A stretch of DNA of 64,000 nt, from positions 62,001-126,000 of the forward strand of contig CALIMH010000004.1 of assembly GCA_938028725.1 (NCBI GenBank), given 5' to 3'. Below the pieces are notes generated by a model, which worked only from the letters and a program-made list of their open reading frames with translations, searched no databases and was not told the origin of the DNA. A program made the translations under genes and the position numbers. Below are positions 1 to 64,000 of the stretch, piece after piece; positions within the stretch are counted from its first letter, which is position 1, and each line of letters opens with the position of its first letter. The stretch is from an uncultured Anaerolineae bacterium. Its GTDB lineage: Bacteria; Chloroflexota; Anaerolineae; J036; Brachytrichaceae.

Positions 1-1209
1 GTTGCTGAGCGCCTCCCGTGCGATCTGGCAGATGTGCGCGCGCTGCTCTGTCGTCAGCATCGGGATTGTGCTGTCCGCCTTCCACTCAACGTGGACGCCG
101 CTGCGCATGCGGAAGTCGGTCACCATGCCCAGGAGCACCTGTGAGAGGTTGGCCTCCGCCTGAGAGCTATGGCGTAGGTCATACACGTAGCGACGGATGT
201 CGTCCACGGTGTGGTTGAGCATCTGCATGGCACTCTCTACGTATTGCTGCACTGGCTCGAGCGATAGGCCGTTGTGTTCGGGAGTCATCGCTTCTGCCAG
301 CGCGTGGTGGACCTGCTCCAGCACCAAGCCGGTGCCGTAGAGCGATTGCAGGGTGCCATCGTGCAGCTCTCGGCTGATGCGCTCGCGTTCTGCTTGGAGG
401 AAGTATTGCCGCTGTACTTCCTCGTTGCGTCGGTCAGCCTCGATGCGGAAGGCCTCCAACGAGCGGAACAGAAACCAAGTGATGAGGGCTCCGCTCATGC
501 TGCGGTAAATGCCCACGGGCATGCCGGTGAGTGCGAAGAGCATCTGCTCGTTGATCCAAGCTGCAGGTATGAACGGCGCCTCCGGCACGAATACTCCCTC
601 GAATATCGCGTAGGCTACGAAGCACAGTCCCGCCGCGCGCAAGGAGGTGATCAGGTGGGGCGTCTCTTGCAATGGCTTGATGAGCTGCCGTGCGCCGCCG
701 TGCAGCCCATGCGCCACCAGCAGGGCCGCCGGCAAACCGAGGCCATAGCGCAGCAATATCTCCAGAGCCGGCTCCATGGTGACCAACAACGTGTCTTCCA
801 CCGCCCTCACCGTCAGCAGCACGGCGGTGGCAACCAATCCAATCACCAAGGGCACGTAGATTGCTGCCCACGAAGGCACGCGCGGCTCGAGCAAGCGCAA
901 CCCGAAGCCGAGCAGCGTGGCGAAGTTCAGTAGGTAGATCACCAACTGGGCGAAGCGCAAGTGCTGCACAATCTCAGGCGGCAACAACCGCTCCTGAATC
1001 GGGATGAAGACGTTGCCCCAGGTGGCCACCGCCTCCAACAATCCGAACGCGGCTAGCCAGGGTAGGGCGCGCGTCAGGTTCAAATGGCTGCGCTGCAACA
1101 CCCACTGCACGCCGGTGATTGCTGCTAGCAGGAAAAACACCTGGCCGTGGATGAAGTGAACGATCACCTCGTTCACGGTGAAGAACAGCCGCAGGTAATC
1201 GGTCACCAT
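1..1209 (-). CDS. Sensor histidine kinase, NarL/DesK type (3' end outside window)
   Basis: The reading frame starts at ATG 1209 and runs off the window after 403 codons. The N-terminal ~250 residues are strongly hydrophobic, with about six or seven membrane segments and no obvious large sensor loop. They are followed by a dimerisation/phosphoacceptor helix with ERERISRELHDGTLQSLYG, phosphohistidine about H283. This is the HisKA_3 class that pairs with LuxR-type response regulators. The last visible residues, CQIAREALSN, are the start of the ATP-binding N-box, so most of the catalytic domain lies outside the window. It would autophosphorylate at the membrane and signal to a LuxR-type regulator not seen here. 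The gene diverges from the next one with only 15 bp between starts. The ligand is unknown. Confidence 0.9.
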   Translation of the reverse strand, partial: MVTDYLRLFFTVNEVIVHFIHGQVFFLLAAITGVQWVLQRSHLNLTRALPWLAAFGLLEAVATWGNVFIPIQERLLPPEIVQHLRFAQLVIYLLNFATLLGFGLRLLEPRVPSWAAIYVPLVIGLVATAVLLTVRAVEDTLLVTMEPALEILLRYGLGLPAALLVAHGLHGGARQLIKPLQETPHLITSLRAAGLCFVAYAIFEGVFVPEAPFIPAAWINEQMLFALTGMPVGIYRSMSGALITWFLFRSLEAFRIEADRRNEEVQRQYFLQAERERISRELHDGTLQSLYGTGLVLEQVHHALAEAMTPEHNGLSLEPVQQYVESAMQMLNHTVDDIRRYVYDLRHSSQAEANLSQVLLGMVTDFRMRSGVHVEWKADSTIPMLTTEQRAHICQIAREALSN

Positions 1210-1211
1210 AA

Positions 1212-1217
1212 TAGACT
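1212..1217 (+). promoter_or_regulatory. -10 box (TAGACT) 7 nt before GTG 1225
   Basis: TAGACT ends 7 nt before the GTG of the divergent membrane-protein gene and no Shine-Dalgarno sequence is present. This implies a leaderless transcript and supports GTG 1225 over an earlier start inside the kinase gene. Confidence 0.45.
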
Positions 1218-1224
1218 TACGAGT

Positions 1225-2070
1225 GTGACGCCGCCGCCCGCTGACTTGCTGCGTGTTGCCGCTATCGTTGTCGCTGCGATGAGCGTGGCGATGCTGCTCC
1301 GCACGCTTGCAGCGGGCTACCAGAGCCGCCGGGCTAAATATTACAGCGTGCGGCGCGATGTAGGCCGGCTTTCTCAGCGTCGAGCGCGCTTGACCTTACA
1401 GCTTGTGTTGCTGGCAGCCTTGCTCTACGTCAGCAGCATCGCGACGGAATCGCCGGCGCGGCGCTCGGCGCAGCCGCCTCGTGTGCCCGAAGCCACGCCT
1501 GCCTTGCCTGTGCAGGCACCCTCGCTTGACCAAACGCCCACGTTGGCGCTGACCAAGGCGCTGCCACCACCAACAGAAACACCCCGCGCCACATCGCCAG
1601 CGGCGCGTCTCACCCCTTCACCCACCTTCGACCTTATCCCGTTGCTGCCTACATCCACGCCCACGCCGACGCAACCAGCCGAGCCAGTGGGTGTGAAGCT
1701 GGGTGAGACGCCGCCACCGCTAGCGCGCAACCGCAATGGCCCCTTGCTGATGCTGCGCGCGATCTCGGCTCAGCCGCCCCGGCAGGGTTTGCCATCGGAC
1801 AACGGGGTCGTGTTTCCGGCCGGGACACCCACGATTTACATCGTGTTCGACTATCGCGCCATTCCACCCCGCGCCGCCATTCGCCACACGTGGTTCCGCG
1901 ATGGCAGTAGCGTCCACTTCGGCTCTGTCACGTTGGACACCGGCGAACAGGTGGTGGGCAGCAAGGTTATCTCGTGGTCGCCGGAGGGCGGCTTTGTGCC
2001 TGGCCTGTATGAGGTGCGGGTGATGCTGGGCAGCACGCCGCAATTTGTGGCAAACTTCGAGGTGCGTTGA
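1225..2070 (+). CDS. Membrane-anchored protein with proline-rich linker, unknown function
   Basis: I do not recognise a family. From GTG 1225 it encodes 281 residues. Two hydrophobic segments lie near the N terminus (about 8-30 and 55-75) with a basic stretch between them. A long Pro/Thr-rich low-complexity linker follows (about 80-170). The C-terminal domain of about 100 residues is rich in beta-forming and aromatic residues (GTPTIYIVFDYRAIPP, PGLYEVRVMLG) and resembles an extracytoplasmic Ig-like or DUF-type fold. The linker suggests the C-terminal domain sits away from the membrane, outside the cell. An ATG at 1147 is in frame but lies inside the divergent kinase gene and behind the -10 box, so I prefer the GTG. 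No functional claim is made. Confidence 0.7.
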   Translation: MTPPPADLLRVAAIVVAAMSVAMLLRTLAAGYQSRRAKYYSVRRDVGRLSQRRARLTLQLVLLAALLYVSSIATESPARRSAQPPRVPEATPALPVQAPSLDQTPTLALTKALPPPTETPRATSPAARLTPSPTFDLIPLLPTSTPTPTQPAEPVGVKLGETPPPLARNRNGPLLMLRAISAQPPRQGLPSDNGVVFPAGTPTIYIVFDYRAIPPRAAIRHTWFRDGSSVHFGSVTLDTGEQVVGSKVISWSPEGGFVPGLYEVRVMLGSTPQFVANFEVR

Positions 2071-2094
2071 CCAATCCAGCGCCGGCGCTGCCGT

Positions 2095-3261
2095 TCAACT
2101 TGTGGCGAGCAGGGTGTCGTACACCAAGCGAGTGGCTTGCGCAGCGCGTTCCCAGGTGAACTGCGCGGCACGGCGAGGCCCGCGTTGTTGCATCTCGCGG
2201 CGCAGTGCAGCATCGGTGCACACGCATTCCAACGCTGTAACCCACTCGCTAACCTCCTGCGGCGGCAGCAACAAGCCCGCATCACCAACCACCTCTGGTA
2301 TCGCAGCCGCGTTTGAGGCCACCACCGGTGTGCCGCAAGCGAGCGCTTCTAGTATGGGCAAGCCGAAGCCCTCGTAGAGTGAAGGAAAAGCGAATGCCTG
2401 AGCCAAGCTGTATAGCGCGGGCAAGTCCTCATCTTCCACGAAGCCGAGGAAGCGCACCAAGCCCGTCAGCCCCATTTCGTGCACCGCACGGTAGATCGGC
2501 TCGTGTAGCCAGCCCTGCTTGCCCACCACGACCAGCTCATCCACCAGGTTGTGCTCATGCAACGCGCGAAAGGCGGCGAAAAGGGTGGGCAGATTTTTGC
2601 GCGGCTCGATGGTGCTGACAACCAGCAAAAAGCGCTCGGCAAGCCGATAGCGCGCGCGCACGCGCGCCAACTCCAACGTGTCGTGGACGCGCCGGAAGCG
2701 AGGATGTACTCCCTCCGGGATCACGCGCAGCTTGTCGGGCGGCAAGCGGTAGTAGCTCAGCGCGTCGCGGCGGGTGTGTTCGCTGACGCAAATCACTGCG
2801 TCGGCGCGTCGCAAAAAGAGCGGCATCGCCAGCGTCAGGTAGATGCGGTTCATCGGCAGGTGATGCTGCGGATACACCCGAAAGATCACGTCGTGCAGCG
2901 TGAACACGGTCTTGATGCGCTTGAAGCGCGGCAGCAAGTGCTCAGTGGCGTGGAACAGGCGCGGTGCGGGCAACTGGTCGCGGGTGTTGGTGCGCAGTTG
3001 ACTGAAGAGAGCATCTTGTGCCACGTTTAGGAGCTGGGCGATCAACGCGCGCAGCCGCCACACGTAAGGCGACTGCTCGGTGATGTAGCAATGCATGCTC
3101 TGGATGAGTTTGCCTGGCTGTGCATCCAGTGCATTGTGGTAAAAAGCGGCGTAAGCGCCGGGCTCAGAGCTTTGGGCGAGCAGCGCGCCGATCAGCTCCT
3201 CCGTGTAACGTCCAAGGCCGGCTTTGCGGTGGACAACAGGCGAGGCGTCAATGACAATCAC
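2095..3261 (-). CDS. Glycosyltransferase family 4 (GT-B)
   Basis: A 388-residue GT-B glycosyltransferase of the group 1/GT4 family, transferring a sugar from a nucleotide-sugar donor to a glycan or lipid acceptor in the cytoplasm. The N-terminal Rossmann domain has the loop HRKAGLGRYTEELIGALL. The C-terminal domain has STIEPRKNLPTLFAAF and the donor-binding EX7E region SLYEGFGLPILEALACGTPV. The start is GTG 3261. It lies 27 bp downstream of an aminotransferase gene on the same strand. No polysaccharide cluster surrounds it, although rfbB (dTDP-sugar synthesis) is present about 20 kb away. Acceptor and sugar cannot be told from the sequence. Confidence 0.9.
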   Translation of the reverse strand: MIVIDASPVVHRKAGLGRYTEELIGALLAQSSEPGAYAAFYHNALDAQPGKLIQSMHCYITEQSPYVWRLRALIAQLLNVAQDALFSQLRTNTRDQLPAPRLFHATEHLLPRFKRIKTVFTLHDVIFRVYPQHHLPMNRIYLTLAMPLFLRRADAVICVSEHTRRDALSYYRLPPDKLRVIPEGVHPRFRRVHDTLELARVRARYRLAERFLLVVSTIEPRKNLPTLFAAFRALHEHNLVDELVVVGKQGWLHEPIYRAVHEMGLTGLVRFLGFVEDEDLPALYSLAQAFAFPSLYEGFGLPILEALACGTPVVASNAAAIPEVVGDAGLLLPPQEVSEWVTALECVCTDAALRREMQQRGPRRAAQFTWERAAQATRLVYDTLLATS

Positions 3262-3288
3262 GGTCTGAAGATGGAGGCGTCATTGTGC

Positions 3289-4485
3289 TCATCGCAGCCG
3301 TTGCAGGCGCTCGCGGGCTTGGAGGAGCGTCTCGTCCTTCTTGCAAAAGGCGAAGCGCACGATGGTGCGCGCCTGCTCAGGGCGCGAGAAGAAAGGTGAG
3401 CCTGGCACGCAGGCCACGCCGATCTCCTTTGCCATGCGCATCCCGAAGCGCAGGTCATCCTCGGCGCTGATCGCGCTGAAGTCGGCCATGATGTAGTAAG
3501 CGCCCTGAGGCACGAACGGCTGGAAGCCGACCTCACGCAGCATGTCCAAGGCGAGCGCGCGGCGGCGGTGGTAGTCGTGTTGGAGTTGGACAAAGTAAGC
3601 ATCGCCGATGTTCAGCATGGCGATCGCTGCCACCTGCAACGGGGTGGCAGCACACACGCTGATGAAATCGTGCGCTTTGCGCACCCCCACCATCAGGTCC
3701 TCTGCGGCGACAGCGTAGCCCAGCCGCCAGCCGGTCACGCTGAAGGTTTTGCTCATGCCGCTGATGGTGATGGTGCGCTCGGCCATGCCAGGGAGCGTGG
3801 CAAGCGGAATGTGCCGGGCGCCGTCGTAGGTGATGAACTCGTAAATCTCGTCTGTGATTGCAATCACATCGTGCGCTTGGCATAACTCGGCGATCAGCTC
3901 CAGCTCGGCGCGGTTGAAGACTTTGCCGGTTGGGTTGTGCGGCGTGTTGAGGATGATGGCCTTGGTGCGCGGCGTGAAAGCGCGACGCAGCTCTTCTGGG
4001 TCGAACCACCACTCGTGCGGTGCCGCCAAACCGTTGGCCGCACCGTTGACTGGTGGCCGCAGTGAGACAAAGCGCGGTGTGCTTTGTGTGATATGACAGT
4101 TGGGAATGTAGCTCTCGTAGAATGGTTCAAAAAGGATCACCTCGTCGCCTGGATTGACCACGCCAAGCATGGCTGCGATCATCGCCTCAGTCGCGCCGCA
4201 ACACACCACCACGTTGCGATCGGCATCCACGTCCATCTCGTAGCGATGGCGATAATGCTGTGCGATGGCCTCTCTCAGCGGCTTTAGTCCCCACGTGACT
4301 GAGTATTGATTCCACTCTTCGGCAATCGCGCGCATAGCGGCCTGCTTGATTGGCTCTGCGACGGGGAAATCGGGGTAGCCTTGGGAGAGGTTGATCGCAC
4401 CCACCTCTAGCGCAACGCGAGTCATCTCGCGGATGATGGATTCGGGGAACTGCTGGGTGCGATAGGAAGTGCGGCTCTGTTGCAT
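3289..4485 (-). CDS. PLP-dependent aminotransferase, class I/II
   Basis: A 398-residue fold-type I aminotransferase acting in the cytoplasm. Visible hallmarks are the N-terminal LSQGYPDFPVAEPIKQAA, the PLP-phosphate and ring-contacting NTPHNPTGKVF (N184), ITDEIYEF (D212, Y215) and the Schiff-base lysine in SGMSKTFSVTGWRLGY (K246). The pattern fits the aspartate/kynurenine/methionine aminotransferase subgroup (YbdL or DapC-like relatives), so the amino donor is not fixed by sequence. The start is ATG 4485, with TAGAAT ending 9 nt upstream and no Shine-Dalgarno sequence. The glycosyltransferase gene follows after 27 bp and may be co-transcribed, though the pairing has no clear metabolic logic. 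Confidence 0.93.
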   Translation of the reverse strand: MQQSRTSYRTQQFPESIIREMTRVALEVGAINLSQGYPDFPVAEPIKQAAMRAIAEEWNQYSVTWGLKPLREAIAQHYRHRYEMDVDADRNVVVCCGATEAMIAAMLGVVNPGDEVILFEPFYESYIPNCHITQSTPRFVSLRPPVNGAANGLAAPHEWWFDPEELRRAFTPRTKAIILNTPHNPTGKVFNRAELELIAELCQAHDVIAITDEIYEFITYDGARHIPLATLPGMAERTITISGMSKTFSVTGWRLGYAVAAEDLMVGVRKAHDFISVCAATPLQVAAIAMLNIGDAYFVQLQHDYHRRRALALDMLREVGFQPFVPQGAYYIMADFSAISAEDDLRFGMRMAKEIGVACVPGSPFFSRPEQARTIVRFAFCKKDETLLQARERLQRLR

Positions 4486-4494
4486 GGCTAGCTC

Positions 4495-4500
4495 ATTCTA
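4495..4500 (-). promoter_or_regulatory. -10 box (TAGAAT) 9 nt before ATG 4485
   Basis: On the minus strand TAGAAT is followed by nine bases without a Shine-Dalgarno motif and then the aminotransferase ATG. A leaderless transcript is the simplest reading. Confidence 0.5.
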
Positions 4501-4561
4501 AGGCGGATCGCGGAAGCCTGGTTAGGCCCTCTTGAGAGTGGCAGGCGGATGCCGAGGCGTC

Positions 4562-5644
4562 TCACAAAGGCAAGCCGGATTGCTGTACGTCCGCCCGCCA
4601 AAGCGCCAAAATCTTTTGGTCGCTGCGCGTGAGCGGGAGAGCGCGCGCGTCCTCGATGGAGGCCCATCGTGCCTCGGCGTAGCCATCGAGATGAAGTGAG
4701 TCGGGATTCAGCGCGCGCGCATGCCAGACGCGGCGCGTGACTTTGAAGTGGGTGAAGGCATGCGACACCTCGCCGAGTGGGCGGACGCTGGCCGGATCCA
4801 CACGTAAGCCAGCCCGGCGGTGAGCCAGCGCTGCGGCGTCCTCATCGGCGCACTGCGCCGAGGAGCTTTGCTCAGCACTGAGGAACTCCCAAAGCCCGCC
4901 TAGCAACCCGTGCGCCGGCCGACGGCACAACAGCGCACGGCCGACTCCATCGGTGAGGACCAGGCTGGGCACGACCACGCGCGACACCGTGCGCTTGGGG
5001 CGCGGACGCGGGTAGGCGGTTGGTGTGCCGCGTTGGAAGGCAGCGCAATCAGCTTGCAGCGGGCAATGCACGCATCGCGGCTGGCGAGCCGTACAAATCA
5101 GCGCGCCCAGCTCGATCAGCGCCTCGTTGAACGCGCCGGCGCGCTCCGTCGGCAGCACTGCCTGCGCCAGTGCTCGGAGCGCCCGATCAGCTTTCTCGTG
5201 GGCGAACAGGCGGCACAACACGCGTTTGCTGTTGCTGTCCAGCGCCAACACGGGCTGATTAAACGCGAGCGACGCGATGGCGCCGGCGATGTAGCTCCCG
5301 ACGCCCGGCAGAGCGCGCAGCGCCTCAGGGTTGGGGGGGATGCGCCCGCCGTGCTCGCGCAGCACCTGCTGGGCTGCGCAGTGCAGGTTGCGCGCGCGAG
5401 AGTAGTAGCCAAGCCCTTCCCAAGCTTTCATCACATCTTGCAAAGGGGCAGCAGCGAGGTCGGCCAATGTGGGGAAGCGCTCGATCCAGCGCTGGAAGTA
5501 AGGGATGACGGTTGCAACTTGGGTCTGCTGGAGCATCACCTCGCTCACCCACACGTGGTAGGGGTTGCGCGGCTCGCGTCGCCAGGGCAGGTCGCGCCGG
5601 TGCAGGTCAAACCAACGGAGCAGAGGCTGGGCCAGGTCGCTCAT
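4562..5644 (-). CDS. mutY: A/G-specific adenine DNA glycosylase MutY
   Basis: MutY removes adenine misincorporated opposite 8-oxoguanine. The protein is 360 residues, normal for the family. Seen are the catalytic Glu in VSEVMLQQTQV (E35), the helix-hairpin-helix LPGVGSYIAGAIASLAF, the catalytic Asp in ALDSNSKRVLCR (D136), and the 4Fe-4S loop C184-X6-C191-X2-C194-X5-C200. A C-terminal NUDIX-like 8-oxoG recognition domain follows. The frame is open far upstream, but ATG 5644 is the right start: it overlaps the photolyase stop in an ATGA junction, so the two repair genes are translationally coupled in a phr-mutY operon. Confidence 0.96.
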   Translation of the reverse strand: MSDLAQPLLRWFDLHRRDLPWRREPRNPYHVWVSEVMLQQTQVATVIPYFQRWIERFPTLADLAAAPLQDVMKAWEGLGYYSRARNLHCAAQQVLREHGGRIPPNPEALRALPGVGSYIAGAIASLAFNQPVLALDSNSKRVLCRLFAHEKADRALRALAQAVLPTERAGAFNEALIELGALICTARQPRCVHCPLQADCAAFQRGTPTAYPRPRPKRTVSRVVVPSLVLTDGVGRALLCRRPAHGLLGGLWEFLSAEQSSSAQCADEDAAALAHRRAGLRVDPASVRPLGEVSHAFTHFKVTRRVWHARALNPDSLHLDGYAEARWASIEDARALPLTRSDQKILALWRADVQQSGLPL

Positions 5645-7215
5645 CGTCCCTCCAGCAGCAAGCTCTCGGTCACCTCCATTTGTGCCACTTGTCCCTCGCG
5701 CTCGTCGGTGGCGAGCAATGGTGTGCAGGCGGGGTGTCTGTTGCGGTATTCCGCCAGGCGGCCTTCGCGAGCTGCCTGGGCGAGCAGCGCGCGGATCGGC
5801 ATGATCTGCTCTAGCCCAGCTTTGCGGCTGGCCTCGGCATCGACGATGGGCAGCGGGTAAGTGCGGCCTGGATGCACCCCATACCAGGTCTCCTCCATCG
5901 CGGTGAGTCGGTGTGGCTCGAAGGCGAGTGGCGCCGGCAAGTTGCGCAGCTCGGGCACGTACTTGTGGATGAAGCGCGCTTCCGGGTCGTGGTCGAAGCA
6001 CTGCTTCAGCGGGTTGTAGGCGCGCACGTAAGGGCGTGAGGGGTGAGTGATGCCTGCCTGCATTTGCCATTGCCAATGGTCAATGCAAGCGTCGCCGTCC
6101 AGCAGGTGTTTCATGAACCACTCCGCGCCGTGTCGCCAATCGATCATCAAGTTGATGGTGAGGAAGGTGGCCAGCATTGCGCGCATGCGGAAGTTCAGCA
6201 ATCCGCTCTGCACTAACGCACGCATCGAGGCATCTATCAAAGGGAAGCCGGTGCGCCCCTGCTGCCAAGCTGCCAGCAGCCTGGCGTCGGCATGCTCGTA
6301 GCGGCGGATCGTGTCGAAAGGTCGGTAGAGGTTAACAAATTCTGCCTCAGGGTAGAGCGCAAATTTCTGGATGAAGTGATCGCGCCATTGCAGGCGGCTC
6401 ACCCATGCCAACAAGCTCTTGCGCTCGCGTGGTGTGGCGTGCGCGTAGCGCCGGCGCGCCTCGTGCACGCATTCGCGCACGCTCACGCAGCCAAACTTCA
6501 GATAGGCCGATAGGCGGCTCGTGCCTTCCTCCTCCGCCAAGATCGGGCTGCTCATTTTGAAGCGATACTCGGCGACGCGGTGATCGAGGAAGTCGCGCAA
6601 CCGCGCACGAGCGGGTGTCTCTCCACCGGTGAGCGCGCTGCCGGGGCTGGGAGGTAGCCCCAAGTCTTTCAGCGTAGGGATATAGCCGTAGGCGCGGAGG
6701 CCAGGGCAAAGCTGGAGCTGTGGGGTGCGGATGTGCGCCGGCGCCGGGTGGGGGGGCTGGGCGTTGAAGGTGTGCCACGCCTTCGACCACGCAGCGCGCT
6801 CGTACTCGCCCTCGGTTTGCAGGTAGTAGCTCAGAAATGGTCGAAAGGTGCGTCTCATCCGCGCAAAGATGTGCGTCAGATTGCGGTCGCGCTGTTGGCC
6901 GCTCCACCGCTCGATGTCGGCTGAGTAATACACACCGTCCGCGCCGATGCACTCCACGAAGCGAGGCAACACCTCCACGGGATCGCCTTGCAGGAGGGTG
7001 AGGTAACTGCCGCGGGCGATCAAGTTGCGATCCAAGTCGGCCAGGGCTTCTAGCAAGAACTGCACGCGCCGGCTGCCTGTCTCCGTATGAGCGAGCAGGC
7101 TGCGATCCAAGATGAACAGGGGGATAACTTCCTCAGCGTCTTGGCAAGCATGGAACAGTGCAGCATGATCATGCACGCGCAGGTCGCGCCGAAACCAAAC
7201 CACCAAGCGGCGCAT
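5641..7215 (-). CDS. phr: Cryptochrome/DNA photolyase family protein
   Basis: A 524-residue flavoprotein of the photolyase/cryptochrome family. The N-terminal alpha/beta antenna domain starts RRLVVWFRRDLRVHDHAAL. The C-terminal FAD domain carries the signature stretch WHQ-like DHWQWQMQAGITHPSRPY and the GFPLIDASMRALVQSGLLN region that lines the FAD pocket. A class I CPD photolyase (light-driven repair of UV dimers) is the best call; a signalling cryptochrome cannot be excluded. There is a C-terminal tail of about 60 residues beyond the core. ATG 7215 is chosen because TATGCT ends 7 nt upstream; the in-frame codon at 7227 would lie inside that box. mutY follows with a 4-bp overlap. Confidence 0.93.
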   Translation of the reverse strand: MRRLVVWFRRDLRVHDHAALFHACQDAEEVIPLFILDRSLLAHTETGSRRVQFLLEALADLDRNLIARGSYLTLLQGDPVEVLPRFVECIGADGVYYSADIERWSGQQRDRNLTHIFARMRRTFRPFLSYYLQTEGEYERAAWSKAWHTFNAQPPHPAPAHIRTPQLQLCPGLRAYGYIPTLKDLGLPPSPGSALTGGETPARARLRDFLDHRVAEYRFKMSSPILAEEEGTSRLSAYLKFGCVSVRECVHEARRRYAHATPRERKSLLAWVSRLQWRDHFIQKFALYPEAEFVNLYRPFDTIRRYEHADARLLAAWQQGRTGFPLIDASMRALVQSGLLNFRMRAMLATFLTINLMIDWRHGAEWFMKHLLDGDACIDHWQWQMQAGITHPSRPYVRAYNPLKQCFDHDPEARFIHKYVPELRNLPAPLAFEPHRLTAMEETWYGVHPGRTYPLPIVDAEASRKAGLEQIMPIRALLAQAAREGRLAEYRNRHPACTPLLATDEREGQVAQMEVTESLLLEGR

Positions 7216-7222
7216 AGCGGGA

Positions 7223-7228
7223 AGCATA
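7223..7228 (-). promoter_or_regulatory. -10 box (TATGCT) 7 nt before phr ATG
   Basis: On the minus strand TGTATGCT precedes ATG 7215 by 7 nt, and there is no Shine-Dalgarno sequence. This decides the start codon and suggests a leaderless phr-mutY transcript. Confidence 0.5.
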
Positions 7229-7288
7229 CAGCGGACGGCTTGCGCAGCTTACAGTCCGCTCACAAATGAGGACGAGGCGGTGCTTTGC

Positions 7289-8731
7289 TTATGGCTGGGG
7301 ATTGCTCAACGACTGGAGAATCGGGAGGAAGACACGCCGCGAGAAGCCCTCGTAGGCATAGTTGTCTGAAAGCAACACGCCGCGTGTGCTGCCGCCGACG
7401 GCGTAAATGCGGTAGTCTATCCTGGCCACGCTCATGTTGCGCCATTCGCCCATGCGCTGCGCGGGCATCTCCACCGGCCACCAGCGATCAACGATGGGGT
7501 CGTAGCGTTCGTTGAAGCCGATGTAGCCCACAATGCCGCCGCCAATGGCGTACAGTTGGCCATCCATCTCCGCCACGCCCAGGCCACCGCGTGGCGAGAG
7601 CATGGGGGCGCATCGCGCCCAGGTCATTTGCTGAAGGTCGAGATACTCGCACGTGGCCAGCTCGCGTTGGCCGTCGTAGCCGCCAATAGCGAAGAGGCGC
7701 TCACCTAGCACGATCAGCGCGAGCTGACTGCGCGGCGTTGGCAACAGCGACAGGAGTTTCCACTTTCCTGAAGCAGGGTCGAAGCTCAACACGCGATCGT
7801 TCAGGCCGTTTGAGGTGCGGCCCCCTGCTACCACAATCTGCCCTTGAGCAGCGGCGACGGCGTGGCCGGCGAGCGGTATAGGCAGGTCTGCCAGCCGCAT
7901 CCAGGCTTGGCGCTCCAGGTCGAGTGCCTCGAATTGGCTTGAGACAAGCTGCCCTGCCAATGTGCCGCCGGGGACGTAAATGACGTTGCCGAGCGCTGCG
8001 GCGCCGGCGTTCATGGTTGGGGTGGGTTTGGCCGGCCCCTCGCGCCATGCGTCGGCTTGTGGCTCATACACCAACACTTCCCTGGCGGGTTGACCGTTCA
8101 CCTCGCCGCCGATGATGTAAAGCCGGCCGTTCACCACTGCTGTGGCAGCCCGCGCGCGCGCGCTGCGGATGGAGGCGCGCGCGAACCAGCGTGAGTCCTC
8201 CACGGCGACAGCTGTGGGCTCTGCAATGGTGGAGCTGCTGGTTAGCAAGTCGTCAAAGTTTGCGACTTGTGGCTGAGCGACAACCAATAGGCGCACGTCG
8301 CGCACGGCCCAAACCGTCAACGCAACGCTGAACGCCAAGATGCCCACCAGCGCCACACGCTGCCACACGGCTAGTGGCGCTGGCGGCAACGGATCGGGCG
8401 CTACTGGAACCGGCTGCGGCGGTGCAGCGCTCGCTGCCTCGGCGAGGGCTGTCTGCACTTCCTCGGAGCTTGGCCTGGGCGAGAATTCATCCTCCTGCGG
8501 CAGGGCGGGCGGCACCGCCTCTACCTTCACCCAGCCGTTGCGCACCGCGATAATGGTGACTTCGGTGCGGGACTGCGCACCCAGCTTGGCGAAAATGTTG
8601 CGCAAGTGCACCCGCACGGTGTTTGGGCTGACGAAAAGGCGCGCCCCGATCTCCTTGTTGGAAAGTCCTTCCGCCACCAAACGCACCACTTCGAGCTCGC
8701 GCTCGGTAAGCGGCTCGTTGAGTTCCGCCAT
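7289..8731 (-). CDS. LuxR-type HTH - transmembrane - Kelch beta-propeller protein
   Basis: A 480-residue fusion. Residues 7-66 are a complete LuxR/GerE DNA-binding domain (LTERELEVVRLVAEGLSNKE, then VSPNTVRVHLRNIFAKL). A Pro/Ala-rich linker follows (about 70-120), then one membrane helix (about 122-143). Residues 180-465 hold about five or six Kelch repeats, each with a paired-Gly LYIIGG-type strand (RLYIIGGEVNG, RLFAIGGYDGQ, QLYAIGGGI, RIYAVGGSTRG), forming a beta-propeller that should lie outside the membrane. The layout is that of a one-component membrane-tethered transcription factor whose external propeller senses a ligand or surface polymer. No receiver domain is present, so phosphorylation control is not expected. 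TATAAT lies 10 nt before the ATG. Targets are unknown. Confidence 0.88.
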   Translation of the reverse strand: MAELNEPLTERELEVVRLVAEGLSNKEIGARLFVSPNTVRVHLRNIFAKLGAQSRTEVTIIAVRNGWVKVEAVPPALPQEDEFSPRPSSEEVQTALAEAASAAPPQPVPVAPDPLPPAPLAVWQRVALVGILAFSVALTVWAVRDVRLLVVAQPQVANFDDLLTSSSTIAEPTAVAVEDSRWFARASIRSARARAATAVVNGRLYIIGGEVNGQPAREVLVYEPQADAWREGPAKPTPTMNAGAAALGNVIYVPGGTLAGQLVSSQFEALDLERQAWMRLADLPIPLAGHAVAAAQGQIVVAGGRTSNGLNDRVLSFDPASGKWKLLSLLPTPRSQLALIVLGERLFAIGGYDGQRELATCEYLDLQQMTWARCAPMLSPRGGLGVAEMDGQLYAIGGGIVGYIGFNERYDPIVDRWWPVEMPAQRMGEWRNMSVARIDYRIYAVGGSTRGVLLSDNYAYEGFSRRVFLPILQSLSNPQP

Positions 8732-8741
8732 GCAGGGGGTG

Positions 8742-8747
8742 ATTATA
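8742..8747 (-). promoter_or_regulatory. -10 box (TATAAT) 10 nt before ATG 8731
   Basis: A consensus TATAAT on the minus strand ends 10 nt before the start of the HTH-Kelch gene. The intervening bases are C-rich and contain no Shine-Dalgarno motif. Confidence 0.55.
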
Positions 8748-8771
8748 GGTAGGCTCTATGCGCTGTTGTGC

Positions 8772-9908
8772 TCAAGCTCGTGCGCGTTCCAGGCCTGCGC
8801 CGGTGCGTGCGCTGAGATGTTCGGCAACTGCGCGGCCGGCCTCAGTCAGCGCCAAGTGACCGTTCGTGCGTTGCACCAATCCGGACCGCTGGGCATGCGC
8901 GATCACGCGCTGGGCGAAGCGCGGCGTCCACCGCAGCTCGTTGCTGAGGTGCGCCACCTCCAGCTCGTGCTCCTCGCCGGGGAGCGTCTCGTGATAGCGC
9001 AGGTGGAGCAGCAGCGTCTCAGTGGCGAATTCCAGGCGCTGCCGACGAAGCTGACGGGCGCGCGCCAGCAGCCCGTGGCTGGGCGAGAAAAGCGCTGCTG
9101 TCACGAAAAGCAAGCCGCTGGCGCTCGCCATTGCGCCAGCTACGGAGGCATCGAGCGCCAAGGCGAGCACAAAGCCGATCACCGCCGACGCCACACCACA
9201 GCCTGCCGCCAACACGAGCATGCGGCGCAGGTCATCGGTGAGCAGATAGGCAGTGGCCGCTGGCACAATCATAAATGCCACCACCAAAATCGAGCCGACC
9301 GCCGTGAACGCTGCCACTGAAGTCACGGCCACCACTGCCATCAGCGCGTAGTGCAGCAGGCGCGGGGAAAAGCCGCTCGTTGCTGCCAGCGCAGGGTCGA
9401 AGGTGGCTAGCTGCAGCTCCTTGTAGAGCAGTCCCACAAACAGCGCGTTGAGCAACGCCAGCCCGCCCGTCACCCACAACGACTGTGGGCCGAGGTGATG
9501 CTCGCCAACCCACAATGACTCAAACGGCGCAAACTCGATGTTGCCGAAGAGCACGGCGTCGGTGTCGAGGTGAACATTCGCGTAGTAGCGCGAGATCGTC
9601 AGCACGCCCAACGCAAACATAGCCGGGAATACGATGCCAATGGCAGACTCACCGGCCACGTTGCTCACGTCCTGCAACAACTCGATCAGCCCCACGGTGA
9701 GGATGGCGACCGAGGCGGCGCCGAGCAGTCCCAACGCGAAGTTTGGGCCTTTGGCGAGGAAGTAACCCAGCACGATGCCGGGCAAGATCGCGTGGCTGAT
9801 CGCGTCGGAGAGCATGGCCAGCCGTCGCAGCATCAGGAAGCTGCCTGGCAGAGCGCACGCGATCGCTGTCAGCACGCCGGTGAGCAACACTACCAGCAGG
9901 GCGCTCAT
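8772..9908 (-). CDS. Metal ABC transporter permease with C-terminal DtxR-like winged helix
   Basis: Residues 1-280 are an ABC-3 family permease (ZnuB/MntB/TroC-D) with about eight to nine membrane helices and the typical RRLAMLSDAISHAILPGIVL start. The core family ends near residue 285. Here about 90 further residues follow. Residues 293-372 read as a winged-helix DNA-binding domain, with an HLSNELRWTPRFAQRVIAHA recognition-helix region, then SGLVQ and the wing GHLALTEAGRAVAEHL. This resembles the N-terminal domain of DtxR/MntR regulators. The dimerisation and metal-site domain of DtxR is absent. Chlamydia YtgCR is a known permease-repressor fusion that is cut to free the repressor, a close analogy. 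The start overlaps the preceding permease stop (ATGA). It is the last gene of the importer operon. Confidence 0.88.
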   Translation of the reverse strand: MSALLVVLLTGVLTAIACALPGSFLMLRRLAMLSDAISHAILPGIVLGYFLAKGPNFALGLLGAASVAILTVGLIELLQDVSNVAGESAIGIVFPAMFALGVLTISRYYANVHLDTDAVLFGNIEFAPFESLWVGEHHLGPQSLWVTGGLALLNALFVGLLYKELQLATFDPALAATSGFSPRLLHYALMAVVAVTSVAAFTAVGSILVVAFMIVPAATAYLLTDDLRRMLVLAAGCGVASAVIGFVLALALDASVAGAMASASGLLFVTAALFSPSHGLLARARQLRRQRLEFATETLLLHLRYHETLPGEEHELEVAHLSNELRWTPRFAQRVIAHAQRSGLVQRTNGHLALTEAGRAVAEHLSARTGAGLERARA

Positions 9909-10783
9909 CGCTCGGCCTCACCCTTTGCCGCGCGCCTAGCAAGCCAGGCGCGCACCCTCCGCACCACCAGCGACACAACAGTGATCGCGCTCAACACCAG
10001 GACCACCACCGGGCCGGTGGGAATGCCGCGATCGCTGGCGCTGAGCCACGCCCCCATCACCCCAGAGATGGCTCCGAACGCTGCTGCTAGCCAGACCATG
10101 AGGTGCAGTCGGTCCGTCCACTGTCGCGCTGCCACGGCCGGCGCGATCAGCAACGACGCCATCAGCACCACGCCCACCGCCTGTAAGCCGACCACCACTG
10201 TGATCACAATCAGCGTGGTGAGCAGCAGGCTGAGGGCAGTGGTGTTCCACCCCAGTGAGGCAGCGAAAGGCGCATCGAAGGCAAGCAGGGCGAACTCCTT
10301 GTAACCCAGCACCAGCACGATCAGCACGCCGGCGCTGAGCAATGCCATCAGCTCCACCTGATCGGCAGTGAGCGCGGCGGCTTGGCCCAACAAGAAGCGC
10401 TCCAGCCCCACAGCCCGCGCCTGTGGCTGGCGGTTGATGAACGTGAGCAGCACCACGCCGACCGCAAAAGACACACTCAGCACGATCCCCAACGCGCTGT
10501 CCTCTTTGATGCGCGTGGCGCGGCTGAGGTATATCAGCGCTGCCGTGCCCAGCCAACCGCTGAGGGCGGCGCCGGCCAGCAGCACAGGCAGTGCGCGCTG
10601 GCCGGTGAGCAAGTAGGCCAGCGCAATGCCAGGCAGCGCTGCGTGCGCCAATGTATCGCCCAGCAAGCCCTGGCGGCGCAGCACGGCGAAGCATCCCAGC
10701 GCGCCGCTCACTGCGCCCAGTAGTGCACTGCCCAGCACGACGTTGCGCATGGTGTAGTCTGCGAGAAGGGAAAGCCAAGCCAT
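9905..10783 (-). CDS. Metal ABC transporter permease (ABC-3 family)
   Basis: A 292-residue integral membrane permease of the ZnuB/MntB/TroC family, with about eight or nine hydrophobic segments and the family motif RRQGLLGDTLAHAALPGIAL near residues 36-55. It forms the translocation channel with the second permease encoded immediately downstream, powered by the ATPase encoded upstream. It begins 9 bp after the ATPase stop and overlaps the next permease by 4 bp. This permease has the normal length and no C-terminal extension. The metal (Mn, Zn or Fe) is not determined by the permease itself. Confidence 0.93.
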   Translation of the reverse strand: MAWLSLLADYTMRNVVLGSALLGAVSGALGCFAVLRRQGLLGDTLAHAALPGIALAYLLTGQRALPVLLAGAALSGWLGTAALIYLSRATRIKEDSALGIVLSVSFAVGVVLLTFINRQPQARAVGLERFLLGQAAALTADQVELMALLSAGVLIVLVLGYKEFALLAFDAPFAASLGWNTTALSLLLTTLIVITVVVGLQAVGVVLMASLLIAPAVAARQWTDRLHLMVWLAAAFGAISGVMGAWLSASDRGIPTGPVVVLVLSAITVVSLVVRRVRAWLARRAAKGEAER

Positions 10784-10792
10784 CAGCTCGGT

Positions 10793-11605
10793 TCAGCTAA
10801 TCGGCGCACTCGTTTGGTGCTTTTCCAGCTCCAACCACTCGAAGTGGCGGATGGAAGCAGTCATAGCACCGCCGTAGGTGCGGCGCAGGTTGGCGATCGT
10901 GAAAACCTGGCGGAAGTCGCCACAGGCGATCAGCCGCACATTCAGGAGCACCAGCCAGTCGAAGTACTCCGGTGCGGAGTCCAGGTCATGGTGCACTACC
11001 ACGACCGTTTTGCCTTGATCGCGCAGCGCGCGCAGCAGCTCCACAATGGCCTTCTCGGTGACGGCATCCACACCGACAAAGGGCTCGTCCAAGAAATACA
11101 CATCCGCCTGTTGGGCCAACGCACGAGCAAGGAATACGCGCTGCTGTTGGCCACCACTAAGCTGGCCGATTTGGCGGTCGGCGAAAGCGGTCATGCCCAC
11201 TGCGTCGAGGCACTGCATGGCCAGCTTGCGTTCGCGCGGGCCAGGCCGCTTGAGCCACCCCAACTGCCCATATGTGCCCATCATCACCACGTCGAGCGCA
11301 GTAGCTGGGAAGTCCCAGTCCACGCTGCTGCGTTGGGGCACATAGCCGATGCGGCGGCGTTGGCGCGCTACTGGCTGGCCGAAGATACTCACCTGGCCAG
11401 CAGCGAGCGGCACCAGGCCGAGCAACGCTTTCATCAGCGTGCTTTTGCCGGCGCCGTTTGGGCCGATGATCGCGGCCAAGCGACCCGGCGGGATGCGCAA
11501 GTCCACGTCTTGAACAGCCGGACGGTCGCGGTAGGTGACCGTGACGTCGTCTGCGACAATGGCAAACCCGTGGTCGCTGTGGCTTTGTGCACAGTCGTCC
11601 TTCAT
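10793..11605 (-). CDS. Metal ABC transporter ATP-binding protein
   Basis: A 270-residue ABC ATPase. Walker A is GPNGAGKST (about 48-56), the Q-loop region is [13 protein letters not shown], the signature is [17 protein letters not shown] and Walker B is [12 protein letters not shown], followed by the switch histidine in VVVVHHDL. The RSSVDWDFP segment is characteristic of Mn/Fe/Zn chelate importers (MntB/TroB/ZnuC group). It sits at the cytoplasmic face and energises the two permeases. ATG 11605 overlaps the stop of the binding-protein gene by 4 bp, and both permeases follow closely. All four parts of the importer are therefore in one tight operon. Confidence 0.95.
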
Positions 11606-12561
11606 GGCGCGAGGTCTGGTGTTGAAGACAGCGCAGCGACAATGGCGTTCACGTTGTGCATCACCATGCCGGCGTGCGTGTCAGCAGCGCTGCCAGGAGC
11701 ACCAAGCGCGTCTGAGAAGAGTACGTCGCCGAATTGTACCTGCCAGCCCTGAGCAAGCGTAGCTTGTCGCACAGCTTCTAGCGTCGCAGCAGAAACGGAA
11801 GTCTCGACGAAGATCGCTGGCACGCGCTGCTCAGCTAGAAAACTGGCGAGCTGTTGCACGTCGCGGGTGCCCACTTCAGCAGCGGTGTTGATGCCTTGTA
11901 GCGCACGTACCTCCAAGCCATAGCGTATGCCAAAGTAGCTGAAGGCGTCGTGGGCGGTGACCAGTCGGCGCGCCTGAGGGGGGATGCGCGCCAGCTCTGT
12001 GCGCGTCCACTCGTCGAGCTGAGCTAGGTCAGCGAGGTATGCCACGAGGCGACGCTGGTATATGTCCGTGCCTTCTGGGTCAAGGCGGCTCAACGCATCG
12101 GCGACGCCGCGCGCCGCCATCCCCCATAGCTCTGGGTCGAACCATATGTGCGGGTCGGGCATACCATCCTGTTTGACCAGCAATGCGTCGGGTGGGACTG
12201 CGGAAGCGATGGCGTAGGTGTGCTTGCCGGCACGACGCATGTTCTCGAACAGATCAGCCATCCGACCTTCTAGGTGCAAGCCGTTGTAGAACACCGCATC
12301 CGCTTCATCCAAGCGGATCACGTCACCGATGCTGGGCTTGTAAAGGTGCGGATCCACGCCTGGCCCCATGAGTGCCTGCACTGTCACTCGCTCCCCACCG
12401 ACAGATCGCACCAGGTCGGCGACAAGGGTGGTGGTGGCGACGAGGCGCAGCCGGCCTGCTGAATCCGCTGGGGCTGGTGGGCGTGACGCCACGCTGCAGC
12501 CGGCAACCAGCAGTACCCATGCGCATAGCACACGGCTGAGACGAGAAGCGATCAGCGCCAT
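11602..12561 (-). CDS. TroA/ZnuA-type metal-binding lipoprotein of ABC importer
   Basis: A 319-residue cluster A-I solute-binding protein. The signal peptide ends in the lipobox LVAGC (lipidated C22), so it is tethered outside the membrane. Four probable metal ligands line up with the TroA pattern: H72 (DPHLYKPS), H138 (DPHIWFDP), H204 ([10 protein letters not shown]) and D284 (LFSDALG). Three His plus one Asp fits TroA-like Mn/Zn binding rather than the Glu-containing ZnuA/PsaA sets. The His-rich loop typical of ZnuA is missing. It is the first gene of the operon, directly downstream of a DtxR-type palindrome, which favours Mn or Fe-linked control. Confidence 0.94.
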
Positions 12562-12586
12562 TGGTATGGCCTGATGGTATTTTACA

Positions 12587-12603
12587 TTTTAGGTCAGGCT
12601 AAA
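12587..12603 (-). promoter_or_regulatory. DtxR/MntR-type palindromic operator in importer promoter
   Basis: The plus-strand sequence TTTTAGGTCAGGCTAAA contains inverted arms TTTAG/CTAAA and matches the general DtxR/IdeR box pattern TTAGGTnAGnCTAA at almost every defined position. It lies 26-42 nt before the binding-protein ATG and overlaps or abuts a TAAAAT -10 candidate (12579-12584 or 12586-12591, minus strand). A metal-bound repressor here would block transcription when the metal is plentiful. The repressor could be a separate DtxR-family protein or the winged helix fused to the operon's own permease. Confidence 0.7.
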
Positions 12604-12638
12604 TTCAGCTGCTTGGCTAGCCTGCGAGAAAAGGCAAC

Positions 12639-12670
12639 GGGTGGATGAGGGCGGTGCCCTTCATCCACCC
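12639..12670 (-). terminator. Hairpin terminator after sugar ABC operon
   Basis: Arms 12639-12652 and 12656-12670 pair over 14 bp with one bulged base and a 3-nt loop. It lies 26 nt past the stop of the binding-protein gene. Reading on the minus strand it is followed by a short T-rich stretch (GCCTTTTC). It also separates this operon from the metal importer promoter. Confidence 0.75.
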
Positions 12671-12695
12671 GCGGCACTGCGAAGTCTTGTTCAGT

Positions 12696-13733
12696 TCAGT
12701 CTCGCCAGTTGCCGGTCTGCCACTTCTTCAGGAACACGTCGGCCTCCTCTGGCGTGCGCACTAAGTCGAAGCCGGTGTCAACGAAGGGCGGGTACTGCTT
12801 CTTGTTCACCACAATGTCGTACAGGATGCCGACTGCGTCATAGCCCCAGCCGTAGAACTTTTGGCCGATCAGGGCGTGTACTAAGCCCTCTTTGAGCAGC
12901 TTCAGCTCGTTCTCCAGAATGTCCCAGGCGACTACCTTCATGCCTGCCTTTGCTGCGGCCTGGAACTTGGGCATGGCGTTGATGTCGCCGAACAGCGGCC
13001 AGGCGCCGGCCATGAAGTATCCGGCCAAGTCGGGGTTGGCGGTCAGGCGGTTCTCCACGACCTCGATGCCCTTCTGGATGTCGTCGTTGCATGGGTCAGT
13101 GGCTACCCACTTCAAGCCGGCTGGGTCGGCCACCTCGCGGAAGGCGCGGATGCGCGCCTCCAAGTTCTGGGCGCCGGGCACGCCGGTGAGGATGGCGTAG
13201 GTCTTGTTGGGGCTGTCCTTCAGCAGCTCCACCATGATCTCAGCGCCCTTGCGGGCAGCTGCCTCATTGTCCAGGCTGTAGAAGGTGATGCGCTTGGAGT
13301 TGGGCGAGTCGGAGTCCCAGGTGATCACGGGGATGCCGGCGTCCACAGCTCGGTCGATCACTGGCTTCAGTGCGTCGGGGTCGTTGCACGAGATGCCCAT
13401 GCCGTCCACCTTGCGGGCGATGGCGGCGTCGAGCAGCTCGGCTTGCTTTTGCGCGTCAGCGGACTCTGGGCCGATCCACTCCACCGTGATGCCCAACTCC
13501 TTGGCTTTGTCCATGGCGCCGCGGCGGGCCACGTCGAACACGGGGTTGTTCACTGCCTTGGGTGACCAGACAAAGGTCAACGGTTTCTTGCCTGTCTCCG
13601 GTGTGGTGACGGGTTGCTGGGCAGAGGGCTGAGCTGCGGGTGGGGGCGCTGCACAGCTTGCCAGCGCTACTGCGCCGGCGCCGATGCCTGCTGCGCGTAG
13701 AAAGTTGCGGCGTGAAATGCGACTGTTGTTCAT
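12696..13733 (-). CDS. Sugar ABC transporter substrate-binding lipoprotein (RbsB-like)
   Basis: A 345-residue periplasmic-binding-protein I family member (ribose/galactose/autoinducer-2 group). The N terminus has a twin-arginine motif SRRNFLRAAG and a lipobox ALASC, so it is probably exported folded by Tat and lipidated at about C27. A Pro/Gln/Thr linker follows, then the two-lobed domain with VNNPVFDVARRGAMDKAKEL, DGMGISCNDPDAL and PVITWDSDSPNSKRI. These Asp/Asn-rich segments contact sugar hydroxyls in the family. It follows the permease gene by 72 bp and ends at a strong terminator. The exact ligand is unknown. No ATPase gene is adjacent. Confidence 0.92.
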   Translation of the reverse strand: MNNSRISRRNFLRAAGIGAGAVALASCAAPPPAAQPSAQQPVTTPETGKKPLTFVWSPKAVNNPVFDVARRGAMDKAKELGITVEWIGPESADAQKQAELLDAAIARKVDGMGISCNDPDALKPVIDRAVDAGIPVITWDSDSPNSKRITFYSLDNEAAARKGAEIMVELLKDSPNKTYAILTGVPGAQNLEARIRAFREVADPAGLKWVATDPCNDDIQKGIEVVENRLTANPDLAGYFMAGAWPLFGDINAMPKFQAAAKAGMKVVAWDILENELKLLKEGLVHALIGQKFYGWGYDAVGILYDIVVNKKQYPPFVDTGFDLVRTPEEADVFLKKWQTGNWRD

Positions 13734-13805
13734 GTCCTCTAAACCTCCGTGGTGTCTCCTACCATTGTGGATAACACAGGGCCTATTGCTGCAAGCGAGG
13801 ATACA

Positions 13806-14837
13806 TCAGCTTCGGCGTTGGCGCAAGCGGTCAATCAGCGCTGAGAGCAGGATGATGCCGCCGGTGAAGGCTTGTTGCCAGTAGCTCTCCACGCGCAGCA
13901 GCACCAGCGCGTTGTTCAGCACGCCGATCAGGATGGCGCCGAGCACCGCGCCCAGCACTGTGCCGCGCCCGCCGGAGAGGCTCACGCCGCCGATCACCGC
14001 CGAGGCGATCACGAACAGCTCGTAGCCCAGCGCCTGGGTGGGTGCAGAGACGCCCAGCCGCGCCACCACCAGTACGCCGCCGACGCCGGCCAGCGCACCA
14101 GAAAGCACGTACGTCAGCAGCTTCACGCGATCCACCGGCAAGCCAGTCAACAACGCGCTGGTCTCGTTGCCGCCGATCGCGTAGATGTACGTCCCCCACA
14201 CGTGATACGACAAGAAGAGGGCCACGACGAGCGCCAGAACAATGAGGAAGACCACCGGCGTCGGCACAGGGCCGATGTAGCCTTGCCCAAGCGCGACAAA
14301 CTCGATGGGGAAGTTGCGCACTGTCTGACCGCTGGTGAGGCCAACGACAATGCCCCGCACCACACCCAGCATGCCCAACGTGGCGATGAACGGCACCAAC
14401 CTAAGCCGCACCACCAGCAGACCGTTGATCAGCCCAACCATCGCGCCGGCCAGCACGCCCAACGTGAAGGCAATGGCTGGCGGCAGCCCGAAGCTCGGCA
14501 ACTGGTACGCCGTTGTCCCCCCCAAGCTCACCGCTATAGCGGCCACCAGCCCGCTGAAGGCCATGGTTGAGCCGATGGAAAGGTCAATGCCGCCGGCGAG
14601 GATCACCAGCGTGACGCCGAGCGCCGCAATGGCGATGTCGGCGTTGTTGCGCAGAATGTTGAAGATGTTATCCGAGGTGAGGAACGCGCTGCTGCTTTGC
14701 GAGAGCACCGCGCTGAGCACCAGCAGCACCAGGATGATGCTGGTCTCCGGCCGCTGGAGCAGCCGGCGCAGCAGCGAGGGTTGCCGTGCGGCGGTTTTGG
14801 TTGCTTTGCTCTTTTCCACTGCGAGATTCGTGCTCAT
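13806..14837 (-). CDS. Sugar ABC transporter permease (RbsC-like)
   Basis: A 343-residue permease of the BPD_transp_2 family (RbsC/XylH/AraH), with about eight to ten membrane helices. It has the family stretches LGVTLVILAGGIDLSIGS (about 100-118), NGLLVVRLRLVPFIATLGML and GGVSLSGGRGTVLGAVLGA. It should pair with the RbsB-like lipoprotein encoded next. I place the start at ATG 14837 (MSTNLAVEKSKATK). An upstream in-frame codon at 14966 would add about 43 residues unlike the family and would cover the promoter. The usual RbsA ATPase gene is missing on both sides, so the energiser must come from elsewhere. Confidence 0.92.
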   Translation of the reverse strand: MSTNLAVEKSKATKTAARQPSLLRRLLQRPETSIILVLLVLSAVLSQSSSAFLTSDNIFNILRNNADIAIAALGVTLVILAGGIDLSIGSTMAFSGLVAAIAVSLGGTTAYQLPSFGLPPAIAFTLGVLAGAMVGLINGLLVVRLRLVPFIATLGMLGVVRGIVVGLTSGQTVRNFPIEFVALGQGYIGPVPTPVVFLIVLALVVALFLSYHVWGTYIYAIGGNETSALLTGLPVDRVKLLTYVLSGALAGVGGVLVVARLGVSAPTQALGYELFVIASAVIGGVSLSGGRGTVLGAVLGAILIGVLNNALVLLRVESYWQQAFTGGIILLSALIDRLRQRRS

Positions 14838-14877
14838 GGTCTGGAATGGGAGGGCGCATTGGTGTCGCGTTGCGTTG

Positions 14878-14905
14878 ATGATAGCCGATGTAAGGGCCTT
14901 CGCAA
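14878..14905 (-). promoter_or_regulatory. Promoter of sugar ABC operon (TTGCGA-16-TATCAT)
   Basis: On the minus strand TTGCGA (14905-14900) and TATCAT (14883-14878) are 16 nt apart, about 40 nt upstream of the permease ATG. This region separates it from the divergent DUF4397 gene. Confidence 0.45.
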
Positions 14906-14983
14906 GCGCTCGCAGCCGCCGCTGGGGGATGACATAATGGCATGGAGCAACCCAGCGGCCAATCAATCATCCGTGTTGTTGTG

Positions 14984-14989
14984 TATCAT
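14984..14989 (+). promoter_or_regulatory. -10 box (TATCAT) 9 nt before ATG 14999
   Basis: TATCAT ends 9 nt before the ATG of the DUF4397 lipoprotein and there is no Shine-Dalgarno sequence. It supports ATG 14999 rather than the in-frame ATG at 14942. Confidence 0.5.
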
Positions 14990-14998
14990 GTTCATGAA

Positions 14999-15709
14999 AT
15001 GCAAACATACACGCGCCGCGCGTGGTTGAGGTGGTTCGGCGGTGTGGCTGCCGGCAGCCTAGCCGCTGCGGTGGGGATGCGCATTGCTTGCGGGGGCACG
15101 CAACCATCCAGCTTTCGTGTGCTACATGCTGTGCCCGATGCGGGCGAGCTAGACGTATACGTGGCCCGCACGCGCATTGCGGCTGGCCTGCGCTACACGC
15201 AATTTAGCCGCTGGTGGAGCTACCCCGCCGCCAGCCTGCCGGTTCGGGTGTTCAACAAAGGCAGCGACCCCAACACGCCACCGTTGCTGGCCACCAACGT
15301 ATCAGTGGACCTGGACAAGCGCTACGTGATCGCCATCGCCAACTACTTGGCAAAACTGGAGGTAGTGCCTTTTGCGTCTTTACCACCTGCGCCGAGGGGG
15401 CAGTTCTCGATTCGCTTGGCACACCTTGCCCCGAGCATTGGTCGGCTCGAACTGAGGCTGTTGAATAATCCGACCGGCTTGGTGGAGGCCAATTTTCGGG
15501 AGGGCGTAGCAACCAGTTTGCTCCCAGGCAGCTACACCTTTCAGGTGCGCGACGCCACAACAGCGACAACCTACGTGACCCTGCCCCGGCGTCGCTTTCG
15601 CGCGGGCCAGCGCTACACGGTCTACGCTTTTGAGCAGAGCCGTGTCGGCGCCCGCGCGCTCGAACCCGCTGCGGGTGGTCTGAGTTACGAGTTGGTGCTG
15701 GAGCCGTGA
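14999..15709 (+). CDS. DUF4397 domain protein, exported (Tat-type signal)
   Basis: A 236-residue exported protein. The N terminus YTRRAWLRWFGGVAAGSLAA is a plausible twin-arginine signal and is followed by a cysteine (RIACGG) that may be lipidated. The body contains two repeats of the DUF4397 type: FRVLHAVPDAGELDVYVA and, later, FSIRLAHLAPSIGRLELRLL, each with the family's R/H-A-P-ALGxVDVYV-like pattern. DUF4397 proteins are beta-rich surface or secreted proteins of unknown biochemical role. The gene stands alone between divergent and convergent neighbours, so context gives no function. Confidence 0.85.
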   Translation: MQTYTRRAWLRWFGGVAAGSLAAAVGMRIACGGTQPSSFRVLHAVPDAGELDVYVARTRIAAGLRYTQFSRWWSYPAASLPVRVFNKGSDPNTPPLLATNVSVDLDKRYVIAIANYLAKLEVVPFASLPPAPRGQFSIRLAHLAPSIGRLELRLLNNPTGLVEANFREGVATSLLPGSYTFQVRDATTATTYVTLPRRRFRAGQRYTVYAFEQSRVGARALEPAAGGLSYELVLEP

Positions 15710-15714
15710 ACACG

Positions 15715-15733
15715 CCAGGCCTATCGTGCCTGG
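15715..15733. terminator. Short hairpin between convergent genes
   Basis: CCAGGC (15715-15720) and GCCTGG (15728-15733) form a 6-bp stem with a 7-nt loop, in the 12-bp gap between the DUF4397 gene and fabH and over the fabH stop. No T-run follows on either strand, so it is a weak bidirectional terminator candidate. Confidence 0.35.
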
Positions 15734-16932
15734 GCTTCCGCTTGCGAAGGCTCGGACACGGACGGCGTTGAGTGGCGTTCTCCTTGTGCGGCGCCGTTCT
15801 TGGGGATGAGTGTAGTGGGTGGCGGGTCGCCTGAACCGAACAGGCGATCCTCCAATCGGCGCAGCAAGCGTCGCGCCCGCGAGCGCACGCCGGCCAGGCC
15901 GTAGCTCATGCGGCGCAGCACCCAGCGCGAACGGCTGACCGCCTGGGGTTCACTCCACTCGATGGCTGCGGCTGCCCAAGTCAGGCCGGCCCCAAAGCCC
16001 ACGATGATCACGCGATCGCGCACGCGCAGCCGGCCGCTCTCTGCGGCCTCCGCCAAGGCGATCGGGATAGAAGCTGCGCTGGTGTTGCCGTAGTGCTCGA
16101 TGTTGCAAAACACCTTCTCCATGGGAATGTTCAGCGCGCGGGCAGCAGACTCGATGATGCGCAAGTTCGCCTGGTGTGGCACGAACAGATCAACCTGATC
16201 GGAAGTCCAACCGGCCTTGTGCATCACCTCGCGGGCAGCCCGGTCGAGCACCCGCGAGGCAAAGCGATACACCTCGCGGCCGTTCATGTGCAGCGTATGC
16301 AGTTGCCGCGTGAGCACCTCCAGTGTGAGCGGCAGCTTGCAACCGCCGGCGGGGACGATCAACAAATCGCTGCCGCTGCCATCCGCGCGCAGCAGTGTGG
16401 AGAGCACGCCGCCGGGTTGGTCGCTGCCTTGCAGCACCACTGCGCCGGCGCCGTCGCCGAACAGCACGCATGTGCTGCGGTCGTTCCAATTGATGATGCG
16501 CGAGAGCGTCTCCGCCCCGATCACCAGCGCGGTGTTGGCGTTGCCGGCCCGAATGCGATCAGCGGCCATGCTGAGGGCATACACGAATCCAGAGCAGGCG
16601 GCGCTGAGGTCGAAGGCGCCGGCGTGAGCGGCGCCCAGCGCATCCTGCACCAGGCAGGCGGTGGCGGGGAAGATGTGGTCTGGTGTGGCGGTGGCCACAA
16701 TGATCAAGTCCAGCTCGCTGGGGCTGACGCCGGCGCGGTCCAGCGCTGCTCGGGCCGCGGCGATGGACATGCTGGCCGTGGTCTCGTGGTCAGCAGCGAT
16801 GTGGCGCGTGCGTATGCCTGTGCGCTCGCGGATCCATCCATCGGATGTGTCCACCATGCGTGCCAGATCGTCGTTGGTCATGACCCGCTGGGGCAAGTAC
16901 TTGCCCCAGCCGATGATATGGGCGTATCTCAT
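15721..16932 (-). CDS. fabH: Beta-ketoacyl-ACP synthase III with extra C-terminal tail
   Basis: FabH condenses acetyl- or branched acyl-CoA with malonyl-ACP to start fatty acid synthesis. The catalytic triad is visible: C113 (LSAACSGF), H253 (VPHQAN) and N283 (YGNTSAAS). The start MRYAHIIGWGKYLPQRVMTN matches the family. The canonical enzyme ends near residue 330. This protein has 403 residues, with a basic, Arg-rich then low-complexity tail (RRLLRRLEDRLFGSGDPPPT). The tail could be an amphipathic, membrane- or partner-binding extension. ATG 16932 overlaps the fabF stop (ATGA), so the two condensing enzymes are translationally coupled. Confidence 0.94.
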   Translation of the reverse strand: MRYAHIIGWGKYLPQRVMTNDDLARMVDTSDGWIRERTGIRTRHIAADHETTASMSIAAARAALDRAGVSPSELDLIIVATATPDHIFPATACLVQDALGAAHAGAFDLSAACSGFVYALSMAADRIRAGNANTALVIGAETLSRIINWNDRSTCVLFGDGAGAVVLQGSDQPGGVLSTLLRADGSGSDLLIVPAGGCKLPLTLEVLTRQLHTLHMNGREVYRFASRVLDRAAREVMHKAGWTSDQVDLFVPHQANLRIIESAARALNIPMEKVFCNIEHYGNTSAASIPIALAEAAESGRLRVRDRVIIVGFGAGLTWAAAAIEWSEPQAVSRSRWVLRRMSYGLAGVRSRARRLLRRLEDRLFGSGDPPPTTLIPKNGAAQGERHSTPSVSEPSQAEAQAR

Positions 16933-18218
16933 GCTGGTTGTTGAGAGCGGCTCGGTTCGTCGGTGAACTCGCGCACCACCAAGGAGGCGTTGTGACCGCC
17001 GAAGCCAAACGAATTCGTCATTGCCACGCGCACGCTGCGCCTCACCGCCTGGTTTGGCGTGTAGTTTAGATCACACTCCGGGTCCGGGACGCGATAGTTG
17101 ATGGTTGGTGGGATCACGTCGTGGTTGATTGCTTGCACGCACACGATGGTCTCGATCGCGCCCACCGCTCCGAACGAGTGCGCCGTCATGGATTTGGTGG
17201 AGCTGATCGGGATATCCCAGGCCGACTCGCCGAACACTTCCTTGATGGCTCGCGTCTCGTTGGCGTCGTTGAGTGGTGTGCTGGTGCCGTGGGCGTTGAT
17301 GTAATCCACATCGGATGGTGCAAGCTGGGCCTGTTGCAGCGCGCGCCGCATGGCCATGGCCGGCCCCTCAACGTTCGGCGCCGTGATGTGGAAGGCGTCG
17401 TCCGTGCAGCCGTAGCCGACGATCTCAGCGTAGATGTGCGCGCCACGAGCGCGCGCGTGCTCGAGCGACTCAATCACTAGCATCGCCGCACCCTCGCCGG
17501 TGACAAAGCCGCTGCGCGTCTTGTCGAACGGGCGGCTAGCCGTCTTGGGGTCGTCGTAGTCTGAGGCCAACGCTCCCATCACTTGGAACGCCGACATCGA
17601 GAAGGGGTTGATCGGCGACTCGCATCCGCCGGTGAGTGCAGCGCTGACGCGCCCACTGCGCACCATCTCGAACGCCTCGCCGATCGCGTTGAGCCCGCTG
17701 GCGCATGCGGTGACGATGCACAAGTTTGGGCCGCGAATGCCGAATTGGATCGCGATCTGGCCAGTCGCGGTGTCCGGCAGCATCATCGGCACCGTGAAAG
17801 GGCTGACGCGACGATGGCCGCGCGAGAGCATCACGTTGTGCTCGTTGAGCAGGGTGGTGATGCCACCGATGCCGCTGCCCACTACTACTGCCACGTCGTA
17901 GGTGTTCTCAGGTGTGATGTGCAGTTGCGCGTCCTCCAGCGCTTGGCGCGCCGCCACCAGTGCAAGCTGGGTGACGCGATCCATGCGTCGCACCTCCTTG
18001 CTGCCAAAGTGCGCGGCCGGATCGAAGTGCTTTACCTCAGCCGCAATGTGCACGTCATACCTGCTATGGTCGAACAGCGTGATGTAGTCCACTCCCGACT
18101 CGCCGGCGACAAGCGCATCCCATGTTTGGCGGACGTCGTGGCCAAGCGGGGTGATCATGCCCATCCCGGTGATCACCACGCGGTGCAGCTTGGGATAGTC
18201 AGAGTTGTTCCTCGTCAT
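16929..18218 (-). CDS. fabF: Beta-ketoacyl-ACP synthase II
   Basis: A 429-residue elongating condensing enzyme that extends acyl-ACP with malonyl-ACP in the cytoplasm. The Cys-His-His triad is present: C172 (VTACASGLNAIG), H310 (NAHGTSTPLND) and H347 (STKSMTAHSFGAVG). The N terminus RRVVITGMGMITPLG-like stretch is typical and the length is normal. It is the first gene of a fabF-fabH operon with a 4-bp overlap. The rest of the pathway (acpP, fabD, fabG) is not adjacent; an enoyl reductase candidate (fabL) lies about 10 kb away. Confidence 0.96.
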   Translation of the reverse strand: MTRNNSDYPKLHRVVITGMGMITPLGHDVRQTWDALVAGESGVDYITLFDHSRYDVHIAAEVKHFDPAAHFGSKEVRRMDRVTQLALVAARQALEDAQLHITPENTYDVAVVVGSGIGGITTLLNEHNVMLSRGHRRVSPFTVPMMLPDTATGQIAIQFGIRGPNLCIVTACASGLNAIGEAFEMVRSGRVSAALTGGCESPINPFSMSAFQVMGALASDYDDPKTASRPFDKTRSGFVTGEGAAMLVIESLEHARARGAHIYAEIVGYGCTDDAFHITAPNVEGPAMAMRRALQQAQLAPSDVDYINAHGTSTPLNDANETRAIKEVFGESAWDIPISSTKSMTAHSFGAVGAIETIVCVQAINHDVIPPTINYRVPDPECDLNYTPNQAVRRSVRVAMTNSFGFGGHNASLVVREFTDEPSRSQQPA

Positions 18219-18400
18219 TGGTGTGAAAAGTGCAGCTTGCGTGAATGTGATCGGGCCTGCGTGTTGTGCCCGGCTCTGCCTGACGCTGGCCGTCGACTTT
18301 CTAGAAGCGTCAAGCGGTTAAAACACAGAAAAGGGCGATTGGTCACGCGCAACACGCGCGACGCACAAGAGGTTCAACGGTTGCGAGGGGTGCAGTAATC

Positions 18401-18811
18401 TCAGGGCGCCCGTGGCACAGCGGCCGGCCCAGGCCAGCTCGTCTTCATCCGCAACGGGGGCCATTCCGTCAGGCGTTGGGCATGGGCCGCTTCGGGGATG
18501 TAGTACTCGTCGGTGGGCCGCGCGGTGCGCTGGAAGCCCGTGCGCGCTTCGCAGAGGCGCATCAGTTGTTCGAGATGTGCCTCAAGCTGCGCGCGTTGTA
18601 TGGCGAACCAGTGCCGGCCGCCCTCCAGCAGCTCGTGCACGGAGGCGGCCGCGAACAGCGTGCTGGCCATGGCGTAGGCGAGCAGCATTGAGGCGCTCGG
18701 TCCAAGTGGCCGCGCCGCGATGACCTGCCAAGCGCGACGCAGGTCAAAGCCCAACACAGCGCCACATTCTAACCAATGCAGCCCTGCTGCCCGTCCGTGG
18801 CACGGAGCCAT
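18401..18811 (-). CDS. Small hypothetical protein with one hydrophobic segment
   Basis: Not recognised. The frame from ATG 18811 gives 136 residues. A GTG at 18757, just after a TTAGAAT-like -10 sequence, would give 118 residues and may be the true start. The codons show the same strong GC-ending third positions as neighbouring genes, which argues for coding. A hydrophobic stretch SMLLAYAMASTLFAAASVHE is followed by a charged helix (FAIQRAQLEAHLEQLMRL) and a Pro-rich end. It lies between fabF and ubiX, on the fabF strand but separated from it by about 180 bp. No function is proposed. Confidence 0.5.
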   Translation of the reverse strand: MAPCHGRAAGLHWLECGAVLGFDLRRAWQVIAARPLGPSASMLLAYAMASTLFAAASVHELLEGGRHWFAIQRAQLEAHLEQLMRLCEARTGFQRTARPTDEYYIPEAAHAQRLTEWPPLRMKTSWPGPAAVPRAP

Positions 18812-18881
18812 GGCGACGCGACCTGGGCGATGGCTTGGTCGAATCGGGCAAGACAGACGATTGCCCACGCCTCCAAAACCG

Positions 18882-18887
18882 TATACT
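18882..18887 (+). promoter_or_regulatory. -10 box (TATACT) 7 nt before ubiX GTG
   Basis: TATACT ends 7 nt before GTG 18895, with no Shine-Dalgarno sequence. It selects this GTG over an in-frame ATG at 18835 and implies a leaderless ubiX transcript. Confidence 0.5.
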
Positions 18888-18894
18888 TCGCCCT

Positions 18895-19494
18895 GTGAAC
18901 GTCCCACGTCGGCTGGTGGTCGGGATGAGCGGCGCCAGCGGCGCTATCCTCGGCATTCGCTTATTGCAGGTGCTCGCCCACAGCGACATCGAGACACACC
19001 TGGTGATCTCACCGGCCGCCAAGATGACCATTGCTAGCGAGACCGACTGGTCGCCCAAAGCGGTTGAGCGGCTTGCTACAGTGGTGCATCCCAACACCGA
19101 TATCGGCGCGTCCATCGCCAGCGGCTCGTTCCCTACAATTGGGATGGTGATCTGCCCGTGCTCGGTGAAGACGCTCGCCGCCGTTGCATATGGATTCACT
19201 GACGATCTCATCGCGCGCGCGGCTGACGTGAACCTGAAGGAGGGGCGGCCGGTGCTCGCAGTGTTCCGCGAGACGCCACTGCACGTGGGTCACCTGCGCG
19301 CACTCACGCAGTTTGCCGAAAACGGCGGCGTGGTGTTTCCGCCGGTGCCGGCGTTTTACGCTCGCCCACAAACCCTAGACGACCTGGTTGATCAGCTGGT
19401 CGGGCGCATGCTGGAGCGGATCGGCATCGAGAACGGCCTGGTGCGTCGCTGGCAAGGGTTGCGCCTCCCGCGACAGGAGAACCCTGATGAGTGA
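18895..19494 (+). CDS. ubiX: Flavin prenyltransferase UbiX
   Basis: A 199-residue flavin prenyltransferase (UbiX/Pad1). It joins dimethylallyl phosphate to reduced FMN to make the prenylated cofactor of UbiD-type decarboxylases. Visible motifs are the FMN-binding VVGMSGASGAILGIRLL near the N terminus, the MVICPCSVKTLAAVAYG segment, and RPVLAVFRETPLHVGHL with the conserved Arg-Glu-Thr-Pro. GTG 18895 is chosen because of the -10 box directly upstream. No ubiD decarboxylase is adjacent; a UbiA-family prenyltransferase is encoded at 29.3 kb. The next gene overlaps by 8 bp and is probably co-translated. Confidence 0.94.
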   Translation: MNVPRRLVVGMSGASGAILGIRLLQVLAHSDIETHLVISPAAKMTIASETDWSPKAVERLATVVHPNTDIGASIASGSFPTIGMVICPCSVKTLAAVAYGFTDDLIARAADVNLKEGRPVLAVFRETPLHVGHLRALTQFAENGGVVFPPVPAFYARPQTLDDLVDQLVGRMLERIGIENGLVRRWQGLRLPRQENPDE

Positions 19495-19948
19495 GGACAC
19501 GCTGCGGGCCACGTTGTATGCGTTCCTGGAGGCACACCATGCCCTCTCCTTGGCTTACGTGGACGCTGAGGGGGTGGGGGCGTGCGCAGTGTGGTTTGTG
19601 GCCGATGAGCAGCTCAACTGCTTCTTCCTTTCCTCGCTTGATACGCGCCATGGGCGCGCGCTGCGCGAAGGCGGCGAGGTGGCCTTCACGGTGCACCGTG
19701 ACCGCCAGAATTGGCAGTTCATCCGTGGCGTGCAGGGGCGCGGGTGGTGTGCGCCGATGGCCGAATCCGCTGAGCAGCAGCGTGCCTGGCAGCTATACGC
19801 CCGCAAATACCCCCTGGTCACTCAGCGCTCGCCTGTGATAGAAAAGGCCCTGGCCCAAGCTGTGATGTGGTGTATCAGGCCGCGCTGGTTAAGGTTGATT
19901 GACAACCTGGCCGGCTTTGGCTTCAAACAAGAGATAATCCTGGAGTAA
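19487..19948 (+). CDS. Pyridoxamine 5'-phosphate oxidase-like flavoprotein (YhbP/UPF0306)
   Basis: A 153-residue split-barrel flavin-binding-fold protein. It aligns by eye with E. coli YhbP across its length: an FLEAHHALSLAYVDAEG N-terminal helix-strand, CFFLSSLDTRHGRALREG, FIRGVQGRGW, WQLYARKYPLV and the ending DNLAGFGFKQEIIL. The biochemical role of this family is not established; binding of FMN or a related cofactor is expected. The start ATG 19487 lies 8 bp inside the ubiX gene, so the two are likely translated together, which fits a flavin theme. Confidence 0.82.
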   Translation: MSEDTLRATLYAFLEAHHALSLAYVDAEGVGACAVWFVADEQLNCFFLSSLDTRHGRALREGGEVAFTVHRDRQNWQFIRGVQGRGWCAPMAESAEQQRAWQLYARKYPLVTQRSPVIEKALAQAVMWCIRPRWLRLIDNLAGFGFKQEIILE

Positions 19949-19965
19949 AGCGCAAGCGTACTCGC

Positions 19966-20907
19966 ATGACAAGCATTCACATCACCTTCCTCGAGGAAGT
20001 AGCGGAGGTCGGTCGCGCCTCTCGACGCGGAGCACTGGCGCGGGTTGCGCTCTACATCGCGCTGGTGACCGCATGGATTGCCACCTCCGGCAGCCTTTAC
20101 ATGAGCGAGGTGCTCGGCTGGGTGCCCTGCCTATGGTGTTGGTACCAGCGTGTGGCGATGTATCCGCTGGCGTGCGTGATCGCGCTTGGCCTTTTGGCGC
20201 GCGACCGCAACCTGCCTCAGTACATGCTGGGGCTGGCTGTGCCAGGCATTCTGGCGTCCACCTATCACATCCTGCTGCAGAAGGTGCCGTTCTTCGCCCG
20301 CTTCGAGAGCTGCCGCGTAGGGGTGCCCTGCTCGGTGGACTACCTGAACTGGCTGGGGTTTATCACCATCCCTATGTTGGCGTGGGCCGCATTCGCCATC
20401 ATCATGGTCGCAGCAGTGTTAGCGCTGCGCGCCCGCGAGGAGGATTTTCTCGCAGAGGGCCTGCTGCCGGGGCTGTCGCCGGCTTTCTCGGTGGTGGTGT
20501 TGGTGGCAGCGGTGGTGGCGATGTTTGCCCTGAGCGGCGCGCTCAACGCCCGCCAGCACTCGTCGCCTAGCAGCGCGCTCTCGACGCCAGACGCTGCCAT
20601 GTCGCAGACACTTCCACCCGCTGGGACATCCAGCGAAGCAGCGCGAATCTACAACGAGTCGTGCATTGGCTGCCACGGTCCAGCCGGGCCGGGCACGGCG
20701 TATATCCGCGATGAGTTCCTCCGCAGCAAGAGCGACTTGGCCCTGCTCTCCTTCATGCGGGCTGGTCGCGCAGCCAACGCGCCAGACAATTTCAGCGGCA
20801 TGGCCATGCCGGCCAACGGCGGGCGCATAGGCCTCAGCGATGCGCAAGTGCTGGCGCTGATCCGCTATCTGCGCGAAGCGCGTGGGCTCCAGCCACCCGC
20901 GCCGTGA
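19966..20907 (+). CDS. DsbB/BdbC-type thiol oxidase fused to cytochrome c domain
   Basis: A 313-residue fusion. Residues 25-150 are a DsbB/BdbC family membrane protein with four helices, the first redox pair in VPCLWCWYQRVAMYP (C55, C58) and the second in ESCRVGVPCSVDYLNW (C116, C122). A fifth helix follows (about 173-192), then a Ser/Thr-rich linker. Residues 225-310 are a class I cytochrome c with the haem motif C233-IG-C236-H237 and a probable distal Met in SGMAMPANGG (M281). DsbB normally passes electrons from disulfide formation to quinone. Here a haem is attached on the outer face, so electrons may go to cytochrome c instead or as well. It lies 17 bp after the YhbP-like gene. Confidence 0.9.
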   Translation: MTSIHITFLEEVAEVGRASRRGALARVALYIALVTAWIATSGSLYMSEVLGWVPCLWCWYQRVAMYPLACVIALGLLARDRNLPQYMLGLAVPGILASTYHILLQKVPFFARFESCRVGVPCSVDYLNWLGFITIPMLAWAAFAIIMVAAVLALRAREEDFLAEGLLPGLSPAFSVVVLVAAVVAMFALSGALNARQHSSPSSALSTPDAAMSQTLPPAGTSSEAARIYNESCIGCHGPAGPGTAYIRDEFLRSKSDLALLSFMRAGRAANAPDNFSGMAMPANGGRIGLSDAQVLALIRYLREARGLQPPAP

Positions 20908-20913
20908 GGCGCC

Positions 20914-21753
20914 ATGCAGTGCGCGGTTGACCTGGGCTTGAGCAACATGGATGTGGCCGTCGGCAATGCTGCCGATGGGCAGATCGCCCGTCTGCTCACC
21001 GTGCCAGGCCATCCGCAGGCAGGCGTAGAGGAAGTGACCCGTGCGCTGGAGCTTGGCGGCTACCAGCCGCGCGACTTCGAGCACATCTGCGTCACCGGCG
21101 GGCGTCATCATCTGCTGCCGGACGCTATCGAGGGCGTGCCCGTCGTGAAGGTGAACGAGATCGCCGCGATCGGTTGCGGTGGCGCGTGGCTGTCGCGGCA
21201 GGCCTGGCCGCATCTGGACGCTGCGCTGATCGTGAGCGCCGGCTCCGGCACAGCTATGGTCGTTGCGCGCGGTGGGGCGTTTCGCCACGTTACTGGCAGC
21301 GCAGTTGGCGGCGGCACCCTGCTTGGCCTTGGTCGGCTGCTGCTTGGCCTTGGCGATCCGCAGACGCTAGACGCCCTCGCGCAACGCGGCAACTCCAGCC
21401 GCGTGGACCTTACCTTGGCCGAAGCGATCGGCAGCGCGCTGGATTGGCTGCCGGCGGATGCAACCGCGGTCAACTTCGGCAAGGCAGCGCTGCCATCTGC
21501 TGCCTTTGAGCCGCAGGACTTGGCGGCCGCCCTTGTGACGCTGGTTGGCCAAGTGATCGGCGTGATAGCAGCTAACGCCGCCCGCGCCGAAGGGCTTCAC
21601 GATATCGTGGTGGTGGGCCATTTGGTGGACATGGCTTCCGTGCGCGCCGTGTTGCAAGCGGTCGCTGACCTTTACCGCCTGCGCCTGCACATCCCGCCCA
21701 ATCCTGGCTACGCGACCGCCATCGGCGCCTTGCTGCACGGCGTGTTGTGCTAA
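20914..21753 (+). CDS. Type II pantothenate kinase-like protein
   Basis: A 279-residue protein of the ASKHA (actin-like ATPase) superfamily that best fits the type II/eukaryotic-like pantothenate kinases (CoaW). Seen are the N-terminal phosphate loop AVDLGLSNMDVAV, the SAGSGTAMVVA and VGGGTLLGLGRLLLG turns, DLTLAEAIG and the typical AVNFGKAA segment. The C-terminal ATP site is DIVVVGHLVD. Pantothenate phosphorylation is the first step of CoA synthesis. The first loop reads LGLSN rather than the usual DxGGT, so activity should not be assumed. It begins 6 bp after the DsbB-cytochrome gene and is probably in the same transcript as ubiX. Confidence 0.78.
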   Translation: MQCAVDLGLSNMDVAVGNAADGQIARLLTVPGHPQAGVEEVTRALELGGYQPRDFEHICVTGGRHHLLPDAIEGVPVVKVNEIAAIGCGGAWLSRQAWPHLDAALIVSAGSGTAMVVARGGAFRHVTGSAVGGGTLLGLGRLLLGLGDPQTLDALAQRGNSSRVDLTLAEAIGSALDWLPADATAVNFGKAALPSAAFEPQDLAAALVTLVGQVIGVIAANAARAEGLHDIVVVGHLVDMASVRAVLQAVADLYRLRLHIPPNPGYATAIGALLHGVLC

Positions 21754-21766
21754 GGCGGTGGGCCGC

Positions 21767-22684
21767 TCAGGTTGCCTTAACCCGGAACGTGTCGAAGTCG
21801 CGCGCGATGGTCACGCGCGGGAAGAACGCCGAGGCCTCAGCCAACAGGTTGTGGTCGGGGTAACGGCCGGAGATGTGGGTGAGGATGAGCTGACGCGCGT
21901 TGGCATCGCGGGCGAAGCGCGCGGCTTGTGCTGCGGTGAGGTGGCCGTGCTCGCGCGCTAGCGCGCGGTCTTGCTCCAGGTATGTCGCCTCAGTGATGAT
22001 GGCGTCGGCGTTGCGGGCGATAGACAACAAACTGTCGGTCTCAGCAATGTCGCCAGTGATTAACAGTTTGGTGCCGGGCTGGGGTTCGCCCAGCACGTCC
22101 GAGGGATGGATCACGCGCCCATCGGGCAAGGTGATGCTCTTGCCTTGCACCAGCTCCCGGCGCTGCGGCCCTTCCGGCACGCCCAACGCCTTGGCGCGCT
22201 CAGCAAGGAAAGGGCGACGGCTGTGCTCATGAAAGAGGAAGCCGAAGCAATCCGGGCCGCGGTGCTGCACGGGGAAGGCCACCAGGTCGAAGTCGTTGCC
22301 GCGCACGACAAAGCCCGGCTCCAACTCGATGAGCTGAATCTCCACCGTGGGGCGCGTGCCGCGGAAAACGATGCGCTGGATCAAGTCCGCGATACGCAGC
22401 AGCGCGGCGTGGCCGGCGTAGATGGTGAGCCGCTCCAGCGTGCCCCAGTGGCCGAGTGTGGAAAGTAGCCCACCCAAGCCAAGGATGTGGTCGAGGTGGG
22501 GGTGGGTGATTAGGATGTGCTCCAGGCGGCGAAAACCCAAGCCGCTGGTGAGCAGTTGGCGCTGGGTGCCCTCCCCGCAGTCCACCATAAACCGATAGTC
22601 GTTGTGCGTGACGATCAGCGAGGAGAGGCCGCGATTGGGCAGGGGGGCAGAGGCCGCTGTCCCCAGGAAGGTAACCTCAAACAT
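21767..22684 (-). CDS. rnz: Ribonuclease Z
   Basis: A 305-residue metallo-beta-lactamase-fold endonuclease that trims the 3' trailer of tRNA precursors. The zinc-binding motif is LITHPHLDH (H61, H63, D65, H66). Further ligands lie in the PVQHRGPDCFG, LITGDIAETD and LTHISGRY regions, and there is an exosite-like insertion around residues 150-190. The length is typical of the short bacterial form. It follows rfbB by 13 bp on the same strand and probably shares its promoter. Confidence 0.93.
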   Translation of the reverse strand: MFEVTFLGTAASAPLPNRGLSSLIVTHNDYRFMVDCGEGTQRQLLTSGLGFRRLEHILITHPHLDHILGLGGLLSTLGHWGTLERLTIYAGHAALLRIADLIQRIVFRGTRPTVEIQLIELEPGFVVRGNDFDLVAFPVQHRGPDCFGFLFHEHSRRPFLAERAKALGVPEGPQRRELVQGKSITLPDGRVIHPSDVLGEPQPGTKLLITGDIAETDSLLSIARNADAIITEATYLEQDRALAREHGHLTAAQAARFARDANARQLILTHISGRYPDHNLLAEASAFFPRVTIARDFDTFRVKAT

Positions 22685-22697
22685 AGGAGGTGGCGCT

Positions 22698-23729
22698 TCA
22701 GGCGGTTTTTAACTCGCGACCACTGTAATGACGCTTGTAGTACTCCCAATATTCACCGCTCTTGATTTTGCGCCACCACCACTCATTGTCCACATACCAC
22801 CACACGGTCTTTTCCAGAGCCTGCGCGAAGGTGTGCCGAGGTTGCCAGCCCAGCGCGCGCAGCTTGCTGGTGTCCACCGCGTAGCGGCGGTCGTGGCCAG
22901 GGCGGTCGGTGATAGGCTGGATCAGCGTGTGCGGCTTGCCGAGCAGGTCGAGGATCGCCTTGGCCATGTCAATGTTGCGCGTCTCCACGCCGCTGCCGAC
23001 ATTGTAGATTTCGCCGACCTGTCCTTTCTCGATCACTGTGCTGATGGCCTCGCAGTGGTCAATCACGTATTGGTAGTCGCGCATTTGCAGGCCGTCGCCG
23101 TAGAGCGGCAGCGGCAGGTTATCTATGGCGTTAGTCACAAATAGCGGCACCACTTTCTCTGGATACTGATAAGGTCCGATGTTGTTCGTGCCGCGGGTGA
23201 TGGTGACCGGCACGCCGAACGAGCGATGATAGGCCAAGCACATCAAATCGCCGCCCGCTTTGCTGGCTGAGTAGGGGCTGCTGCCGCGCAGCGGGTCGCT
23301 CTCGCGGCTGCGGTGGGGGGCGGGCACATCGCCATACACTTCGTCGGTGCTGATCTGGTGGAAGCGCTCCACGCCAAACTCGCGGGCTGCCTCGAGCAGC
23401 ACGTATGTGCCATACACGTCAGTCATGATGAACTGCCCCGGCTCCATCAGCGAGCGATCCACGTGCGTATCCGCGGCGAAGTTGATGATGATGTCGATGC
23501 GGTGCTCGCGCATGGTGTCGAACACGGCTTCGCGGTCGGCAATGTCGCCTCGGATGAAGCTGAAGCGATCCTTGAACGTCTCGCTGAGGTCACGCAAGTT
23601 GTCAAGGTTGCCGGCGTAGGTAAGCTTGTCAAACACGACCACGCGCCAGTCAGGGTGATGGTTGAGCGCGAAGCGGGCGTAGTTCGAGCCAATGAACCCC
23701 GCGCCGCCCGTGATCAGCACGCGCTTCAT
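22698..23729 (-). CDS. rfbB: dTDP-glucose 4,6-dehydratase
   Basis: A 343-residue extended short-chain dehydrogenase that converts dTDP-glucose to dTDP-4-keto-6-deoxyglucose, an early step in deoxysugar (for example rhamnose) synthesis. Seen are the NAD-binding KRVLITGGAGFIGSNYARF, NFAADTHVDRS, the active-site STDEVYGDV and YSASKAGGDLMC (Tyr-X3-Lys), and the family hallmarks TNNIGPYQYPEK and VGSGVETRN. ATG 23729 is supported by TACAAT 10 nt upstream; an in-frame codon at 23801 is not. The partner genes rfbA, rfbC and rfbD are not adjacent. Confidence 0.95.
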   Translation of the reverse strand: MKRVLITGGAGFIGSNYARFALNHHPDWRVVVFDKLTYAGNLDNLRDLSETFKDRFSFIRGDIADREAVFDTMREHRIDIIINFAADTHVDRSLMEPGQFIMTDVYGTYVLLEAAREFGVERFHQISTDEVYGDVPAPHRSRESDPLRGSSPYSASKAGGDLMCLAYHRSFGVPVTITRGTNNIGPYQYPEKVVPLFVTNAIDNLPLPLYGDGLQMRDYQYVIDHCEAISTVIEKGQVGEIYNVGSGVETRNIDMAKAILDLLGKPHTLIQPITDRPGHDRRYAVDTSKLRALGWQPRHTFAQALEKTVWWYVDNEWWWRKIKSGEYWEYYKRHYSGRELKTA

Positions 23730-23739
23730 AACAAGCGCG

Positions 23740-23745
23740 ATTGTA
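23740..23745 (-). promoter_or_regulatory. -10 box (TACAAT) 10 nt before rfbB ATG
   Basis: TACAAT on the minus strand ends 10 nt before ATG 23729, and no Shine-Dalgarno motif is seen. The divergent lipoprotein gene has its own -10 box 32 bp away. Confidence 0.5.
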
Positions 23746-23776
23746 GCGCGTCCCCTGCATCCAGGGCGAACCGTGT

Positions 23777-23782
23777 TACACT
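23777..23782 (+). promoter_or_regulatory. -10 box (TACACT) 9 nt before GTG 23792
   Basis: TACACT ends 9 nt before the lipoprotein GTG and there is no Shine-Dalgarno sequence. It supports GTG rather than the ATG three codons later. Confidence 0.45.
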
Positions 23783-23791
23783 CCCACCGAA

Positions 23792-24316
23792 GTGGTCGCA
23801 ATGGTGACCAGGCGTCTCACTTTGTGGGTGCTTGTTGGCACTTTCCTGTTGGGTGCGTTGGCCGGATGCGGTTGGCTAGAGGGCATCCTCAACGGGAGGA
23901 CAAAGCCGGCGAGCGGCTGGGCGGATGTGCCCATGCCTCCCAATTTGCGCCTGTCGGAAAAGTCGCAATTGCCGCTGCCGGTGCGCCTGTTGCTCCAAGC
24001 GTTGCTAAAAAGCTCTCCTCAAATCGGCAATGTGCAACTCGAGGACTTCGAGCTTCTAGTGTACGAATCGCCCGACACACCAACGCAAATCGCGCAGTTC
24101 TATACCACCGCTCGCATGTCCGCCGCCGGCTGGAACATGGCGGGCCTGGGTTGCGTGGATAGCTCCATGCTCGACCTCGGAGGGGATGTGGCAGCCTGTC
24201 TGTTCGGCAAGCAAAGCGGCCAGACCCGCATGTTCCTCGGCGTGCTCGCAACCAGAGACACCAGCCTGAACAAGAGCACGGTGTATTACGTCCGCTTGCA
24301 GAACGCCGAGCGTTGA
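23792..24316 (+). CDS. Small lipoprotein, unknown function
   Basis: A 174-residue exported protein. The signal peptide TRRLTLWVLVGTFLLGALAGC ends in a lipobox, with lipidation expected at the Cys near residue 26. The mature part is a mixed alpha/beta domain with no motif I recognise. Its DFELLVYESPDTPTQIAQFY segment and two further cysteines (GLGCVDSS, AACLFG) could form a disulfide outside the membrane. It is monocistronic and divergent from rfbB. The GTG start is favoured by the -10 box. Confidence 0.75.
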   Translation: MVAMVTRRLTLWVLVGTFLLGALAGCGWLEGILNGRTKPASGWADVPMPPNLRLSEKSQLPLPVRLLLQALLKSSPQIGNVQLEDFELLVYESPDTPTQIAQFYTTARMSAAGWNMAGLGCVDSSMLDLGGDVAACLFGKQSGQTRMFLGVLATRDTSLNKSTVYYVRLQNAER

Positions 24317-24388
24317 CAAGCCAAAGGCTGAGTAGATTCGGCGCTACGAGCATAGCTGCCTGGTCAGGCGCGATCATGCCGGTAGACC

Positions 24389-25453
24389 ATGTTGCGCGCA
24401 GCACTGGTGCGCGAGAAAGCGCTGGAGCTGGGGTTTGACCTGGTCGGGTTCGCCCCCATTGGCCCAGCGCCTGGGGCAGAGCGCTTCTTGGCTTGGCTGG
24501 CAGCCGGCTACCACGGCGAGATGGCCTGGCTGACACGCACGGCAGACCAGCGCGCTGACCCACGGCTGGTGCTTGGCAAAGCCCGCACCGTCGTCATGGT
24601 TGGCTTGAGCTACGAGTCGCTCAAAGTGCCGATGGAGCTGCTGCGCGATCCTTCGCGAGGGCGTATCGCCCGCTATGCCTGGGGCGCTGACTACCACGAT
24701 GTGATCACGCCCGTGTTGCGCGCGTTTGGCGAGTGGATGGCTCGCGAGTCCCGCGCTTGGGTAGATACCGGCCCTGTCCTTGAACGTGCTTGGGCAGAGC
24801 GTTGCGGCCTCGGCTTTATCGGCAAAAACACCTGCTTGATCCACCCGCGCAAAGGCAGCTACCTCTTCCTGGGCGCTGTGTTGGTGGCCGAGGAGATTGA
24901 AGCGGATGAGATGCCTCCGCCCGTCCCACATGGATGCGGCCGCTGCACGCGCTGCCTGCGCGCGTGCCCAACCGGCGCATTGCCTGTGCCAGGCGTGTTG
25001 GACGCGCGCCGTTGCATCTCCTACCTCACCATTGAGCTAAAGGGCAGCATCCCCACCGAGCTGCGCCCGCACATAGGCAACTGGGTGTTCGGCTGCGACG
25101 ACTGCCAGGACGTATGCCCCTACGTGCGGCAGTTCTCGCGCCCATCCGATAGCCCGCTCGCGCGCGCCTTTCGGCCGTTCAGCGCGGATCGTGCTGCGCC
25201 GCCGCTCGTGGAGCTGTTGCAGCTTGACGAGCCGACTTTCCGCGCGCGCTACCGCGGCACACCGCTAACGCGCGTCAAGCGGCGTGGCTTGGTGCGCAAC
25301 GCTTGCGTCGCCGCCGGCAACTGGGGCAGCGAGACGGCTGTGCCCCACCTGCAACGCCTGCTCGAAGACACAGAGCCGCTGATCCGCGAACACGCGGCCT
25401 GGGCGCTGGCGCGCATCCTTCGCCGCGATGCTGAGCCTGCGGGCTGCCGATAG
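24389..25453 (+). CDS. queG: Epoxyqueuosine reductase QueG
   Basis: A 354-residue cobalamin- and Fe-S-dependent enzyme that reduces epoxyqueuosine to queuosine in tRNA anticodons. The N-terminal domain ([28 protein letters not shown]) is the corrinoid-binding DUF1730 region. Two 4Fe-4S clusters are set by [16 protein letters not shown] and [12 protein letters not shown], with C-P pairs. The C terminus carries a HEAT-like pair ([17 protein letters not shown]). The length is normal. No other queuosine gene is next to it. A Ser/Thr kinase gene starts 14 bp downstream but has its own -10 box within the queG 3' end. Confidence 0.93.
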
Positions 25454-25456
25454 AAT
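25451..25456 (+). promoter_or_regulatory. -10 box (TAGAAT) 10 nt before kinase ATG
   Basis: TAGAAT, overlapping the queG stop codon, ends 10 nt before ATG 25467. It gives the kinase an independent, near-leaderless start despite its closeness to queG. Confidence 0.45.
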
Positions 25457-25466
25457 GGTTAGCCTC

Positions 25467-26435
25467 ATGTTAACGCCGGGCACTGTGCTCCGCGAGCGCT
25501 ATCGCATCACATCCCCAATCGGCCAAGGCGGGATGGGGTCAGTGTTCTTAGCTGAGGATTTGCGGCTGGAGGGACGGCGCTGCGCGGTGAAGGTGATGCG
25601 GATGGACTCATCCATGGGCGCAGCATGGATCGCCGAAGTGCAACGTCAATTCGCCCGTGAGGCAAGCGTTCTTGCTCGCCTCGACCACGTGAATTTGCCG
25701 AAGGTGTCCGACTACTTCATCGAAGGCGACCTGCACTGTCTTGTGATGGACTACGTGGCTGGCAAAAACCTGAAGGAGATCGTGGACGAGGTCCGCCGCC
25801 AGGGGCGCTTCCTCCCCGAAGCTGAAGTGCTGTCGTGGGCGCAGCAGCTATGCGACGCGCTGGAATACATGCACAGCCAAACCCCACCCGTTGTGCATCG
25901 GGACATCAAGCCCAGCAACATCCGCTTCACCCCCAGCGGCATTATCAAGCTCGTGGATTTCGGTCTGGTGAAGCTGATGCATCAAGACGACATGCAGACG
26001 ATCACCGTGCTGCGAGGGCATGGCACGATGGCCTACACGCCACTGGAGCAGTATGGCGAGGACAACTTGCACACGGATGTGCGCGCTGATATCTACGCGC
26101 TGGGTGCGACGCTCTACCACCTGCTCACCAACACGCCCCCGGCCGACGCGCGCCGCCGCTTCTTGGAGCCTGACGCGCTCGTGCCGATCCGCGCGCTCAA
26201 TCCCGCGGTCAGCCTGCACGTGGAGTCGGCCGTGTTATCGGCTATGGCCTTGCATCCTAGCGACCGACCGGCGAGCATCGCTGAATTCCGTCACATGCTG
26301 TTCGTGCTTCCCTCGGACACCACGCGCACCCAGTGGTTGCGCCTTCAGCAACGTGCAAACCCGGTGAGGGACAACTGGCCGTGGTTGCTGCTGGCAGGTG
26401 CGGCGACGGGGGCTGCGTTGATCCTCTCGCTGTGA
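25467..26435 (+). CDS. Ser/Thr protein kinase (PknB-like) with C-terminal membrane anchor
   Basis: A 322-residue Hanks-type kinase. Seen are the glycine loop [10 protein letters not shown] (18-27), the ATP-lysine in CAVKVM (K42), catalytic HRDIKPSN (D146), DFGL (D164) and the bacterial activation-segment end [11 protein letters not shown]. The kinase domain fills almost the whole protein. The last 18 residues ([19 protein letters not shown]) are a single membrane helix, so the kinase faces the cytoplasm and has no external sensor such as PASTA. Ligand sensing would need partners. nadD begins 6 bp after the stop and may be co-transcribed. Confidence 0.93.
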
Positions 26436-26441
26436 TTGATC

Positions 26442-27038
26442 ATGGAGATTGGCATCTTCGGCGGCACATTCGACCCGCCGCACATCGGTCACCTGATCGT
26501 CGCCGATCAAGCGCTGCATCAGCTTCAGCTCGATGAGGTTTGGTTCTGCCCTGTTGGGCAGCCGCCGCACAAGCACAACGGTGAACTCACGCCGGCCCAT
26601 CATCGCGTGCACATGACGCGCCTGGCAATCGCCGATCATGAGCGCTTCCGCATTTCCACGATAGACGTGGACCGGCCACCACCGCACTACACCAGCGGCT
26701 TGCTGCGCGCGCTCTGCCAAGCCTTCCCCCAACACCATTGGACCTTCCTCATGGGCGCGGACTCGCTAATGGACTTGCCAAATTGGCACGAGCCAGATTA
26801 CCTGTTGCAGGTGGCCGATCTCGCAGTGGCATTGCGACCTGATGTCGCGCTGGATTTGAGCACGGTGGAGGCAGCGCTGCCACAAATCCGCGCCTCGCTG
26901 CGATGGGTGCGCACACCGCTGCTCGACGTGTCCTCCAGCGAGCTGCGCCGCATGGCTCGACAGGGCGCTTCGCTGCGTTACCTCGTCCCCAGAGCGGTGG
27001 AGGCATACATCACCCAGGTGCAGTTGTATGCCCGTTGA
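26442..27038 (+). CDS. nadD: Nicotinate-nucleotide adenylyltransferase
   Basis: A 198-residue nucleotidyltransferase that adenylates nicotinic acid mononucleotide in NAD synthesis. It has the T/HxGH-type motif GIFGGTFDPPHIGHLIVA at the N terminus and the C-terminal ISSTxxR-like DVSSSELRRMARQG. FLMGADSLMDLPNWHEPD is typical of NadD. The start is placed at ATG 26442; a TTG at 26436 would add two residues. It abuts the kinase stop codon, suggesting one transcript. Confidence 0.95.
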   Translation: MEIGIFGGTFDPPHIGHLIVADQALHQLQLDEVWFCPVGQPPHKHNGELTPAHHRVHMTRLAIADHERFRISTIDVDRPPPHYTSGLLRALCQAFPQHHWTFLMGADSLMDLPNWHEPDYLLQVADLAVALRPDVALDLSTVEAALPQIRASLRWVRTPLLDVSSSELRRMARQGASLRYLVPRAVEAYITQVQLYAR

Positions 27039-27086
27039 AGGCCGATGCCGGCCCTCGGCAGGCATGCCCAGGATAGATCGCCACTC

Positions 27087-27092
27087 TATAAT
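27087..27092 (+). promoter_or_regulatory. -10 box (TATAAT) 8 nt before ATG 27101
   Basis: A consensus TATAAT ends 8 nt before the ATG of the receiver-DUF309 gene. There is no Shine-Dalgarno sequence. It is one of the clearest leaderless candidates in the window. Confidence 0.6.
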
Positions 27093-27100
27093 CTCCATCC

Positions 27101-27874
27101 ATGAGGCCTAAGGCGCTGGCGCTGCTCTGCGACGATCTGCTGTCTCAAACTCCCATTGAGATGGCGGCTGAGCAGCTCGGTTACTGCCTGGCATTGGCTG
27201 AGCCTACCAAAGATGCCGTGGACTGGCTGGTTGAGCTGCAGCCAGACTTGATCTTGGTGGACTTGTCCGTCCGCAACATAGACTGGTATGCCTGGGTGCT
27301 GGCGGTCAAGACCAACCCGGCCACGCGCAAAATCCCGATCGTCGGCTTTGGGCCGCACAAAGATGCGCAGACGCTGACGCGCGCACGCCATGCTGGTTGT
27401 GATGCAGTGGTGAGCAACGGCGCCTTGATGGCGGACGTCGCTGGCGCGATCCGGCGTTATGCTCGACCTGACGAAAGCGAGGCGCTGGAGCAGCAAGCAC
27501 GACAACCGCTCCCTGAGCTGGCTCGCCGAGCGATTGAGCAGTTCAATCGCGGCGAATTCTGGGAGCAGCACGAGACGTTCGAGCAACTCTGGCGCCAGGA
27601 GCGTGGGCCTGTACGGCAGATGTATCAGGGCATTTTGCAGGTCGGCGTGGCGTATTACCAGATTCAGCGTCGCAACTACACCGGCGCCCGCAAGCTCTTC
27701 CAGCGCGCCTGGCAATACCTGCGCGTGCTGCCCGACGTGTGTCAAGGCGTGGACGTCGCCACACTGCGCGCCGACGCCCAAGCTGCGCTTGCCGCGCTCG
27801 AGCAGTTAGGGCCGGCGCGCATCGCTGAGTTCGACCTGTCCCTCTTCAAGCCCATTCGGCTGGTGGAGGGTTGA
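27101..27874 (+). CDS. Degenerate receiver-like domain fused to DUF309
   Basis: A 257-residue two-part protein. Residues 1-120 look like a CheY-type receiver: acidic pair D11-D12 and the phosphoacceptor-position D54 in LILVDLSV. The conserved Thr/Ser after strand 4 is Gly (IVGFGPHK) and the conserved Lys before the last helix is Asn (AVVSNGAL), so phosphorylation switching is doubtful. Residues 140-215 are a DUF309 domain, a small helical family with the pattern FNRGEFWEQHETFEQLWR and MYQGILQVGVAYYQIQRRN. The role of DUF309 is unknown. The gene is preceded by its own consensus -10 box and followed by fabL after 46 bp. Confidence 0.82.
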   Translation: MRPKALALLCDDLLSQTPIEMAAEQLGYCLALAEPTKDAVDWLVELQPDLILVDLSVRNIDWYAWVLAVKTNPATRKIPIVGFGPHKDAQTLTRARHAGCDAVVSNGALMADVAGAIRRYARPDESEALEQQARQPLPELARRAIEQFNRGEFWEQHETFEQLWRQERGPVRQMYQGILQVGVAYYQIQRRNYTGARKLFQRAWQYLRVLPDVCQGVDVATLRADAQAALAALEQLGPARIAEFDLSLFKPIRLVEG

Positions 27875-27920
27875 GTGAACCCCCCGAATCTGAGCAAGCT
27901 GACCGCGCTTTCCCGGCAAC

Positions 27921-28703
27921 ATGTTTGACTTCTCCAACAAAATTGCCCTCATCACCGGCAGCGGTCGCGGCATTGGCAAAGCGACAGCGCTGCACTTCGC
28001 CCGCTTGGGCGCCGACATTGTGGTCAACTATTTGCGCAAGCAAAGCGCTGCGGAGGAGACCGCGCATGAGATCGCGGCACTGGGCCGCCGCGTCCTCGTA
28101 GTCAAAGCTGACGTCGGTGACCCGGATGACCTGAACCGCTTGTTCGACACGGTGGAGGCGCACTTCGGCGGTCTGGACTTTTTGATCAACAACGCTGCAT
28201 CCGGCTACATCCGCCCGATTGTGGAGCAGAAGGTGAAGGGTTGGGATTGGACGATGAACATCAACGCGCGGGCAGCGTTGTTCGCCGCGCAGCGCGCGGC
28301 GCCGTTGATGCAACGCCGCGGTGGTGGCGCAATTGTCAACGTCAGCAGCATCGGCAGCCTGCGCGCGCTGCCGGACTACGTAGTGGTGGGCGCGTCCAAG
28401 GGCGCGTTAGAAGCGGTCACCCGCTACTGCGCGGTCGAGTTCTCGCCGATGAACATCGTGGTCAACTGCGTGGCGCCGGGCATTATTAAAACCGATGCGC
28501 TGCAATTTTTTAAGGACAGCGATCTGATGTTGAAGCTGGCCTTGCAGCGCACCCCTGCTGGTCGGCTGGTCGAGCCGCAAGATGTTGCGGAGGTGATCGC
28601 GTTCCTATGCAGCCCCAGCGCGCGGATGATCCGCGGTCAAGTGATCACAATTGACGGCGGCTGGAGCATTGACGTGGGACGCGATTGGCCTACGATGAGC
28701 TGA
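27921..28703 (+). CDS. fabL: Enoyl-ACP reductase III (FabL-like SDR)
   Basis: A 260-residue short-chain dehydrogenase. The NAD(P) loop is TGSGRGIGKATALHFARLG. NNAASGYIRPI and WDWTMNINARAALFAAQRAA match FabL closely, and the catalytic Tyr-X6-Lys is in DYVVVGASKGALEA. GRLVEPQDVAEVIAFLCS and MIRGQVITIDGG also fit. The Tyr-X6-Lys spacing separates enoyl reductases from ordinary Tyr-X3-Lys SDRs. It would reduce the 2-enoyl-ACP double bond in fatty acid elongation, serving the fabF-fabH pair at 16-18 kb. A Cas4-like gene starts 4 bp after its stop. Confidence 0.88.
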   Translation: MFDFSNKIALITGSGRGIGKATALHFARLGADIVVNYLRKQSAAEETAHEIAALGRRVLVVKADVGDPDDLNRLFDTVEAHFGGLDFLINNAASGYIRPIVEQKVKGWDWTMNINARAALFAAQRAAPLMQRRGGGAIVNVSSIGSLRALPDYVVVGASKGALEAVTRYCAVEFSPMNIVVNCVAPGIIKTDALQFFKDSDLMLKLALQRTPAGRLVEPQDVAEVIAFLCSPSARMIRGQVITIDGGWSIDVGRDWPTMS

Positions 28704-28707
28704 ACGC

Positions 28708-29226
28708 ATGAGCGTGACGCTGGCGCTGCTGGCGTTGCTGTTGGCGCTGGTGCTGTTGGTGCTGAGCCAAATGCTGCAGCGCGCCATCGGCGCCGCCGGC
28801 GGGCCGGTGGTGTATGACGACACCGGCGCATTGCAGCGCAACACCCGCGCACTGTATTCGCCGCGCTATCGCCTCTCCGGCAGACCAGACTTTCTGTTGC
28901 GCACCGAAGATGCTGTGATCCCCATGGAGCTGAAAGCCACTGCGGCACCATCCCAGCCGTATCGCGGTCATCGGCTTCAGCTGGCGGCGTATTGCCTGCT
29001 GGTGGAGGAAACATGGGGCAAAGCGCCACCCTACGGCATCATCCGCTACACTGATCGCGAGTTTCGCTTGCCCTACGATGCGCAGCTGAAAGCCGAGCTT
29101 CTGCACACGCTGGAGGAGATGCGAGCTGCGCTGAAGGGCGCCGGCGCGTCGCGCAACCACGACGAGCGTGGGCGGTGCGTGCGCTGCGCGGTGCGGGATG
29201 CGTGCGATGAGCGCTTGGCCGGTTAG
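28708..29226 (+). CDS. Membrane-anchored Cas4-like PD-(D/E)XK nuclease
   Basis: A 172-residue protein. Residues 3-22 form one membrane helix. The rest is a compact RecB/Cas4-type nuclease: RYRLSGRPDFLLRTEDAV with D61, PMELKATA with E74 and K76, and HRLQLAAYCLLVEETWG (motif III-like Q91/Y95). The end CVRCAVRDACDERL provides C157, C160 and C166. Cas4 usually holds four Cys for a 4Fe-4S cluster, one near the N terminus; no fourth Cys is seen there, so cluster binding is uncertain. No CRISPR array or other cas gene is nearby, so a CRISPR role is not supported. DNA-end processing or uptake at the membrane is conceivable. Confidence 0.82.
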   Translation: MSVTLALLALLLALVLLVLSQMLQRAIGAAGGPVVYDDTGALQRNTRALYSPRYRLSGRPDFLLRTEDAVIPMELKATAAPSQPYRGHRLQLAAYCLLVEETWGKAPPYGIIRYTDREFRLPYDAQLKAELLHTLEEMRAALKGAGASRNHDERGRCVRCAVRDACDERLAG

Positions 29227-29327
29227 CTGCGGCGCGGGCCTTCGCAAGAAAGCCGCTTGCTGCGTTGTGTGCGTTCTCATCCGCGCTGCCGCGTGTCGCT
29301 ACAATCCCAGAGTGAGGTTGCACGGAG

Positions 29328-30341
29328 ATGCATACATTGAACTTTGCTGTGTGGCGGCGCGCGCTGGGCGGCGTGCCGCGGCTGCACAGGGAGGAGTGGC
29401 TTGGCTTAGACCCGATCGCCCGCTGGTTGATCGCCACCCGCGCAGCAGTCTTGATCATGACGTTTATCTCGGCAGCGCTGGCTGGCATCTTCGCAGCGCG
29501 CGCCGGGAAGTTCGACCTGCTACCTTGGGCGCTGACCACACTGGGCTTGGTCATGGCGCATGCCACCAACAATCTCCTCAACGACATGACCGATTACGCT
29601 CGAGGCGTAGATCGTGGCAACTACTACCGCGCCCAGTACGGCGTGCAGCCGCTAGAAGTGGGCTTCTGGACGATGCGTGATGCGTGGCGCTACACCCTCT
29701 TCACCGGCGCCGTGGCGCTCGCTTGCGGCGTGGCACTGGTGGCGTTGCGCGGTGGCCTGACGTTGCCTCTGCTCGTGGCTGGCGCTTTCTTCGTTGTGGC
29801 TTACACGTGGCCGCTCAAATACATCGGCTTGGGAGAAGTGGCGGTGATCGTGGTGTGGGGGCCGCTGATGATCGGCGGCGGCTACTACGTGATCACTGGG
29901 GAGTGGGATTGGAACGTGGTGCTGGGCGGCTTGCCCTACGCGCTTGGCACAACGATGGTGATCTTCGGCAAGCACATTGACAAGCGCGAGGCAGACAGAG
30001 CGCGCCGCATTTACACCCTGCCGGTCTTGCTGGGCGATCGATTGGCGCGCGCTGTGGCCTTGGCCTGCATGGTGTTGCAATACGTGCTGGTGGTGGGGCT
30101 TGTGCTATCCGGCTTCTTCACGCCAATGCTGTTGGTGGTGCTGCTGGCGTTGCGCACCTTTGCGCTCACCTGGCGCATGTTCCAGCTCCCCAAGCCCGCG
30201 CAAAGACCGGACTGGTTTCCTGCCGACGCTTGGCCCACATGGCTGGCGGCATTCGCGTTTGCACATAACCGCGCCTTTGGGTTGCTCTTTTTGGCAGGCT
30301 TGCTGGTTGAGACGCTGCTCAAGTTGGCGGGGGTGGCGTGA
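29328..30341 (+). CDS. UbiA-family prenyltransferase (MenA-like)
   Basis: A 337-residue integral membrane prenyltransferase with about eight or nine helices. The two Asp-rich motifs that bind prenyl diphosphate through Mg are ATNNLLNDMTDYARGVD and GKHIDKREADRARRIYTLP. A MenA-type role (prenylation of 1,4-dihydroxy-2-naphthoate in menaquinone synthesis) is the best guess and fits the complex I genes just downstream; other quinone or chlorophyll/haem prenyltransferases are possible. TACAAT (29300-29305) lies 22 nt upstream and GGAG sits directly before the ATG. Confidence 0.85.
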   Translation: MHTLNFAVWRRALGGVPRLHREEWLGLDPIARWLIATRAAVLIMTFISAALAGIFAARAGKFDLLPWALTTLGLVMAHATNNLLNDMTDYARGVDRGNYYRAQYGVQPLEVGFWTMRDAWRYTLFTGAVALACGVALVALRGGLTLPLLVAGAFFVVAYTWPLKYIGLGEVAVIVVWGPLMIGGGYYVITGEWDWNVVLGGLPYALGTTMVIFGKHIDKREADRARRIYTLPVLLGDRLARAVALACMVLQYVLVVGLVLSGFFTPMLLVVLLALRTFALTWRMFQLPKPAQRPDWFPADAWPTWLAAFAFAHNRAFGLLFLAGLLVETLLKLAGVA

Positions 30342-30373
30342 TGCATCGGGCTGCGTTTGAGCTTAAGCAAAGC

Positions 30374-30401
30374 TTGACGCGCCCGGCAGCGCGGCTATAA
30401 T
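30374..30401 (+). promoter_or_regulatory. Promoter of the nuo cluster (TTGACG-16-TATAAT)
   Basis: TTGACG (30374-30379) and a consensus TATAAT (30396-30401) are separated by 16 nt. Transcription would begin near 30408, giving a leader of about 90 nt before nuoA. This is the strongest sigma-70-type promoter for the energy block. Confidence 0.75.
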
Positions 30402-30496
30402 CCCATTCGCTTCGTGCGAAAGATGAATAGCCACAGCGGCGCTTGCCGTAATGACCTGCGATGCTGTGGCTAATTTGTGTGACAAGGACGACTGCG

Positions 30497-30853
30497 ATGA
30501 GAACCGACTTCGCCTTCGTTGGCGTCATGATGGTCACCGCAGCGCTGCTGATGGGGGTCACCCTGATCGCTGCGGCGCTGCTGCGTCCCAAGAAGCCAAA
30601 CCCGGCCAAGCTGGAGACGTACGAGTGCGGCATGAGCACTGTCGGCGATACGTGGGTGCAGTTCCGCGTGCAGTACTACATCCTGGCGCTGGTCTTTGTC
30701 TTGTTTGACATTGAGGCGCTGCTGTTGTTCCCCATCGCCTTCGCCTTCAATTCACTCACGCTCTTTGCCGTTGCAAATGTTGTCTTGTTTGTGCTTGTCC
30801 TTCTACTGGCGCTGATTTACGCCTGGCGGAAGGGTGCGCTGGACTGGGAATGA
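30497..30853 (+). CDS. nuoA: NADH-quinone oxidoreductase subunit A
   Basis: A 118-residue, three-helix subunit of the complex I membrane arm next to the quinone site. The conserved loop KLETYECGMSTVGDTWVQFR includes the reactive-site cysteine region, followed by YYILALVFVLFDIEALLLFP. The start ATG 30497 has AAGGA 8 nt upstream. An in-frame codon at 30461 lacks this support. It is the first gene of the cluster, but a perfect hairpin with a T-run follows it before nuoH. nuoB, C, D and I, which normally follow nuoA, are absent. Confidence 0.95.
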   Translation: MRTDFAFVGVMMVTAALLMGVTLIAAALLRPKKPNPAKLETYECGMSTVGDTWVQFRVQYYILALVFVLFDIEALLLFPIAFAFNSLTLFAVANVVLFVLVLLLALIYAWRKGALDWE

Positions 30854-30856
30854 GCT

Positions 30857-30888
30857 CTGACAGAGGCCGATCTCTGTCAGTTTTGTTG
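30857..30888 (+). terminator. Intrinsic terminator or attenuator between nuoA and nuoH
   Basis: Arms CTGACAGAG (30857-30865) and CTCTGTCAG (30872-30880) form a perfect 9-bp stem with a 6-nt loop, followed at once by TTTTGTTG. It starts 4 nt after the nuoA stop and ends before the nuoH ATG at 30894. As drawn it should end or reduce transcription after nuoA. Confidence 0.75.
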
Positions 30889-30893
30889 TACGT

Positions 30894-32147
30894 ATGGACG
30901 TCATTAGCAACTTGCTCAAGATCATCAGCGACTTTGTCGCAGAGCTGATCCGCAGCATCTTCGGTTTCAGCCCATTCTTGGCGGAGCTCATCACAATGGG
31001 GCTGGCTGCGGTGGTGCTGGCCACGTTCGCTGCGCTGTCGTTCATGGGGTTGACTTACGTCGAGCGCAAGGTGGTGGCGCGCATCCAGGACCGCATCGGC
31101 CCGAACCAAGCCGGCCCATTTGGCTTGTTGCAACCCATCGCCGATGGCATCAAGATGTTCACCAAGGAGGACACAACCCCCGCCGCCGCCGACCGCTGGG
31201 TATACAACCTGGCGCCGCTGGTGATCGCAGTGTTTGCGCTGACCACTTACGCCGTGCTGCCGTTCGCGCCGGGCGTGGTGGGCACCAATCTGAACGTGGG
31301 TGTGTTCTTCATACTGGCGATCGGTTCTGGCAGCATCATCGCCATCTTGATGGCGGGCTGGGGCAGCAACAACAAGTATGCGCTGCTCGGTGCTTTCCGC
31401 ACAGTGGCGCAGCTGGTCGGCTATGAGGTGCCGATGCTGCTGAACCTGTTGCCAGTGGTGATGCTGACTGGCTCGATGAGCCTGATTGACATTGTGAACC
31501 ACCAGACAACGCTAGACGGCAACCCCGGCATCCCGCACATTATCTATCTCCCCTTGTCGGCGCTGGTGTTCCTCATTAGCGGCGTTGCCGAGACAGGGCG
31601 TTCCCCCTTCGACTTATTGGAGGCGGAGTCGGAGATCGTGGCCGGCTTCCACACTGAATACAGCGGCATGAAGTTCGCGCTGTTCTTCCTGGGCGAGTAT
31701 GTGAACGCGCTGGCAGTGTCGTTTGTCTTCGCCACGCTCTTCCTCGGCGGCTATGCCGGTCCGATCCTGCCGCCCTACATTTGGCTTCTGCTAAAGGCCG
31801 CGCTGGTGTTCTTCGTGCTGATGTGGCTGCGTGGCACATTGCCGCGCGTCCGCATTGACCAGATGCACAACTTGAACTGGAAATTCCTTGTCCCGATGAG
31901 CATTGTGAACTTGGTGCTGGTCATGCTGGCGTTGAAGCTCTTCCCTGCTTCAGCGGCAGCGCAGGCGGCCTCAGGCGGCGTGTTGGTTAGCCCTGGTGCG
32001 CAAGCGGTCATCTTGATGCTGATCAATCTGGCCGTGTTGCTCGTCTCTCTGTCGCTGGTCGGACGCGCCGCGCGCCGTCTGCGCATGCAGGAGGAGGCGC
32101 TGCTCGCCCAGCGTCGAGCTGCGAACATGGCGATGGCGCGCGCATAA
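30894..32147 (+). CDS. nuoH: NADH-quinone oxidoreductase subunit H
   Basis: A 417-residue membrane subunit forming the quinone-access channel between peripheral and membrane arms. Seen are YVERKVVARIQDRIGPNQAG, the PxxDGIKMFTKED loop and the cytoplasmic glutamate-rich loop SPFDLLEAESEIVAGFHTEY. About eight helices are present. The length exceeds the common ~330 because of an N-terminal helix and a C-terminal extension with one more hydrophobic segment (about 360-390) and a basic tail. The ATG follows the nuoA hairpin with no clear Shine-Dalgarno sequence. Confidence 0.95.
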   Translation: MDVISNLLKIISDFVAELIRSIFGFSPFLAELITMGLAAVVLATFAALSFMGLTYVERKVVARIQDRIGPNQAGPFGLLQPIADGIKMFTKEDTTPAAADRWVYNLAPLVIAVFALTTYAVLPFAPGVVGTNLNVGVFFILAIGSGSIIAILMAGWGSNNKYALLGAFRTVAQLVGYEVPMLLNLLPVVMLTGSMSLIDIVNHQTTLDGNPGIPHIIYLPLSALVFLISGVAETGRSPFDLLEAESEIVAGFHTEYSGMKFALFFLGEYVNALAVSFVFATLFLGGYAGPILPPYIWLLLKAALVFFVLMWLRGTLPRVRIDQMHNLNWKFLVPMSIVNLVLVMLALKLFPASAAAQAASGGVLVSPGAQAVILMLINLAVLLVSLSLVGRAARRLRMQEEALLAQRRAANMAMARA

Positions 32148-32171
32148 ATCCATCCTGGGAGGGCTTCAACG

Positions 32172-32879
32172 ATGGGAATCACCGTGCAGCAAGTGATATT
32201 TGTGTGCTTGGCGGCCATTGTCTTGGGGGCCGCTTTATTTGTGGTGACCACCCGCAACTTGTTTCGAGGGGCGCTGATGCTGGCGCTTGCCTTCCTCGGC
32301 GTGGCGGGCTTTTACGTGCTGCTTGACTTGGGGCTGTTCGCGGTGGCGCAGGTGATGATCTACATCGGCGCGATCTCGATCCTCATTATCTTCTCGGTCA
32401 TGCTGACGTGCGGCATGCAGGCGATGATCCCGCGCAACGCGCAAGCAGGCGGAGTGGCCATCTTGGCTGCGCTGCTGTTTGTGCTGCTCGCTTTGGTGTT
32501 CGGACCAGTGCGTTTGACGCTGGACTTGACCGGCGTGCCACTGCTATCCACCCTGTTCCGCACTGAGACGCCGCGCGTTGTCGGCGATGTGCCCTGGCGC
32601 TACAACACCCAGGCCGTTGCGGAGACTTACATCAGCGACTTTGGGCGTGCCTTGGTGGACATCAACCAATTCCTGCTCCCCTTCTTGCTGATCGCTTTTC
32701 TTGTGGATGTGGTGCTGGCCGGCGCCATCTTGATCGCGCGCCAGCGCAAACCCGCTGAAGTGCTTGCCGAGCAGCAGGAGATCGCCGCGGAGGAGGCCGC
32801 CGAGGCTGCTGCGTTGCGCACGGCAGAAGGCGCTCCCGCTATGCCATCAACCGCTGCGGCAACCGTGGCTGACCACTAA
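32172..32879 (+). CDS. nuoJ: NADH-quinone oxidoreductase subunit J
   Basis: A 235-residue, five-helix subunit that links the quinone module to the antiporter-like subunits. The pi-bulge helix region VAQVMIYIGAISILIIFSVM and the N-terminal ALMLALAFLGVAGFYVLLDL are typical. The C terminus is an Ala/Glu-rich hydrophilic tail (EIAAEEAAEAAALR), longer than usual. GGGAGGG lies 6 nt before the ATG. It sits between nuoH and nuoK in the standard order. Confidence 0.94.
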   Translation: MGITVQQVIFVCLAAIVLGAALFVVTTRNLFRGALMLALAFLGVAGFYVLLDLGLFAVAQVMIYIGAISILIIFSVMLTCGMQAMIPRNAQAGGVAILAALLFVLLALVFGPVRLTLDLTGVPLLSTLFRTETPRVVGDVPWRYNTQAVAETYISDFGRALVDINQFLLPFLLIAFLVDVVLAGAILIARQRKPAEVLAEQQEIAAEEAAEAAALRTAEGAPAMPSTAAATVADH

Positions 32880-32904
32880 CTTGAGACTCTGGAGAAACGC
32901 AACC

Positions 32905-33237
32905 ATGCCAACACCAAACGTCATCAATGGCATACCGCTGTGGTGGTATCTCCTCGTCGCCAGCGGCTTGTTTGCAATTGGGCTGTATGGCGTGTTAGCC
33001 CGCAAAAATGCCATCGCCATGCTGATGGGGGTGGAGCTCATGCTGAATTCGGTCAACTTGAATTTGCTGGCCTTCTGGCGCTATCTAAACCCCACCTCTG
33101 CTGCTGGCATGGCGTTTGCGGCCTTCGTGTTCGTTGTGGCCGCTGCTGAGGCTGCAGTTGGCCTGGCGCTGATTATCTCGGTCTATCGCACCTTGCACAG
33201 CATTGACCCTGAAAAGCTGGACCAACTGAAGCTGTGA
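32905..33237 (+). CDS. nuoK: NADH-quinone oxidoreductase subunit K
   Basis: A 110-residue, three-helix subunit carrying two buried glutamates of the proton path: one in LMGVELMLNSVNLNL and one in VVAAAEAAVGLALI. It is related to MrpC. ATG 32905 has GGAG about 10 nt upstream and gives the normal family length; in-frame upstream codons would add residues unlike the family. It is followed by nuoL after 10 bp. Confidence 0.95.
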   Translation: MPTPNVINGIPLWWYLLVASGLFAIGLYGVLARKNAIAMLMGVELMLNSVNLNLLAFWRYLNPTSAAGMAFAAFVFVVAAAEAAVGLALIISVYRTLHSIDPEKLDQLKL

Positions 33238-33247
33238 GTGAGAGATC

Positions 33248-35437
33248 ATGTTTGCCGAAGCTGTCGTAACCGCACCGGATTACCTCCCCACACTGCTCTG
33301 GCTGGTGCCTTTGCCGCCGATTGTGGCGTTCGGCCTGATCGCGCTGTTCTTCAATCGCTATCGCCAGACCAGCTCGACCATCGCCGTGGTCTCGATGATC
33401 ACCTCGGCGGTGCTGTCCTTCATAGTGTTCTTCAACGTCTGGCAGCTCAAGGACCTGGGCAAGGCGCCAATCCGCAGCACGTTCCCCTGGCTGCCCACCG
33501 GCGACACAGTGTTCAACATTGGGGTTGGCGTCGATCCGCTGGGCGCGACGTTCCTGTTCATGGTGCCGCTGGTGGCGTCGCTGATTTTCATCTATTCCAC
33601 CGGCTACATGGCCAACGACCCCCGCTACACGCGCTTCTTCGCCTACTTGAGCTTGTTCGGCGGCTCGATGATGGGGCTGGTGGTGAGCGATAACCTGCTC
33701 ACGCTCTTCATCTTCTGGGAGCTGATGGGCTTCTGCTCATATTCGCTGATCGGCTTCTTCTTCCAGAAGCCCTCTGCCTATCGCGCTGCCGTCAAAGCGT
33801 TCATGACCACGCGCGTGGGAGATATGCTGTTGTTGCTGGGGATGGTGTATCTCTACGCGGAGACCGGCACGCTCAGCTTCCATGAGATTTTGCACAACGA
33901 GGCTGTGTTGGAGCGGCTCGCCACAACGCCGGCAGTGCTCGGGCTGGGCATCTCGGCTGCTGGCTTGATCGCCATTCTGATCTTCGGCGGGACGGTGGGC
34001 AAGAGCGCACAGTGGCCGCTGCACGTGTGGCTGCCAGACGCAATGGAAGGCCCAACCCCGGTCTCAGCCATGATCCACGCAGCCACCATGGTCAGCGCCG
34101 GCGTGTTTATGTTGCTGCGCTTCTTCCCCCTGCTGCAGGCGGCCGGCGAGCACAACGCGGCTTTCACCATTGTGGCGCTGATCGGGGCCTTCACCGCCTT
34201 CATGGGCGCGACCATCGCGGTGGCGCAGTATGACATCAAGCGCGTGCTTGCCTTCTCCACCATCTCCCAACTGGGCTTCATGGTGGCAGCGACGGGTATC
34301 GGCGCGTATGTGGCAGCGGCGTTCCACTTGCTCACCCATGCCTTCTTCAAGGCACTCCTCTTCTTGGCCTCGGGGTCGGTGATCCACGGCGTGGAGCATG
34401 GGCATCACCACATCTCGCATGCTCACAGCCACGAGCACGAGGAGCATCACGACGCGCATCATCACAGCCACGGCCATGACGCGCCGGCTTTCGACCCACA
34501 GGATATGCGCAACATGGGGGGCTTGGCCAAGCGCATGCCAGTCACTTTCCTGACCTTCTTGGCCGGAGGTTTGGCGCTGGCCGGCTTCCCCTTCATCACT
34601 GCCGGCTTTTGGAGCAAGGATGAAATCTTCGCTGATGCCTACTACCATGGCCTGGTGAAAGGCAACGGGCTTTCAACAGTAGTGTTTGTGCTGCTGGTGG
34701 CGAGCGCACTGTTGACTGCTTTTTACACGGCGCGCCAAATCGCCATGACTTTCCTCGGCGCGCCGCGCACTGAAGCCGCGGCGCATGCTGAGGAGAGCAC
34801 ACCGGCAATGACGATCCCGCTGATCGTGTTGGCGGTTTTTGCGCTGTTCATCGGCTTCATCAACGTGCCGGAGGACTTCCCCGTCTTCGGCCCTCTGTTT
34901 GGTGAGGGCGCCTTTTGGCTGAAGCGCTACATCGCCAGCATGTTGCTGGAGAAGCCAGAAGCGCCGCCGTTCAATATCGTGCCGGTGCTGTTTTCGTTGG
35001 GCGTGGCGCTGGGCGGCTTGGCGTTGGGTTGGCTTGTGTACGGCGCGCAGCCATTACAGGCCGGCCAAACCGACCCGGTGGAAAAGCTGCCCGTCTTTCG
35101 ATTCCTTAACAATCGTTGGTATTGGGATGAGCTGTATCGGGCCATCTTTATCAAACCGATGCAGGCGATCGCCGACAACTACAGCCGTGTGGTGGACAAG
35201 CAGGTGATCGACCGCATCTTGGAGGGTGGCTTCGCAGCAGGCGCGCGGTTGACGCGCTCGTTCGCCGAGTTTGACCGCGTCGTCATCACCGGCTTCTCGG
35301 ATGCCGTGGGCAACTTTTTCCGCGGCCTCGGTGCCTGGTCGCGCGAGCTGCAGAGCGGACAAGTGCAGAATTATCTGCTCTCCGGCCTGGTCATGGTGAT
35401 GGTCATCTTGATCGTGTCGCTGTTCTTCTTCCAGTGA
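33248..35437 (+). CDS. nuoL: NADH-quinone oxidoreductase subunit L with His-rich insertion
   Basis: A 729-residue distal antiporter-like subunit of complex I. The proton-path charges are present: Glu in FIFWELMGFCSYSLIGFF, Lys in GTVGKSAQWPLHVW, and the TM12 Lys in TAGFWSKDEIF. The protein is about 100 residues longer than E. coli NuoL. Part of this is a strongly His-rich, Glu/Asp-rich insertion at about residues 381-411 (for example HHHISHAHSHEHEEHHDAHH) in a hydrophilic loop. The C terminus includes the long lateral helix and a final anchoring helix (SGLVMVMVILIVSLFFF). The insertion could bind metal ions, which is inference. Confidence 0.95.
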   Translation: MFAEAVVTAPDYLPTLLWLVPLPPIVAFGLIALFFNRYRQTSSTIAVVSMITSAVLSFIVFFNVWQLKDLGKAPIRSTFPWLPTGDTVFNIGVGVDPLGATFLFMVPLVASLIFIYSTGYMANDPRYTRFFAYLSLFGGSMMGLVVSDNLLTLFIFWELMGFCSYSLIGFFFQKPSAYRAAVKAFMTTRVGDMLLLLGMVYLYAETGTLSFHEILHNEAVLERLATTPAVLGLGISAAGLIAILIFGGTVGKSAQWPLHVWLPDAMEGPTPVSAMIHAATMVSAGVFMLLRFFPLLQAAGEHNAAFTIVALIGAFTAFMGATIAVAQYDIKRVLAFSTISQLGFMVAATGIGAYVAAAFHLLTHAFFKALLFLASGSVIHGVEHGHHHISHAHSHEHEEHHDAHHHSHGHDAPAFDPQDMRNMGGLAKRMPVTFLTFLAGGLALAGFPFITAGFWSKDEIFADAYYHGLVKGNGLSTVVFVLLVASALLTAFYTARQIAMTFLGAPRTEAAAHAEESTPAMTIPLIVLAVFALFIGFINVPEDFPVFGPLFGEGAFWLKRYIASMLLEKPEAPPFNIVPVLFSLGVALGGLALGWLVYGAQPLQAGQTDPVEKLPVFRFLNNRWYWDELYRAIFIKPMQAIADNYSRVVDKQVIDRILEGGFAAGARLTRSFAEFDRVVITGFSDAVGNFFRGLGAWSRELQSGQVQNYLLSGLVMVMVILIVSLFFFQ

Positions 35438-35451
35438 CGTAGAGGGTTGCG

Positions 35452-37020
35452 ATGGAACTGCTAAACGCGAACATCCTGTCAATCATCACGTTCCTGCCGC
35501 TGGTGGGCATGGCGCTGGTGTTGTTGACGCCACCTGCTGCTGTGAACACCATCCGCTGGGGCTCGGTGGCCTTCAGCCTGCTCACGTTGGGCTTGTCGCT
35601 GTATCTGTTCTTCAGCTACGACCAGGCCCGCGGCGGTTACCAGTTTGTGGAGAGCGCCCTGTGGTTTCCCCAGATCAACTCGGTTTACAAGGTGGGTGTG
35701 GATGGCATCAGCTTGCCGCTGGTGGTGCTCAACGCTTTCCTCACACCGCTGGCGATGATCATCAGCACCAGCGTAGAGAAAAGCCCGAAAGCGTTTTATG
35801 CGCTCTTCTTCCTGCTGCAGACGTCGGTGTTTGGCGTGTTTGTCGCGCTGGACCTGATCGTGTTCTTCATCTTTTACGAGATTGGCCTAGTGCCGATGTT
35901 CTTCTTGATCAACCAGTGGGGTGGGGCGAATCGCCGCTACGCGTCGTTCAAGTTCATCCTTTACACCATGTTCGCCAGCCTCGGCATGTTACTGGCGATC
36001 CAAGTGATCGGCCTGGCCTCGAAGAGCTACGACATCACCTATCTCACCTCCAACCTGGGCCGGCCGTTCACCGGCAACAACCAGGTCAATTTCTTCGGTT
36101 GGGAGCCGACGGTCTGGAAAGCGGTGGCCTTCGTCGCCTTCACAGTGGCTTTTGCGCTGAAGATACCGATCTGGCCGCTGCACACCTGGTTGCCTGATGC
36201 GCACACTGAGGCGCCAACAGGCGGCTCGATGATCCTGGCCGGCATCTTGCTGAAGTTAGGAGGCTATGGCTTCTTCCGCCTGGTGATGCCGCTATTCCCC
36301 GATGTGTTCGGCCAGGAGCTGTTGCCCGGCTTGACCTTCGCAGCGCTGTTGGCCATTCTGGCGCTGCTGAGCATCGTGCTGGGTGCCTTTGCGGCATGGG
36401 GCCAGAACGATTTCAAGAAGTTGGTGGCCTATTCATCCGTGAATCACATGGGCTTCGTGGCGATGGGCATCGCTGCTACTGGCCTGGCGCTCTCACCGAA
36501 CAGCAGCGTGCGCGAGATTGATGCAGTGATCGCCGGCAACGGGGCGGTGCTGCAAATGGTGACCCATGGGTTGAGCAGCGCCGCCATGTTCGCGTTGGTC
36601 GGCGTGCTCTACGAACGCGCCCACACCCGCGATCTCAATCGCTACGGCGGCTTGTGGGTGATGATGCCAGCATATGGCGCGATGTTGATCTTCTCGGCCA
36701 TGGGGTCGCTCGGTCTACCAGGCCTGGCCGGCTTTGTCAGCGAGTTCATGGTGGTGCGCGGCGCCTGGTCTGTCTTCACGCTCTACACGGTGCTAGCTAT
36801 GGCTGGCTTACTGGTGACGGGCATCTACATCCTGAAAGCACTTCAAAAGGTGCTGCACGGGCCACTCGGCGAGGAATGGCATCATCATCAACTCTCCGAC
36901 ATCAGTTTCTCAGAGATTTTGGGCATTGCGCCGCTGATGGGGGCGATGCTCGTGCTGGGCGTGTATCCGCCGCTGGCGCTCAATCTCATCAACGTGGGCG
37001 TGCAAGGCCTGCTGAGGTGA
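35452..37020 (+). CDS. nuoM: NADH-quinone oxidoreductase subunit M (first copy, canonical)
   Basis: A 522-residue antiporter-like subunit with about 14 helices. All expected charged residues are in place: the TM5 Glu in FFIFYEIGLVPMFFLI, the TM7 Lys in FALKIPIWPLHTWLPDAHT, the TM8 Lys in AGILLKLGGYGFF and the TM12 Glu in GLAGFVSEFMVV. It should form a complete proton half-channel pair. It has an AGAGGG ribosome site and lies between nuoL and a second, divergent nuoM copy (4 bp gap). Confidence 0.95.
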   Translation: MELLNANILSIITFLPLVGMALVLLTPPAAVNTIRWGSVAFSLLTLGLSLYLFFSYDQARGGYQFVESALWFPQINSVYKVGVDGISLPLVVLNAFLTPLAMIISTSVEKSPKAFYALFFLLQTSVFGVFVALDLIVFFIFYEIGLVPMFFLINQWGGANRRYASFKFILYTMFASLGMLLAIQVIGLASKSYDITYLTSNLGRPFTGNNQVNFFGWEPTVWKAVAFVAFTVAFALKIPIWPLHTWLPDAHTEAPTGGSMILAGILLKLGGYGFFRLVMPLFPDVFGQELLPGLTFAALLAILALLSIVLGAFAAWGQNDFKKLVAYSSVNHMGFVAMGIAATGLALSPNSSVREIDAVIAGNGAVLQMVTHGLSSAAMFALVGVLYERAHTRDLNRYGGLWVMMPAYGAMLIFSAMGSLGLPGLAGFVSEFMVVRGAWSVFTLYTVLAMAGLLVTGIYILKALQKVLHGPLGEEWHHHQLSDISFSEILGIAPLMGAMLVLGVYPPLALNLINVGVQGLLR

Positions 37021-37024
37021 CATC

Positions 37025-38572
37025 ATGACGCTGAACATCCCGATTCTCACCCTGATCATGCTTGTGCCAGTGATCGGCGCGGCGGTGATCTTGCTGCTGC
37101 CGAAGGATCGCGAGGACGCGATCAAGACCATCGCGGCTGCGTCGGCGTTTGTCTCAATGCTGCTGGCGTTGGTTGTCTTCTTAGGATACGACACAGCGCG
37201 GGGAGGCTTTCAGTTCCAGGAGAAAGTCGCTTGGCTGCCGGAGCTTGGCATCAGCTATCACCTCGGCGTTGATGGCTTCTCGGCACCGCAGTTGTTGTTG
37301 ACCGGCATCGTGATGTTCTCGGCAGTGCTGGTGTCGTGGCAAACATCCGACCGCCCGCGAGAGTATTTCGCCTTCTTGCTGCTGCTGGTTGCGGGTGTGT
37401 TCGGCAGTTTCATGGCGCTCGACTTGTTCTTGATGCTGATCTTCTACGAGCTGGTGCTCTTCCCGGTGTACGTGTTGATCGCGGGATGGGGCAGCAAGCG
37501 ACGCGAATATGCCGCCATGAAGCTGACGATCTATCTCTTCGTCGGCTCGCTAGTGGCCATCATCGGCATTTTGGCGCTGTATTTCCAAGCCGGCAACACC
37601 TTCAACTTCTTCGAGCTGCGCGAGGGCATCCTGCGCTTGAGCAACACCACTGAGGTGCAACGAGCTTGGTTCCTGCCAGTGTTCGTCGGGTTCGGCGTCC
37701 TAGCTTCGCTATGGCCGCTGCACAACTGGTCGCCCGATGGCTACGCAGCAGCACCGACGGCGGTGTCCATGCTGCACGGCGGTGTGTTGAAGGCGACCGG
37801 CGCGTATTGCGCGTTGCGCTTCGGCGTGCAACTCATGCCGGAGGGCGCTAACTTTTGGATGCCACTCGTGGTGTTCTTCTGCCTGGGTGGTCTGATCTAC
37901 GCCGCGCTGATCGCCTTCTCGCAGACCGACTTGAAGTACATCATCGGCTTCTCGTCGGTCAGCCACCTGGGGCTGGTCCTGTTGGGGATCGCTGCGTTGA
38001 ACGAGCTGGGCCTGAACGGCGCCGGCCTAGAGCTGTTTGCCGGCGGCGTGATGACTGGCCTGATGTTTGCGTTGGTGGGTATGATCTACGAGCGCGCCCA
38101 CATCCGCGACATGAACCAGCTGAACGGCCTGGCGCGCGTGATGCCGCTCGCCTCGGTGGGCTTTGTAATCGGTGCATTGACGCTGATGGGAATGCCAGGC
38201 TTGCCCGGCTTCCCGGCCGAGATCCAAATCTTTATGGGCTTGTGGAGCGCATCGGCGTCGCCGAGCCTGTTCGCACGCGAGGTGTTTGGCACGCCAATCA
38301 ACAACTGGTGGTACGCTGTCATCGCGGTTGGCGGCATCGTGTCGGTGGTGATCAATGCCGCCTGGACGTTGCGTGTGGCGCAGCGGGTGTACTTCAGCGA
38401 ACCGAAAGACGAGCAACTGCAAAAGCTGCCCGGCTTGAACCCGCTGGAGAAGACCGCCATTGCGTTGATGTGCGGCGTGCTGATCCTGGTTGGCGTCCTG
38501 CCCAACACGGTGATGTCCGTGGTGCAAGTGGGCGTGCAGGCTATTGTGCGCGGCCTGAGCGCTGCAGGCTGA
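37025..38572 (+). CDS. nuoM: Second NuoM paralogue lacking the TM7 lysine
   Basis: A 515-residue antiporter-like subunit encoded directly after the first nuoM. The TM5 Glu (LMLIFYELVLFPVYVLI) and TM12 Glu (GLPGFPAEIQIFMG) are kept. The segment before WPLHNWSPDGY reads GFGVLASL, where the first copy has FALKI and NuoL has GKSAQ, so the pumping Lys of TM7 is replaced by Leu. The next segment (SMLHGGVLKATGAYCALRF) aligns without gaps to the NuoL pattern, with a Lys one place earlier than in the first copy. It is thus a real paralogue, not a recent duplication. It may form a fourth antiporter-like unit in an enlarged complex I. Confidence 0.92.
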   Translation: MTLNIPILTLIMLVPVIGAAVILLLPKDREDAIKTIAAASAFVSMLLALVVFLGYDTARGGFQFQEKVAWLPELGISYHLGVDGFSAPQLLLTGIVMFSAVLVSWQTSDRPREYFAFLLLLVAGVFGSFMALDLFLMLIFYELVLFPVYVLIAGWGSKRREYAAMKLTIYLFVGSLVAIIGILALYFQAGNTFNFFELREGILRLSNTTEVQRAWFLPVFVGFGVLASLWPLHNWSPDGYAAAPTAVSMLHGGVLKATGAYCALRFGVQLMPEGANFWMPLVVFFCLGGLIYAALIAFSQTDLKYIIGFSSVSHLGLVLLGIAALNELGLNGAGLELFAGGVMTGLMFALVGMIYERAHIRDMNQLNGLARVMPLASVGFVIGALTLMGMPGLPGFPAEIQIFMGLWSASASPSLFAREVFGTPINNWWYAVIAVGGIVSVVINAAWTLRVAQRVYFSEPKDEQLQKLPGLNPLEKTAIALMCGVLILVGVLPNTVMSVVQVGVQAIVRGLSAAG

Positions 38573-38615
38573 GCGGTGAAAAGTGGCGTCGAACTGACTC
38601 ACCGAAGAGTGTCGT

Positions 38616-40103
38616 ATGGGTGGTTTTACTGAAGTCAACCTCGCAGAGTTCCTGGGCATCTTGCCGGAAATCTTAGTGCTGCTGTGGGCAACGTTGCTGC
38701 TGGCATTGGACTTGTTCCTGCCCGGCGGCATACCGCGCCGCTCGATGAGCTTGCTTTCCGCCGGCGGTCTGCTGATCGTGGCGCTAGTGACGGTGTTGAT
38801 GCGACCAGCAGAGCCTCAGGTCATCCTCGGCGGGATGGTTCGCAACGACCTGTTCCTCACCGTCTTTCGGCTGATCTTTCTGCTTGCAGCCGCGCTCACT
38901 TGCCTAGTGTCGGTGGACTTTCGGCCGTTGCGCGCGGGCAGCGAATACTACGTGTTGGTGATGTTCGCTGCGGTGGCCATGTCGCTCATGGTCGGTGCGG
39001 ACAACATCCTGATGCTGTATCTGGCCACTGAATCAGCGAGCTTCACCCTATACCTGCTGGCGGGCGTCCAGCGAGGCGATCGCCTCAGCGCAGAAGCAGG
39101 CCTCAAGTACTTCGTGTTTGGTGCAGTCACTTCCACCACGATGCTGTTCGGGCTGAGCTTGTTCTTCGGTTTGAGCGGGGGACAGCTCAGCTATAAGGCG
39201 ATTGCGTCCGCGCTGTCTCAGCCAGAGCTACGCTTGCCGTTCACCCTTGCGGCCTTGCTGGTGCTGGTCGGGTTTGCCTTCAAGACCTCTGCAGTGCCTT
39301 TCCAGTTCTGGGCGCCGGACGTGTATCAGGGCGCGCCGTCGCCAGTGGCTGGCTTTATCAGCACGGCATCCAAAGCGGCCGGTTTCGGCATCTTGCTGCG
39401 CTTCTTCTTCAACGCCATGCCGCCCGGCGTGTCGGAGGCGTCACTGTCCTGGGTGTGGTTGATGCAACCTATCGCCATCCTCACCATGACCGTGGGCAGC
39501 TTGCTGGCAGTGGTGCAGAGCAATGTCAAGCGCATGTTGGCGTATTCCAGCGTGGCGCAAGCCGGCTACGTCTTCGTCGGCGTGACGGCCATGGCGCTGG
39601 GCGCGCTCAATCGCGCAGAAGCTCTGGCTGCTGTGATCTTCTACCTGGCCACCTACATGCTCACCAATATCGTCGCCTTCGCCGTGCTGGGTGTGGTGGA
39701 GCAGCGCGTCGGCGGCAGCGACTTCCAGCACTTTAACGGCTTGGCGCGTCGGGCGCCGTATTTGGCGTTGGGCATGGCGGCCTCCATGCTTAGCTTGCTG
39801 GGTGCGCCGCCGATGGTCGGCTTCGCTGCGAAGGTCATCATCTTCCGCGAAGCAATCGGGGTGGACTTGGTGCCGCTGGTGGCGATCGGCATTGTCAACG
39901 TGCTGATCTCGGTGGCCTACTATCTCAATGTGGTGCGGGCTATGTATGTCGAGCGCGCTGAGACAGAATCGCCGCTGTTCGTCCCTTCCACGCTGGGGAG
40001 CGTGGTGATGATTGTGGCGGTGGGGTTAGTGGTGTTGACCTTCGCGTCGGAGCCGTTCTGGGGGCTGGCGCTGGAGGCAGCCCGCGCCTTCCTCCGCAGT
40101 TGA
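38616..40103 (+). CDS. nuoN: NADH-quinone oxidoreductase subunit N
   Basis: A 495-residue antiporter-like subunit adjoining NuoK. The charged residues of the proton path are seen: Glu in LYLATESASFTLYLLAG, Lys in VGFAFKTSAVPFQFWAPDVY, Lys in STASKAAGFGILL and the TM12 Lys in MVGFAAKVIIFREA. It ends the complex I gene run. The gap from nuoM' (43 bp) holds a weak CGGTGA/TCACCG inverted repeat. An ATP synthase block follows after 30 bp with its own -10-like TAGAAT at 40116. Confidence 0.95.
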   Translation: MGGFTEVNLAEFLGILPEILVLLWATLLLALDLFLPGGIPRRSMSLLSAGGLLIVALVTVLMRPAEPQVILGGMVRNDLFLTVFRLIFLLAAALTCLVSVDFRPLRAGSEYYVLVMFAAVAMSLMVGADNILMLYLATESASFTLYLLAGVQRGDRLSAEAGLKYFVFGAVTSTTMLFGLSLFFGLSGGQLSYKAIASALSQPELRLPFTLAALLVLVGFAFKTSAVPFQFWAPDVYQGAPSPVAGFISTASKAAGFGILLRFFFNAMPPGVSEASLSWVWLMQPIAILTMTVGSLLAVVQSNVKRMLAYSSVAQAGYVFVGVTAMALGALNRAEALAAVIFYLATYMLTNIVAFAVLGVVEQRVGGSDFQHFNGLARRAPYLALGMAASMLSLLGAPPMVGFAAKVIIFREAIGVDLVPLVAIGIVNVLISVAYYLNVVRAMYVERAETESPLFVPSTLGSVVMIVAVGLVVLTFASEPFWGLALEAARAFLRS

Positions 40104-40133
40104 GCAAGGGCGTGATAGAATGCGATGCGCTTG

Positions 40134-40493
40134 ATGCCTGACATGGTGCGAAAGGAATCCCCCATCGTCATCTTCTTCAAGGCTTTCCCGCCACGCATCA
40201 TTGGCGCGATGATGCTCCAGATCGCCCTGATCAACGGCGCCTTGATGATCCTCGCTGTCATGCTGGGCATGAGCCTCGATCGCAGCCTTTCCACGCGCCC
40301 CTTGTTGACGATCGCGTTGCCGGTCTTGGCGGCGGTGCTGTCGTTGGTGGTGGCTTGGCGATTGGCGCTGATCACCTCGCAGCGCTCCCGCCAAGCCTAC
40401 CTCGGCTGGAAGCGATCCTTGACACAAAGCGCATCCACCGATGCGCTTTCCCACGTGCAAACGGTGATGAAGATTAGCCAGAACGCAGAGTAG
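40134..40493 (+). CDS. AtpZ/AtpI-like small membrane protein
   Basis: A 119-residue protein with two hydrophobic segments (about 20-42 and 52-75) joined by GMSLDRSLSTRPLLTIALP. This resembles the AtpZ/AtpI families found at the head of ATP synthase operons, which help c-ring assembly or handle Mg. The start is uncertain: ATGs at 40125, 40134 and 40143 are in frame. TAGAAT (40116-40121) argues against 40125. It lies 5 bp before atpB. The assignment rests on topology, size and position. Confidence 0.65.
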   Translation: MPDMVRKESPIVIFFKAFPPRIIGAMMLQIALINGALMILAVMLGMSLDRSLSTRPLLTIALPVLAAVLSLVVAWRLALITSQRSRQAYLGWKRSLTQSASTDALSHVQTVMKISQNAE

Positions 40494-40498
40494 TTGAT

Positions 40499-41605
40499 AT
40501 GAAGGGCTTGAAGTTTCTAGTGTTGTTGATCGGTTCGCTGCTGGTCGGCGTCCTGCTAAGCAGCTTCACGTTGAACATCAATGGCATCCCCGTCACTTTC
40601 AAAGCGTTCATCCCCAACATCGTGGTGCCCTCCGAGCCGCTTGGCCCGGATTGGCTGCACAATACGCTGCTCACCACCATCATCGTGGATGCTGTGATTG
40701 TGGTGTTGGCGCTGTTGGGTGCTAGCGGCTTGCGCAACACGCTGACCGGCACGAACTGGTTCGCCCGCGCCTGGGAAACTTTCATCGAGTTCCTCTACAA
40801 CAACTACATGGTGCCCACGCTCGGCTCGCGCGCGAAGGTGGTGGCGCCAATTGGCATCACCGCTTTCACGTTCATCATGATCGCTGGCTTCTTCGAGTTG
40901 TTGCCGGGCCATGAGTCCATCGGCAAGATAGAGTCTGCTCCGGCTGAGATGCGCGGCTTCTGCGCGGTGAAGACGGGAGGCATTTGGCTGATCACTGGTC
41001 AAGAGGTGGACCCACAGAAGGGCTTCGAGAAGTCCTGTGGCTTTAGCCTGGAGCAGGCGCAAGGCGAGCACGCAGCCACGGCAGACAATGCCCTGGCCGC
41101 CGGCCTGGTCAGTGATGTGAAAGCCTCCCCAATGTCGGCCGGTGGCGACCCCAACCGAGGTGCAGCGCTGATCCCCGCTCTACGCCGACCCACTTCCTCG
41201 CTGAGCACCACCCTGGCGCTGGCTGTGATCGCTTTCCTCTTCATCGAGATTCAAGGCATCCGCGCTAACGGCCTGCATTACTTCGAGCGCTTCATCCAGG
41301 TGGGAGCGTGGCGGCGCGCCCGTCAAGGCATGATGCAGGGACTGATCGGCTACATCCAGTCTGGGTTGGTCGGCCCCCTGGAGCTGATCTCAGAGTTCAT
41401 CCGCATCCTGTCGTTCTCATTCCGGCTCTTCGGCGCGATGTTTGCAGGCACGGTGCTGGTTTTCGTCGCGGCGTCCATCTTGCCGACGCTGCTGCCGACC
41501 GTCTTCTTTGCGCTGGAGTTCGCCATCGCGGTCATTCAGGCGTTTGTCTTCATGATGCTGGTGACAGTGTTCACCTCGCTGGCAGTTGCGCACGGGGAGC
41601 ACTGA
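40499..41605 (+). CDS. atpB: ATP synthase F0 subunit a with large extracytoplasmic insertion
   Basis: A 368-residue proton-channel subunit of F0. The essential Arg is in ILSFSFRLFGAMFAG (R309), though the usual Asn after Gly (RLFGN) is Ala here. The family is normally about 230-290 residues. The excess is a hydrophilic insertion at about 138-230, between the helix ending FFELLPGHES and the PTSSLSTTLALAVIAF helix. It contains two cysteines (C155, C180) that could form a disulfide outside the membrane. The rest of the subunit, including the C-terminal QAFVFMMLVTVFTSLAV, is normal. Confidence 0.93.
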   Translation: MKGLKFLVLLIGSLLVGVLLSSFTLNINGIPVTFKAFIPNIVVPSEPLGPDWLHNTLLTTIIVDAVIVVLALLGASGLRNTLTGTNWFARAWETFIEFLYNNYMVPTLGSRAKVVAPIGITAFTFIMIAGFFELLPGHESIGKIESAPAEMRGFCAVKTGGIWLITGQEVDPQKGFEKSCGFSLEQAQGEHAATADNALAAGLVSDVKASPMSAGGDPNRGAALIPALRRPTSSLSTTLALAVIAFLFIEIQGIRANGLHYFERFIQVGAWRRARQGMMQGLIGYIQSGLVGPLELISEFIRILSFSFRLFGAMFAGTVLVFVAASILPTLLPTVFFALEFAIAVIQAFVFMMLVTVFTSLAVAHGEH

Positions 41606-41652
41606 TTGAGCACAGCTAGATTCATTCTGACCACGTAAAGTAAAGGAGAGCT

Positions 41653-41901
41653 ATGGAACAAGAAGCAGCACTTGTCTTGGGCAAGGCAATCGGCGCCGGC
41701 ATCGCAGGTGGTGCTGGTATGATCGGCCCCGGCATCGGTATCGGTCTGGCAGGTCTTGGCGCGCTCATCTCAATCGGGCGCAACCCAGAAGTGACCTCTA
41801 CACTGCAGACCTACATGATCCTGGTGATCGCCTTTGCCGAGGCGCTGGCGATCTTCGCACTCGTGATTTCGTTCTTGCTGTTGTTTGCCTTCCAGGGCTG
41901 A
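41653..41901 (+). CDS. atpE: ATP synthase F0 subunit c
   Basis: An 82-residue hairpin of two membrane helices forming the rotor ring. The polar loop GRNPEV joins the helices, and the ion-binding carboxylate is the Glu in IAFAEALAIFALV. The Gln/Ser/Thr ligands that mark sodium-type rings are not present around it (Ala follows the Glu), so a proton-driven ring is expected. AAAGGAG lies 7 nt before the ATG. It lies between atpB and the b-delta gene in a tight cluster. Confidence 0.96.
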   Translation: MEQEAALVLGKAIGAGIAGGAGMIGPGIGIGLAGLGALISIGRNPEVTSTLQTYMILVIAFAEALAIFALVISFLLLFAFQG

Positions 41902-41922
41902 ACAGAGGGAGGTCGAGCAAAC

Positions 41923-42711
41923 GTGTGGTCCTTTTTGGCACTGTCGCGCGTGATGGCAGAAGGCGGTGGAGCTGATCCATTTGCCGGCCTGGGCATTAAT
42001 CTCGTTCAGTTCCTCGGCCAGGTGATCAACTTTCTGCTCATCATGTACTTCCTGAACGGCATGGTGATCCGCCCAGTGTTGCGCAACCTGGAGGCGCGCC
42101 GCAAGCGGATCGAGGAAAGCCTGGAAAACGCTCGCAAGGCGGATGAGCGCCTCGCCAACGTGGAAAAGGACTATCAGGCCAAGTTGGCCGAGGCTGCGGC
42201 TGAAGCTCAGAAACTTCGGGCTGAAGCGCTCGCTGGCGTGCAGCAGGAAGTGCAGCGCATTCGCGCTGAAGCACAAGCCGAAGCGGATCGCATCCGCCAG
42301 CAAGCCCGCGCCGACGCTTTGGCCGAGCGCAACCAAATCTTGGCTGAGTCGCGCAGCCAGATTGTGGCGCTGGTGATGGCTGCAACAAACAAGTTGATCG
42401 GCGACTCGCTAGATGCCAACCGCCAGCGGGCGTTGATCAACGACTTCTTTGCTCGCGTGCCCGCTGCGCAGATCGCTGGCGTCGCAGTCAGCGATGCGCC
42501 GGTGGTGGTCACGAGCGCGTTGCCGCTCACAGCGGAAGAGCAGGATCGCATCAAGTCCGAGCTGTCGCAGCAGATCGGTCATATCAGCTCTATTCAGTTC
42601 GAGGTGGACCCCGCCATCCTCGGTGGTTTGATCATCCGCGTTGGCGATAAGGTGATTGACGACAGCGTGTCCAGCAAAGTAAACGCCTTGCGACAGCAAC
42701 TCGCTGGCTAG
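41923..42711 (+). CDS. atpF: ATP synthase subunit b fused to C-terminal delta domain
   Basis: A 262-residue fusion. Residues 25-48 are the membrane helix of subunit b (NLVQFLGQVINFLLIMYFL), and 50-165 are its long, highly charged coiled coil. From about 192 the sequence changes to the pattern of the C-terminal part of subunit delta (VVVTSALPLTAEEQDRIKS, then DPAILGGLIIRVGDKVIDDS), which joins the stalk to F1. The N-terminal helical bundle of delta is missing or reduced. The start is GTG 41923 with AGGGAGG 9 nt upstream. No atpA, G, D or C follow; the operon ends here. Confidence 0.9.
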   Translation: MWSFLALSRVMAEGGGADPFAGLGINLVQFLGQVINFLLIMYFLNGMVIRPVLRNLEARRKRIEESLENARKADERLANVEKDYQAKLAEAAAEAQKLRAEALAGVQQEVQRIRAEAQAEADRIRQQARADALAERNQILAESRSQIVALVMAATNKLIGDSLDANRQRALINDFFARVPAAQIAGVAVSDAPVVVTSALPLTAEEQDRIKSELSQQIGHISSIQFEVDPAILGGLIIRVGDKVIDDSVSSKVNALRQQLAG

Positions 42712-42750
42712 GTGCTCATCATAGACAAACAAAGCTTGACCTACGTACGT

Positions 42751-42787
42751 GCAGGCGCCCTCACCTTATTGGGTTGAGGGCGCCTGC
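42751..42787. terminator. Perfect 13-bp inverted repeat between convergent genes
   Basis: GCAGGCGCCCTCA (42751-42763) and its exact complement (42775-42787) enclose an 11-nt loop. It lies between the convergent ATP synthase operon and the MFS gene. No T-run follows, but the stem is long and GC-rich, so it is likely a bidirectional transcript end. Confidence 0.65.
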
Positions 42788-42861
42788 TGGTGTACCTCGC
42801 TGCGTTGCAGCTCGTGCGCCGGAAACGTCTGCCCCGCTGAGAGGCTTGAGGCACGGACGGT

Positions 42862-44250
42862 TTAGGCAAGTTTGGGTTTGGTGCTTGGCTCACCGTGTTG
42901 CAGCGTCCGAGGCAGCATGCGGTTTGACATCGCCCACAGGACGGCCGTGACAATGCCCGCAACCAGGAAAGGCGCGGTTGAACCAAACCAGTTGAAGAGT
43001 GCACCTCCCACCACAGGCGCCAGCGCGTTTGCTGCGCTGACAAACGACGCTGAGATGCCTAGTATGCCGCCTGTTTCATTCGAGGCGACCTGGCGGGTGA
43101 TCGTGCTGTTAATCGCTGGCGATAGCACTGCGCCACCAACTGATGCGATCAGCATGGCGAGCAGCCCCCAAGTGATGCCTAGCCAACCACGATTGGCCTC
43201 GTCAGGGAGTGATAGGCTCAACTGACGAGTGGGCGGCGTCTCGCCGGGCAGAGTGCGCCCAAATTGCTCGCCGGCGAGCTGTATAGCCACCCCCTCGCGC
43301 GAGTACCAAGGCGCTGCTTGGGCAGGGGTTATCGCCAGCAACACCATGCCGAGCGCCAGCGCAGCTAGGCCTGTCACAATCAACCAGCGCTCCCCGAAGC
43401 GTCGGCTCAATTGGCCGATCAAACCACCTTGCACGACCACGACCACAAGCCCAATGATGACAAACAGCACCGAATTGCCGCGCGCATCCAGCCCTAGCCG
43501 ATTCAGCGTGAACAGCGAGAGGAGCTGCTCAAAGCCGCCAAACACCATCTGCTGCGCGAAGATCAGCGCAAGCAGGAATCCCACAGTCGGGCGGCGCAAT
43601 GCAGCAAACATCGCTGCGAGCGTGAATGCAGGTGCGCGCACGCCCGCGCCGCGTCGCTCCGGCGGCAGCGACTCTTGGAACCAAACTACGGTGAGCAGCA
43701 AGGCGAATGCAGCAAACACCGCTGCGACGAATGCCACCATGCTGTAGTTGTTACCGCTTAGCGCCAGCGTGACAAACGCCAGCACTGGCCCAATGGTGAA
43801 CCCGATGCCAAACGCCGCGCCGATCAGCCCCAAACCTTGCGTGCGCGTCTTTTCAGAAGTGTTGTCGGCGATCGCCGCTTGCGCTGTGGAGATGTTGGCG
43901 CCGGAGATGCCGTCAATAAAGCGCGCCAAGAACAACACCTCCACGGAGCGCGCCAGACCCATCACCACAAAGCCAATCACACTCCCGAGCAGGCTTGCAA
44001 TCAGCACCGGCTTGCGCCCAATGCGGTCAGATAGTCGCCCCAATAGCGGCGCAGCAAGGAACTGCATGACCGGGTAGGTGGCGCCCAGCAACCCGATGGT
44101 GAACGGATTGGCACCGTAAGAGGCGGCGTATAGCGGCAATAAGGGGATGATGATTGTTAGAGCTAACAGGTCCACAAAGACAATGACGAAGATGGGTAGT
44201 ATGCGCTTGAAATCAAGCCTTTCAGTAGAGGAAACGGAAGCGGTTGTCAT
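42862..44250 (-). CDS. MFS multidrug/tetracycline-type exporter
   Basis: A 462-residue major facilitator with 12 probable helices and a longer central periplasmic loop (about 290-340). The N-terminal FVDLLALTIIIPLLPLYAA and the motif A region GRLSDRIGRKPVLIAS are characteristic of the DHA1/TetA group of drug:H+ antiporters. The second-half motif LSRRFGERWLIV is also seen. ATG 44250 has GGAGGG just upstream; a TTG at 44262 lies within that site. It follows a PadR-type regulator gene by 37 bp, and the pair looks like a regulated efflux operon. The substrate is unknown. Confidence 0.93.
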   Translation of the reverse strand: MTTASVSSTERLDFKRILPIFVIVFVDLLALTIIIPLLPLYAASYGANPFTIGLLGATYPVMQFLAAPLLGRLSDRIGRKPVLIASLLGSVIGFVVMGLARSVEVLFLARFIDGISGANISTAQAAIADNTSEKTRTQGLGLIGAAFGIGFTIGPVLAFVTLALSGNNYSMVAFVAAVFAAFALLLTVVWFQESLPPERRGAGVRAPAFTLAAMFAALRRPTVGFLLALIFAQQMVFGGFEQLLSLFTLNRLGLDARGNSVLFVIIGLVVVVVQGGLIGQLSRRFGERWLIVTGLAALALGMVLLAITPAQAAPWYSREGVAIQLAGEQFGRTLPGETPPTRQLSLSLPDEANRGWLGITWGLLAMLIASVGGAVLSPAINSTITRQVASNETGGILGISASFVSAANALAPVVGGALFNWFGSTAPFLVAGIVTAVLWAMSNRMLPRTLQHGEPSTKPKLA

Positions 44251-44287
44251 ATGGCCCTCCAAACGTGACAGGTAGTGAAAGTGCTCA

Positions 44288-44839
44288 TCAATCCTGTGGC
44301 ACTCCTGCTGATTCCAAACGGGCGATCAGTGCATCGAGCCAGTCCAGCTCAGTGGCCAGCACGTGCCGCTGGTGCTCGATCACCAGTTGCAAACTGCCGC
44401 GGTGCTTGGGCACAGCAAGCAGCGCTTGGTGAGCGGCTGCCATGGCTTGGCGGCGTTGGCGTAGGAGTGCAGCCGCTTGATTCGGTGGAAGTGCGTCGAG
44501 AAACGCCAGCCCCACATCGCCAGCGATGCGAGTGAGCGTGTAGGTGCTCAAGCTGGCTACGAGCATTGCCTGGAACACATGCTCGCCGGTTGGGGTGAGG
44601 CGATACACGCGCCGAGGCGGACGGTTGCCTTCCTGTGCCATCTCAAAGGACAACCATCCCCTAGCTGTCATGCGGTCCAGCAGCGAGTAAACGGTGGGCC
44701 GCTTGAGATCAGTGCACAGCGTCATGTTTGCCTCGATGAACTCATGCAACTGATAGCCATGCATGTTTGCTTGGCGCAGCAGCCCCAGCAGCAGCAACTC
44801 GCGCTCATCAATGATGGTGTTTGATTCTTGATTATTCAT
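44288..44839 (-). CDS. PadR-family transcriptional regulator
   Basis: A 183-residue PadR regulator. The N-terminal winged helix has ELLLLGLLRQANMHGYQLHE, KRPTVYSLLDRMTARGWL and the wing RPPRRVYRLTPTGEHVF. The C-terminal Vir_C-like helical domain (about 110-183) serves dimerisation. Members usually repress their own operon until a phenolic or drug ligand binds. It is the first gene of a two-gene operon with an MFS exporter. ATG 44839 is chosen; an in-frame TTG at 44881 would cover the promoter. Confidence 0.92.
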   Translation of the reverse strand: MNNQESNTIIDERELLLLGLLRQANMHGYQLHEFIEANMTLCTDLKRPTVYSLLDRMTARGWLSFEMAQEGNRPPRRVYRLTPTGEHVFQAMLVASLSTYTLTRIAGDVGLAFLDALPPNQAAALLRQRRQAMAAAHQALLAVPKHRGSLQLVIEHQRHVLATELDWLDALIARLESAGVPQD

Positions 44840-44849
44840 TGCTGACTGG

Positions 44850-44859
44850 TCACGCGTGA
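44850..44859 (-). promoter_or_regulatory. Candidate PadR operator (perfect 10-bp palindrome)
   Basis: TCACGCGTGA is exactly self-complementary and sits between the -10 box and the padR ATG. A bound dimer here would block transcription initiation. It does not match the common ATGT-N8-ACAT PadR site, so it is a positional candidate only. Confidence 0.4.
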
Positions 44860-44886
44860 TTATAACCGCTTCGACTGTCAAGGCAA
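44859..44886 (-). promoter_or_regulatory. Promoter of padR-MFS operon (TTGCCT-16-TATAAT)
   Basis: On the minus strand TTGCCT (44886-44881) and a consensus TATAAT (44864-44859) are 16 nt apart. The ATG lies 19 nt beyond the -10 box. The last base of the box is shared with the palindrome. Confidence 0.6.
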
Positions 44887-44929
44887 TGCTCTCAGCGATC
44901 GTTCAGGAAGAAGGCAAGGGGAGGCCTAT

Positions 44930-44945
44930 CCGCTGCAAGCAGCGG
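44930..44945 (-). terminator. Hairpin downstream of trpS
   Basis: CCGCTG and CAGCGG form a 6-bp stem with a 4-nt loop, 41 nt after the trpS stop. There is no T-run on the minus strand, so it is a weak terminator candidate. Confidence 0.3.
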
Positions 44946-44985
44946 GAGCAAGCAAGTGGCGAGTTTGAGAGCGCGCGGGCCCCCG

Positions 44986-46005
44986 TCAATAGTCGAGGGC
45001 GAACAAGCCGGTGAGGCGACGGACGTCCCGCATGGTCTGAACGGCGATGCTGCGGGCCTTCTCGGCGCCCAGCTGCATGAGTTGCTTGACACGGGCGCGG
45101 TCAGCGGCCACCTCTGCGCGGCGTGCGCGCATGTGCTGCGTCAGCTCCACCAATGCGTCGGCGGTGGCCTCCTTGAGTGGTGCGTAGCGGCGCGGCCCGT
45201 TGGCGTATTCCTGCTCAAATTGGGCTGCGGTGTCGTGTTTGCCGCAGGCGCGCAAGATGGCGAGCAAGTTAGCCGCGCCTGGCCCCATCGGTTCCTCTGG
45301 GTTGCCGATGTCAGTCACTGCGCTGCGCACTTTGCTGCGCACGCTCGCCTCATCCTCAAACAAGCCGATGTAGGACTTCGGCCCCAGGCTCTTGCTCATT
45401 TTCTTGGAGGGGTCATTGAGCGCGAGCAGTTTGGGAGTTTCGGTGGAAAGCACTTCGGGCAGCGGAAAATACTCACCGAATTGTGTGTTGAAACGCTGCG
45501 CGATGTCGCGCGATAGCTCAAGGTGTTGCTTTTGATCTTGCCCAACTGGCACGTTAGCAGCGCGATAGAGCAGAATGTCGGCTGCTTGCAACACAGGATA
45601 GGTGAAGAGGCCGGCGCTGATGAAGCCGTCTTGCTTGCCTTCCAGTTGCTCGCTCTTTTCTTTGAATTGCGTTTGGCGCGTCAGGTCGCCATAAGAGCAC
45701 ACGCAACCGAACACCCAGGCCAGTTCAGTGTGCTCGGGCACCATGCTTTGCACGAAGATAATGGACTTGTCGGGGTCCAGCCCACAGGCGAGCAGGTCAA
45801 TGAACATCTGCTCGGTGCTTTTGGCCAGCACTTCTGCCTTGTAGGGCATGGTCATGGCGTGCAAGTTGACCACACAGTAGATGGTCTGATACCGGCCGCT
45901 GTTTTGCAGACGCACCCAGTTGGCGACAGCGCCGAAATAGTTGCCGATGTGCATGTCGCCGCTGCCGGTGGGTTGGATGCCACTGAAGACGATGTTGTTG
46001 CTCAT
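44986..46005 (-). CDS. trpS: Tryptophanyl-tRNA synthetase
   Basis: A 339-residue class I aminoacyl-tRNA synthetase that charges tRNA-Trp. The HIGH-type motif is PTGSGDMHIGNYFGA and the KMSKS motif is SKKMSKSLGPKS, in a dimeric fold of normal length. PVGQDQKQHLELSRDIAQRF is typical of bacterial TrpRS. The start is ATG 46005. TACAAT (46026-46021, minus strand) overlaps the 3' end of pyrG 15 nt upstream, so it may have its own promoter while also lying 5 bp after pyrG. Confidence 0.97.
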   Translation of the reverse strand: MSNNIVFSGIQPTGSGDMHIGNYFGAVANWVRLQNSGRYQTIYCVVNLHAMTMPYKAEVLAKSTEQMFIDLLACGLDPDKSIIFVQSMVPEHTELAWVFGCVCSYGDLTRQTQFKEKSEQLEGKQDGFISAGLFTYPVLQAADILLYRAANVPVGQDQKQHLELSRDIAQRFNTQFGEYFPLPEVLSTETPKLLALNDPSKKMSKSLGPKSYIGLFEDEASVRSKVRSAVTDIGNPEEPMGPGAANLLAILRACGKHDTAAQFEQEYANGPRRYAPLKEATADALVELTQHMRARRAEVAADRARVKQLMQLGAEKARSIAVQTMRDVRRLTGLFALDY

Positions 46006-46010
46006 AGTGG

Positions 46011-47693
46011 CTACCGCGAGATTGTAGCAGGACGCTCTAGGAGGTTGTCCGTGCTGTTGGTGCGGCTTGCATTGAACGCGATGGCTGCGGCGACAAATGC
46101 CTTGAACAAGGGATGTGGGCGGTTGGGCCGGCTCTTAAACTCGGGGTGAAACTGGCTGCCCAGCATGAAGGGGTGGTCGCGCAGTTCGCAAATTTCAACC
46201 AGCCGGCCGTTTGGAGAAAGGCCACTGAACACCAACCCAGCTGCGCCCAAAAGGTCGCGGAACTCGTTGTTGAACTCGAAGCGATGGCGGTGCCGCTCGT
46301 AGACGATCAGCGCGCCGTTTTCGTTGGGCGGGGTGGTTTCAGCGTAGGCGGCGTGCGCTTTGGTGTTTGGTGTGAGCAGGCAGGGATACACGCCGAGCCG
46401 CATGGTGCCGCCCATTTCGGTGATGTCGCGCTGGTCGGCCATCAGGTCAATGACGGGATAGGGGGTGGTATGGTTGAATTCTGTGCTGTTTGGCTCCGAG
46501 CTGTTCAGCACGTGACGGGCGAACTCGATGCACATCACCTGCATCCCCAGGCATAAGCCGAGATATGGGACGCGGTTTTCGCGCGCGAAGCGCGCCGCGA
46601 TAATCTTGCCCTCGATGCCGCGGTAGCCAAAGCCCCCCGGCACCACGATGCCGGCCACGCGCGACAGCACGTCCAAACCATCGTTGCGCTCTAACTTTTC
46701 GCTGTGCACCCAGTGCAGCTTCAGGTCATGTCGGTTGGCGATCGCTGCGTGGTAGAGCGCTTCGCGCACGCTGATGTAGGCGTCGTGCAAGTCCACGTAC
46801 TTGCCGACGATGGCGATCTCGATCACTGGCTTGAAGCGCCGCATTTCGGCGCACATCGCGCGCCACTCGCCCAGGTCGGGCTCTTTGCAGGGGAGGCTGA
46901 GCCGCTCGCAGAGGTAATCGCCGAAGCGCAAATCTTCCAGCATCAGGGGCACCTCGTAGAGATAGTCGGTGGTCACCATCGGCAGCACCGCGCGCGGCTC
47001 GATGTCGGAGAAGAGCGCGATCTTCTCGCGCAGATCGTTGTCCACATAGTAGTCGCTGCGGGCGATGATCGCGTCCGGGATGATGCCGGCGCTGCGCAAG
47101 TCGCGCACGCTGTGCTGGGTGGGTTTAGTTTTCAGCTCGCCGGTGGCGCCGATGCGTGGCAGGAAGGTGACGTGGACGTAGAACGTATTTTCGCGGCCTA
47201 CATCGCGCCGCATTTGTCGGATGGCCTCCAGGAATGGCATGGCTTCAATGTCGCCCACCGTGCCGCCCACCTCCACGATCACCACGTCGGCGTTGCTGCT
47301 TTTGGCCACCAGGCTGATGCGCCGCTTGATCTCGTTGGTGACGTGTGGCACCACTTGGATGGTTTTGCCGAGATAGTCGCCGCGCCGCTCTTTGGCGATC
47401 ACCTCGTTGTAAACCTGGCCAGTGGTAGTGTTGCAGGCGCGGTTGAGGTTCTCGTCAATGAAGCGCTCGTAGTGCCCAAGGTCCAGGTCGGTCTCTGCGC
47501 CGTCCTCTGTGACAAACACCTCGCCATGCTGATAGGGCGACATGGTGCCGGGGTCCACGTTGAGGTAGGGGTCGAGCTTTTGGATGGCCACGCGAAAGCC
47601 GCGCGCTTTTAGCACACGGCCTATCGCTGCTGCAGTCACGCCCTTGCCCACAGAGCTGACCACACCACCCGTACAGAAAATGTACTTCGGCAT
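46011..47693 (-). CDS. pyrG: CTP synthase
   Basis: A 560-residue enzyme that aminates UTP to CTP using glutamine. The N-terminal synthetase domain opens with [20 protein letters not shown], followed by [20 protein letters not shown] and the Mg/ATP site [13 protein letters not shown]. The C-terminal class I glutamine amidotransferase has the nucleophile in [16 protein letters not shown], the oxyanion region [12 protein letters not shown] and the His-Glu pair in [12 protein letters not shown]. The C-terminal tail is slightly longer than usual. trpS follows after 5 bp. Confidence 0.97.
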
Positions 47694-47818
47694 CTTTGGT
47701 CTTGGTGGACTGTCAGTCGTTTGCCCTGCTCAGCAACAACCGAGGCACACAGCGATGCGCGTCCTCTGCGCAGGGCTTTCGTAGCGGCGTTGATTATAGG
47801 CCGGTCGCCTTGTGCGTT

Positions 47819-47824
47819 TACAAT
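47819..47824 (+). promoter_or_regulatory. -10 box (TACAAT) 9 nt before ATG 47834
   Basis: TACAAT ends 9 nt before the small membrane protein ATG, without a Shine-Dalgarno motif. It supports this internal ATG over upstream in-frame codons. Confidence 0.5.
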
Positions 47825-47833
47825 GCGCTGCGT

Positions 47834-49499
<1,666 letters not shown>

Positions 49500-49508
49500 A
49501 GAGCAAGC

Positions 49509-50093
49509 TCATCGCAGCTTACCCGCGTTGCGCACCTGGCGCTCCAGGGCTTCCATGCGCCGCTTGCGCTTCAGCTCCGCTGGGTCAGGACGGGCCGGTG
49601 GAGGTGGGGCGGGCTTGGTGGGTGGCTCCTTGAAGACTTGCGACCATAGCGCCACGTCGGCTGCTGAGGCTTGCGGCTTCTCCGATGTACGGGCGCCTGC
49701 TTGTGCTGTCGTCTGCATCTGGGCGAGAAAGGCCTGGGCGGTTTGCACACGAACGCCGCACTTGCGCACAAAGTCGGCCAGCGCGCGGTCGGAAGTCACC
49801 ACAATCAACCCTTGGCGGTCGCGCGTTTGAGCTGCGATAGCGCGAAGCACGTCGTCGGCTTTTTGGCCGGCAGCTGCGTAGATCACCTTGACCTTGCCGC
49901 GATCGTCACGGCTGCTGCCCAGCAGGTCGGGTGCGGCATTGGGTGAGGGGTCGAACACCACCGTGATCTGCTTGCCGGTGAGGGCTGCGTGGCGATGCAG
50001 GCGTGCGATCAGCTTGGTCTCGTCTTGGGGGTCTGCAAGCGACAGGTCGGGGCTATGGCCGATCACGTTGTGTCCGTCTACTAACACCGGCAT
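49509..50093 (-). CDS. NYN domain ribonuclease (YacP/Rae1-like)
   Basis: A 194-residue PIN-like NYN nuclease. The N-terminal acidic site is VLVDGHNVIGHSPDLS, and further acidic clusters are QKADDVLRAIA and VVTSDRALADFVRK, matching YacP-family proteins. In Bacillus, Rae1 cuts mRNA on the ribosome. The C terminus (about 135-194) is a Pro/Ala/Lys-rich basic extension (KPAPPPPARPDPAELKRKRR) that could bind RNA. It lies 9 bp downstream of era, another ribosome-linked gene. Confidence 0.87.
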   Translation of the reverse strand: MPVLVDGHNVIGHSPDLSLADPQDETKLIARLHRHAALTGKQITVVFDPSPNAAPDLLGSSRDDRGKVKVIYAAAGQKADDVLRAIAAQTRDRQGLIVVTSDRALADFVRKCGVRVQTAQAFLAQMQTTAQAGARTSEKPQASAADVALWSQVFKEPPTKPAPPPPARPDPAELKRKRRMEALERQVRNAGKLR

Positions 50094-50102
50094 GGCGTTT
50101 GC

Positions 50103-51107
50103 TCACTCCAGGCTCATCAGCCGACGCACCCAGGTTTCGTCCTTTCTCCAGTCGTCGCGCACCTTCACCCAAAGCTCCAGGAAGACGCGCCTTCCCAGCT
50201 CGTGCTCGATGGCTGCTCTGGCGTGTGCGCCGATTTGTTTCAGCATGTTGCCGCCCTTCCCGATAAGGATGCCCTTTTGAGACTCGCGCTCCACAAATAT
50301 GGTGGCGCTGATGTACTGCACGCCGTTAGGCCGTTCCTGCCAGTCGTCTATCACCACGGCGATGCTATGGGGCACTTCTTCATCCAGAAAGTGCAGCGCC
50401 TGCTCCCGGATAAACTCGGCAGCGAGTAGTTGTTGAGGCTGATCAGTATACTGGCCGGCGGGGTAGTAGGCCGGGCCAACTGGCAAGCGCTGGACAAGCA
50501 GAGCGAACAGCTGATCCAGGTTATCGCCACGTGTGCTGGAAATGGGCAAGGCGTAGGTGGCGGCGGGGTCCGCTGGGCCACTGAGTTTCGTGAGAGGCGG
50601 CAGCTCCGCGCCGATCAGGCTGGTGTGGGCTGTGATGTGCTCTTGCACCTGTTGAGGCTCTACAAGGTCGGACTTGTTGAGCGCCATCAACTTAGGCTGT
50701 TTCAAGCCTGCGATGCGCTTGGCCACGCGGCGGTCATCCTCATCAGGGGGGCGATGTAGCTCGACCACGAACAGCACGACGTCGCAGTCTTTCAGCGCGG
50801 TTTCGACCTCGCGCATCATGTAGTGGCTCAACGCGCGCTTGGGCTGATGGATGCCGGGTGTGTCCATGAACACCATCTGGACGTCGCTGCGCGTGAGCAC
50901 GCCGAGGATGCGCCTGCGAGTCGTTTGTGGCTTCGGCGACACAATAGCCACTTTGTGTCCGATCAGCGCATTCACCAACGTGGATTTGCCCACGTTGGGC
51001 TTGCCGACAACCGCAATGAAGCCGGAACGGCTGACGGCCTGTGCCTCACTGTCGGGGGTGGGTGTGTCGGCCGATTGGCGGTCAACCTGTGGTTCGTTTG
51101 TCGTCAT
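50103..51107 (-). CDS. era: GTPase Era
   Basis: A 334-residue Ras-like GTPase acting in 30S ribosome maturation. G1 is GKPNVGKS, G2 and adjacent switch PKPQTTRRRILGVL, G3 DTPGIHQPKRALSHYMM, G4 NKSD and G5 about ISSTRGDN. The C-terminal KH RNA-binding domain includes ATIFVERESQKGILIGKGG. About 25 extra residues precede the G domain. The ATG lies 26 bp inside the 3' end of the upstream oxidoreductase gene, so the two are coupled. Confidence 0.95.
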   Translation of the reverse strand: MTTNEPQVDRQSADTPTPDSEAQAVSRSGFIAVVGKPNVGKSTLVNALIGHKVAIVSPKPQTTRRRILGVLTRSDVQMVFMDTPGIHQPKRALSHYMMREVETALKDCDVVLFVVELHRPPDEDDRRVAKRIAGLKQPKLMALNKSDLVEPQQVQEHITAHTSLIGAELPPLTKLSGPADPAATYALPISSTRGDNLDQLFALLVQRLPVGPAYYPAGQYTDQPQQLLAAEFIREQALHFLDEEVPHSIAVVIDDWQERPNGVQYISATIFVERESQKGILIGKGGNMLKQIGAHARAAIEHELGRRVFLELWVKVRDDWRKDETWVRRLMSLE

Positions 51108-52545
51108 GAGTGTGCTGCTCTGGCCCTGTCGGTGAGGAGTAGCCGGCTGCGGCGCGGATAGCCTCTACGATCTTGTAGTAGCCTGTGCAGCGGCACAAAT
51201 TGCCGCTGATGCTCTCGTAGATTTGGGCTTCGGTTGGGTGAGGGTGCTCGCACAGCAGTGCTGCGCCGCTCATAATAAAGCCCGGCGTGCAGTAGCCGCA
51301 CTGCACGGCGCCGTGTTCGATGAACGCGCGTTGAAGCGGGTGCAGCGAGTCGGGGCTCCCATTACCGAGCATGCGCACACCCTCGATGGTGATCACCTCT
51401 GCTTGGTGTGCGCGCGGGGCAGGCACTAAGCAAGCCATCACTGCTTTGCCGTCGAGGATCACGGTGCACGCGCCGCATTCACCCTCGCTGCATCCCTCCT
51501 TCACGCCGGTTGTGCCACAATCCTCGCGCAGCAAGCGCAGCAGCGTTTTGTGCTTAGCATCGGCGCTATCAATGATGTAGGGCTTACCGTTGACGCGCAG
51601 ATGGATCGGCGAAGCATCGTGCCAGGATAGTGATGTGGAGGGAGAGGGCGCTACTTGCAACAGGGTGGGCGTCTCCCAAGAGAGCGGCGCGTTGTCGCGC
51701 AGTTGACGCAAGGCGCGGGCCGTGAGCACCCCCACCATGTCGCGCCGATATTCGGCGCTGCCGCGCAGGTCGTCAATTGGTGAGGTGGCCTGGGCTGCCA
51801 GTCGCGCGCTGAGCTCAATCGCTGCGTCGGTGAGCGGTTGGCCGACGAGCGCGTCTTCTGCCTCGCGGGCGCGGATGATGGTGGGCGCCACAGCGCCAAG
51901 AGCGATGCGCGCCTGCACCACGCGACCGGTGGCATCGCGCCAAACAATTGCGCACACGTTCACCACCGATATCGCCTGCGCTTGTCGTAGCCCCAATTTC
52001 AGGAAGCAACCACGCGCCGACTCCGTCAAGGGCCGAAAGCGAATTGCAGTGAGCATCTCGTCCGGCTGCATGATGGTTCTGCGCACGCCAAGGTAAAACT
52101 CGGCCAACGGCACGCTGCGCTCGCCGCGCAGCGTCCGCAGCGTCACCTCCGCGTCCAGCGCTATGAGCGGCGTGATGGTGTCGTTCGCAGGCGAGGCGGT
52201 GATCAGATTGCCGGCTACGGTGCCGCGGTTGCGAATTTGCGGCGCACCCACCTGGCGACATGCCTGCACCAGTGGCAGCGCGCTACGCCGGCACAACGGC
52301 GACGCGACTACGTCGTTATGGGTCACCAAGGGGCCGAGTCGGATGTAGCCGTCGTCATCCAGGCCGATGGTGTTGAGATGGGGAAGCCGCGAGATGTCAA
52401 TCAGCCCGCAGCGAGGGCGCGTGCCACGGTCAAACTCCACCAGCAGATCAGTGCCGCCGGCGATGAGGCGGGCTTGTGGAGCTTGCTGCGCCAGCAAGTC
52501 CAGGGCCTCCTCCATCGTCGCAGGGATGAAGTAGTTGAGCCACAT
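51082..52545 (-). CDS. Fused FAD and 2Fe-2S subunits of a molybdenum hydroxylase
   Basis: A 487-residue protein. Residues 1-290 are the FAD subunit of the xanthine dehydrogenase/CO dehydrogenase family (CoxM/CutM), with LIAGGTDLLVEF and RNRGTVAGNLITASPAND. After a linker, about residues 320-470 form the small Fe-S subunit (CoxS/CutS). The plant-type 2Fe-2S motif is GCSEGECGACTVILDG plus a later Cys, and the second cluster motifs are QCGYCTPGFIMSG and NLCRCTGYYKIVEA. Xanthine dehydrogenases have the reverse order. No molybdopterin large subunit lies nearby. ATG 52545 is supported by TACGAT 8 nt upstream. The substrate is unknown. Confidence 0.9.
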   Translation of the reverse strand: MWLNYFIPATMEEALDLLAQQAPQARLIAGGTDLLVEFDRGTRPRCGLIDISRLPHLNTIGLDDDGYIRLGPLVTHNDVVASPLCRRSALPLVQACRQVGAPQIRNRGTVAGNLITASPANDTITPLIALDAEVTLRTLRGERSVPLAEFYLGVRRTIMQPDEMLTAIRFRPLTESARGCFLKLGLRQAQAISVVNVCAIVWRDATGRVVQARIALGAVAPTIIRAREAEDALVGQPLTDAAIELSARLAAQATSPIDDLRGSAEYRRDMVGVLTARALRQLRDNAPLSWETPTLLQVAPSPSTSLSWHDASPIHLRVNGKPYIIDSADAKHKTLLRLLREDCGTTGVKEGCSEGECGACTVILDGKAVMACLVPAPRAHQAEVITIEGVRMLGNGSPDSLHPLQRAFIEHGAVQCGYCTPGFIMSGAALLCEHPHPTEAQIYESISGNLCRCTGYYKIVEAIRAAAGYSSPTGPEQHTHDDKRTTG

Positions 52546-52553
52546 GTGTGGGT

Positions 52554-52559
52554 ATCGTA
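52554..52559 (-). promoter_or_regulatory. -10 box (TACGAT) 8 nt before ATG 52545
   Basis: TACGAT on the minus strand ends 8 nt before the oxidoreductase ATG, with no Shine-Dalgarno sequence. It decides the start against an in-frame codon at 52590. Confidence 0.45.
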
Positions 52560-52590
52560 TCAAATCGCGTGTTCGTTGCCCGCCCTTCAC

Positions 52591-53013
52591 TCACTCGCCG
52601 ACGATTTTGATCAGCACGCGCTTGCGGCGCATGCCATCGAATTCGCCATAGAAGATTTGCTCCCACGGGCCAAAATCCAGCCTTCCATCGGTCACGGCCA
52701 CGACCACCTCGCGCCCCATGATTTGCCGCTTGAGATGGGCGTCGGCGTTGTCCTCGCCGGTGAGGTTGTGGCGATAGCGGGCGGGTCCGGGCACTTCTGG
52801 GGCGAGCTGCTCCAGCCACTGCTCAAAGTCATGGTGCAGCCCGCTCTCGTCATCATTGATGAAGACCGAACTGGTGATGTGCATGCTGTTGACGAGGCAA
52901 AGCCCCTCACGAATACCGCTCTCGCGCACCGCTTGCTCCACTTGAGGGGTGATGTTGATAAACGCCCGTCGGTGGGGCACGTTCATCCACAGCTCTTTGC
53001 GGTAGGACTTCAT
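52591..53013 (-). CDS. YjbQ/UPF0047 family protein
   Basis: A 140-residue protein of the YjbQ family, a small beta-barrel trimer. The conserved histidines and acidic residues are seen in [40 protein letters not shown] and [18 protein letters not shown]. Members can substitute for thiamine-phosphate synthase weakly, but the true role is unsettled. TATCCT ends 7 nt before the ATG. The downstream oxidoreductase gene starts 45 bp later and has its own -10 box. Confidence 0.9.
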
Positions 53014-53020
53014 GGAGCTA

Positions 53021-53026
53021 AGGATA
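53021..53026 (-). promoter_or_regulatory. -10 box (TATCCT) 7 nt before ATG 53013
   Basis: TATCCT on the minus strand ends 7 nt before the YjbQ-family ATG. No Shine-Dalgarno sequence is present. Confidence 0.4.
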
Positions 53027-53184
53027 ACGCGGCCTGTCGATGGTCCGCTGACAGCAACGACGGCGTTGGCTGTGATTGCTCGACCGACAGCAAGCCAGTC
53101 ACCTCTAGACGGTGACGAAAATCGAACGCCCCAGCTGCGTGAGCAGGGCGTCCGTGGTCGAGTGGGAGATGACAGCGCAGAGCC

Positions 53185-53838
53185 TCAGTTAAGGTCAGCC
53201 AGAGGTTCACCGCTGGTGACGAACAGCGTGCGCTCAGCAATGTTGGTTGCGCGATCGCCAATGCGTTCCAGGCAGTGCGCAGCGTGTAAGAGCCAAATGC
53301 CTGCCTCGATCGGCGTGACGTTGCGGCTCATAGAGCTGAGCACATCGCTCAACATGCTGCTGTATAGGCTATCCAGCTTTGCGTCCTCTGCAAGCACTTG
53401 GCGGGCGGTTGCTGCGTCTGAGTTGAGAAAGGCTTGAACGCTTTGTTGCAGCATCTCGGTGGCAAGCCGTTCCATCTCCCCTAGGTTGAAGAGGCTGAAA
53501 TCTTGGACGGATTTCAGGATGCGACGGGTAGCCCGAGCGACACCTTTTGCGTAATCACCGCAGCGCTCCAACTCGGTTGCGATGATGCTGGCGGCGAGTA
53601 ACTCGCGCAGGTCCCGAGCAGCAGGCTGCTGGGTGGCGAGCGCAACAAGGCACGTGTTCTCTACCTGGTATCGCTTTATGTCGGCTGTTTTGTCCTGTTC
53701 GCGCACTGCGAAGGCCGCTTCGACGCTGCGGTGGCGCAGCGCGTCCAAAGCGGTGTGAGACTCTTGCAGCACGATATCGCACAGCTCAGCTATGCCGCTG
53801 CGCGCCTTTGCCAGCTCGCGGTCTAGAGCGTCTCGCAT
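53185..53838 (-). CDS. phoU: Phosphate transport system regulator PhoU
   Basis: A 217-residue protein made of two three-helix bundles, each with a PhoU metal-binding-type signature: VREQDKTADIKRYQVENTCL in the first half and LAEDAKLDSLYSSMLSDVL in the second. PhoU links the Pst phosphate importer to the PhoR kinase and limits uptake. No pst genes are adjacent. It has a strong AGGAGG site about 10 nt before the ATG, unlike the many genes here that lack one. It lies after the ferredoxin terminator. Confidence 0.93.
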   Translation of the reverse strand: MRDALDRELAKARSGIAELCDIVLQESHTALDALRHRSVEAAFAVREQDKTADIKRYQVENTCLVALATQQPAARDLRELLAASIIATELERCGDYAKGVARATRRILKSVQDFSLFNLGEMERLATEMLQQSVQAFLNSDAATARQVLAEDAKLDSLYSSMLSDVLSSMSRNVTPIEAGIWLLHAAHCLERIGDRATNIAERTLFVTSGEPLADLN

Positions 53839-53894
53839 GATTTGCTCACCTCCTATTTGGCCAGGGACGAACCAAGCCGCTTAAGTAAGTTAAA

Positions 53895-53932
53895 GAGGCG
53901 TCAAGCGCAAGCCTGACGCCTCAATCCTAAAC
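53895..53932 (-). terminator. Intrinsic terminator after ferredoxin gene
   Basis: GAGGCGTCA (53895-53903) and TGACGCCTC (53914-53922) form a perfect 9-bp stem with a 10-nt loop. On the minus strand it is followed by TTTAACTTACTT. It lies 29 nt past the ferredoxin stop and before the phoU ribosome site. Confidence 0.75.
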
Positions 53933-53951
53933 GATCGCGCGCGCGGCAGCG

Positions 53952-54326
53952 CTACATGTTGCGCGCCTGATAGCCTGGGCCTTGGGCGTAGAAATCAGCA
54001 TTGGCTTGGGCGGCGGTGTAGCCATCCACTCCTTGAGCCATGGTGAGATCGATCACTTCGCCGCCGGAAGCTGTCCAGCGCTCACCACGGAAAGGCTGCA
54101 CTTCCTGGCCGGCCTTCAGCTCGTACGAGCTAGGGATTTCATCGAGCGGGAAGATCGCTTCGTAGGGGCACTCAGGGACACACGCGCCGCAGTCAATGCA
54201 CGTGTTCGGGTCGATGAAGAACCAGGGCCACTCATTCTCCGGCTTACCGCCGACGATGCACTCCACTGGACACACATCCACGCAAGCGCCGTCACGCAAG
54301 CACAGGGCTGTAATTACGTGAGTCAT
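53952..54326 (-). CDS. Ferredoxin, 7Fe (3Fe-4S/4Fe-4S) type
   Basis: A 124-residue low-potential electron carrier. The first cluster motif is CLRDGACVDVCPVECIVGG (Cys spacing as in Thermus and Alicyclobacillus 7Fe ferredoxins, which carry a 3Fe-4S cluster), and the second is the classical CIDCGACVPECPYEAIF. The last ~50 residues are an extra acidic/polar domain without cysteines. It is cytoplasmic. It has its own promoter (TAGACA-17-TAATAT), an AAGGAG site and a terminator, so it is a well-defined monocistronic and probably highly expressed gene. Confidence 0.94.
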   Translation of the reverse strand: MTHVITALCLRDGACVDVCPVECIVGGKPENEWPWFFIDPNTCIDCGACVPECPYEAIFPLDEIPSSYELKAGQEVQPFRGERWTASGGEVIDLTMAQGVDGYTAAQANADFYAQGPGYQARNM

Positions 54327-54412
54327 TCTCGCTGTCTCCTTGTCAGTGGTAAATGGTTATGCTGAAGTGCGGTCAACCAAGCAACTTGACCTGAGTTAAT
54401 CCGCCGCAAAGA

Positions 54413-54441
54413 ATATTACCCCAGATTGTGCGCTTTGTCTA
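54413..54441 (-). promoter_or_regulatory. Ferredoxin promoter (TAGACA-17-TAATAT)
   Basis: On the minus strand TAGACA (54441-54436) and TAATAT (54418-54413) are exactly 17 nt apart. The leader is about 80 nt and ends in AAGGAG before the ATG. Confidence 0.65.
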
Positions 54442-54457
54442 GTGCAGGAGGGATGAT

Positions 54458-55072
54458 TTAAGACGCAAATCGGCGCGCCACGTCCTCCCAGTTCACCACA
54501 TTCCAGAAAGCCTTCAGGTAATCGGCACGGCGGTTTTGATACTTCAGGTAGTAGGCATGTTCCCAAACGTCCACGCCCAGGATCGGCTTCAGCCCGCCAT
54601 ACTCTGCCATCATCGGGTTGTCCTGGTTCGGCGTGGACATGACGGCCAGCTTGCCGTCTTTGCCGACCACCAGCCAGGCCCATCCGGAGCCAAAGCGCCC
54701 CAGCCCTGCTTTCTCGAAGGCGTCCTTAAAGGCCTCCATAGAGCCGAAGGCGGCCACGATTGCATCGTACAGCGGCCCGCTGGTCGGCTCCGACACGCCC
54801 ACCTTGAGCTGTTCCCAGAACATGGTGTGGTTGATGTGGCCACCGCCGTTGTTGCGCACTGCTGTGCGAACCGATTCCGGCACTGCGTCCAGGTTCTTGA
54901 TCAGTTCTTCGACCGGCTTCGCTGCCAGCTCTGGCAAGTCTTTCAGCGCGTTGTTCAGGTTGGTGACGTATGCGCCGTGGTGTTTGTCGTGATGAATTTG
55001 CATGGTGGTCGTGTCAATGTATGGCTCTAGCGCATCATAAGGGTAGGGCAGTGGGGGAAGTTCGTAAGCCAT
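54458..55072 (-). CDS. sodA: Superoxide dismutase, Mn type
   Basis: A 204-residue Fe/Mn-family superoxide dismutase. Metal ligands are in [33 protein letters not shown] and [19 protein letters not shown] (one His each from the first two, Asp and His from the last). The [10 protein letters not shown] segment and the Gln in PNQDNPM point to the Mn subgroup. That fits the metal importer at 8.8-12.6 kb, though cambialistic use of Fe is possible. ATG 55072 lies 8 nt after AAAGGAG; the GTG at 55081 touches that site and is rejected. Confidence 0.95.
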
Positions 55073-55217
55073 GGTTGCCACTCCTTTCTACTTCAAAGTC
55101 GCCAGCATTATAAGTTTGCAGGTGCCCCGATGGACGGTCGGCTCAGCGGGTGCTTACCCCAACGCAGCCACTAGTTTCTGAGACCGCTTCAGCAGCTTGC
55201 GCAGGTTGGCAGAGGCA

Positions 55218-55335
55218 AACAAAAAGAAGAGCGCTGCTCATTCGACGGGCTCACTCTCTTATCTGTGTGGGAGTGTCTCCTGTTAATCTCCCCAAAATCC
55301 AGCTTCGGAGCCTGCAGTAGCAGCGCCTTCTTTCT
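55218..55335 (-). ncRNA. Candidate structured small RNA (6S-like rod, identity unknown)
   Basis: A transcript of about 118 nt is predicted from a good promoter just upstream. Its first bases (55333-55319) pair with 55238-55223 as a 15-bp stem with one bulged base, and the 3' arm runs straight into TTTTTG, so the closing stem doubles as an intrinsic terminator. Inside, GGCUC (55312-55308) pairs with GAGCC (55252-55248), and a GGGAG/CUCCC hairpin lies further in. The result is an elongated rod with internal bubbles. This recalls 6S RNA but is shorter, and I see no diagnostic sequence. It ends about 145 nt before sodA, so a leader role is also possible. Confidence 0.5.
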
Positions 55336-55341
55336 GCTTCT

Positions 55342-55370
55342 ACTATGCACCCATTTGGGATTTTTGTCAA
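55342..55370 (-). promoter_or_regulatory. Promoter of the candidate small RNA (TTGACA-17-CATAGT)
   Basis: A consensus TTGACA (55370-55365) is spaced 17 nt from CATAGT (55347-55342) on the minus strand, inside the last codons of the acetyltransferase gene. Start would be near 55335, just before the 5' arm of the long stem. Confidence 0.6.
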
Positions 55371-56314
55371 GTCGCGTGGTGTGATTGGGTGTGCGCTGCA
55401 TTGTGCAGCGGCTTGAGCATGATCACGCGCTCGCGCAGCACAGGCTGAAATCCGATCGCGCGCCAGCGGCTGATGGAGGCGCGCAGGTGTCCGCTGCTGC
55501 CCAACTCCACGTCGAGCCGGTGGGGGATTGTGCTTTGGGCGTCAATCAGCGCCTTGAAGGCGAGCATCTCGTCGTCGGTGTTCCAGATGGTGGGCTCAAG
55601 CCACAGGCTTATCACTTGCTCATCGGTTGTGGTGTGCACGTGCCCCAAGCCCACCTCGCGCCTGTGAGCAAGCAGGCGGTAAAACGTGCCCTCGTGCAGT
55701 GGTCGCGGTGTCCAAAAGCTGAGATCGCGTTCTACGAGAGGGGCACACCAAGCGTCGCCGAGTTGGATGTTGCGTTGGAGCCAGCGCATCAGCCGCTCCT
55801 CGATCTCCGCTCGTTCATTGAGCGGCAGGGCGAGCATGTGCGTATGGGGCAACGGCAGCGCTCCTCTATGTTCGCGTCGGAGGAACTGAGGGCGATAGCG
55901 GCGATAGCCGTGGCCGAGCGCAAATCGCACTGCGGCGTGGAGGCTCGATGCCACCTGAAACCACATCCAGCTCAATCCCTTTTGGCTCACAAGGCGCTCT
56001 GCTGCTTCAAGCATGGTGTGGGCTAAGCCGCGATGCCGCATGTCTGGTGTGACTGCTAGGGCGATCAGCCGCGCGCCTAATTCGCCGCGCTGCAGCACCA
56101 TGAGGCCGGCTGGCTCAAGATTCATCAAGCACACCCAAACTGAACCCAGGCTGGGTAACACGCCGATCGCCAGCGCCTCGCAGCCCAGTGGGCGCGAGGC
56201 CCATTCTGCCAGGCGATCATCCAACGCGCCGATCTCCTCTGGGGTCAGCATACGCAACACGCGGCGCAGATCGCTGGCCCTGGCAGGCACTATCTGCGCT
56301 CCGAGCGTGCCCAT
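55367..56314 (-). CDS. GNAT family acetyltransferase, possibly double domain
   Basis: A 315-residue protein. Residues 5-150 form a GNAT acetyltransferase with the acetyl-CoA loop in LIALAVTPDMRHRGLAHTML and the following SSLHAAVRFALGHGYRRYRP. The C-terminal ~150 residues look like a second, degenerate GNAT half (HLRASISRWRAIGFQPVLRE at its end is a typical GNAT motif B). The substrate is unknown. I choose ATG 56314; the frame extends to a TTG at 56389 without family-like sequence. Confidence 0.78.
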   Translation of the reverse strand: MGTLGAQIVPARASDLRRVLRMLTPEEIGALDDRLAEWASRPLGCEALAIGVLPSLGSVWVCLMNLEPAGLMVLQRGELGARLIALAVTPDMRHRGLAHTMLEAAERLVSQKGLSWMWFQVASSLHAAVRFALGHGYRRYRPQFLRREHRGALPLPHTHMLALPLNERAEIEERLMRWLQRNIQLGDAWCAPLVERDLSFWTPRPLHEGTFYRLLAHRREVGLGHVHTTTDEQVISLWLEPTIWNTDDEMLAFKALIDAQSTIPHRLDVELGSSGHLRASISRWRAIGFQPVLRERVIMLKPLHNAAHTQSHHAT

Positions 56315-56409
56315 GTCGGCGTGGTTACCTGCTGTGCTGGCTGAATAAAGCACAACGCCCCAGGTCTGCGACCGGGGCGATGGCTGCAACCAGGAGACAC
56401 GCTAACAGC

Positions 56410-56853
56410 TCAACGGGTGGCTTCTTTGGCACTATCGTATTTGGTGGGGCACTGCAGGAGCAGCGAATCGGGCGTGTTGGCAGCGTAGAACTTGCCGTCC
56501 TCGCTGAGCCGGCCGGTGACAATGGCGCTAGCTTCGTGGACTAGGGTGTCGGGCTTCGCGCCGAAATACACCACGCGCACGCGCGGCGCCTCGGTGTGGT
56601 TGAGCAAGTGTTCGCGGTCGTTCACTACGTCGAACTCCAGCCTCAAGCTCTGTGCGTCGTAGCGGATGCTGTCGCCTACTACTAGGCCGATCAACTTGAA
56701 GGAGCGGTCGCTGGAAGCCTCGCCGCGCTGTTGCTTCGCAAGCAAGTCGTTCACTCGAACCTCCATGCTGCTGTTGCCCATGATGGCAAAGGTGATCACC
56801 GCTGCTATGGACGCCACAATCAGCCCCACGCCGATCAGAAACTTTGGCTTCAT
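56410..56853 (-). CDS. ccmE: Cytochrome c maturation haem chaperone CcmE, CxxxY type
   Basis: A 147-residue membrane-anchored haem chaperone. One N-terminal helix (about 4-25) is followed by an OB-fold domain with FKLIGLVVGDSIRYDA, RVRVVYFGAKPDTLVHEASA and the end GKFYAANTPDSLLLQCPTKY. In most bacteria haem is bound covalently by His in an HxxxY motif; here it is Cys (C135-PTK-Y139), the variant reported for some sulfate reducers and archaea. No ccmA, B, C or F is adjacent. AGGAGGGAGG precedes the ATG. It would serve cytochromes c such as the DsbB fusion. Confidence 0.88.
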   Translation of the reverse strand: MKPKFLIGVGLIVASIAAVITFAIMGNSSMEVRVNDLLAKQQRGEASSDRSFKLIGLVVGDSIRYDAQSLRLEFDVVNDREHLLNHTEAPRVRVVYFGAKPDTLVHEASAIVTGRLSEDGKFYAANTPDSLLLQCPTKYDSAKEATR

Positions 56854-56891
56854 CTGCTCTTCCTCCTCCCTCCTATTCTAGTGAATCCGGC

Positions 56892-57821
56892 TTAGGCGAG
56901 TGTAAGCTGGGCTGCGCCAGCAGCGAGCAGCGCTTTGCTGATGTGGGCAGCCTGCGCAGCATCAGCGGCAAGCGCCACCATGTTGCCGCCGCGCCCTCCG
57001 CCGCTCATCTTCGCGCCAAGCGCGCCGGCTGCGCGTGCTGCTGCGCACAAACGGTCTAGCTCCATGCAGGAGACGCCCAGCTCTTGGAGCAGCGCGTGAT
57101 TAGCGTTCATGGCTTCCCCCAGGCGCGGCAAGTCGTCTTGCAGGAGCGCTTCGCGCGCCGCATAGACCAGCGCCCCTATGCGTGCGAAGATGGATTCGTA
57201 GCGCTGTGGGTCGCGCTGCCAACCGGCGCGCACGTCGCCCACTGTCACGCGAGTGGGTGTTGTGAAGCCCACGCTAGCGATCACCAGGTGAAGGCGCGTG
57301 CGGGTCTCTGGAAGTATCACAGGTGGCTGACCTTTGACGAACCAGACCGGCTGCTCCCACGCGATGACGGTGTTGTCCACACCGCTGGGCGTGCCGTGAT
57401 ATATCTTCTCCACCTCGAAAGCGAGCGCGCTGGCTGCTTCGGCCGGGAGTGTCAGGCCGTGCCAAGCGGCGATGGTGCGCGCGATGGCCACCGACACTGC
57501 TGCGCCGCTGCCTAAATTGGCGCCTATGGGGATGTGTGAGCGCACGACGATGCGCGCGTGTGGGATTGGCTTGCCCAAGTGCGCCAGCGTCAAGCGCACA
57601 ATGAGCGCGAGAGGGTGTTGCGGCTCATTCACCACATCCACCTGCTCGCCCACATCCGGCGCCTCGACCCACAGAGGGCGAGTGGCCGGACTCATCTGCG
57701 CCACAGCGCGTAGGTTCATCAACGGCAGCGCAATAGCCGGCTGGCCATACACAACGGCATGTTCGCCGCACAGGATGATCTTGGCCGGCGCGCTCTGCTC
57801 GATCACGGCGGGGCTTTGCAA
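56892..57821 (-). CDS. mvk: Mevalonate kinase
   Basis: A 309-residue GHMP kinase that phosphorylates mevalonate in isoprenoid synthesis. Motif 1 is SAPAKIILCGEHAVVYGQPA, motif 2 the phosphate loop IPIGANLGSGAAVSVA, the catalytic region YHGTPSGVDNTV, and motif 3 GAKMSGGGRGGNMVAL. A mevalonate pathway is known in several Chloroflexota. No ATG is in frame at the 5' end: the start is TTG 57821, with TACGAT 9 nt upstream, or GTG 57806. Other pathway genes are not in the window. Confidence 0.93.
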   Translation of the reverse strand: MQSPAVIEQSAPAKIILCGEHAVVYGQPAIALPLMNLRAVAQMSPATRPLWVEAPDVGEQVDVVNEPQHPLALIVRLTLAHLGKPIPHARIVVRSHIPIGANLGSGAAVSVAIARTIAAWHGLTLPAEAASALAFEVEKIYHGTPSGVDNTVIAWEQPVWFVKGQPPVILPETRTRLHLVIASVGFTTPTRVTVGDVRAGWQRDPQRYESIFARIGALVYAAREALLQDDLPRLGEAMNANHALLQELGVSCMELDRLCAAARAAGALGAKMSGGGRGGNMVALAADAAQAAHISKALLAAGAAQLTLA

Positions 57822-57927
57822 CGTCCACCAATCGTACTGCAGCGCACGGGTTGGGTCTCCTGTGCGTTAACCTGAACCAGGCGGCACCGCTTCACGATAG
57901 GCTGCAGGTGCGATCTGGTGGTTGTGC

Positions 57928-57956
57928 TTGACGCCTGGTGCTATCTGGCATATAGT
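57928..57956 (+). promoter_or_regulatory. ssb promoter (TTGACG-17-TATAGT)
   Basis: TTGACG (57928-57933) and TATAGT (57951-57956) are separated by exactly 17 nt, about 60 nt before the ssb ATG, which has an AGGAGG site. Confidence 0.7.
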
Positions 57957-58017
57957 CTTTTGTTAAGTGAGTCCTAGCTCATACGCTAGCACACTCGCCA
58001 GAAACGAGGAGGTTGCG

Positions 58018-58455
58018 ATGTATCACATCATCATTATTGTCGGGCGCTTGGGTCGTGATCCAGAAATGCGCTTCACACCAAGTGGCGAAGCTGTGACGAC
58101 AATCAGCGTCGCCACTGACCGCGCCTGGAATGACAAAAATGGCCAGTTGCACCGCGAGACCACATGGTTTCGCGTATCTGTCTTCGGCAAAACGGCTGAG
58201 AACGTGAATCAGTATCTCAGCAAAGGCCGGATGGTGTTAGTAGAAGGGCGACTTGTCGTGGACCCGAAGACGGGCGGTCCACGGGTGTATCAGCGTCAAG
58301 ATGGCTCATGTGGGGCGAGCTTTGAAGTGGTGGCGAACAACATCCGCTTCCTCAGCGCTCGAAGCGACGGTGAGGGTTCTGCAAGCGCAGAGGCGGCTAC
58401 ATCGGTAACTGCGGATTCCGAAGAAGGGATCCCCTTCGACGAGGGCCAGATGTAA
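58018..58455 (+). CDS. ssb: Single-stranded DNA-binding protein
   Basis: A 145-residue OB-fold protein covering single-stranded DNA in replication and repair. Residues 1-112 are the DNA-binding domain: IIIVGRLGRDPEMRFTPSGE, TTWFRVSVFGKTAENVNQYL and GRMVLVEGRLVVDPKTGGPR. The C-terminal tail is acidic, but its IPF-like element (EEGIPFDEGQM) is not at the very end as in typical SSB, where the last residues bind partners. ATG 58018 has AGGAGG 6 nt upstream. Confidence 0.95.
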   Translation: MYHIIIIVGRLGRDPEMRFTPSGEAVTTISVATDRAWNDKNGQLHRETTWFRVSVFGKTAENVNQYLSKGRMVLVEGRLVVDPKTGGPRVYQRQDGSCGASFEVVANNIRFLSARSDGEGSASAEAATSVTADSEEGIPFDEGQM

Positions 58456-58515
58456 CCGAGGCGGATGCTCGGCAGCACGCGGTTGGTAAAGCACGCAGCT
58501 GGCGGGCTTGTCAGC

Positions 58516-58521
58516 TAGACT
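58516..58521 (+). promoter_or_regulatory. -10 box (TAGACT) 7 nt before ATG 58529
   Basis: TAGACT ends 7 nt before the DUF3467 ATG. There is no Shine-Dalgarno sequence, which suggests a leaderless transcript. Confidence 0.5.
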
Positions 58522-58528
58522 TGAGTCC

Positions 58529-58855
58529 ATGAGCCAGTCTCCGCACCCCGCCATGCCCATCCAGCCGTCTGGAGAGCTAAAGATTGAGCTGCCGGCTAGC
58601 CTCGATGCCTACTACGCCAACTTCGTGATCATCCAGCACAGCCCTTCCGAGTTTGTGTTGGACTTTGCCCGCGTGCTGCCCAACATGCCCTCTGTGCGCG
58701 TGGGGGCGCGCATTTTATGCACCCCCATGCACGCTAAGCTGCTGCTGCGCGCGCTGCAGGAGAACATCGAGCGCTACGAAGCGCAGTTTGGACCGATTTA
58801 CGTGCCGCAACAGGGTGACGCTTTGGCTGGACAGCTCTTCGGCAAGGTGAGTTGA
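58529..58855 (+). CDS. DUF3467 domain protein
   Basis: A 108-residue protein matching DUF3467 by its strand-helix pattern: YANFVIIQHSPSEFVLDFAR, then VGARILCTPMHAKLLLRALQ and ENIERYEAQFG. The family is small, widespread and without known function; its immunoglobulin-like or beta-rich half and terminal helix suggest a binding protein. An ATG start at 58529 fits the -10 box. The convergent carboxyltransferase gene ends 24 bp beyond. Confidence 0.85.
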   Translation: MSQSPHPAMPIQPSGELKIELPASLDAYYANFVIIQHSPSEFVLDFARVLPNMPSVRVGARILCTPMHAKLLLRALQENIERYEAQFGPIYVPQQGDALAGQLFGKVS

Positions 58856-58879
58856 AGCGCTGTCCAGCCAACGCAGCGC

Positions 58880-60436
58880 TCACAGTGGGATGTTGCCGTG
58901 CTTGCGTGGTGGGTTGCTATCGCGCTTGTTGCGCAGCATTTGCAAGGCGTTGATCAGGCGAGGGCGTGTCTCTTGGGGTTCGATGATGTCGTCAATAAAG
59001 CCGTACCGCGCTGCCACCCAGGGATTGGTGACCTCCTCTTGGTAACGCGCGATAAGCTCGGCGCGCTTGGCATTGGGATCCTCGGCTGCGGATAGCTCAC
59101 GGCGGTGGATGATGTTCACTGCGCCTTCTGCGCCCATCACCGCCAGCTCTGCACTGGGCCAAGCCAGCACCAAATCACCGCGTGTGGCGCGCGGGCTGAG
59201 CACGCAGTAGGCGCCGCCATATGCCTTGCGCGTGATCACGCACACCTTCGGGACGGTAGCTTCGCAATAGGCGTAAAGGAGCTTAGCGCCGCTGCGGATA
59301 ATGCCGCCGTGCTCCTGGCTGACACCAGGCAGAAAGCCGGGCACATCCTCAAAGGTGACTAGGGGGATGTTGAAGCAATCACAAAAGCGCACGAACCGAG
59401 CTGCCTTTTCGCTAGCGTTGATGTCTAACACGCCGGCTAAAACGGCTGGCTGGTTGGCCACGATGCCCACCGCCTGGCCGCCCAAGCGCGCGAAACCAAC
59501 GATGATGTTGGTGGCGTAGTGCTCTTGCACCTCGAGGAACTGGCCGTCGTCCACCACCCGCCGGATCACGTCTTTCATGTCGTAGGGCTTGTTGGGGTTA
59601 TCCGGCACGATGTGATTGAGCGCCTCGTCTGTGCGCAAGGGATCGTCCTTGGTCTTCTTGAAGGGAGGCTCTTCCATGTTGTTGTTGGGCAGGTAGCTCA
59701 ACAACTGTCGGATCAAGTAGAGGCAGTCGCCCTCACTATCCGAGGCGAAGTGGGCCACGCCGCTGATGGTGTTGTGCACCATCGCCCCGCCGAGCTGCTC
59801 GAACGTCACATCCTCGTGCGTCACTGCTTTCACCACGTCGGGGCCGGTGAGGAACATGTAGCTGGTGTTCTTCACCATAAAGATGAAGTCGGTGAGGGCG
59901 GGTGAGTACACTGCGCCACCCGCACAAGGCCCCATGATGACGCTGATCTGGGGGATCACGCCGCTGGCCAGCGTGTTGCGCAGGAAAATCTCGCTGTAAC
60001 CGACCAGCGACGCCAGACCCTCCTGGATACGCGCGCCGCCGCTGTCGTTGATGCCGATGATCGGCGCGCCGTTCTTTAGCGCCATCTCCTGCACTTTCAC
60101 GATCTTGCTGGCGTGCGCCGCGCCTAAGCTGCCACCCATGATGGTGAAGTCCTGCGAATACACGTACACGAGCCGGCCCTCGAGCGTGCCCCAGCCGGTG
60201 ATGACGCCATCGGTCAGCGTGCGCTCATTCGTCCCCAGGCCGTTGCTGCGGCTGGTGACAAAGGCATCGATCTCGTGGAACGAGCCGGGGTCAAGCAGCA
60301 AATCCAGTCGCTCGCGGGCGGTTAGTTTGCCCTTGGCGCGCTGTTGTTGGATTCTCTCATCACCGCCACCCTGCTTGCTGAGGGCGCGCATCGTGTGCAG
60401 TTTCTGAATGCGGGGGTCGAGCGATTTATCCGTCAT
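58880..60436 (-). CDS. Acyl-CoA carboxylase carboxyltransferase subunit (PccB-like)
   Basis: A 518-residue biotin-dependent carboxyltransferase, with N- and C-terminal crotonase-fold halves. [19 protein letters not shown], the first oxyanion region [31 protein letters not shown] and the second-half [20 protein letters not shown] and [11 protein letters not shown] are typical of propionyl/acetyl-CoA carboxylase beta chains. It passes CO2 from carboxybiotin to an acyl-CoA. The biotin carboxylase and carrier subunits are not adjacent. The methylmalonyl-CoA decarboxylase alpha subunit is a close relative that cannot be fully excluded. Confidence 0.93.
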
Positions 60437-60457
60437 GGATTTGACGAGGGAATTGAA

Positions 60458-60874
60458 TCAAGGGTTGTGAACAACGTTTGTCGCGCGTTTGACGTGTTGT
60501 GGGCGCTGGAGGGTGGCCAAGGCCAACAAGGCCAAGGTCATTGCAACGCTGAATGTGACCTCCAGTGATAAGCGGGCCATGCTCTCGGTGTCTCGGGTCA
60601 GCAGCAAGCGGTTCAACCACCGATGGGCTTGGTATGTCATGGCAACTCCGATGGTAACATGCCCGGCCCAAGGCCGGGCGCGCGCCACGCCCCAACATGC
60701 TATCGCATAGCCAAGCGCCCATAGCGCGCTGCACGCAAACAAGTATCGGAGCAGCGCAGCAGTCTCCACCAGGTCAGAGCTCAGCCAGCCTGCAGTGCTG
60801 ATGGCGCGCAGGGTGTTAGAGGCTGCAAGCAGCAGCAACAGTGCGCTGAGTAGCACACGGCTCAAGCGTCTCAT
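60458..60874 (-). CDS. Four-helix membrane protein, unknown function
   Basis: Not recognised. A 138-residue protein with four hydrophobic segments: LSRVLLSALLLLLAASNTLR, LLRYLFACSALWALGYAIAC, WAGHVTIGVAMTYQAHRW and SLEVTFSVAMTLALLALATL. Several Arg and Trp residues lie in the loops. ATG 60874 overlaps the stop of the FAD oxidoreductase gene (ATGA), so it is translated together with that gene and bcp. This coupling is the only hint to a role. Confidence 0.75.
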   Translation of the reverse strand: MRRLSRVLLSALLLLLAASNTLRAISTAGWLSSDLVETAALLRYLFACSALWALGYAIACWGVARARPWAGHVTIGVAMTYQAHRWLNRLLLTRDTESMARLSLEVTFSVAMTLALLALATLQRPQHVKRATNVVHNP

Positions 60875-61872
60875 GGTGTGTGTGTGGCAAGTTGCCACAG
60901 TTGCTCGGCGATGTATGCGGCCCACACCACACCGAATAGGCCGGCGCCTATCGCGTATAGCACGCGCCCGTCCTCCCCGAGCTGTCCGATGAGCGGCATA
61001 CCGTCTGCTGTGGGAGAGCAGGTTGTCACAACCTGCTCGCGCTTGTGCATTTGTCGGATCGGATCGACCCCGAAAGCACGCAGCCAGTGTTCCAGCAGCG
61101 CTTCGGGGCTGGACGCTTCGTCATCTTCGGACCACGCAATGGCGCGGACGCACCGCTCTGCAGCTTGCTGCAGGGCAGCGAACGTGCCGTCTGCTGTGAC
61201 CACCGGCATCGGCAGGTTGGACGTTGTGCCGGCGTGCGAAGTCCACGCAATGCCGTGCGCGAAAGCGACCGAGTCGGCAAGGTAGGGAGAGAGCAAGCCG
61301 GCAAACGCATTGGTGGCCAACACGATGTATTGGGCGGTGGCGACGTAGCCATTTGCCACGATAGCTGTTTGGCCGCGCAGTTGCTCCAGTTTCAGCACCT
61401 CGACGGGTGCATGAACGTTCACGCCGGGCGCGCGCAGCATGTGTTGAACCAGCGCCGGCACGTCCGTCATGAGCGCCTCCCGAAACATTACCGCCCCCGC
61501 GCAACCCTCAGGTAAGCCGCTGGCTGAGTCCACCCATTCAGCCGCGTCGGGCGTGGCTTGCGTGATCGCGGCGCGCAGTACTTTTGCTTCTGCCTCATCG
61601 CGAGCAATGCAAAGCGCCGTTGTGGGTTGCACGGGGACGCCGAGCGCTTGGGCCATTCGCTGCACGTCCGCAATGCTGTGTAAGGTGGCTTTGAGCGCCG
61701 TTGGCTGTGGAGTAATCAGACCGAGCGCATGTCGCGTGCTGCCGCCAGCTGGAGCGATAGCGTCCACGACGTCAACCTGGGCGCCTTTGCTCGCGAAGTG
61801 ATAGGCGATGGTGGCGCCGATGATGCCTGCGCCGACGACAATGACGTCGGCTGAGCGACCGCGCGCCAACAT
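60871..61872 (-). CDS. FAD-dependent oxidoreductase (DAO/glycine oxidase family)
   Basis: A 333-residue flavoprotein. The FAD-binding Rossmann fold is DVIVVGAGIIGATIAYHFAS, with the following GSTRHALGLITPQPTA segment. The C-terminal FAD contact region SPTADGMPLIGQLGEDGRVL, then AIGAGLFGVVWAAYIAEQL, matches the D-amino acid oxidase superfamily, whose members oxidise amines and often release hydrogen peroxide. The substrate is not known. ATG 61872 overlaps the bcp stop (TGATG), so a peroxide-removing enzyme is translated just before it, which makes biochemical sense. An exact 10-bp inverted repeat lies inside the gene at 61016-61038. Confidence 0.9.
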   Translation of the reverse strand: MLARGRSADVIVVGAGIIGATIAYHFASKGAQVDVVDAIAPAGGSTRHALGLITPQPTALKATLHSIADVQRMAQALGVPVQPTTALCIARDEAEAKVLRAAITQATPDAAEWVDSASGLPEGCAGAVMFREALMTDVPALVQHMLRAPGVNVHAPVEVLKLEQLRGQTAIVANGYVATAQYIVLATNAFAGLLSPYLADSVAFAHGIAWTSHAGTTSNLPMPVVTADGTFAALQQAAERCVRAIAWSEDDEASSPEALLEHWLRAFGVDPIRQMHKREQVVTTCSPTADGMPLIGQLGEDGRVLYAIGAGLFGVVWAAYIAEQLWQLATHTP

Positions 61873-62399
61873 CAGGACTGACGGCTGGCCTTGGAGGCAC
61901 GCCGCTTCGGAGCAGTGGCCTCGTGGTTTTCTGTTGGTTTGCCGGTCAAGTAAGCAAGCACGTCGTCGGCGTGTCCATCGGGTTTGACTTTCGCCCACAC
62001 GTGCTCGATCAAGCCATCGGGGCTGACCACGAAGGTGGATCGCAGCACACCCATGTATTTTTTGCCATACATGCTGCGCTCACCCCAAGCGCCGAACGCC
62101 TCCGCTACACGATGGTCCACGTCGGCCAGCAGTGTGAAGTTGAGCTGATACTTGCTGGCGAATTTGCGCTTGGAGTCAAGCCCCTGAGGGCTAACGCCGA
62201 AGACGGGAATGCCGAGTTTTTGGAATTCGGGCAGACGGTCGCGGAAGCCACAAGCTTCAGTCGTGCAGCCGGGCGTGTCGTCCGCTGGGTAGAAGTAAAG
62301 GACGTAACGTTTGCCTTTCAAGTCGGCTGATCGCACAACGCCTTCAACGGATTCCAGCTCAAATTCGGGTGCGGGGTCACCAGGTTTTAACATCGGCAT
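61872..62399 (-). CDS. bcp: Thioredoxin-dependent peroxiredoxin (BCP/PrxQ)
   Basis: A 175-residue atypical peroxiredoxin that reduces hydrogen and alkyl peroxides. The peroxidatic and resolving cysteines are in ADDTPGCTTEACGFRDR, five residues apart as usual for the BCP/PrxQ group, and the catalytic Arg lies in GVLRSTFVVSPDG. The C terminus carries a short basic tail (PKRRASKASRQ). A GAGGAG site precedes ATG 62399. It heads a three-gene operon with the FAD oxidoreductase and a membrane protein. Confidence 0.95.
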   Translation of the reverse strand: MPMLKPGDPAPEFELESVEGVVRSADLKGKRYVLYFYPADDTPGCTTEACGFRDRLPEFQKLGIPVFGVSPQGLDSKRKFASKYQLNFTLLADVDHRVAEAFGAWGERSMYGKKYMGVLRSTFVVSPDGLIEHVWAKVKPDGHADDVLAYLTGKPTENHEATAPKRRASKASRQS

Positions 62400-62423
62400 G
62401 AGTGCTCCTCGAAAGAGATAAGC

Positions 62424-63452
62424 TTAAGCGCGGCTGGATGATCTGGTGCTCTGGCGAACACGCCAAAGCTGCTGGGCCGCTTCACGCCCCACGGCGAGGG
62501 CTCGTCGCCAAAGGAGTTGCAGTGTCTCTCGGTTCAGGCGTTCCTCGTGCGCGCACCACTGATACACTGCTTCGCCGATGGCATACGTGCCGGCAAAGGC
62601 GACAGCCACCTTTGGCAGGACGCCGGCGCCAGGCAGCAACCCTACCAGCGAGCGCGCCACCTGGCGGAAGAATAAGCCTCCTCCGATCACGCCGAGGAGC
62701 TGCGGCATCACCTGCCGAAAGTCGGCCGGCATGCCCATTGCCAGCGCTATCTTCCAGACCATCAAGGCTTGATTTTTGGTCAACACCACCACATCGGCGA
62801 CGGCAAGTGGGAGGCCGGTGACAGGGTTGACCTCAAAGATGCCAGTGCCCAAGCTATACACGGCGTTGGTGATGGCCACTTCCTCGATCAGCGCCCGCAC
62901 CACCACTTCTCGAAAAGCGGGTAAGTGGCGTGCCAGCGCCAGGTCGTCGGCGATGCGCTGGGCACGGACTGCGCTGATGATGGCTCGAACTGCCTCCGCT
63001 TCATCCAGCACACCATCGCGCAGCGGCACGTAGGCAGCTTGTGTGCTCAGGCGCTCGCTCAGCGAGAGCGTGCCTTCGCGCAGCAACAAAGGCAGACAGG
63101 GGATGTGAGCCAGCTCGCATTCGCGCTGGAGGCGCGTAACAGCCGGCGGGGGAGCATCGGTCTCGCGTTGCAGCACACCTACCCACTGCACGTGTTTAAC
63201 CAGCGCCGGCGCTGCCTCTAGAGAGGTGGCGATGGCTGCTCGGTGAGGGGGCAGCTCATGTGAGCGCAGCCCTCGGTACATCAGGCTGACGAGGTGCTCA
63301 GCAAAGGGTAGGTCTTGGCTGGCAAAGAGGAGGGTAAAGGGGGTTTCTGCGGCAACCCGTGCCGGCCGCGCGTCCACTTCGCGCAGCACATCCAGGATCG
63401 CCTTGAGGCTGCCAAACGAGGCCAAGGCCGCCAATGGCGGACGCTTTGTCAC
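62424..63452 (-). CDS. DUF697 membrane protein
   Basis: A 342-residue protein. The first ~190 residues form an alpha/beta domain without recognised motif that resembles a GTPase fold lacking its nucleotide loops. The C-terminal ~110 residues fit DUF697, with hydrophobic helices and the conserved pattern EVNPVTGLPLAVADVVVLTK and PQLLGVIGGGLFFRQVARSL. DUF697 proteins are often linked to Era-like GTPases in the membrane. The start is GTG 63452. It follows tatA by 16 bp and may be co-transcribed with it. Confidence 0.75.
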   Translation of the reverse strand: MTKRPPLAALASFGSLKAILDVLREVDARPARVAAETPFTLLFASQDLPFAEHLVSLMYRGLRSHELPPHRAAIATSLEAAPALVKHVQWVGVLQRETDAPPPAVTRLQRECELAHIPCLPLLLREGTLSLSERLSTQAAYVPLRDGVLDEAEAVRAIISAVRAQRIADDLALARHLPAFREVVVRALIEEVAITNAVYSLGTGIFEVNPVTGLPLAVADVVVLTKNQALMVWKIALAMGMPADFRQVMPQLLGVIGGGLFFRQVARSLVGLLPGAGVLPKVAVAFAGTYAIGEAVYQWCAHEERLNRETLQLLWRRALAVGREAAQQLWRVRQSTRSSSRA

Positions 63453-63468
63453 AGCAAGCCAAGCCAGT

Positions 63469-63669
63469 TCAGGACGATTTCGTCTCGCCGCTGGCGCTGC
63501 TGGCCTTTTCGCCGCTGGTCTTCACTTCGTCATCGCCTTGCAAGCCGCGGCGAAATTCGCGGATGCTTCTGCCCAGCTCACCACCGATTTTGCCGATGCG
63601 GCCGACGCCGAACAGCAAAATGACCACGACCAAAATGATGATGACCTCCAAGGGACCAAGAGTCGGCAT
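63469..63669 (-). CDS. tatA: Twin-arginine translocase subunit TatA
   Basis: A 66-residue protein with one N-terminal membrane helix (LGPLEVIIILVVVILLFGVG), the hinge FGxxxxxxIG seen as GVGRIGKIGGELGRSIREFRR, and an amphipathic helix, then a charged tail. TatA forms the pore for folded proteins; at least two exported proteins in this window carry twin-arginine signals. ATG 63669 has AAGGAG 8 nt upstream, and TATAAT (63730-63725) lies about 55 nt upstream. TatC is not adjacent. Confidence 0.94.
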   Translation of the reverse strand: MPTLGPLEVIIILVVVILLFGVGRIGKIGGELGRSIREFRRGLQGDDEVKTSGEKASSASGETKSS

Positions 63670-63724
63670 GTGCTTTTCTCCTTGCCTCTGCACCGATCAA
63701 GCGCCAGGCGCAGAAGCAAAGCGG

Positions 63725-63730
63725 ATTATA
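63725..63730 (-). promoter_or_regulatory. -10 box (TATAAT) of tatA
   Basis: A consensus TATAAT on the minus strand lies 55 nt before the tatA ATG. The gene has a normal leader with AAGGAG. Confidence 0.5.
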
Positions 63731-63747
63731 GAACGCTCCAGCGAATG

Positions 63748-63753
63748 TAACAT
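63748..63753 (+). promoter_or_regulatory. -10 box (TAACAT) 8 nt before ATG 63762
   Basis: TAACAT ends 8 nt before the ATG of the partial membrane glycosyltransferase gene. There is no Shine-Dalgarno motif. Confidence 0.4.
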
Positions 63754-63761
63754 TAGCTGCC

Positions 63762-64000
63762 ATGCATTTGAGGACAGCGGTCCTTTCGATAGTCACGTTG
63801 TCTGCGGCAGTGAGCGGGGCAGCATATGTCCTTTTGATTGTGCCGGCGCCACCGCTCAACTTTGATGAGGCAGCGCACAGCTTGCCGGGCTATTACGTCC
63901 TGCGCGACCTCTTGGCGTTGGATATGCGCGCGCTGTGGGGCGACTTTCACATTCAGACCCTTTGGCCGCCTGGCTTCTCACTCCTCCAGGCGCCTTTCTT
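63762..64000 (+). CDS. GT-C/GT39-like membrane glycosyltransferase (5' part)
   Basis: Only the first 79 codons are in the window. An N-terminal membrane helix (LSIVTLSAAVSGAAYVLLIV) is followed by an external loop with LNFDEAAHSLPGYYVLRDLL and, later, WPPGFSLLQAPFF. An Asp-Glu pair right after the first helix, and a PPG/L-type turn before the next one, are typical of ArnT/PMT-family transferases that use polyprenyl-phosphate sugars. The call is tentative because most of the protein is missing. Confidence 0.6.
   Translation, partial: MHLRTAVLSIVTLSAAVSGAAYVLLIVPAPPLNFDEAAHSLPGYYVLRDLLALDMRALWGDFHIQTLWPPGFSLLQAPF

Follow-up and report, generated by a model that had tools for sequence, protein, structure and literature searches.

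A winged-helix tail, likely of DtxR descent, on the second permease of a metal importer: a possible cytosolic accessory domain

The second permease of an ABC-type metal importer encoded in the window (the whole stretch of 64,000 nucleotides analysed here) was predicted to end in a winged helix. In our judgment there is about an even chance that this tail, derived from DtxR/MntR and probably metal-responsive, has been repurposed as a cytosolic domain that does not bind DNA and that regulates or stabilises the importer. Fold, conservation, distribution, the separate regulators and the loss of the DNA-reading signature were computed; metal binding, contact with the ATPase and control of transport are what we infer.

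The importer operon and the tail of its second permease

Permease 2 (open reading frame 8772-9908, minus strand, 378 amino acids) lies at the end of a four-gene minus-strand operon, in which it follows the genes for a substrate-binding protein, an ATPase and permease 1. A substrate-binding protein, an ATPase and two ABC-3 permeases in one operon define a TroA/MntABC-type (ABC-3) importer, and the gene order was unchanged in relatives. The relatives of permease 2 in the Protein Data Bank (PDB) were 7kyp/7kyo, a manganese importer, and 9oko, ZnuB, and its nearest named relative was from Candidatus Roseilinea (67% identical). The substrate-binding protein matched the AztC/MntC models of NCBIfam below their cut-off. 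The features of the operon are as follows.

8775-9065, minus strand: C-terminal winged-helix tail of permease 2 (tail 2), residues 282-378, from AlphaFold, Foldseek and conservation
8886-8924, minus strand: third (recognition-type) helix of tail 2, residues 329-341, lacking the DtxR signature S-x-T-x-M-x-K-K in a column comparison
8928-9005, minus strand: conserved polar set H302, H306, E315, H320 and E324, with W327, at the end of helix 1, in helix 2 and in the turn
9087-9899, minus strand: ABC-3 transmembrane permease domain of permease 2, residues 4-274 (Pfam PF00950, E 1e-47)
9905-10783, minus strand: permease 1, 292 amino acids, without a tail in the window (PF00950)
10793-11605, minus strand: ABC ATPase of the metal importer, from profile matches
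11602-12561, minus strand: metal-binding substrate-binding protein of the ZnuA/TroA type (PF01297, E 8e-74)
12588-12603, no strand assigned: candidate DtxR-type operator TTTAGGTCAGGCTAAA, one mismatch from TTTAGG-N4-CCTAAA

The AlphaFold model of tail 2, for which the input was 55 sequences with the window sequence first, had a mean pLDDT of 90.5 and the order helix-helix-helix-strand-strand-helix, and this model, with the structural matches given below, confirms the C-terminal winged helix of permease 2. Its initial helix led straight into the winged helix with no visible flexible linker. A Foldseek comparison with the PDB placed IdeR at the top, followed by OhrR, IdeR, DtxR and MntR (best E 1.9e-3), with an rmsd of about 1.8 Å across about 69 residues; a sequence search of tail 2 against the PDB found nothing. 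Given that the Pfam DtxR model (PF01325) matched none of the 55 tail-2 relatives, the case for calling the tail "DtxR-like" comes from its structure and from the comparison of profiles. HemN_C, which is also a winged helix, was the best Pfam match of the window tail and the commonest among the 55.

Tail 2 stops at residue 378, without the metal-binding and dimerisation half of DtxR (domain 2), and a domain 2 profile gave no significant match among 206 tails except in one partner permease, that of locus L159. An initial annotation of this DNA had described a permease continuing into a C-terminal winged helix from which this half is absent, and had proposed structure prediction and comparison with DtxR, MntR and YtgR. 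The PF00950 match over residues 4-274 with the well-modelled domain at 282-378, the IdeR, OhrR, DtxR and MntR matches, and the lack of any domain 2 profile match in tail 2 bear out these points.

Descent, spread and conserved residues of the tails

A homologous winged-helix tail (tail 1) was found on permease 1 in 63 of 79 related loci and was absent in the other 16. Its predicted model was again a winged helix (pLDDT 92.9), with MntR as the best PDB matches. In three loci (L081, L091 and L103) the tail of permease 1 is instead of the permease-2 type, which suggests domain exchange between the two permeases.

Profile alignment with hhalign indicated that tails 1 and 2 are homologous (P 96.6, E 5e-10). 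Tail 1 aligned with the DtxR winged helix at P 96 and E 5e-9, compared with 4e-5 for HemN_C and 2e-5 for MarR, and the profile of tail 2 alone gave a near tie between DtxR (4e-7) and HemN_C (8e-7). Permease 1 of L159 (Thermomicrobiales; 4652-6001, plus strand) keeps decayed versions of both parts of DtxR in its tail, the winged helix and domain 2; the domain 2 match had E 2e-8 among the 206 tails and 2e-9 in a smaller search. The permease-2 tail of this locus lacks most of the His/Glu set described below. When permease 1 of L159 was used to search the whole phylum, no further alignment among the matches listed reached DtxR domain 2, and a domain 2 remnant suggested by eye in permease 1 of L092 was not significant. 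Because tail 1 matches DtxR, the two tails are homologous and L159 keeps a decayed domain 2, both tails are likely to descend from a permease-DtxR fusion, with tail 2 the more diverged.

Tail 2 recurs in about 15 genomes of this family, with a similarly placed stop codon and 20 invariant tail residues, and the tail is therefore not a frameshift or assembly artefact. Median dN/dS was 0.27 in tail 2 and 0.16 in the permease part, a sign of purifying selection. A search of the class (298 genomes) recovered about 50 permease-2 orthologues with the tail, and the shorter ABC-3 matches in that search look like paralogues. The best 80 loci of a contig-wide scan came from Chloroflexota, Poribacteria, Bacteroidota, Gemmatimonadota, Calditrichota, Planctomycetota, Armatimonadota and others, and they include cultured marine flavobacteria (Winogradskyella, Aquimarina and others); tail 2 was present in all 80, a figure that is biased upward by a query containing the tail. 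The class search and the multi-phylum loci together rule out a tail peculiar to the source organism.

Among 32 free DtxR proteins of relatives, the recognition-helix columns were occupied by S in 28, T in 22, M in 30 and, at each of two positions, K or R in 31. At these columns the permease-2 tails kept the hydrophobic core positions alone, and S-x-T-x-M-x-K-K was absent. By net charge the third helix of the tails could not be told from that of DtxR (+1.5 in tail 2 versus +1.3 in DtxR).

The tails have conserved polar columns of their own. In tail 2 these were H302 (54 of 55 sequences), H306 (53 of 55), E315 (53 of 54) and H320 (45 of 55), with W327 invariant (55 of 55); position 324 was H in 43 of 55 and E in 5 of 55, and is E in the window. 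The conserved polar residues of tail 1 were H31, H36 and H38 (numbering of the L185 fragment). At the same threshold the free DtxR winged helices had no column of conserved His, Glu, Asp or Cys. H302/H306 and H320/H-E324 each sit four residues apart (i, i+4) along helices, as is common in metal sites, and their side chains may converge in space. The conserved His residues could instead be structural or touch another protein.

The operator, separate regulators and alternative readings

The DtxR-type palindrome that the initial annotation had placed in the operon's own promoter is indeed there, as TTTAGGTCAGGCTAAA at 12588-12603. Across the 2.28 Mb genome no other site comes within one mismatch of TTTAGG-N4-CCTAAA, and the box lies 27-42 bp upstream of the start codon of the substrate-binding protein at 12561; a sigma-70 promoter consensus was not found at the box. 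With two mismatches allowed, boxes occurred near the start of the substrate-binding protein in 41 of 115 loci, for which about 4 hits were expected from background.

Three complete free-standing DtxR proteins are encoded in the genome. In the gene for one of them, on contig C10 (hence C10), the box TTTAGTTTGGCTTAAA (two mismatches) stands between a promoter-like TTGACA/TACAAT pair and the ATG, directly ahead of the latter; two-mismatch matches are common by chance, and this box is supporting only. A relative of the same family, G020, has a C10 orthologue (64% identical) divergently adjacent to the orthologous operon, with boxes near the start of the substrate-binding protein, and complete DtxR genes were detected within or next to about 60 operon loci. 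Given the C10 box, the G020 orthologue beside the operon and the DtxR genes near relatives' operons, a separate DtxR is the economical repressor; most likely the C10 protein would repress the operon at 12588-12603.

Near the operon in two loci, long DtxR-like proteins (L078:3971-5002 and L080:7065-8168) match the DtxR profile twice in their C-terminal part. This part perhaps consists of twin FeoA domains such as those described for Porphyromonas PgMntR (PMC4805248).

The main rival to a metal-responsive accessory domain is a purely structural or assembly role, in which the winged helix would hold the ATPases or the permease pair and neither sense metal nor bind DNA. We regard this as possible although unlikely. 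Paired tails on two permeases would suit a scaffold, the conserved W327, T355 and G358 look structural, and winged helices often mediate protein contacts. The His/Glu columns, however, show more conservation than a simple scaffold would call for, and loci in which permease 1 has no tail (16 of 79) indicate that pairing is not essential. An independent origin of the winged helix, without kinship to DtxR and for example from a HemN_C- or MarR-type source, is in our view very improbable. HemN_C is the best Pfam match of the window tail and nearly as close to tail 2 as is DtxR, and MarR-type structures also rank high in Foldseek, but tail 1, homologous to tail 2, clearly prefers DtxR, permease 1 of L159 has both DtxR domains, and IdeR, DtxR and MntR dominate the structural matches.

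Less likely than the structural role is a repressor of the YtgCR type, with a tail that, either cleaved off or while still at the membrane, would shut down its own operon at 12588-12603; we consider it improbable. A winged helix of DtxR derivation, a DtxR-type box in the operon promoter and a third helix still positively charged enough to make DNA binding conceivable speak for such a role, as do the permease-repressor fusions reported in 11 phyla and the cleavage of YtgR in Chlamydia (PMC5599777). Against it, tail 2 has no domain 2 for metal-dependent dimerisation and has lost the recognition-helix signature, a continuous helix stands where a cleavage linker would be expected, the partner permease often bears a tail of its own, and of the three free DtxRs one (C10) has a box at its own gene and is represented in G020 by an orthologue next to the operon. 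The initial annotation had offered tail 2 as the operon's repressor, freed by proteolysis, and this proposal fares poorly given the free DtxRs, the lost signature and the missing domain 2 and linker. It had also named a free-standing DtxR that explains the box as counting against it, and this is largely what was found (three DtxRs, the C10 box and the G020 neighbour). As for the YtgCR-type arrangement it described, a permease with a DtxR-type winged helix stands, but the metal-coordinating domain of DtxR is not retained.

Proposed role, known systems and surrounding genes

For the metal-responsive accessory domain that we favour, the following course may be envisaged. A DtxR/MntR winged helix would have been fused to an ABC-3 metal permease, would have lost its metal-binding and dimerisation half and its DNA-reading residues, and would have been retained as a cytosolic domain of the importer. 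With both permeases tailed, as in most relatives, two winged helices would lie beside two ATPases. The His/Glu set (H302, H306, E315, H320 and E/H324, and three His in tail 1) probably binds the imported metal, and the tail, sensing cytosolic metal, would slow or stabilise the pump. Transcription of the operon would be handled apart, by a free-standing DtxR, most likely C10, at 12588-12603. The more general proposal, that across many phyla a DNA-binding metal-repressor domain became paired cytosolic metal sensors on both permeases, with feedback on transport via a non-DtxR metal site, we hold tentatively, at somewhat short of an even chance.

The proposed logic is analogous to that of the MetNI and ModBC importers, in which a cytosolic regulatory domain reads the internal substrate level (trans-inhibition); in those importers it is the ATPase that bears the domain, which has a fold other than the winged helix, whereas here the permease bears it. 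PsaBC/ZnuBC importers of known structure (7kyo, 7kyp, 9oko) belong to the same permease family, but their matching PDB chains are 260-290 amino acids long and have no such tail. The DtxR, IdeR and MntR repressors share the winged-helix fold and are the best structural matches of the tail, which differs from them in having neither domain 2 nor the recognition-helix signature and in being joined to a membrane permease.

Permease-repressor fusions are known from Chlamydia and are reported in 11 phyla (PMC5599777). The DtxR metal-coordinating residues of YtgR are reported to be conserved, and YtgR represses after cleavage from YtgC (PMC5599777; cleavage also in PMC7755916). Chlamydia YtgC-YtgR (CT069) resembles the present protein in that a gene of a metal-uptake operon encodes an ABC-type metal permease whose C-terminus is a DtxR-related domain; here, by contrast, the winged helix occurs alone, other residues are conserved, both permeases are often tailed and separate DtxR genes lie nearby. 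In the open-access literature searched, no paper was found that describes a tail on each of the two permeases, domain 2 loss with the winged helix kept, or the His/Glu set. New here are the multi-phylum tail, the tails of partner permeases and the His/Glu sets in both tails.

Fusions of a permease with a DtxR domain are usually interpreted, via Chlamydia YtgCR, as cleavable repressors. The present large group of fusions has neither the sensing and dimerisation half nor the DNA-reading residues, coexists with true DtxR genes, and bears the conserved His/Glu residues on one permease or on both. Metal sensing by the tail would mean that these importers are under post-translational feedback; should the tail not sense metal, the fusion by itself makes a poor case for a repressor. 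In both events the annotation of permease-DtxR fusion genes is corrected, and the cultured marine flavobacteria with the tail make the question testable.

Two further gene sets flank the operon. The protein encoded at 7289-8731 (minus strand) has a DNA-binding domain of the LuxR type at residues 7-62 together with a hydrophobic stretch and Kelch repeats, a second regulator-membrane-sensor layout next to the metal operon. Upstream on the same strand are sugar-type ABC genes at 12696-13733 and 13806-14966 (both minus strand); the binding protein of this pair matches Peripla_BP_4, and the sugar-type permease was assigned by eye.
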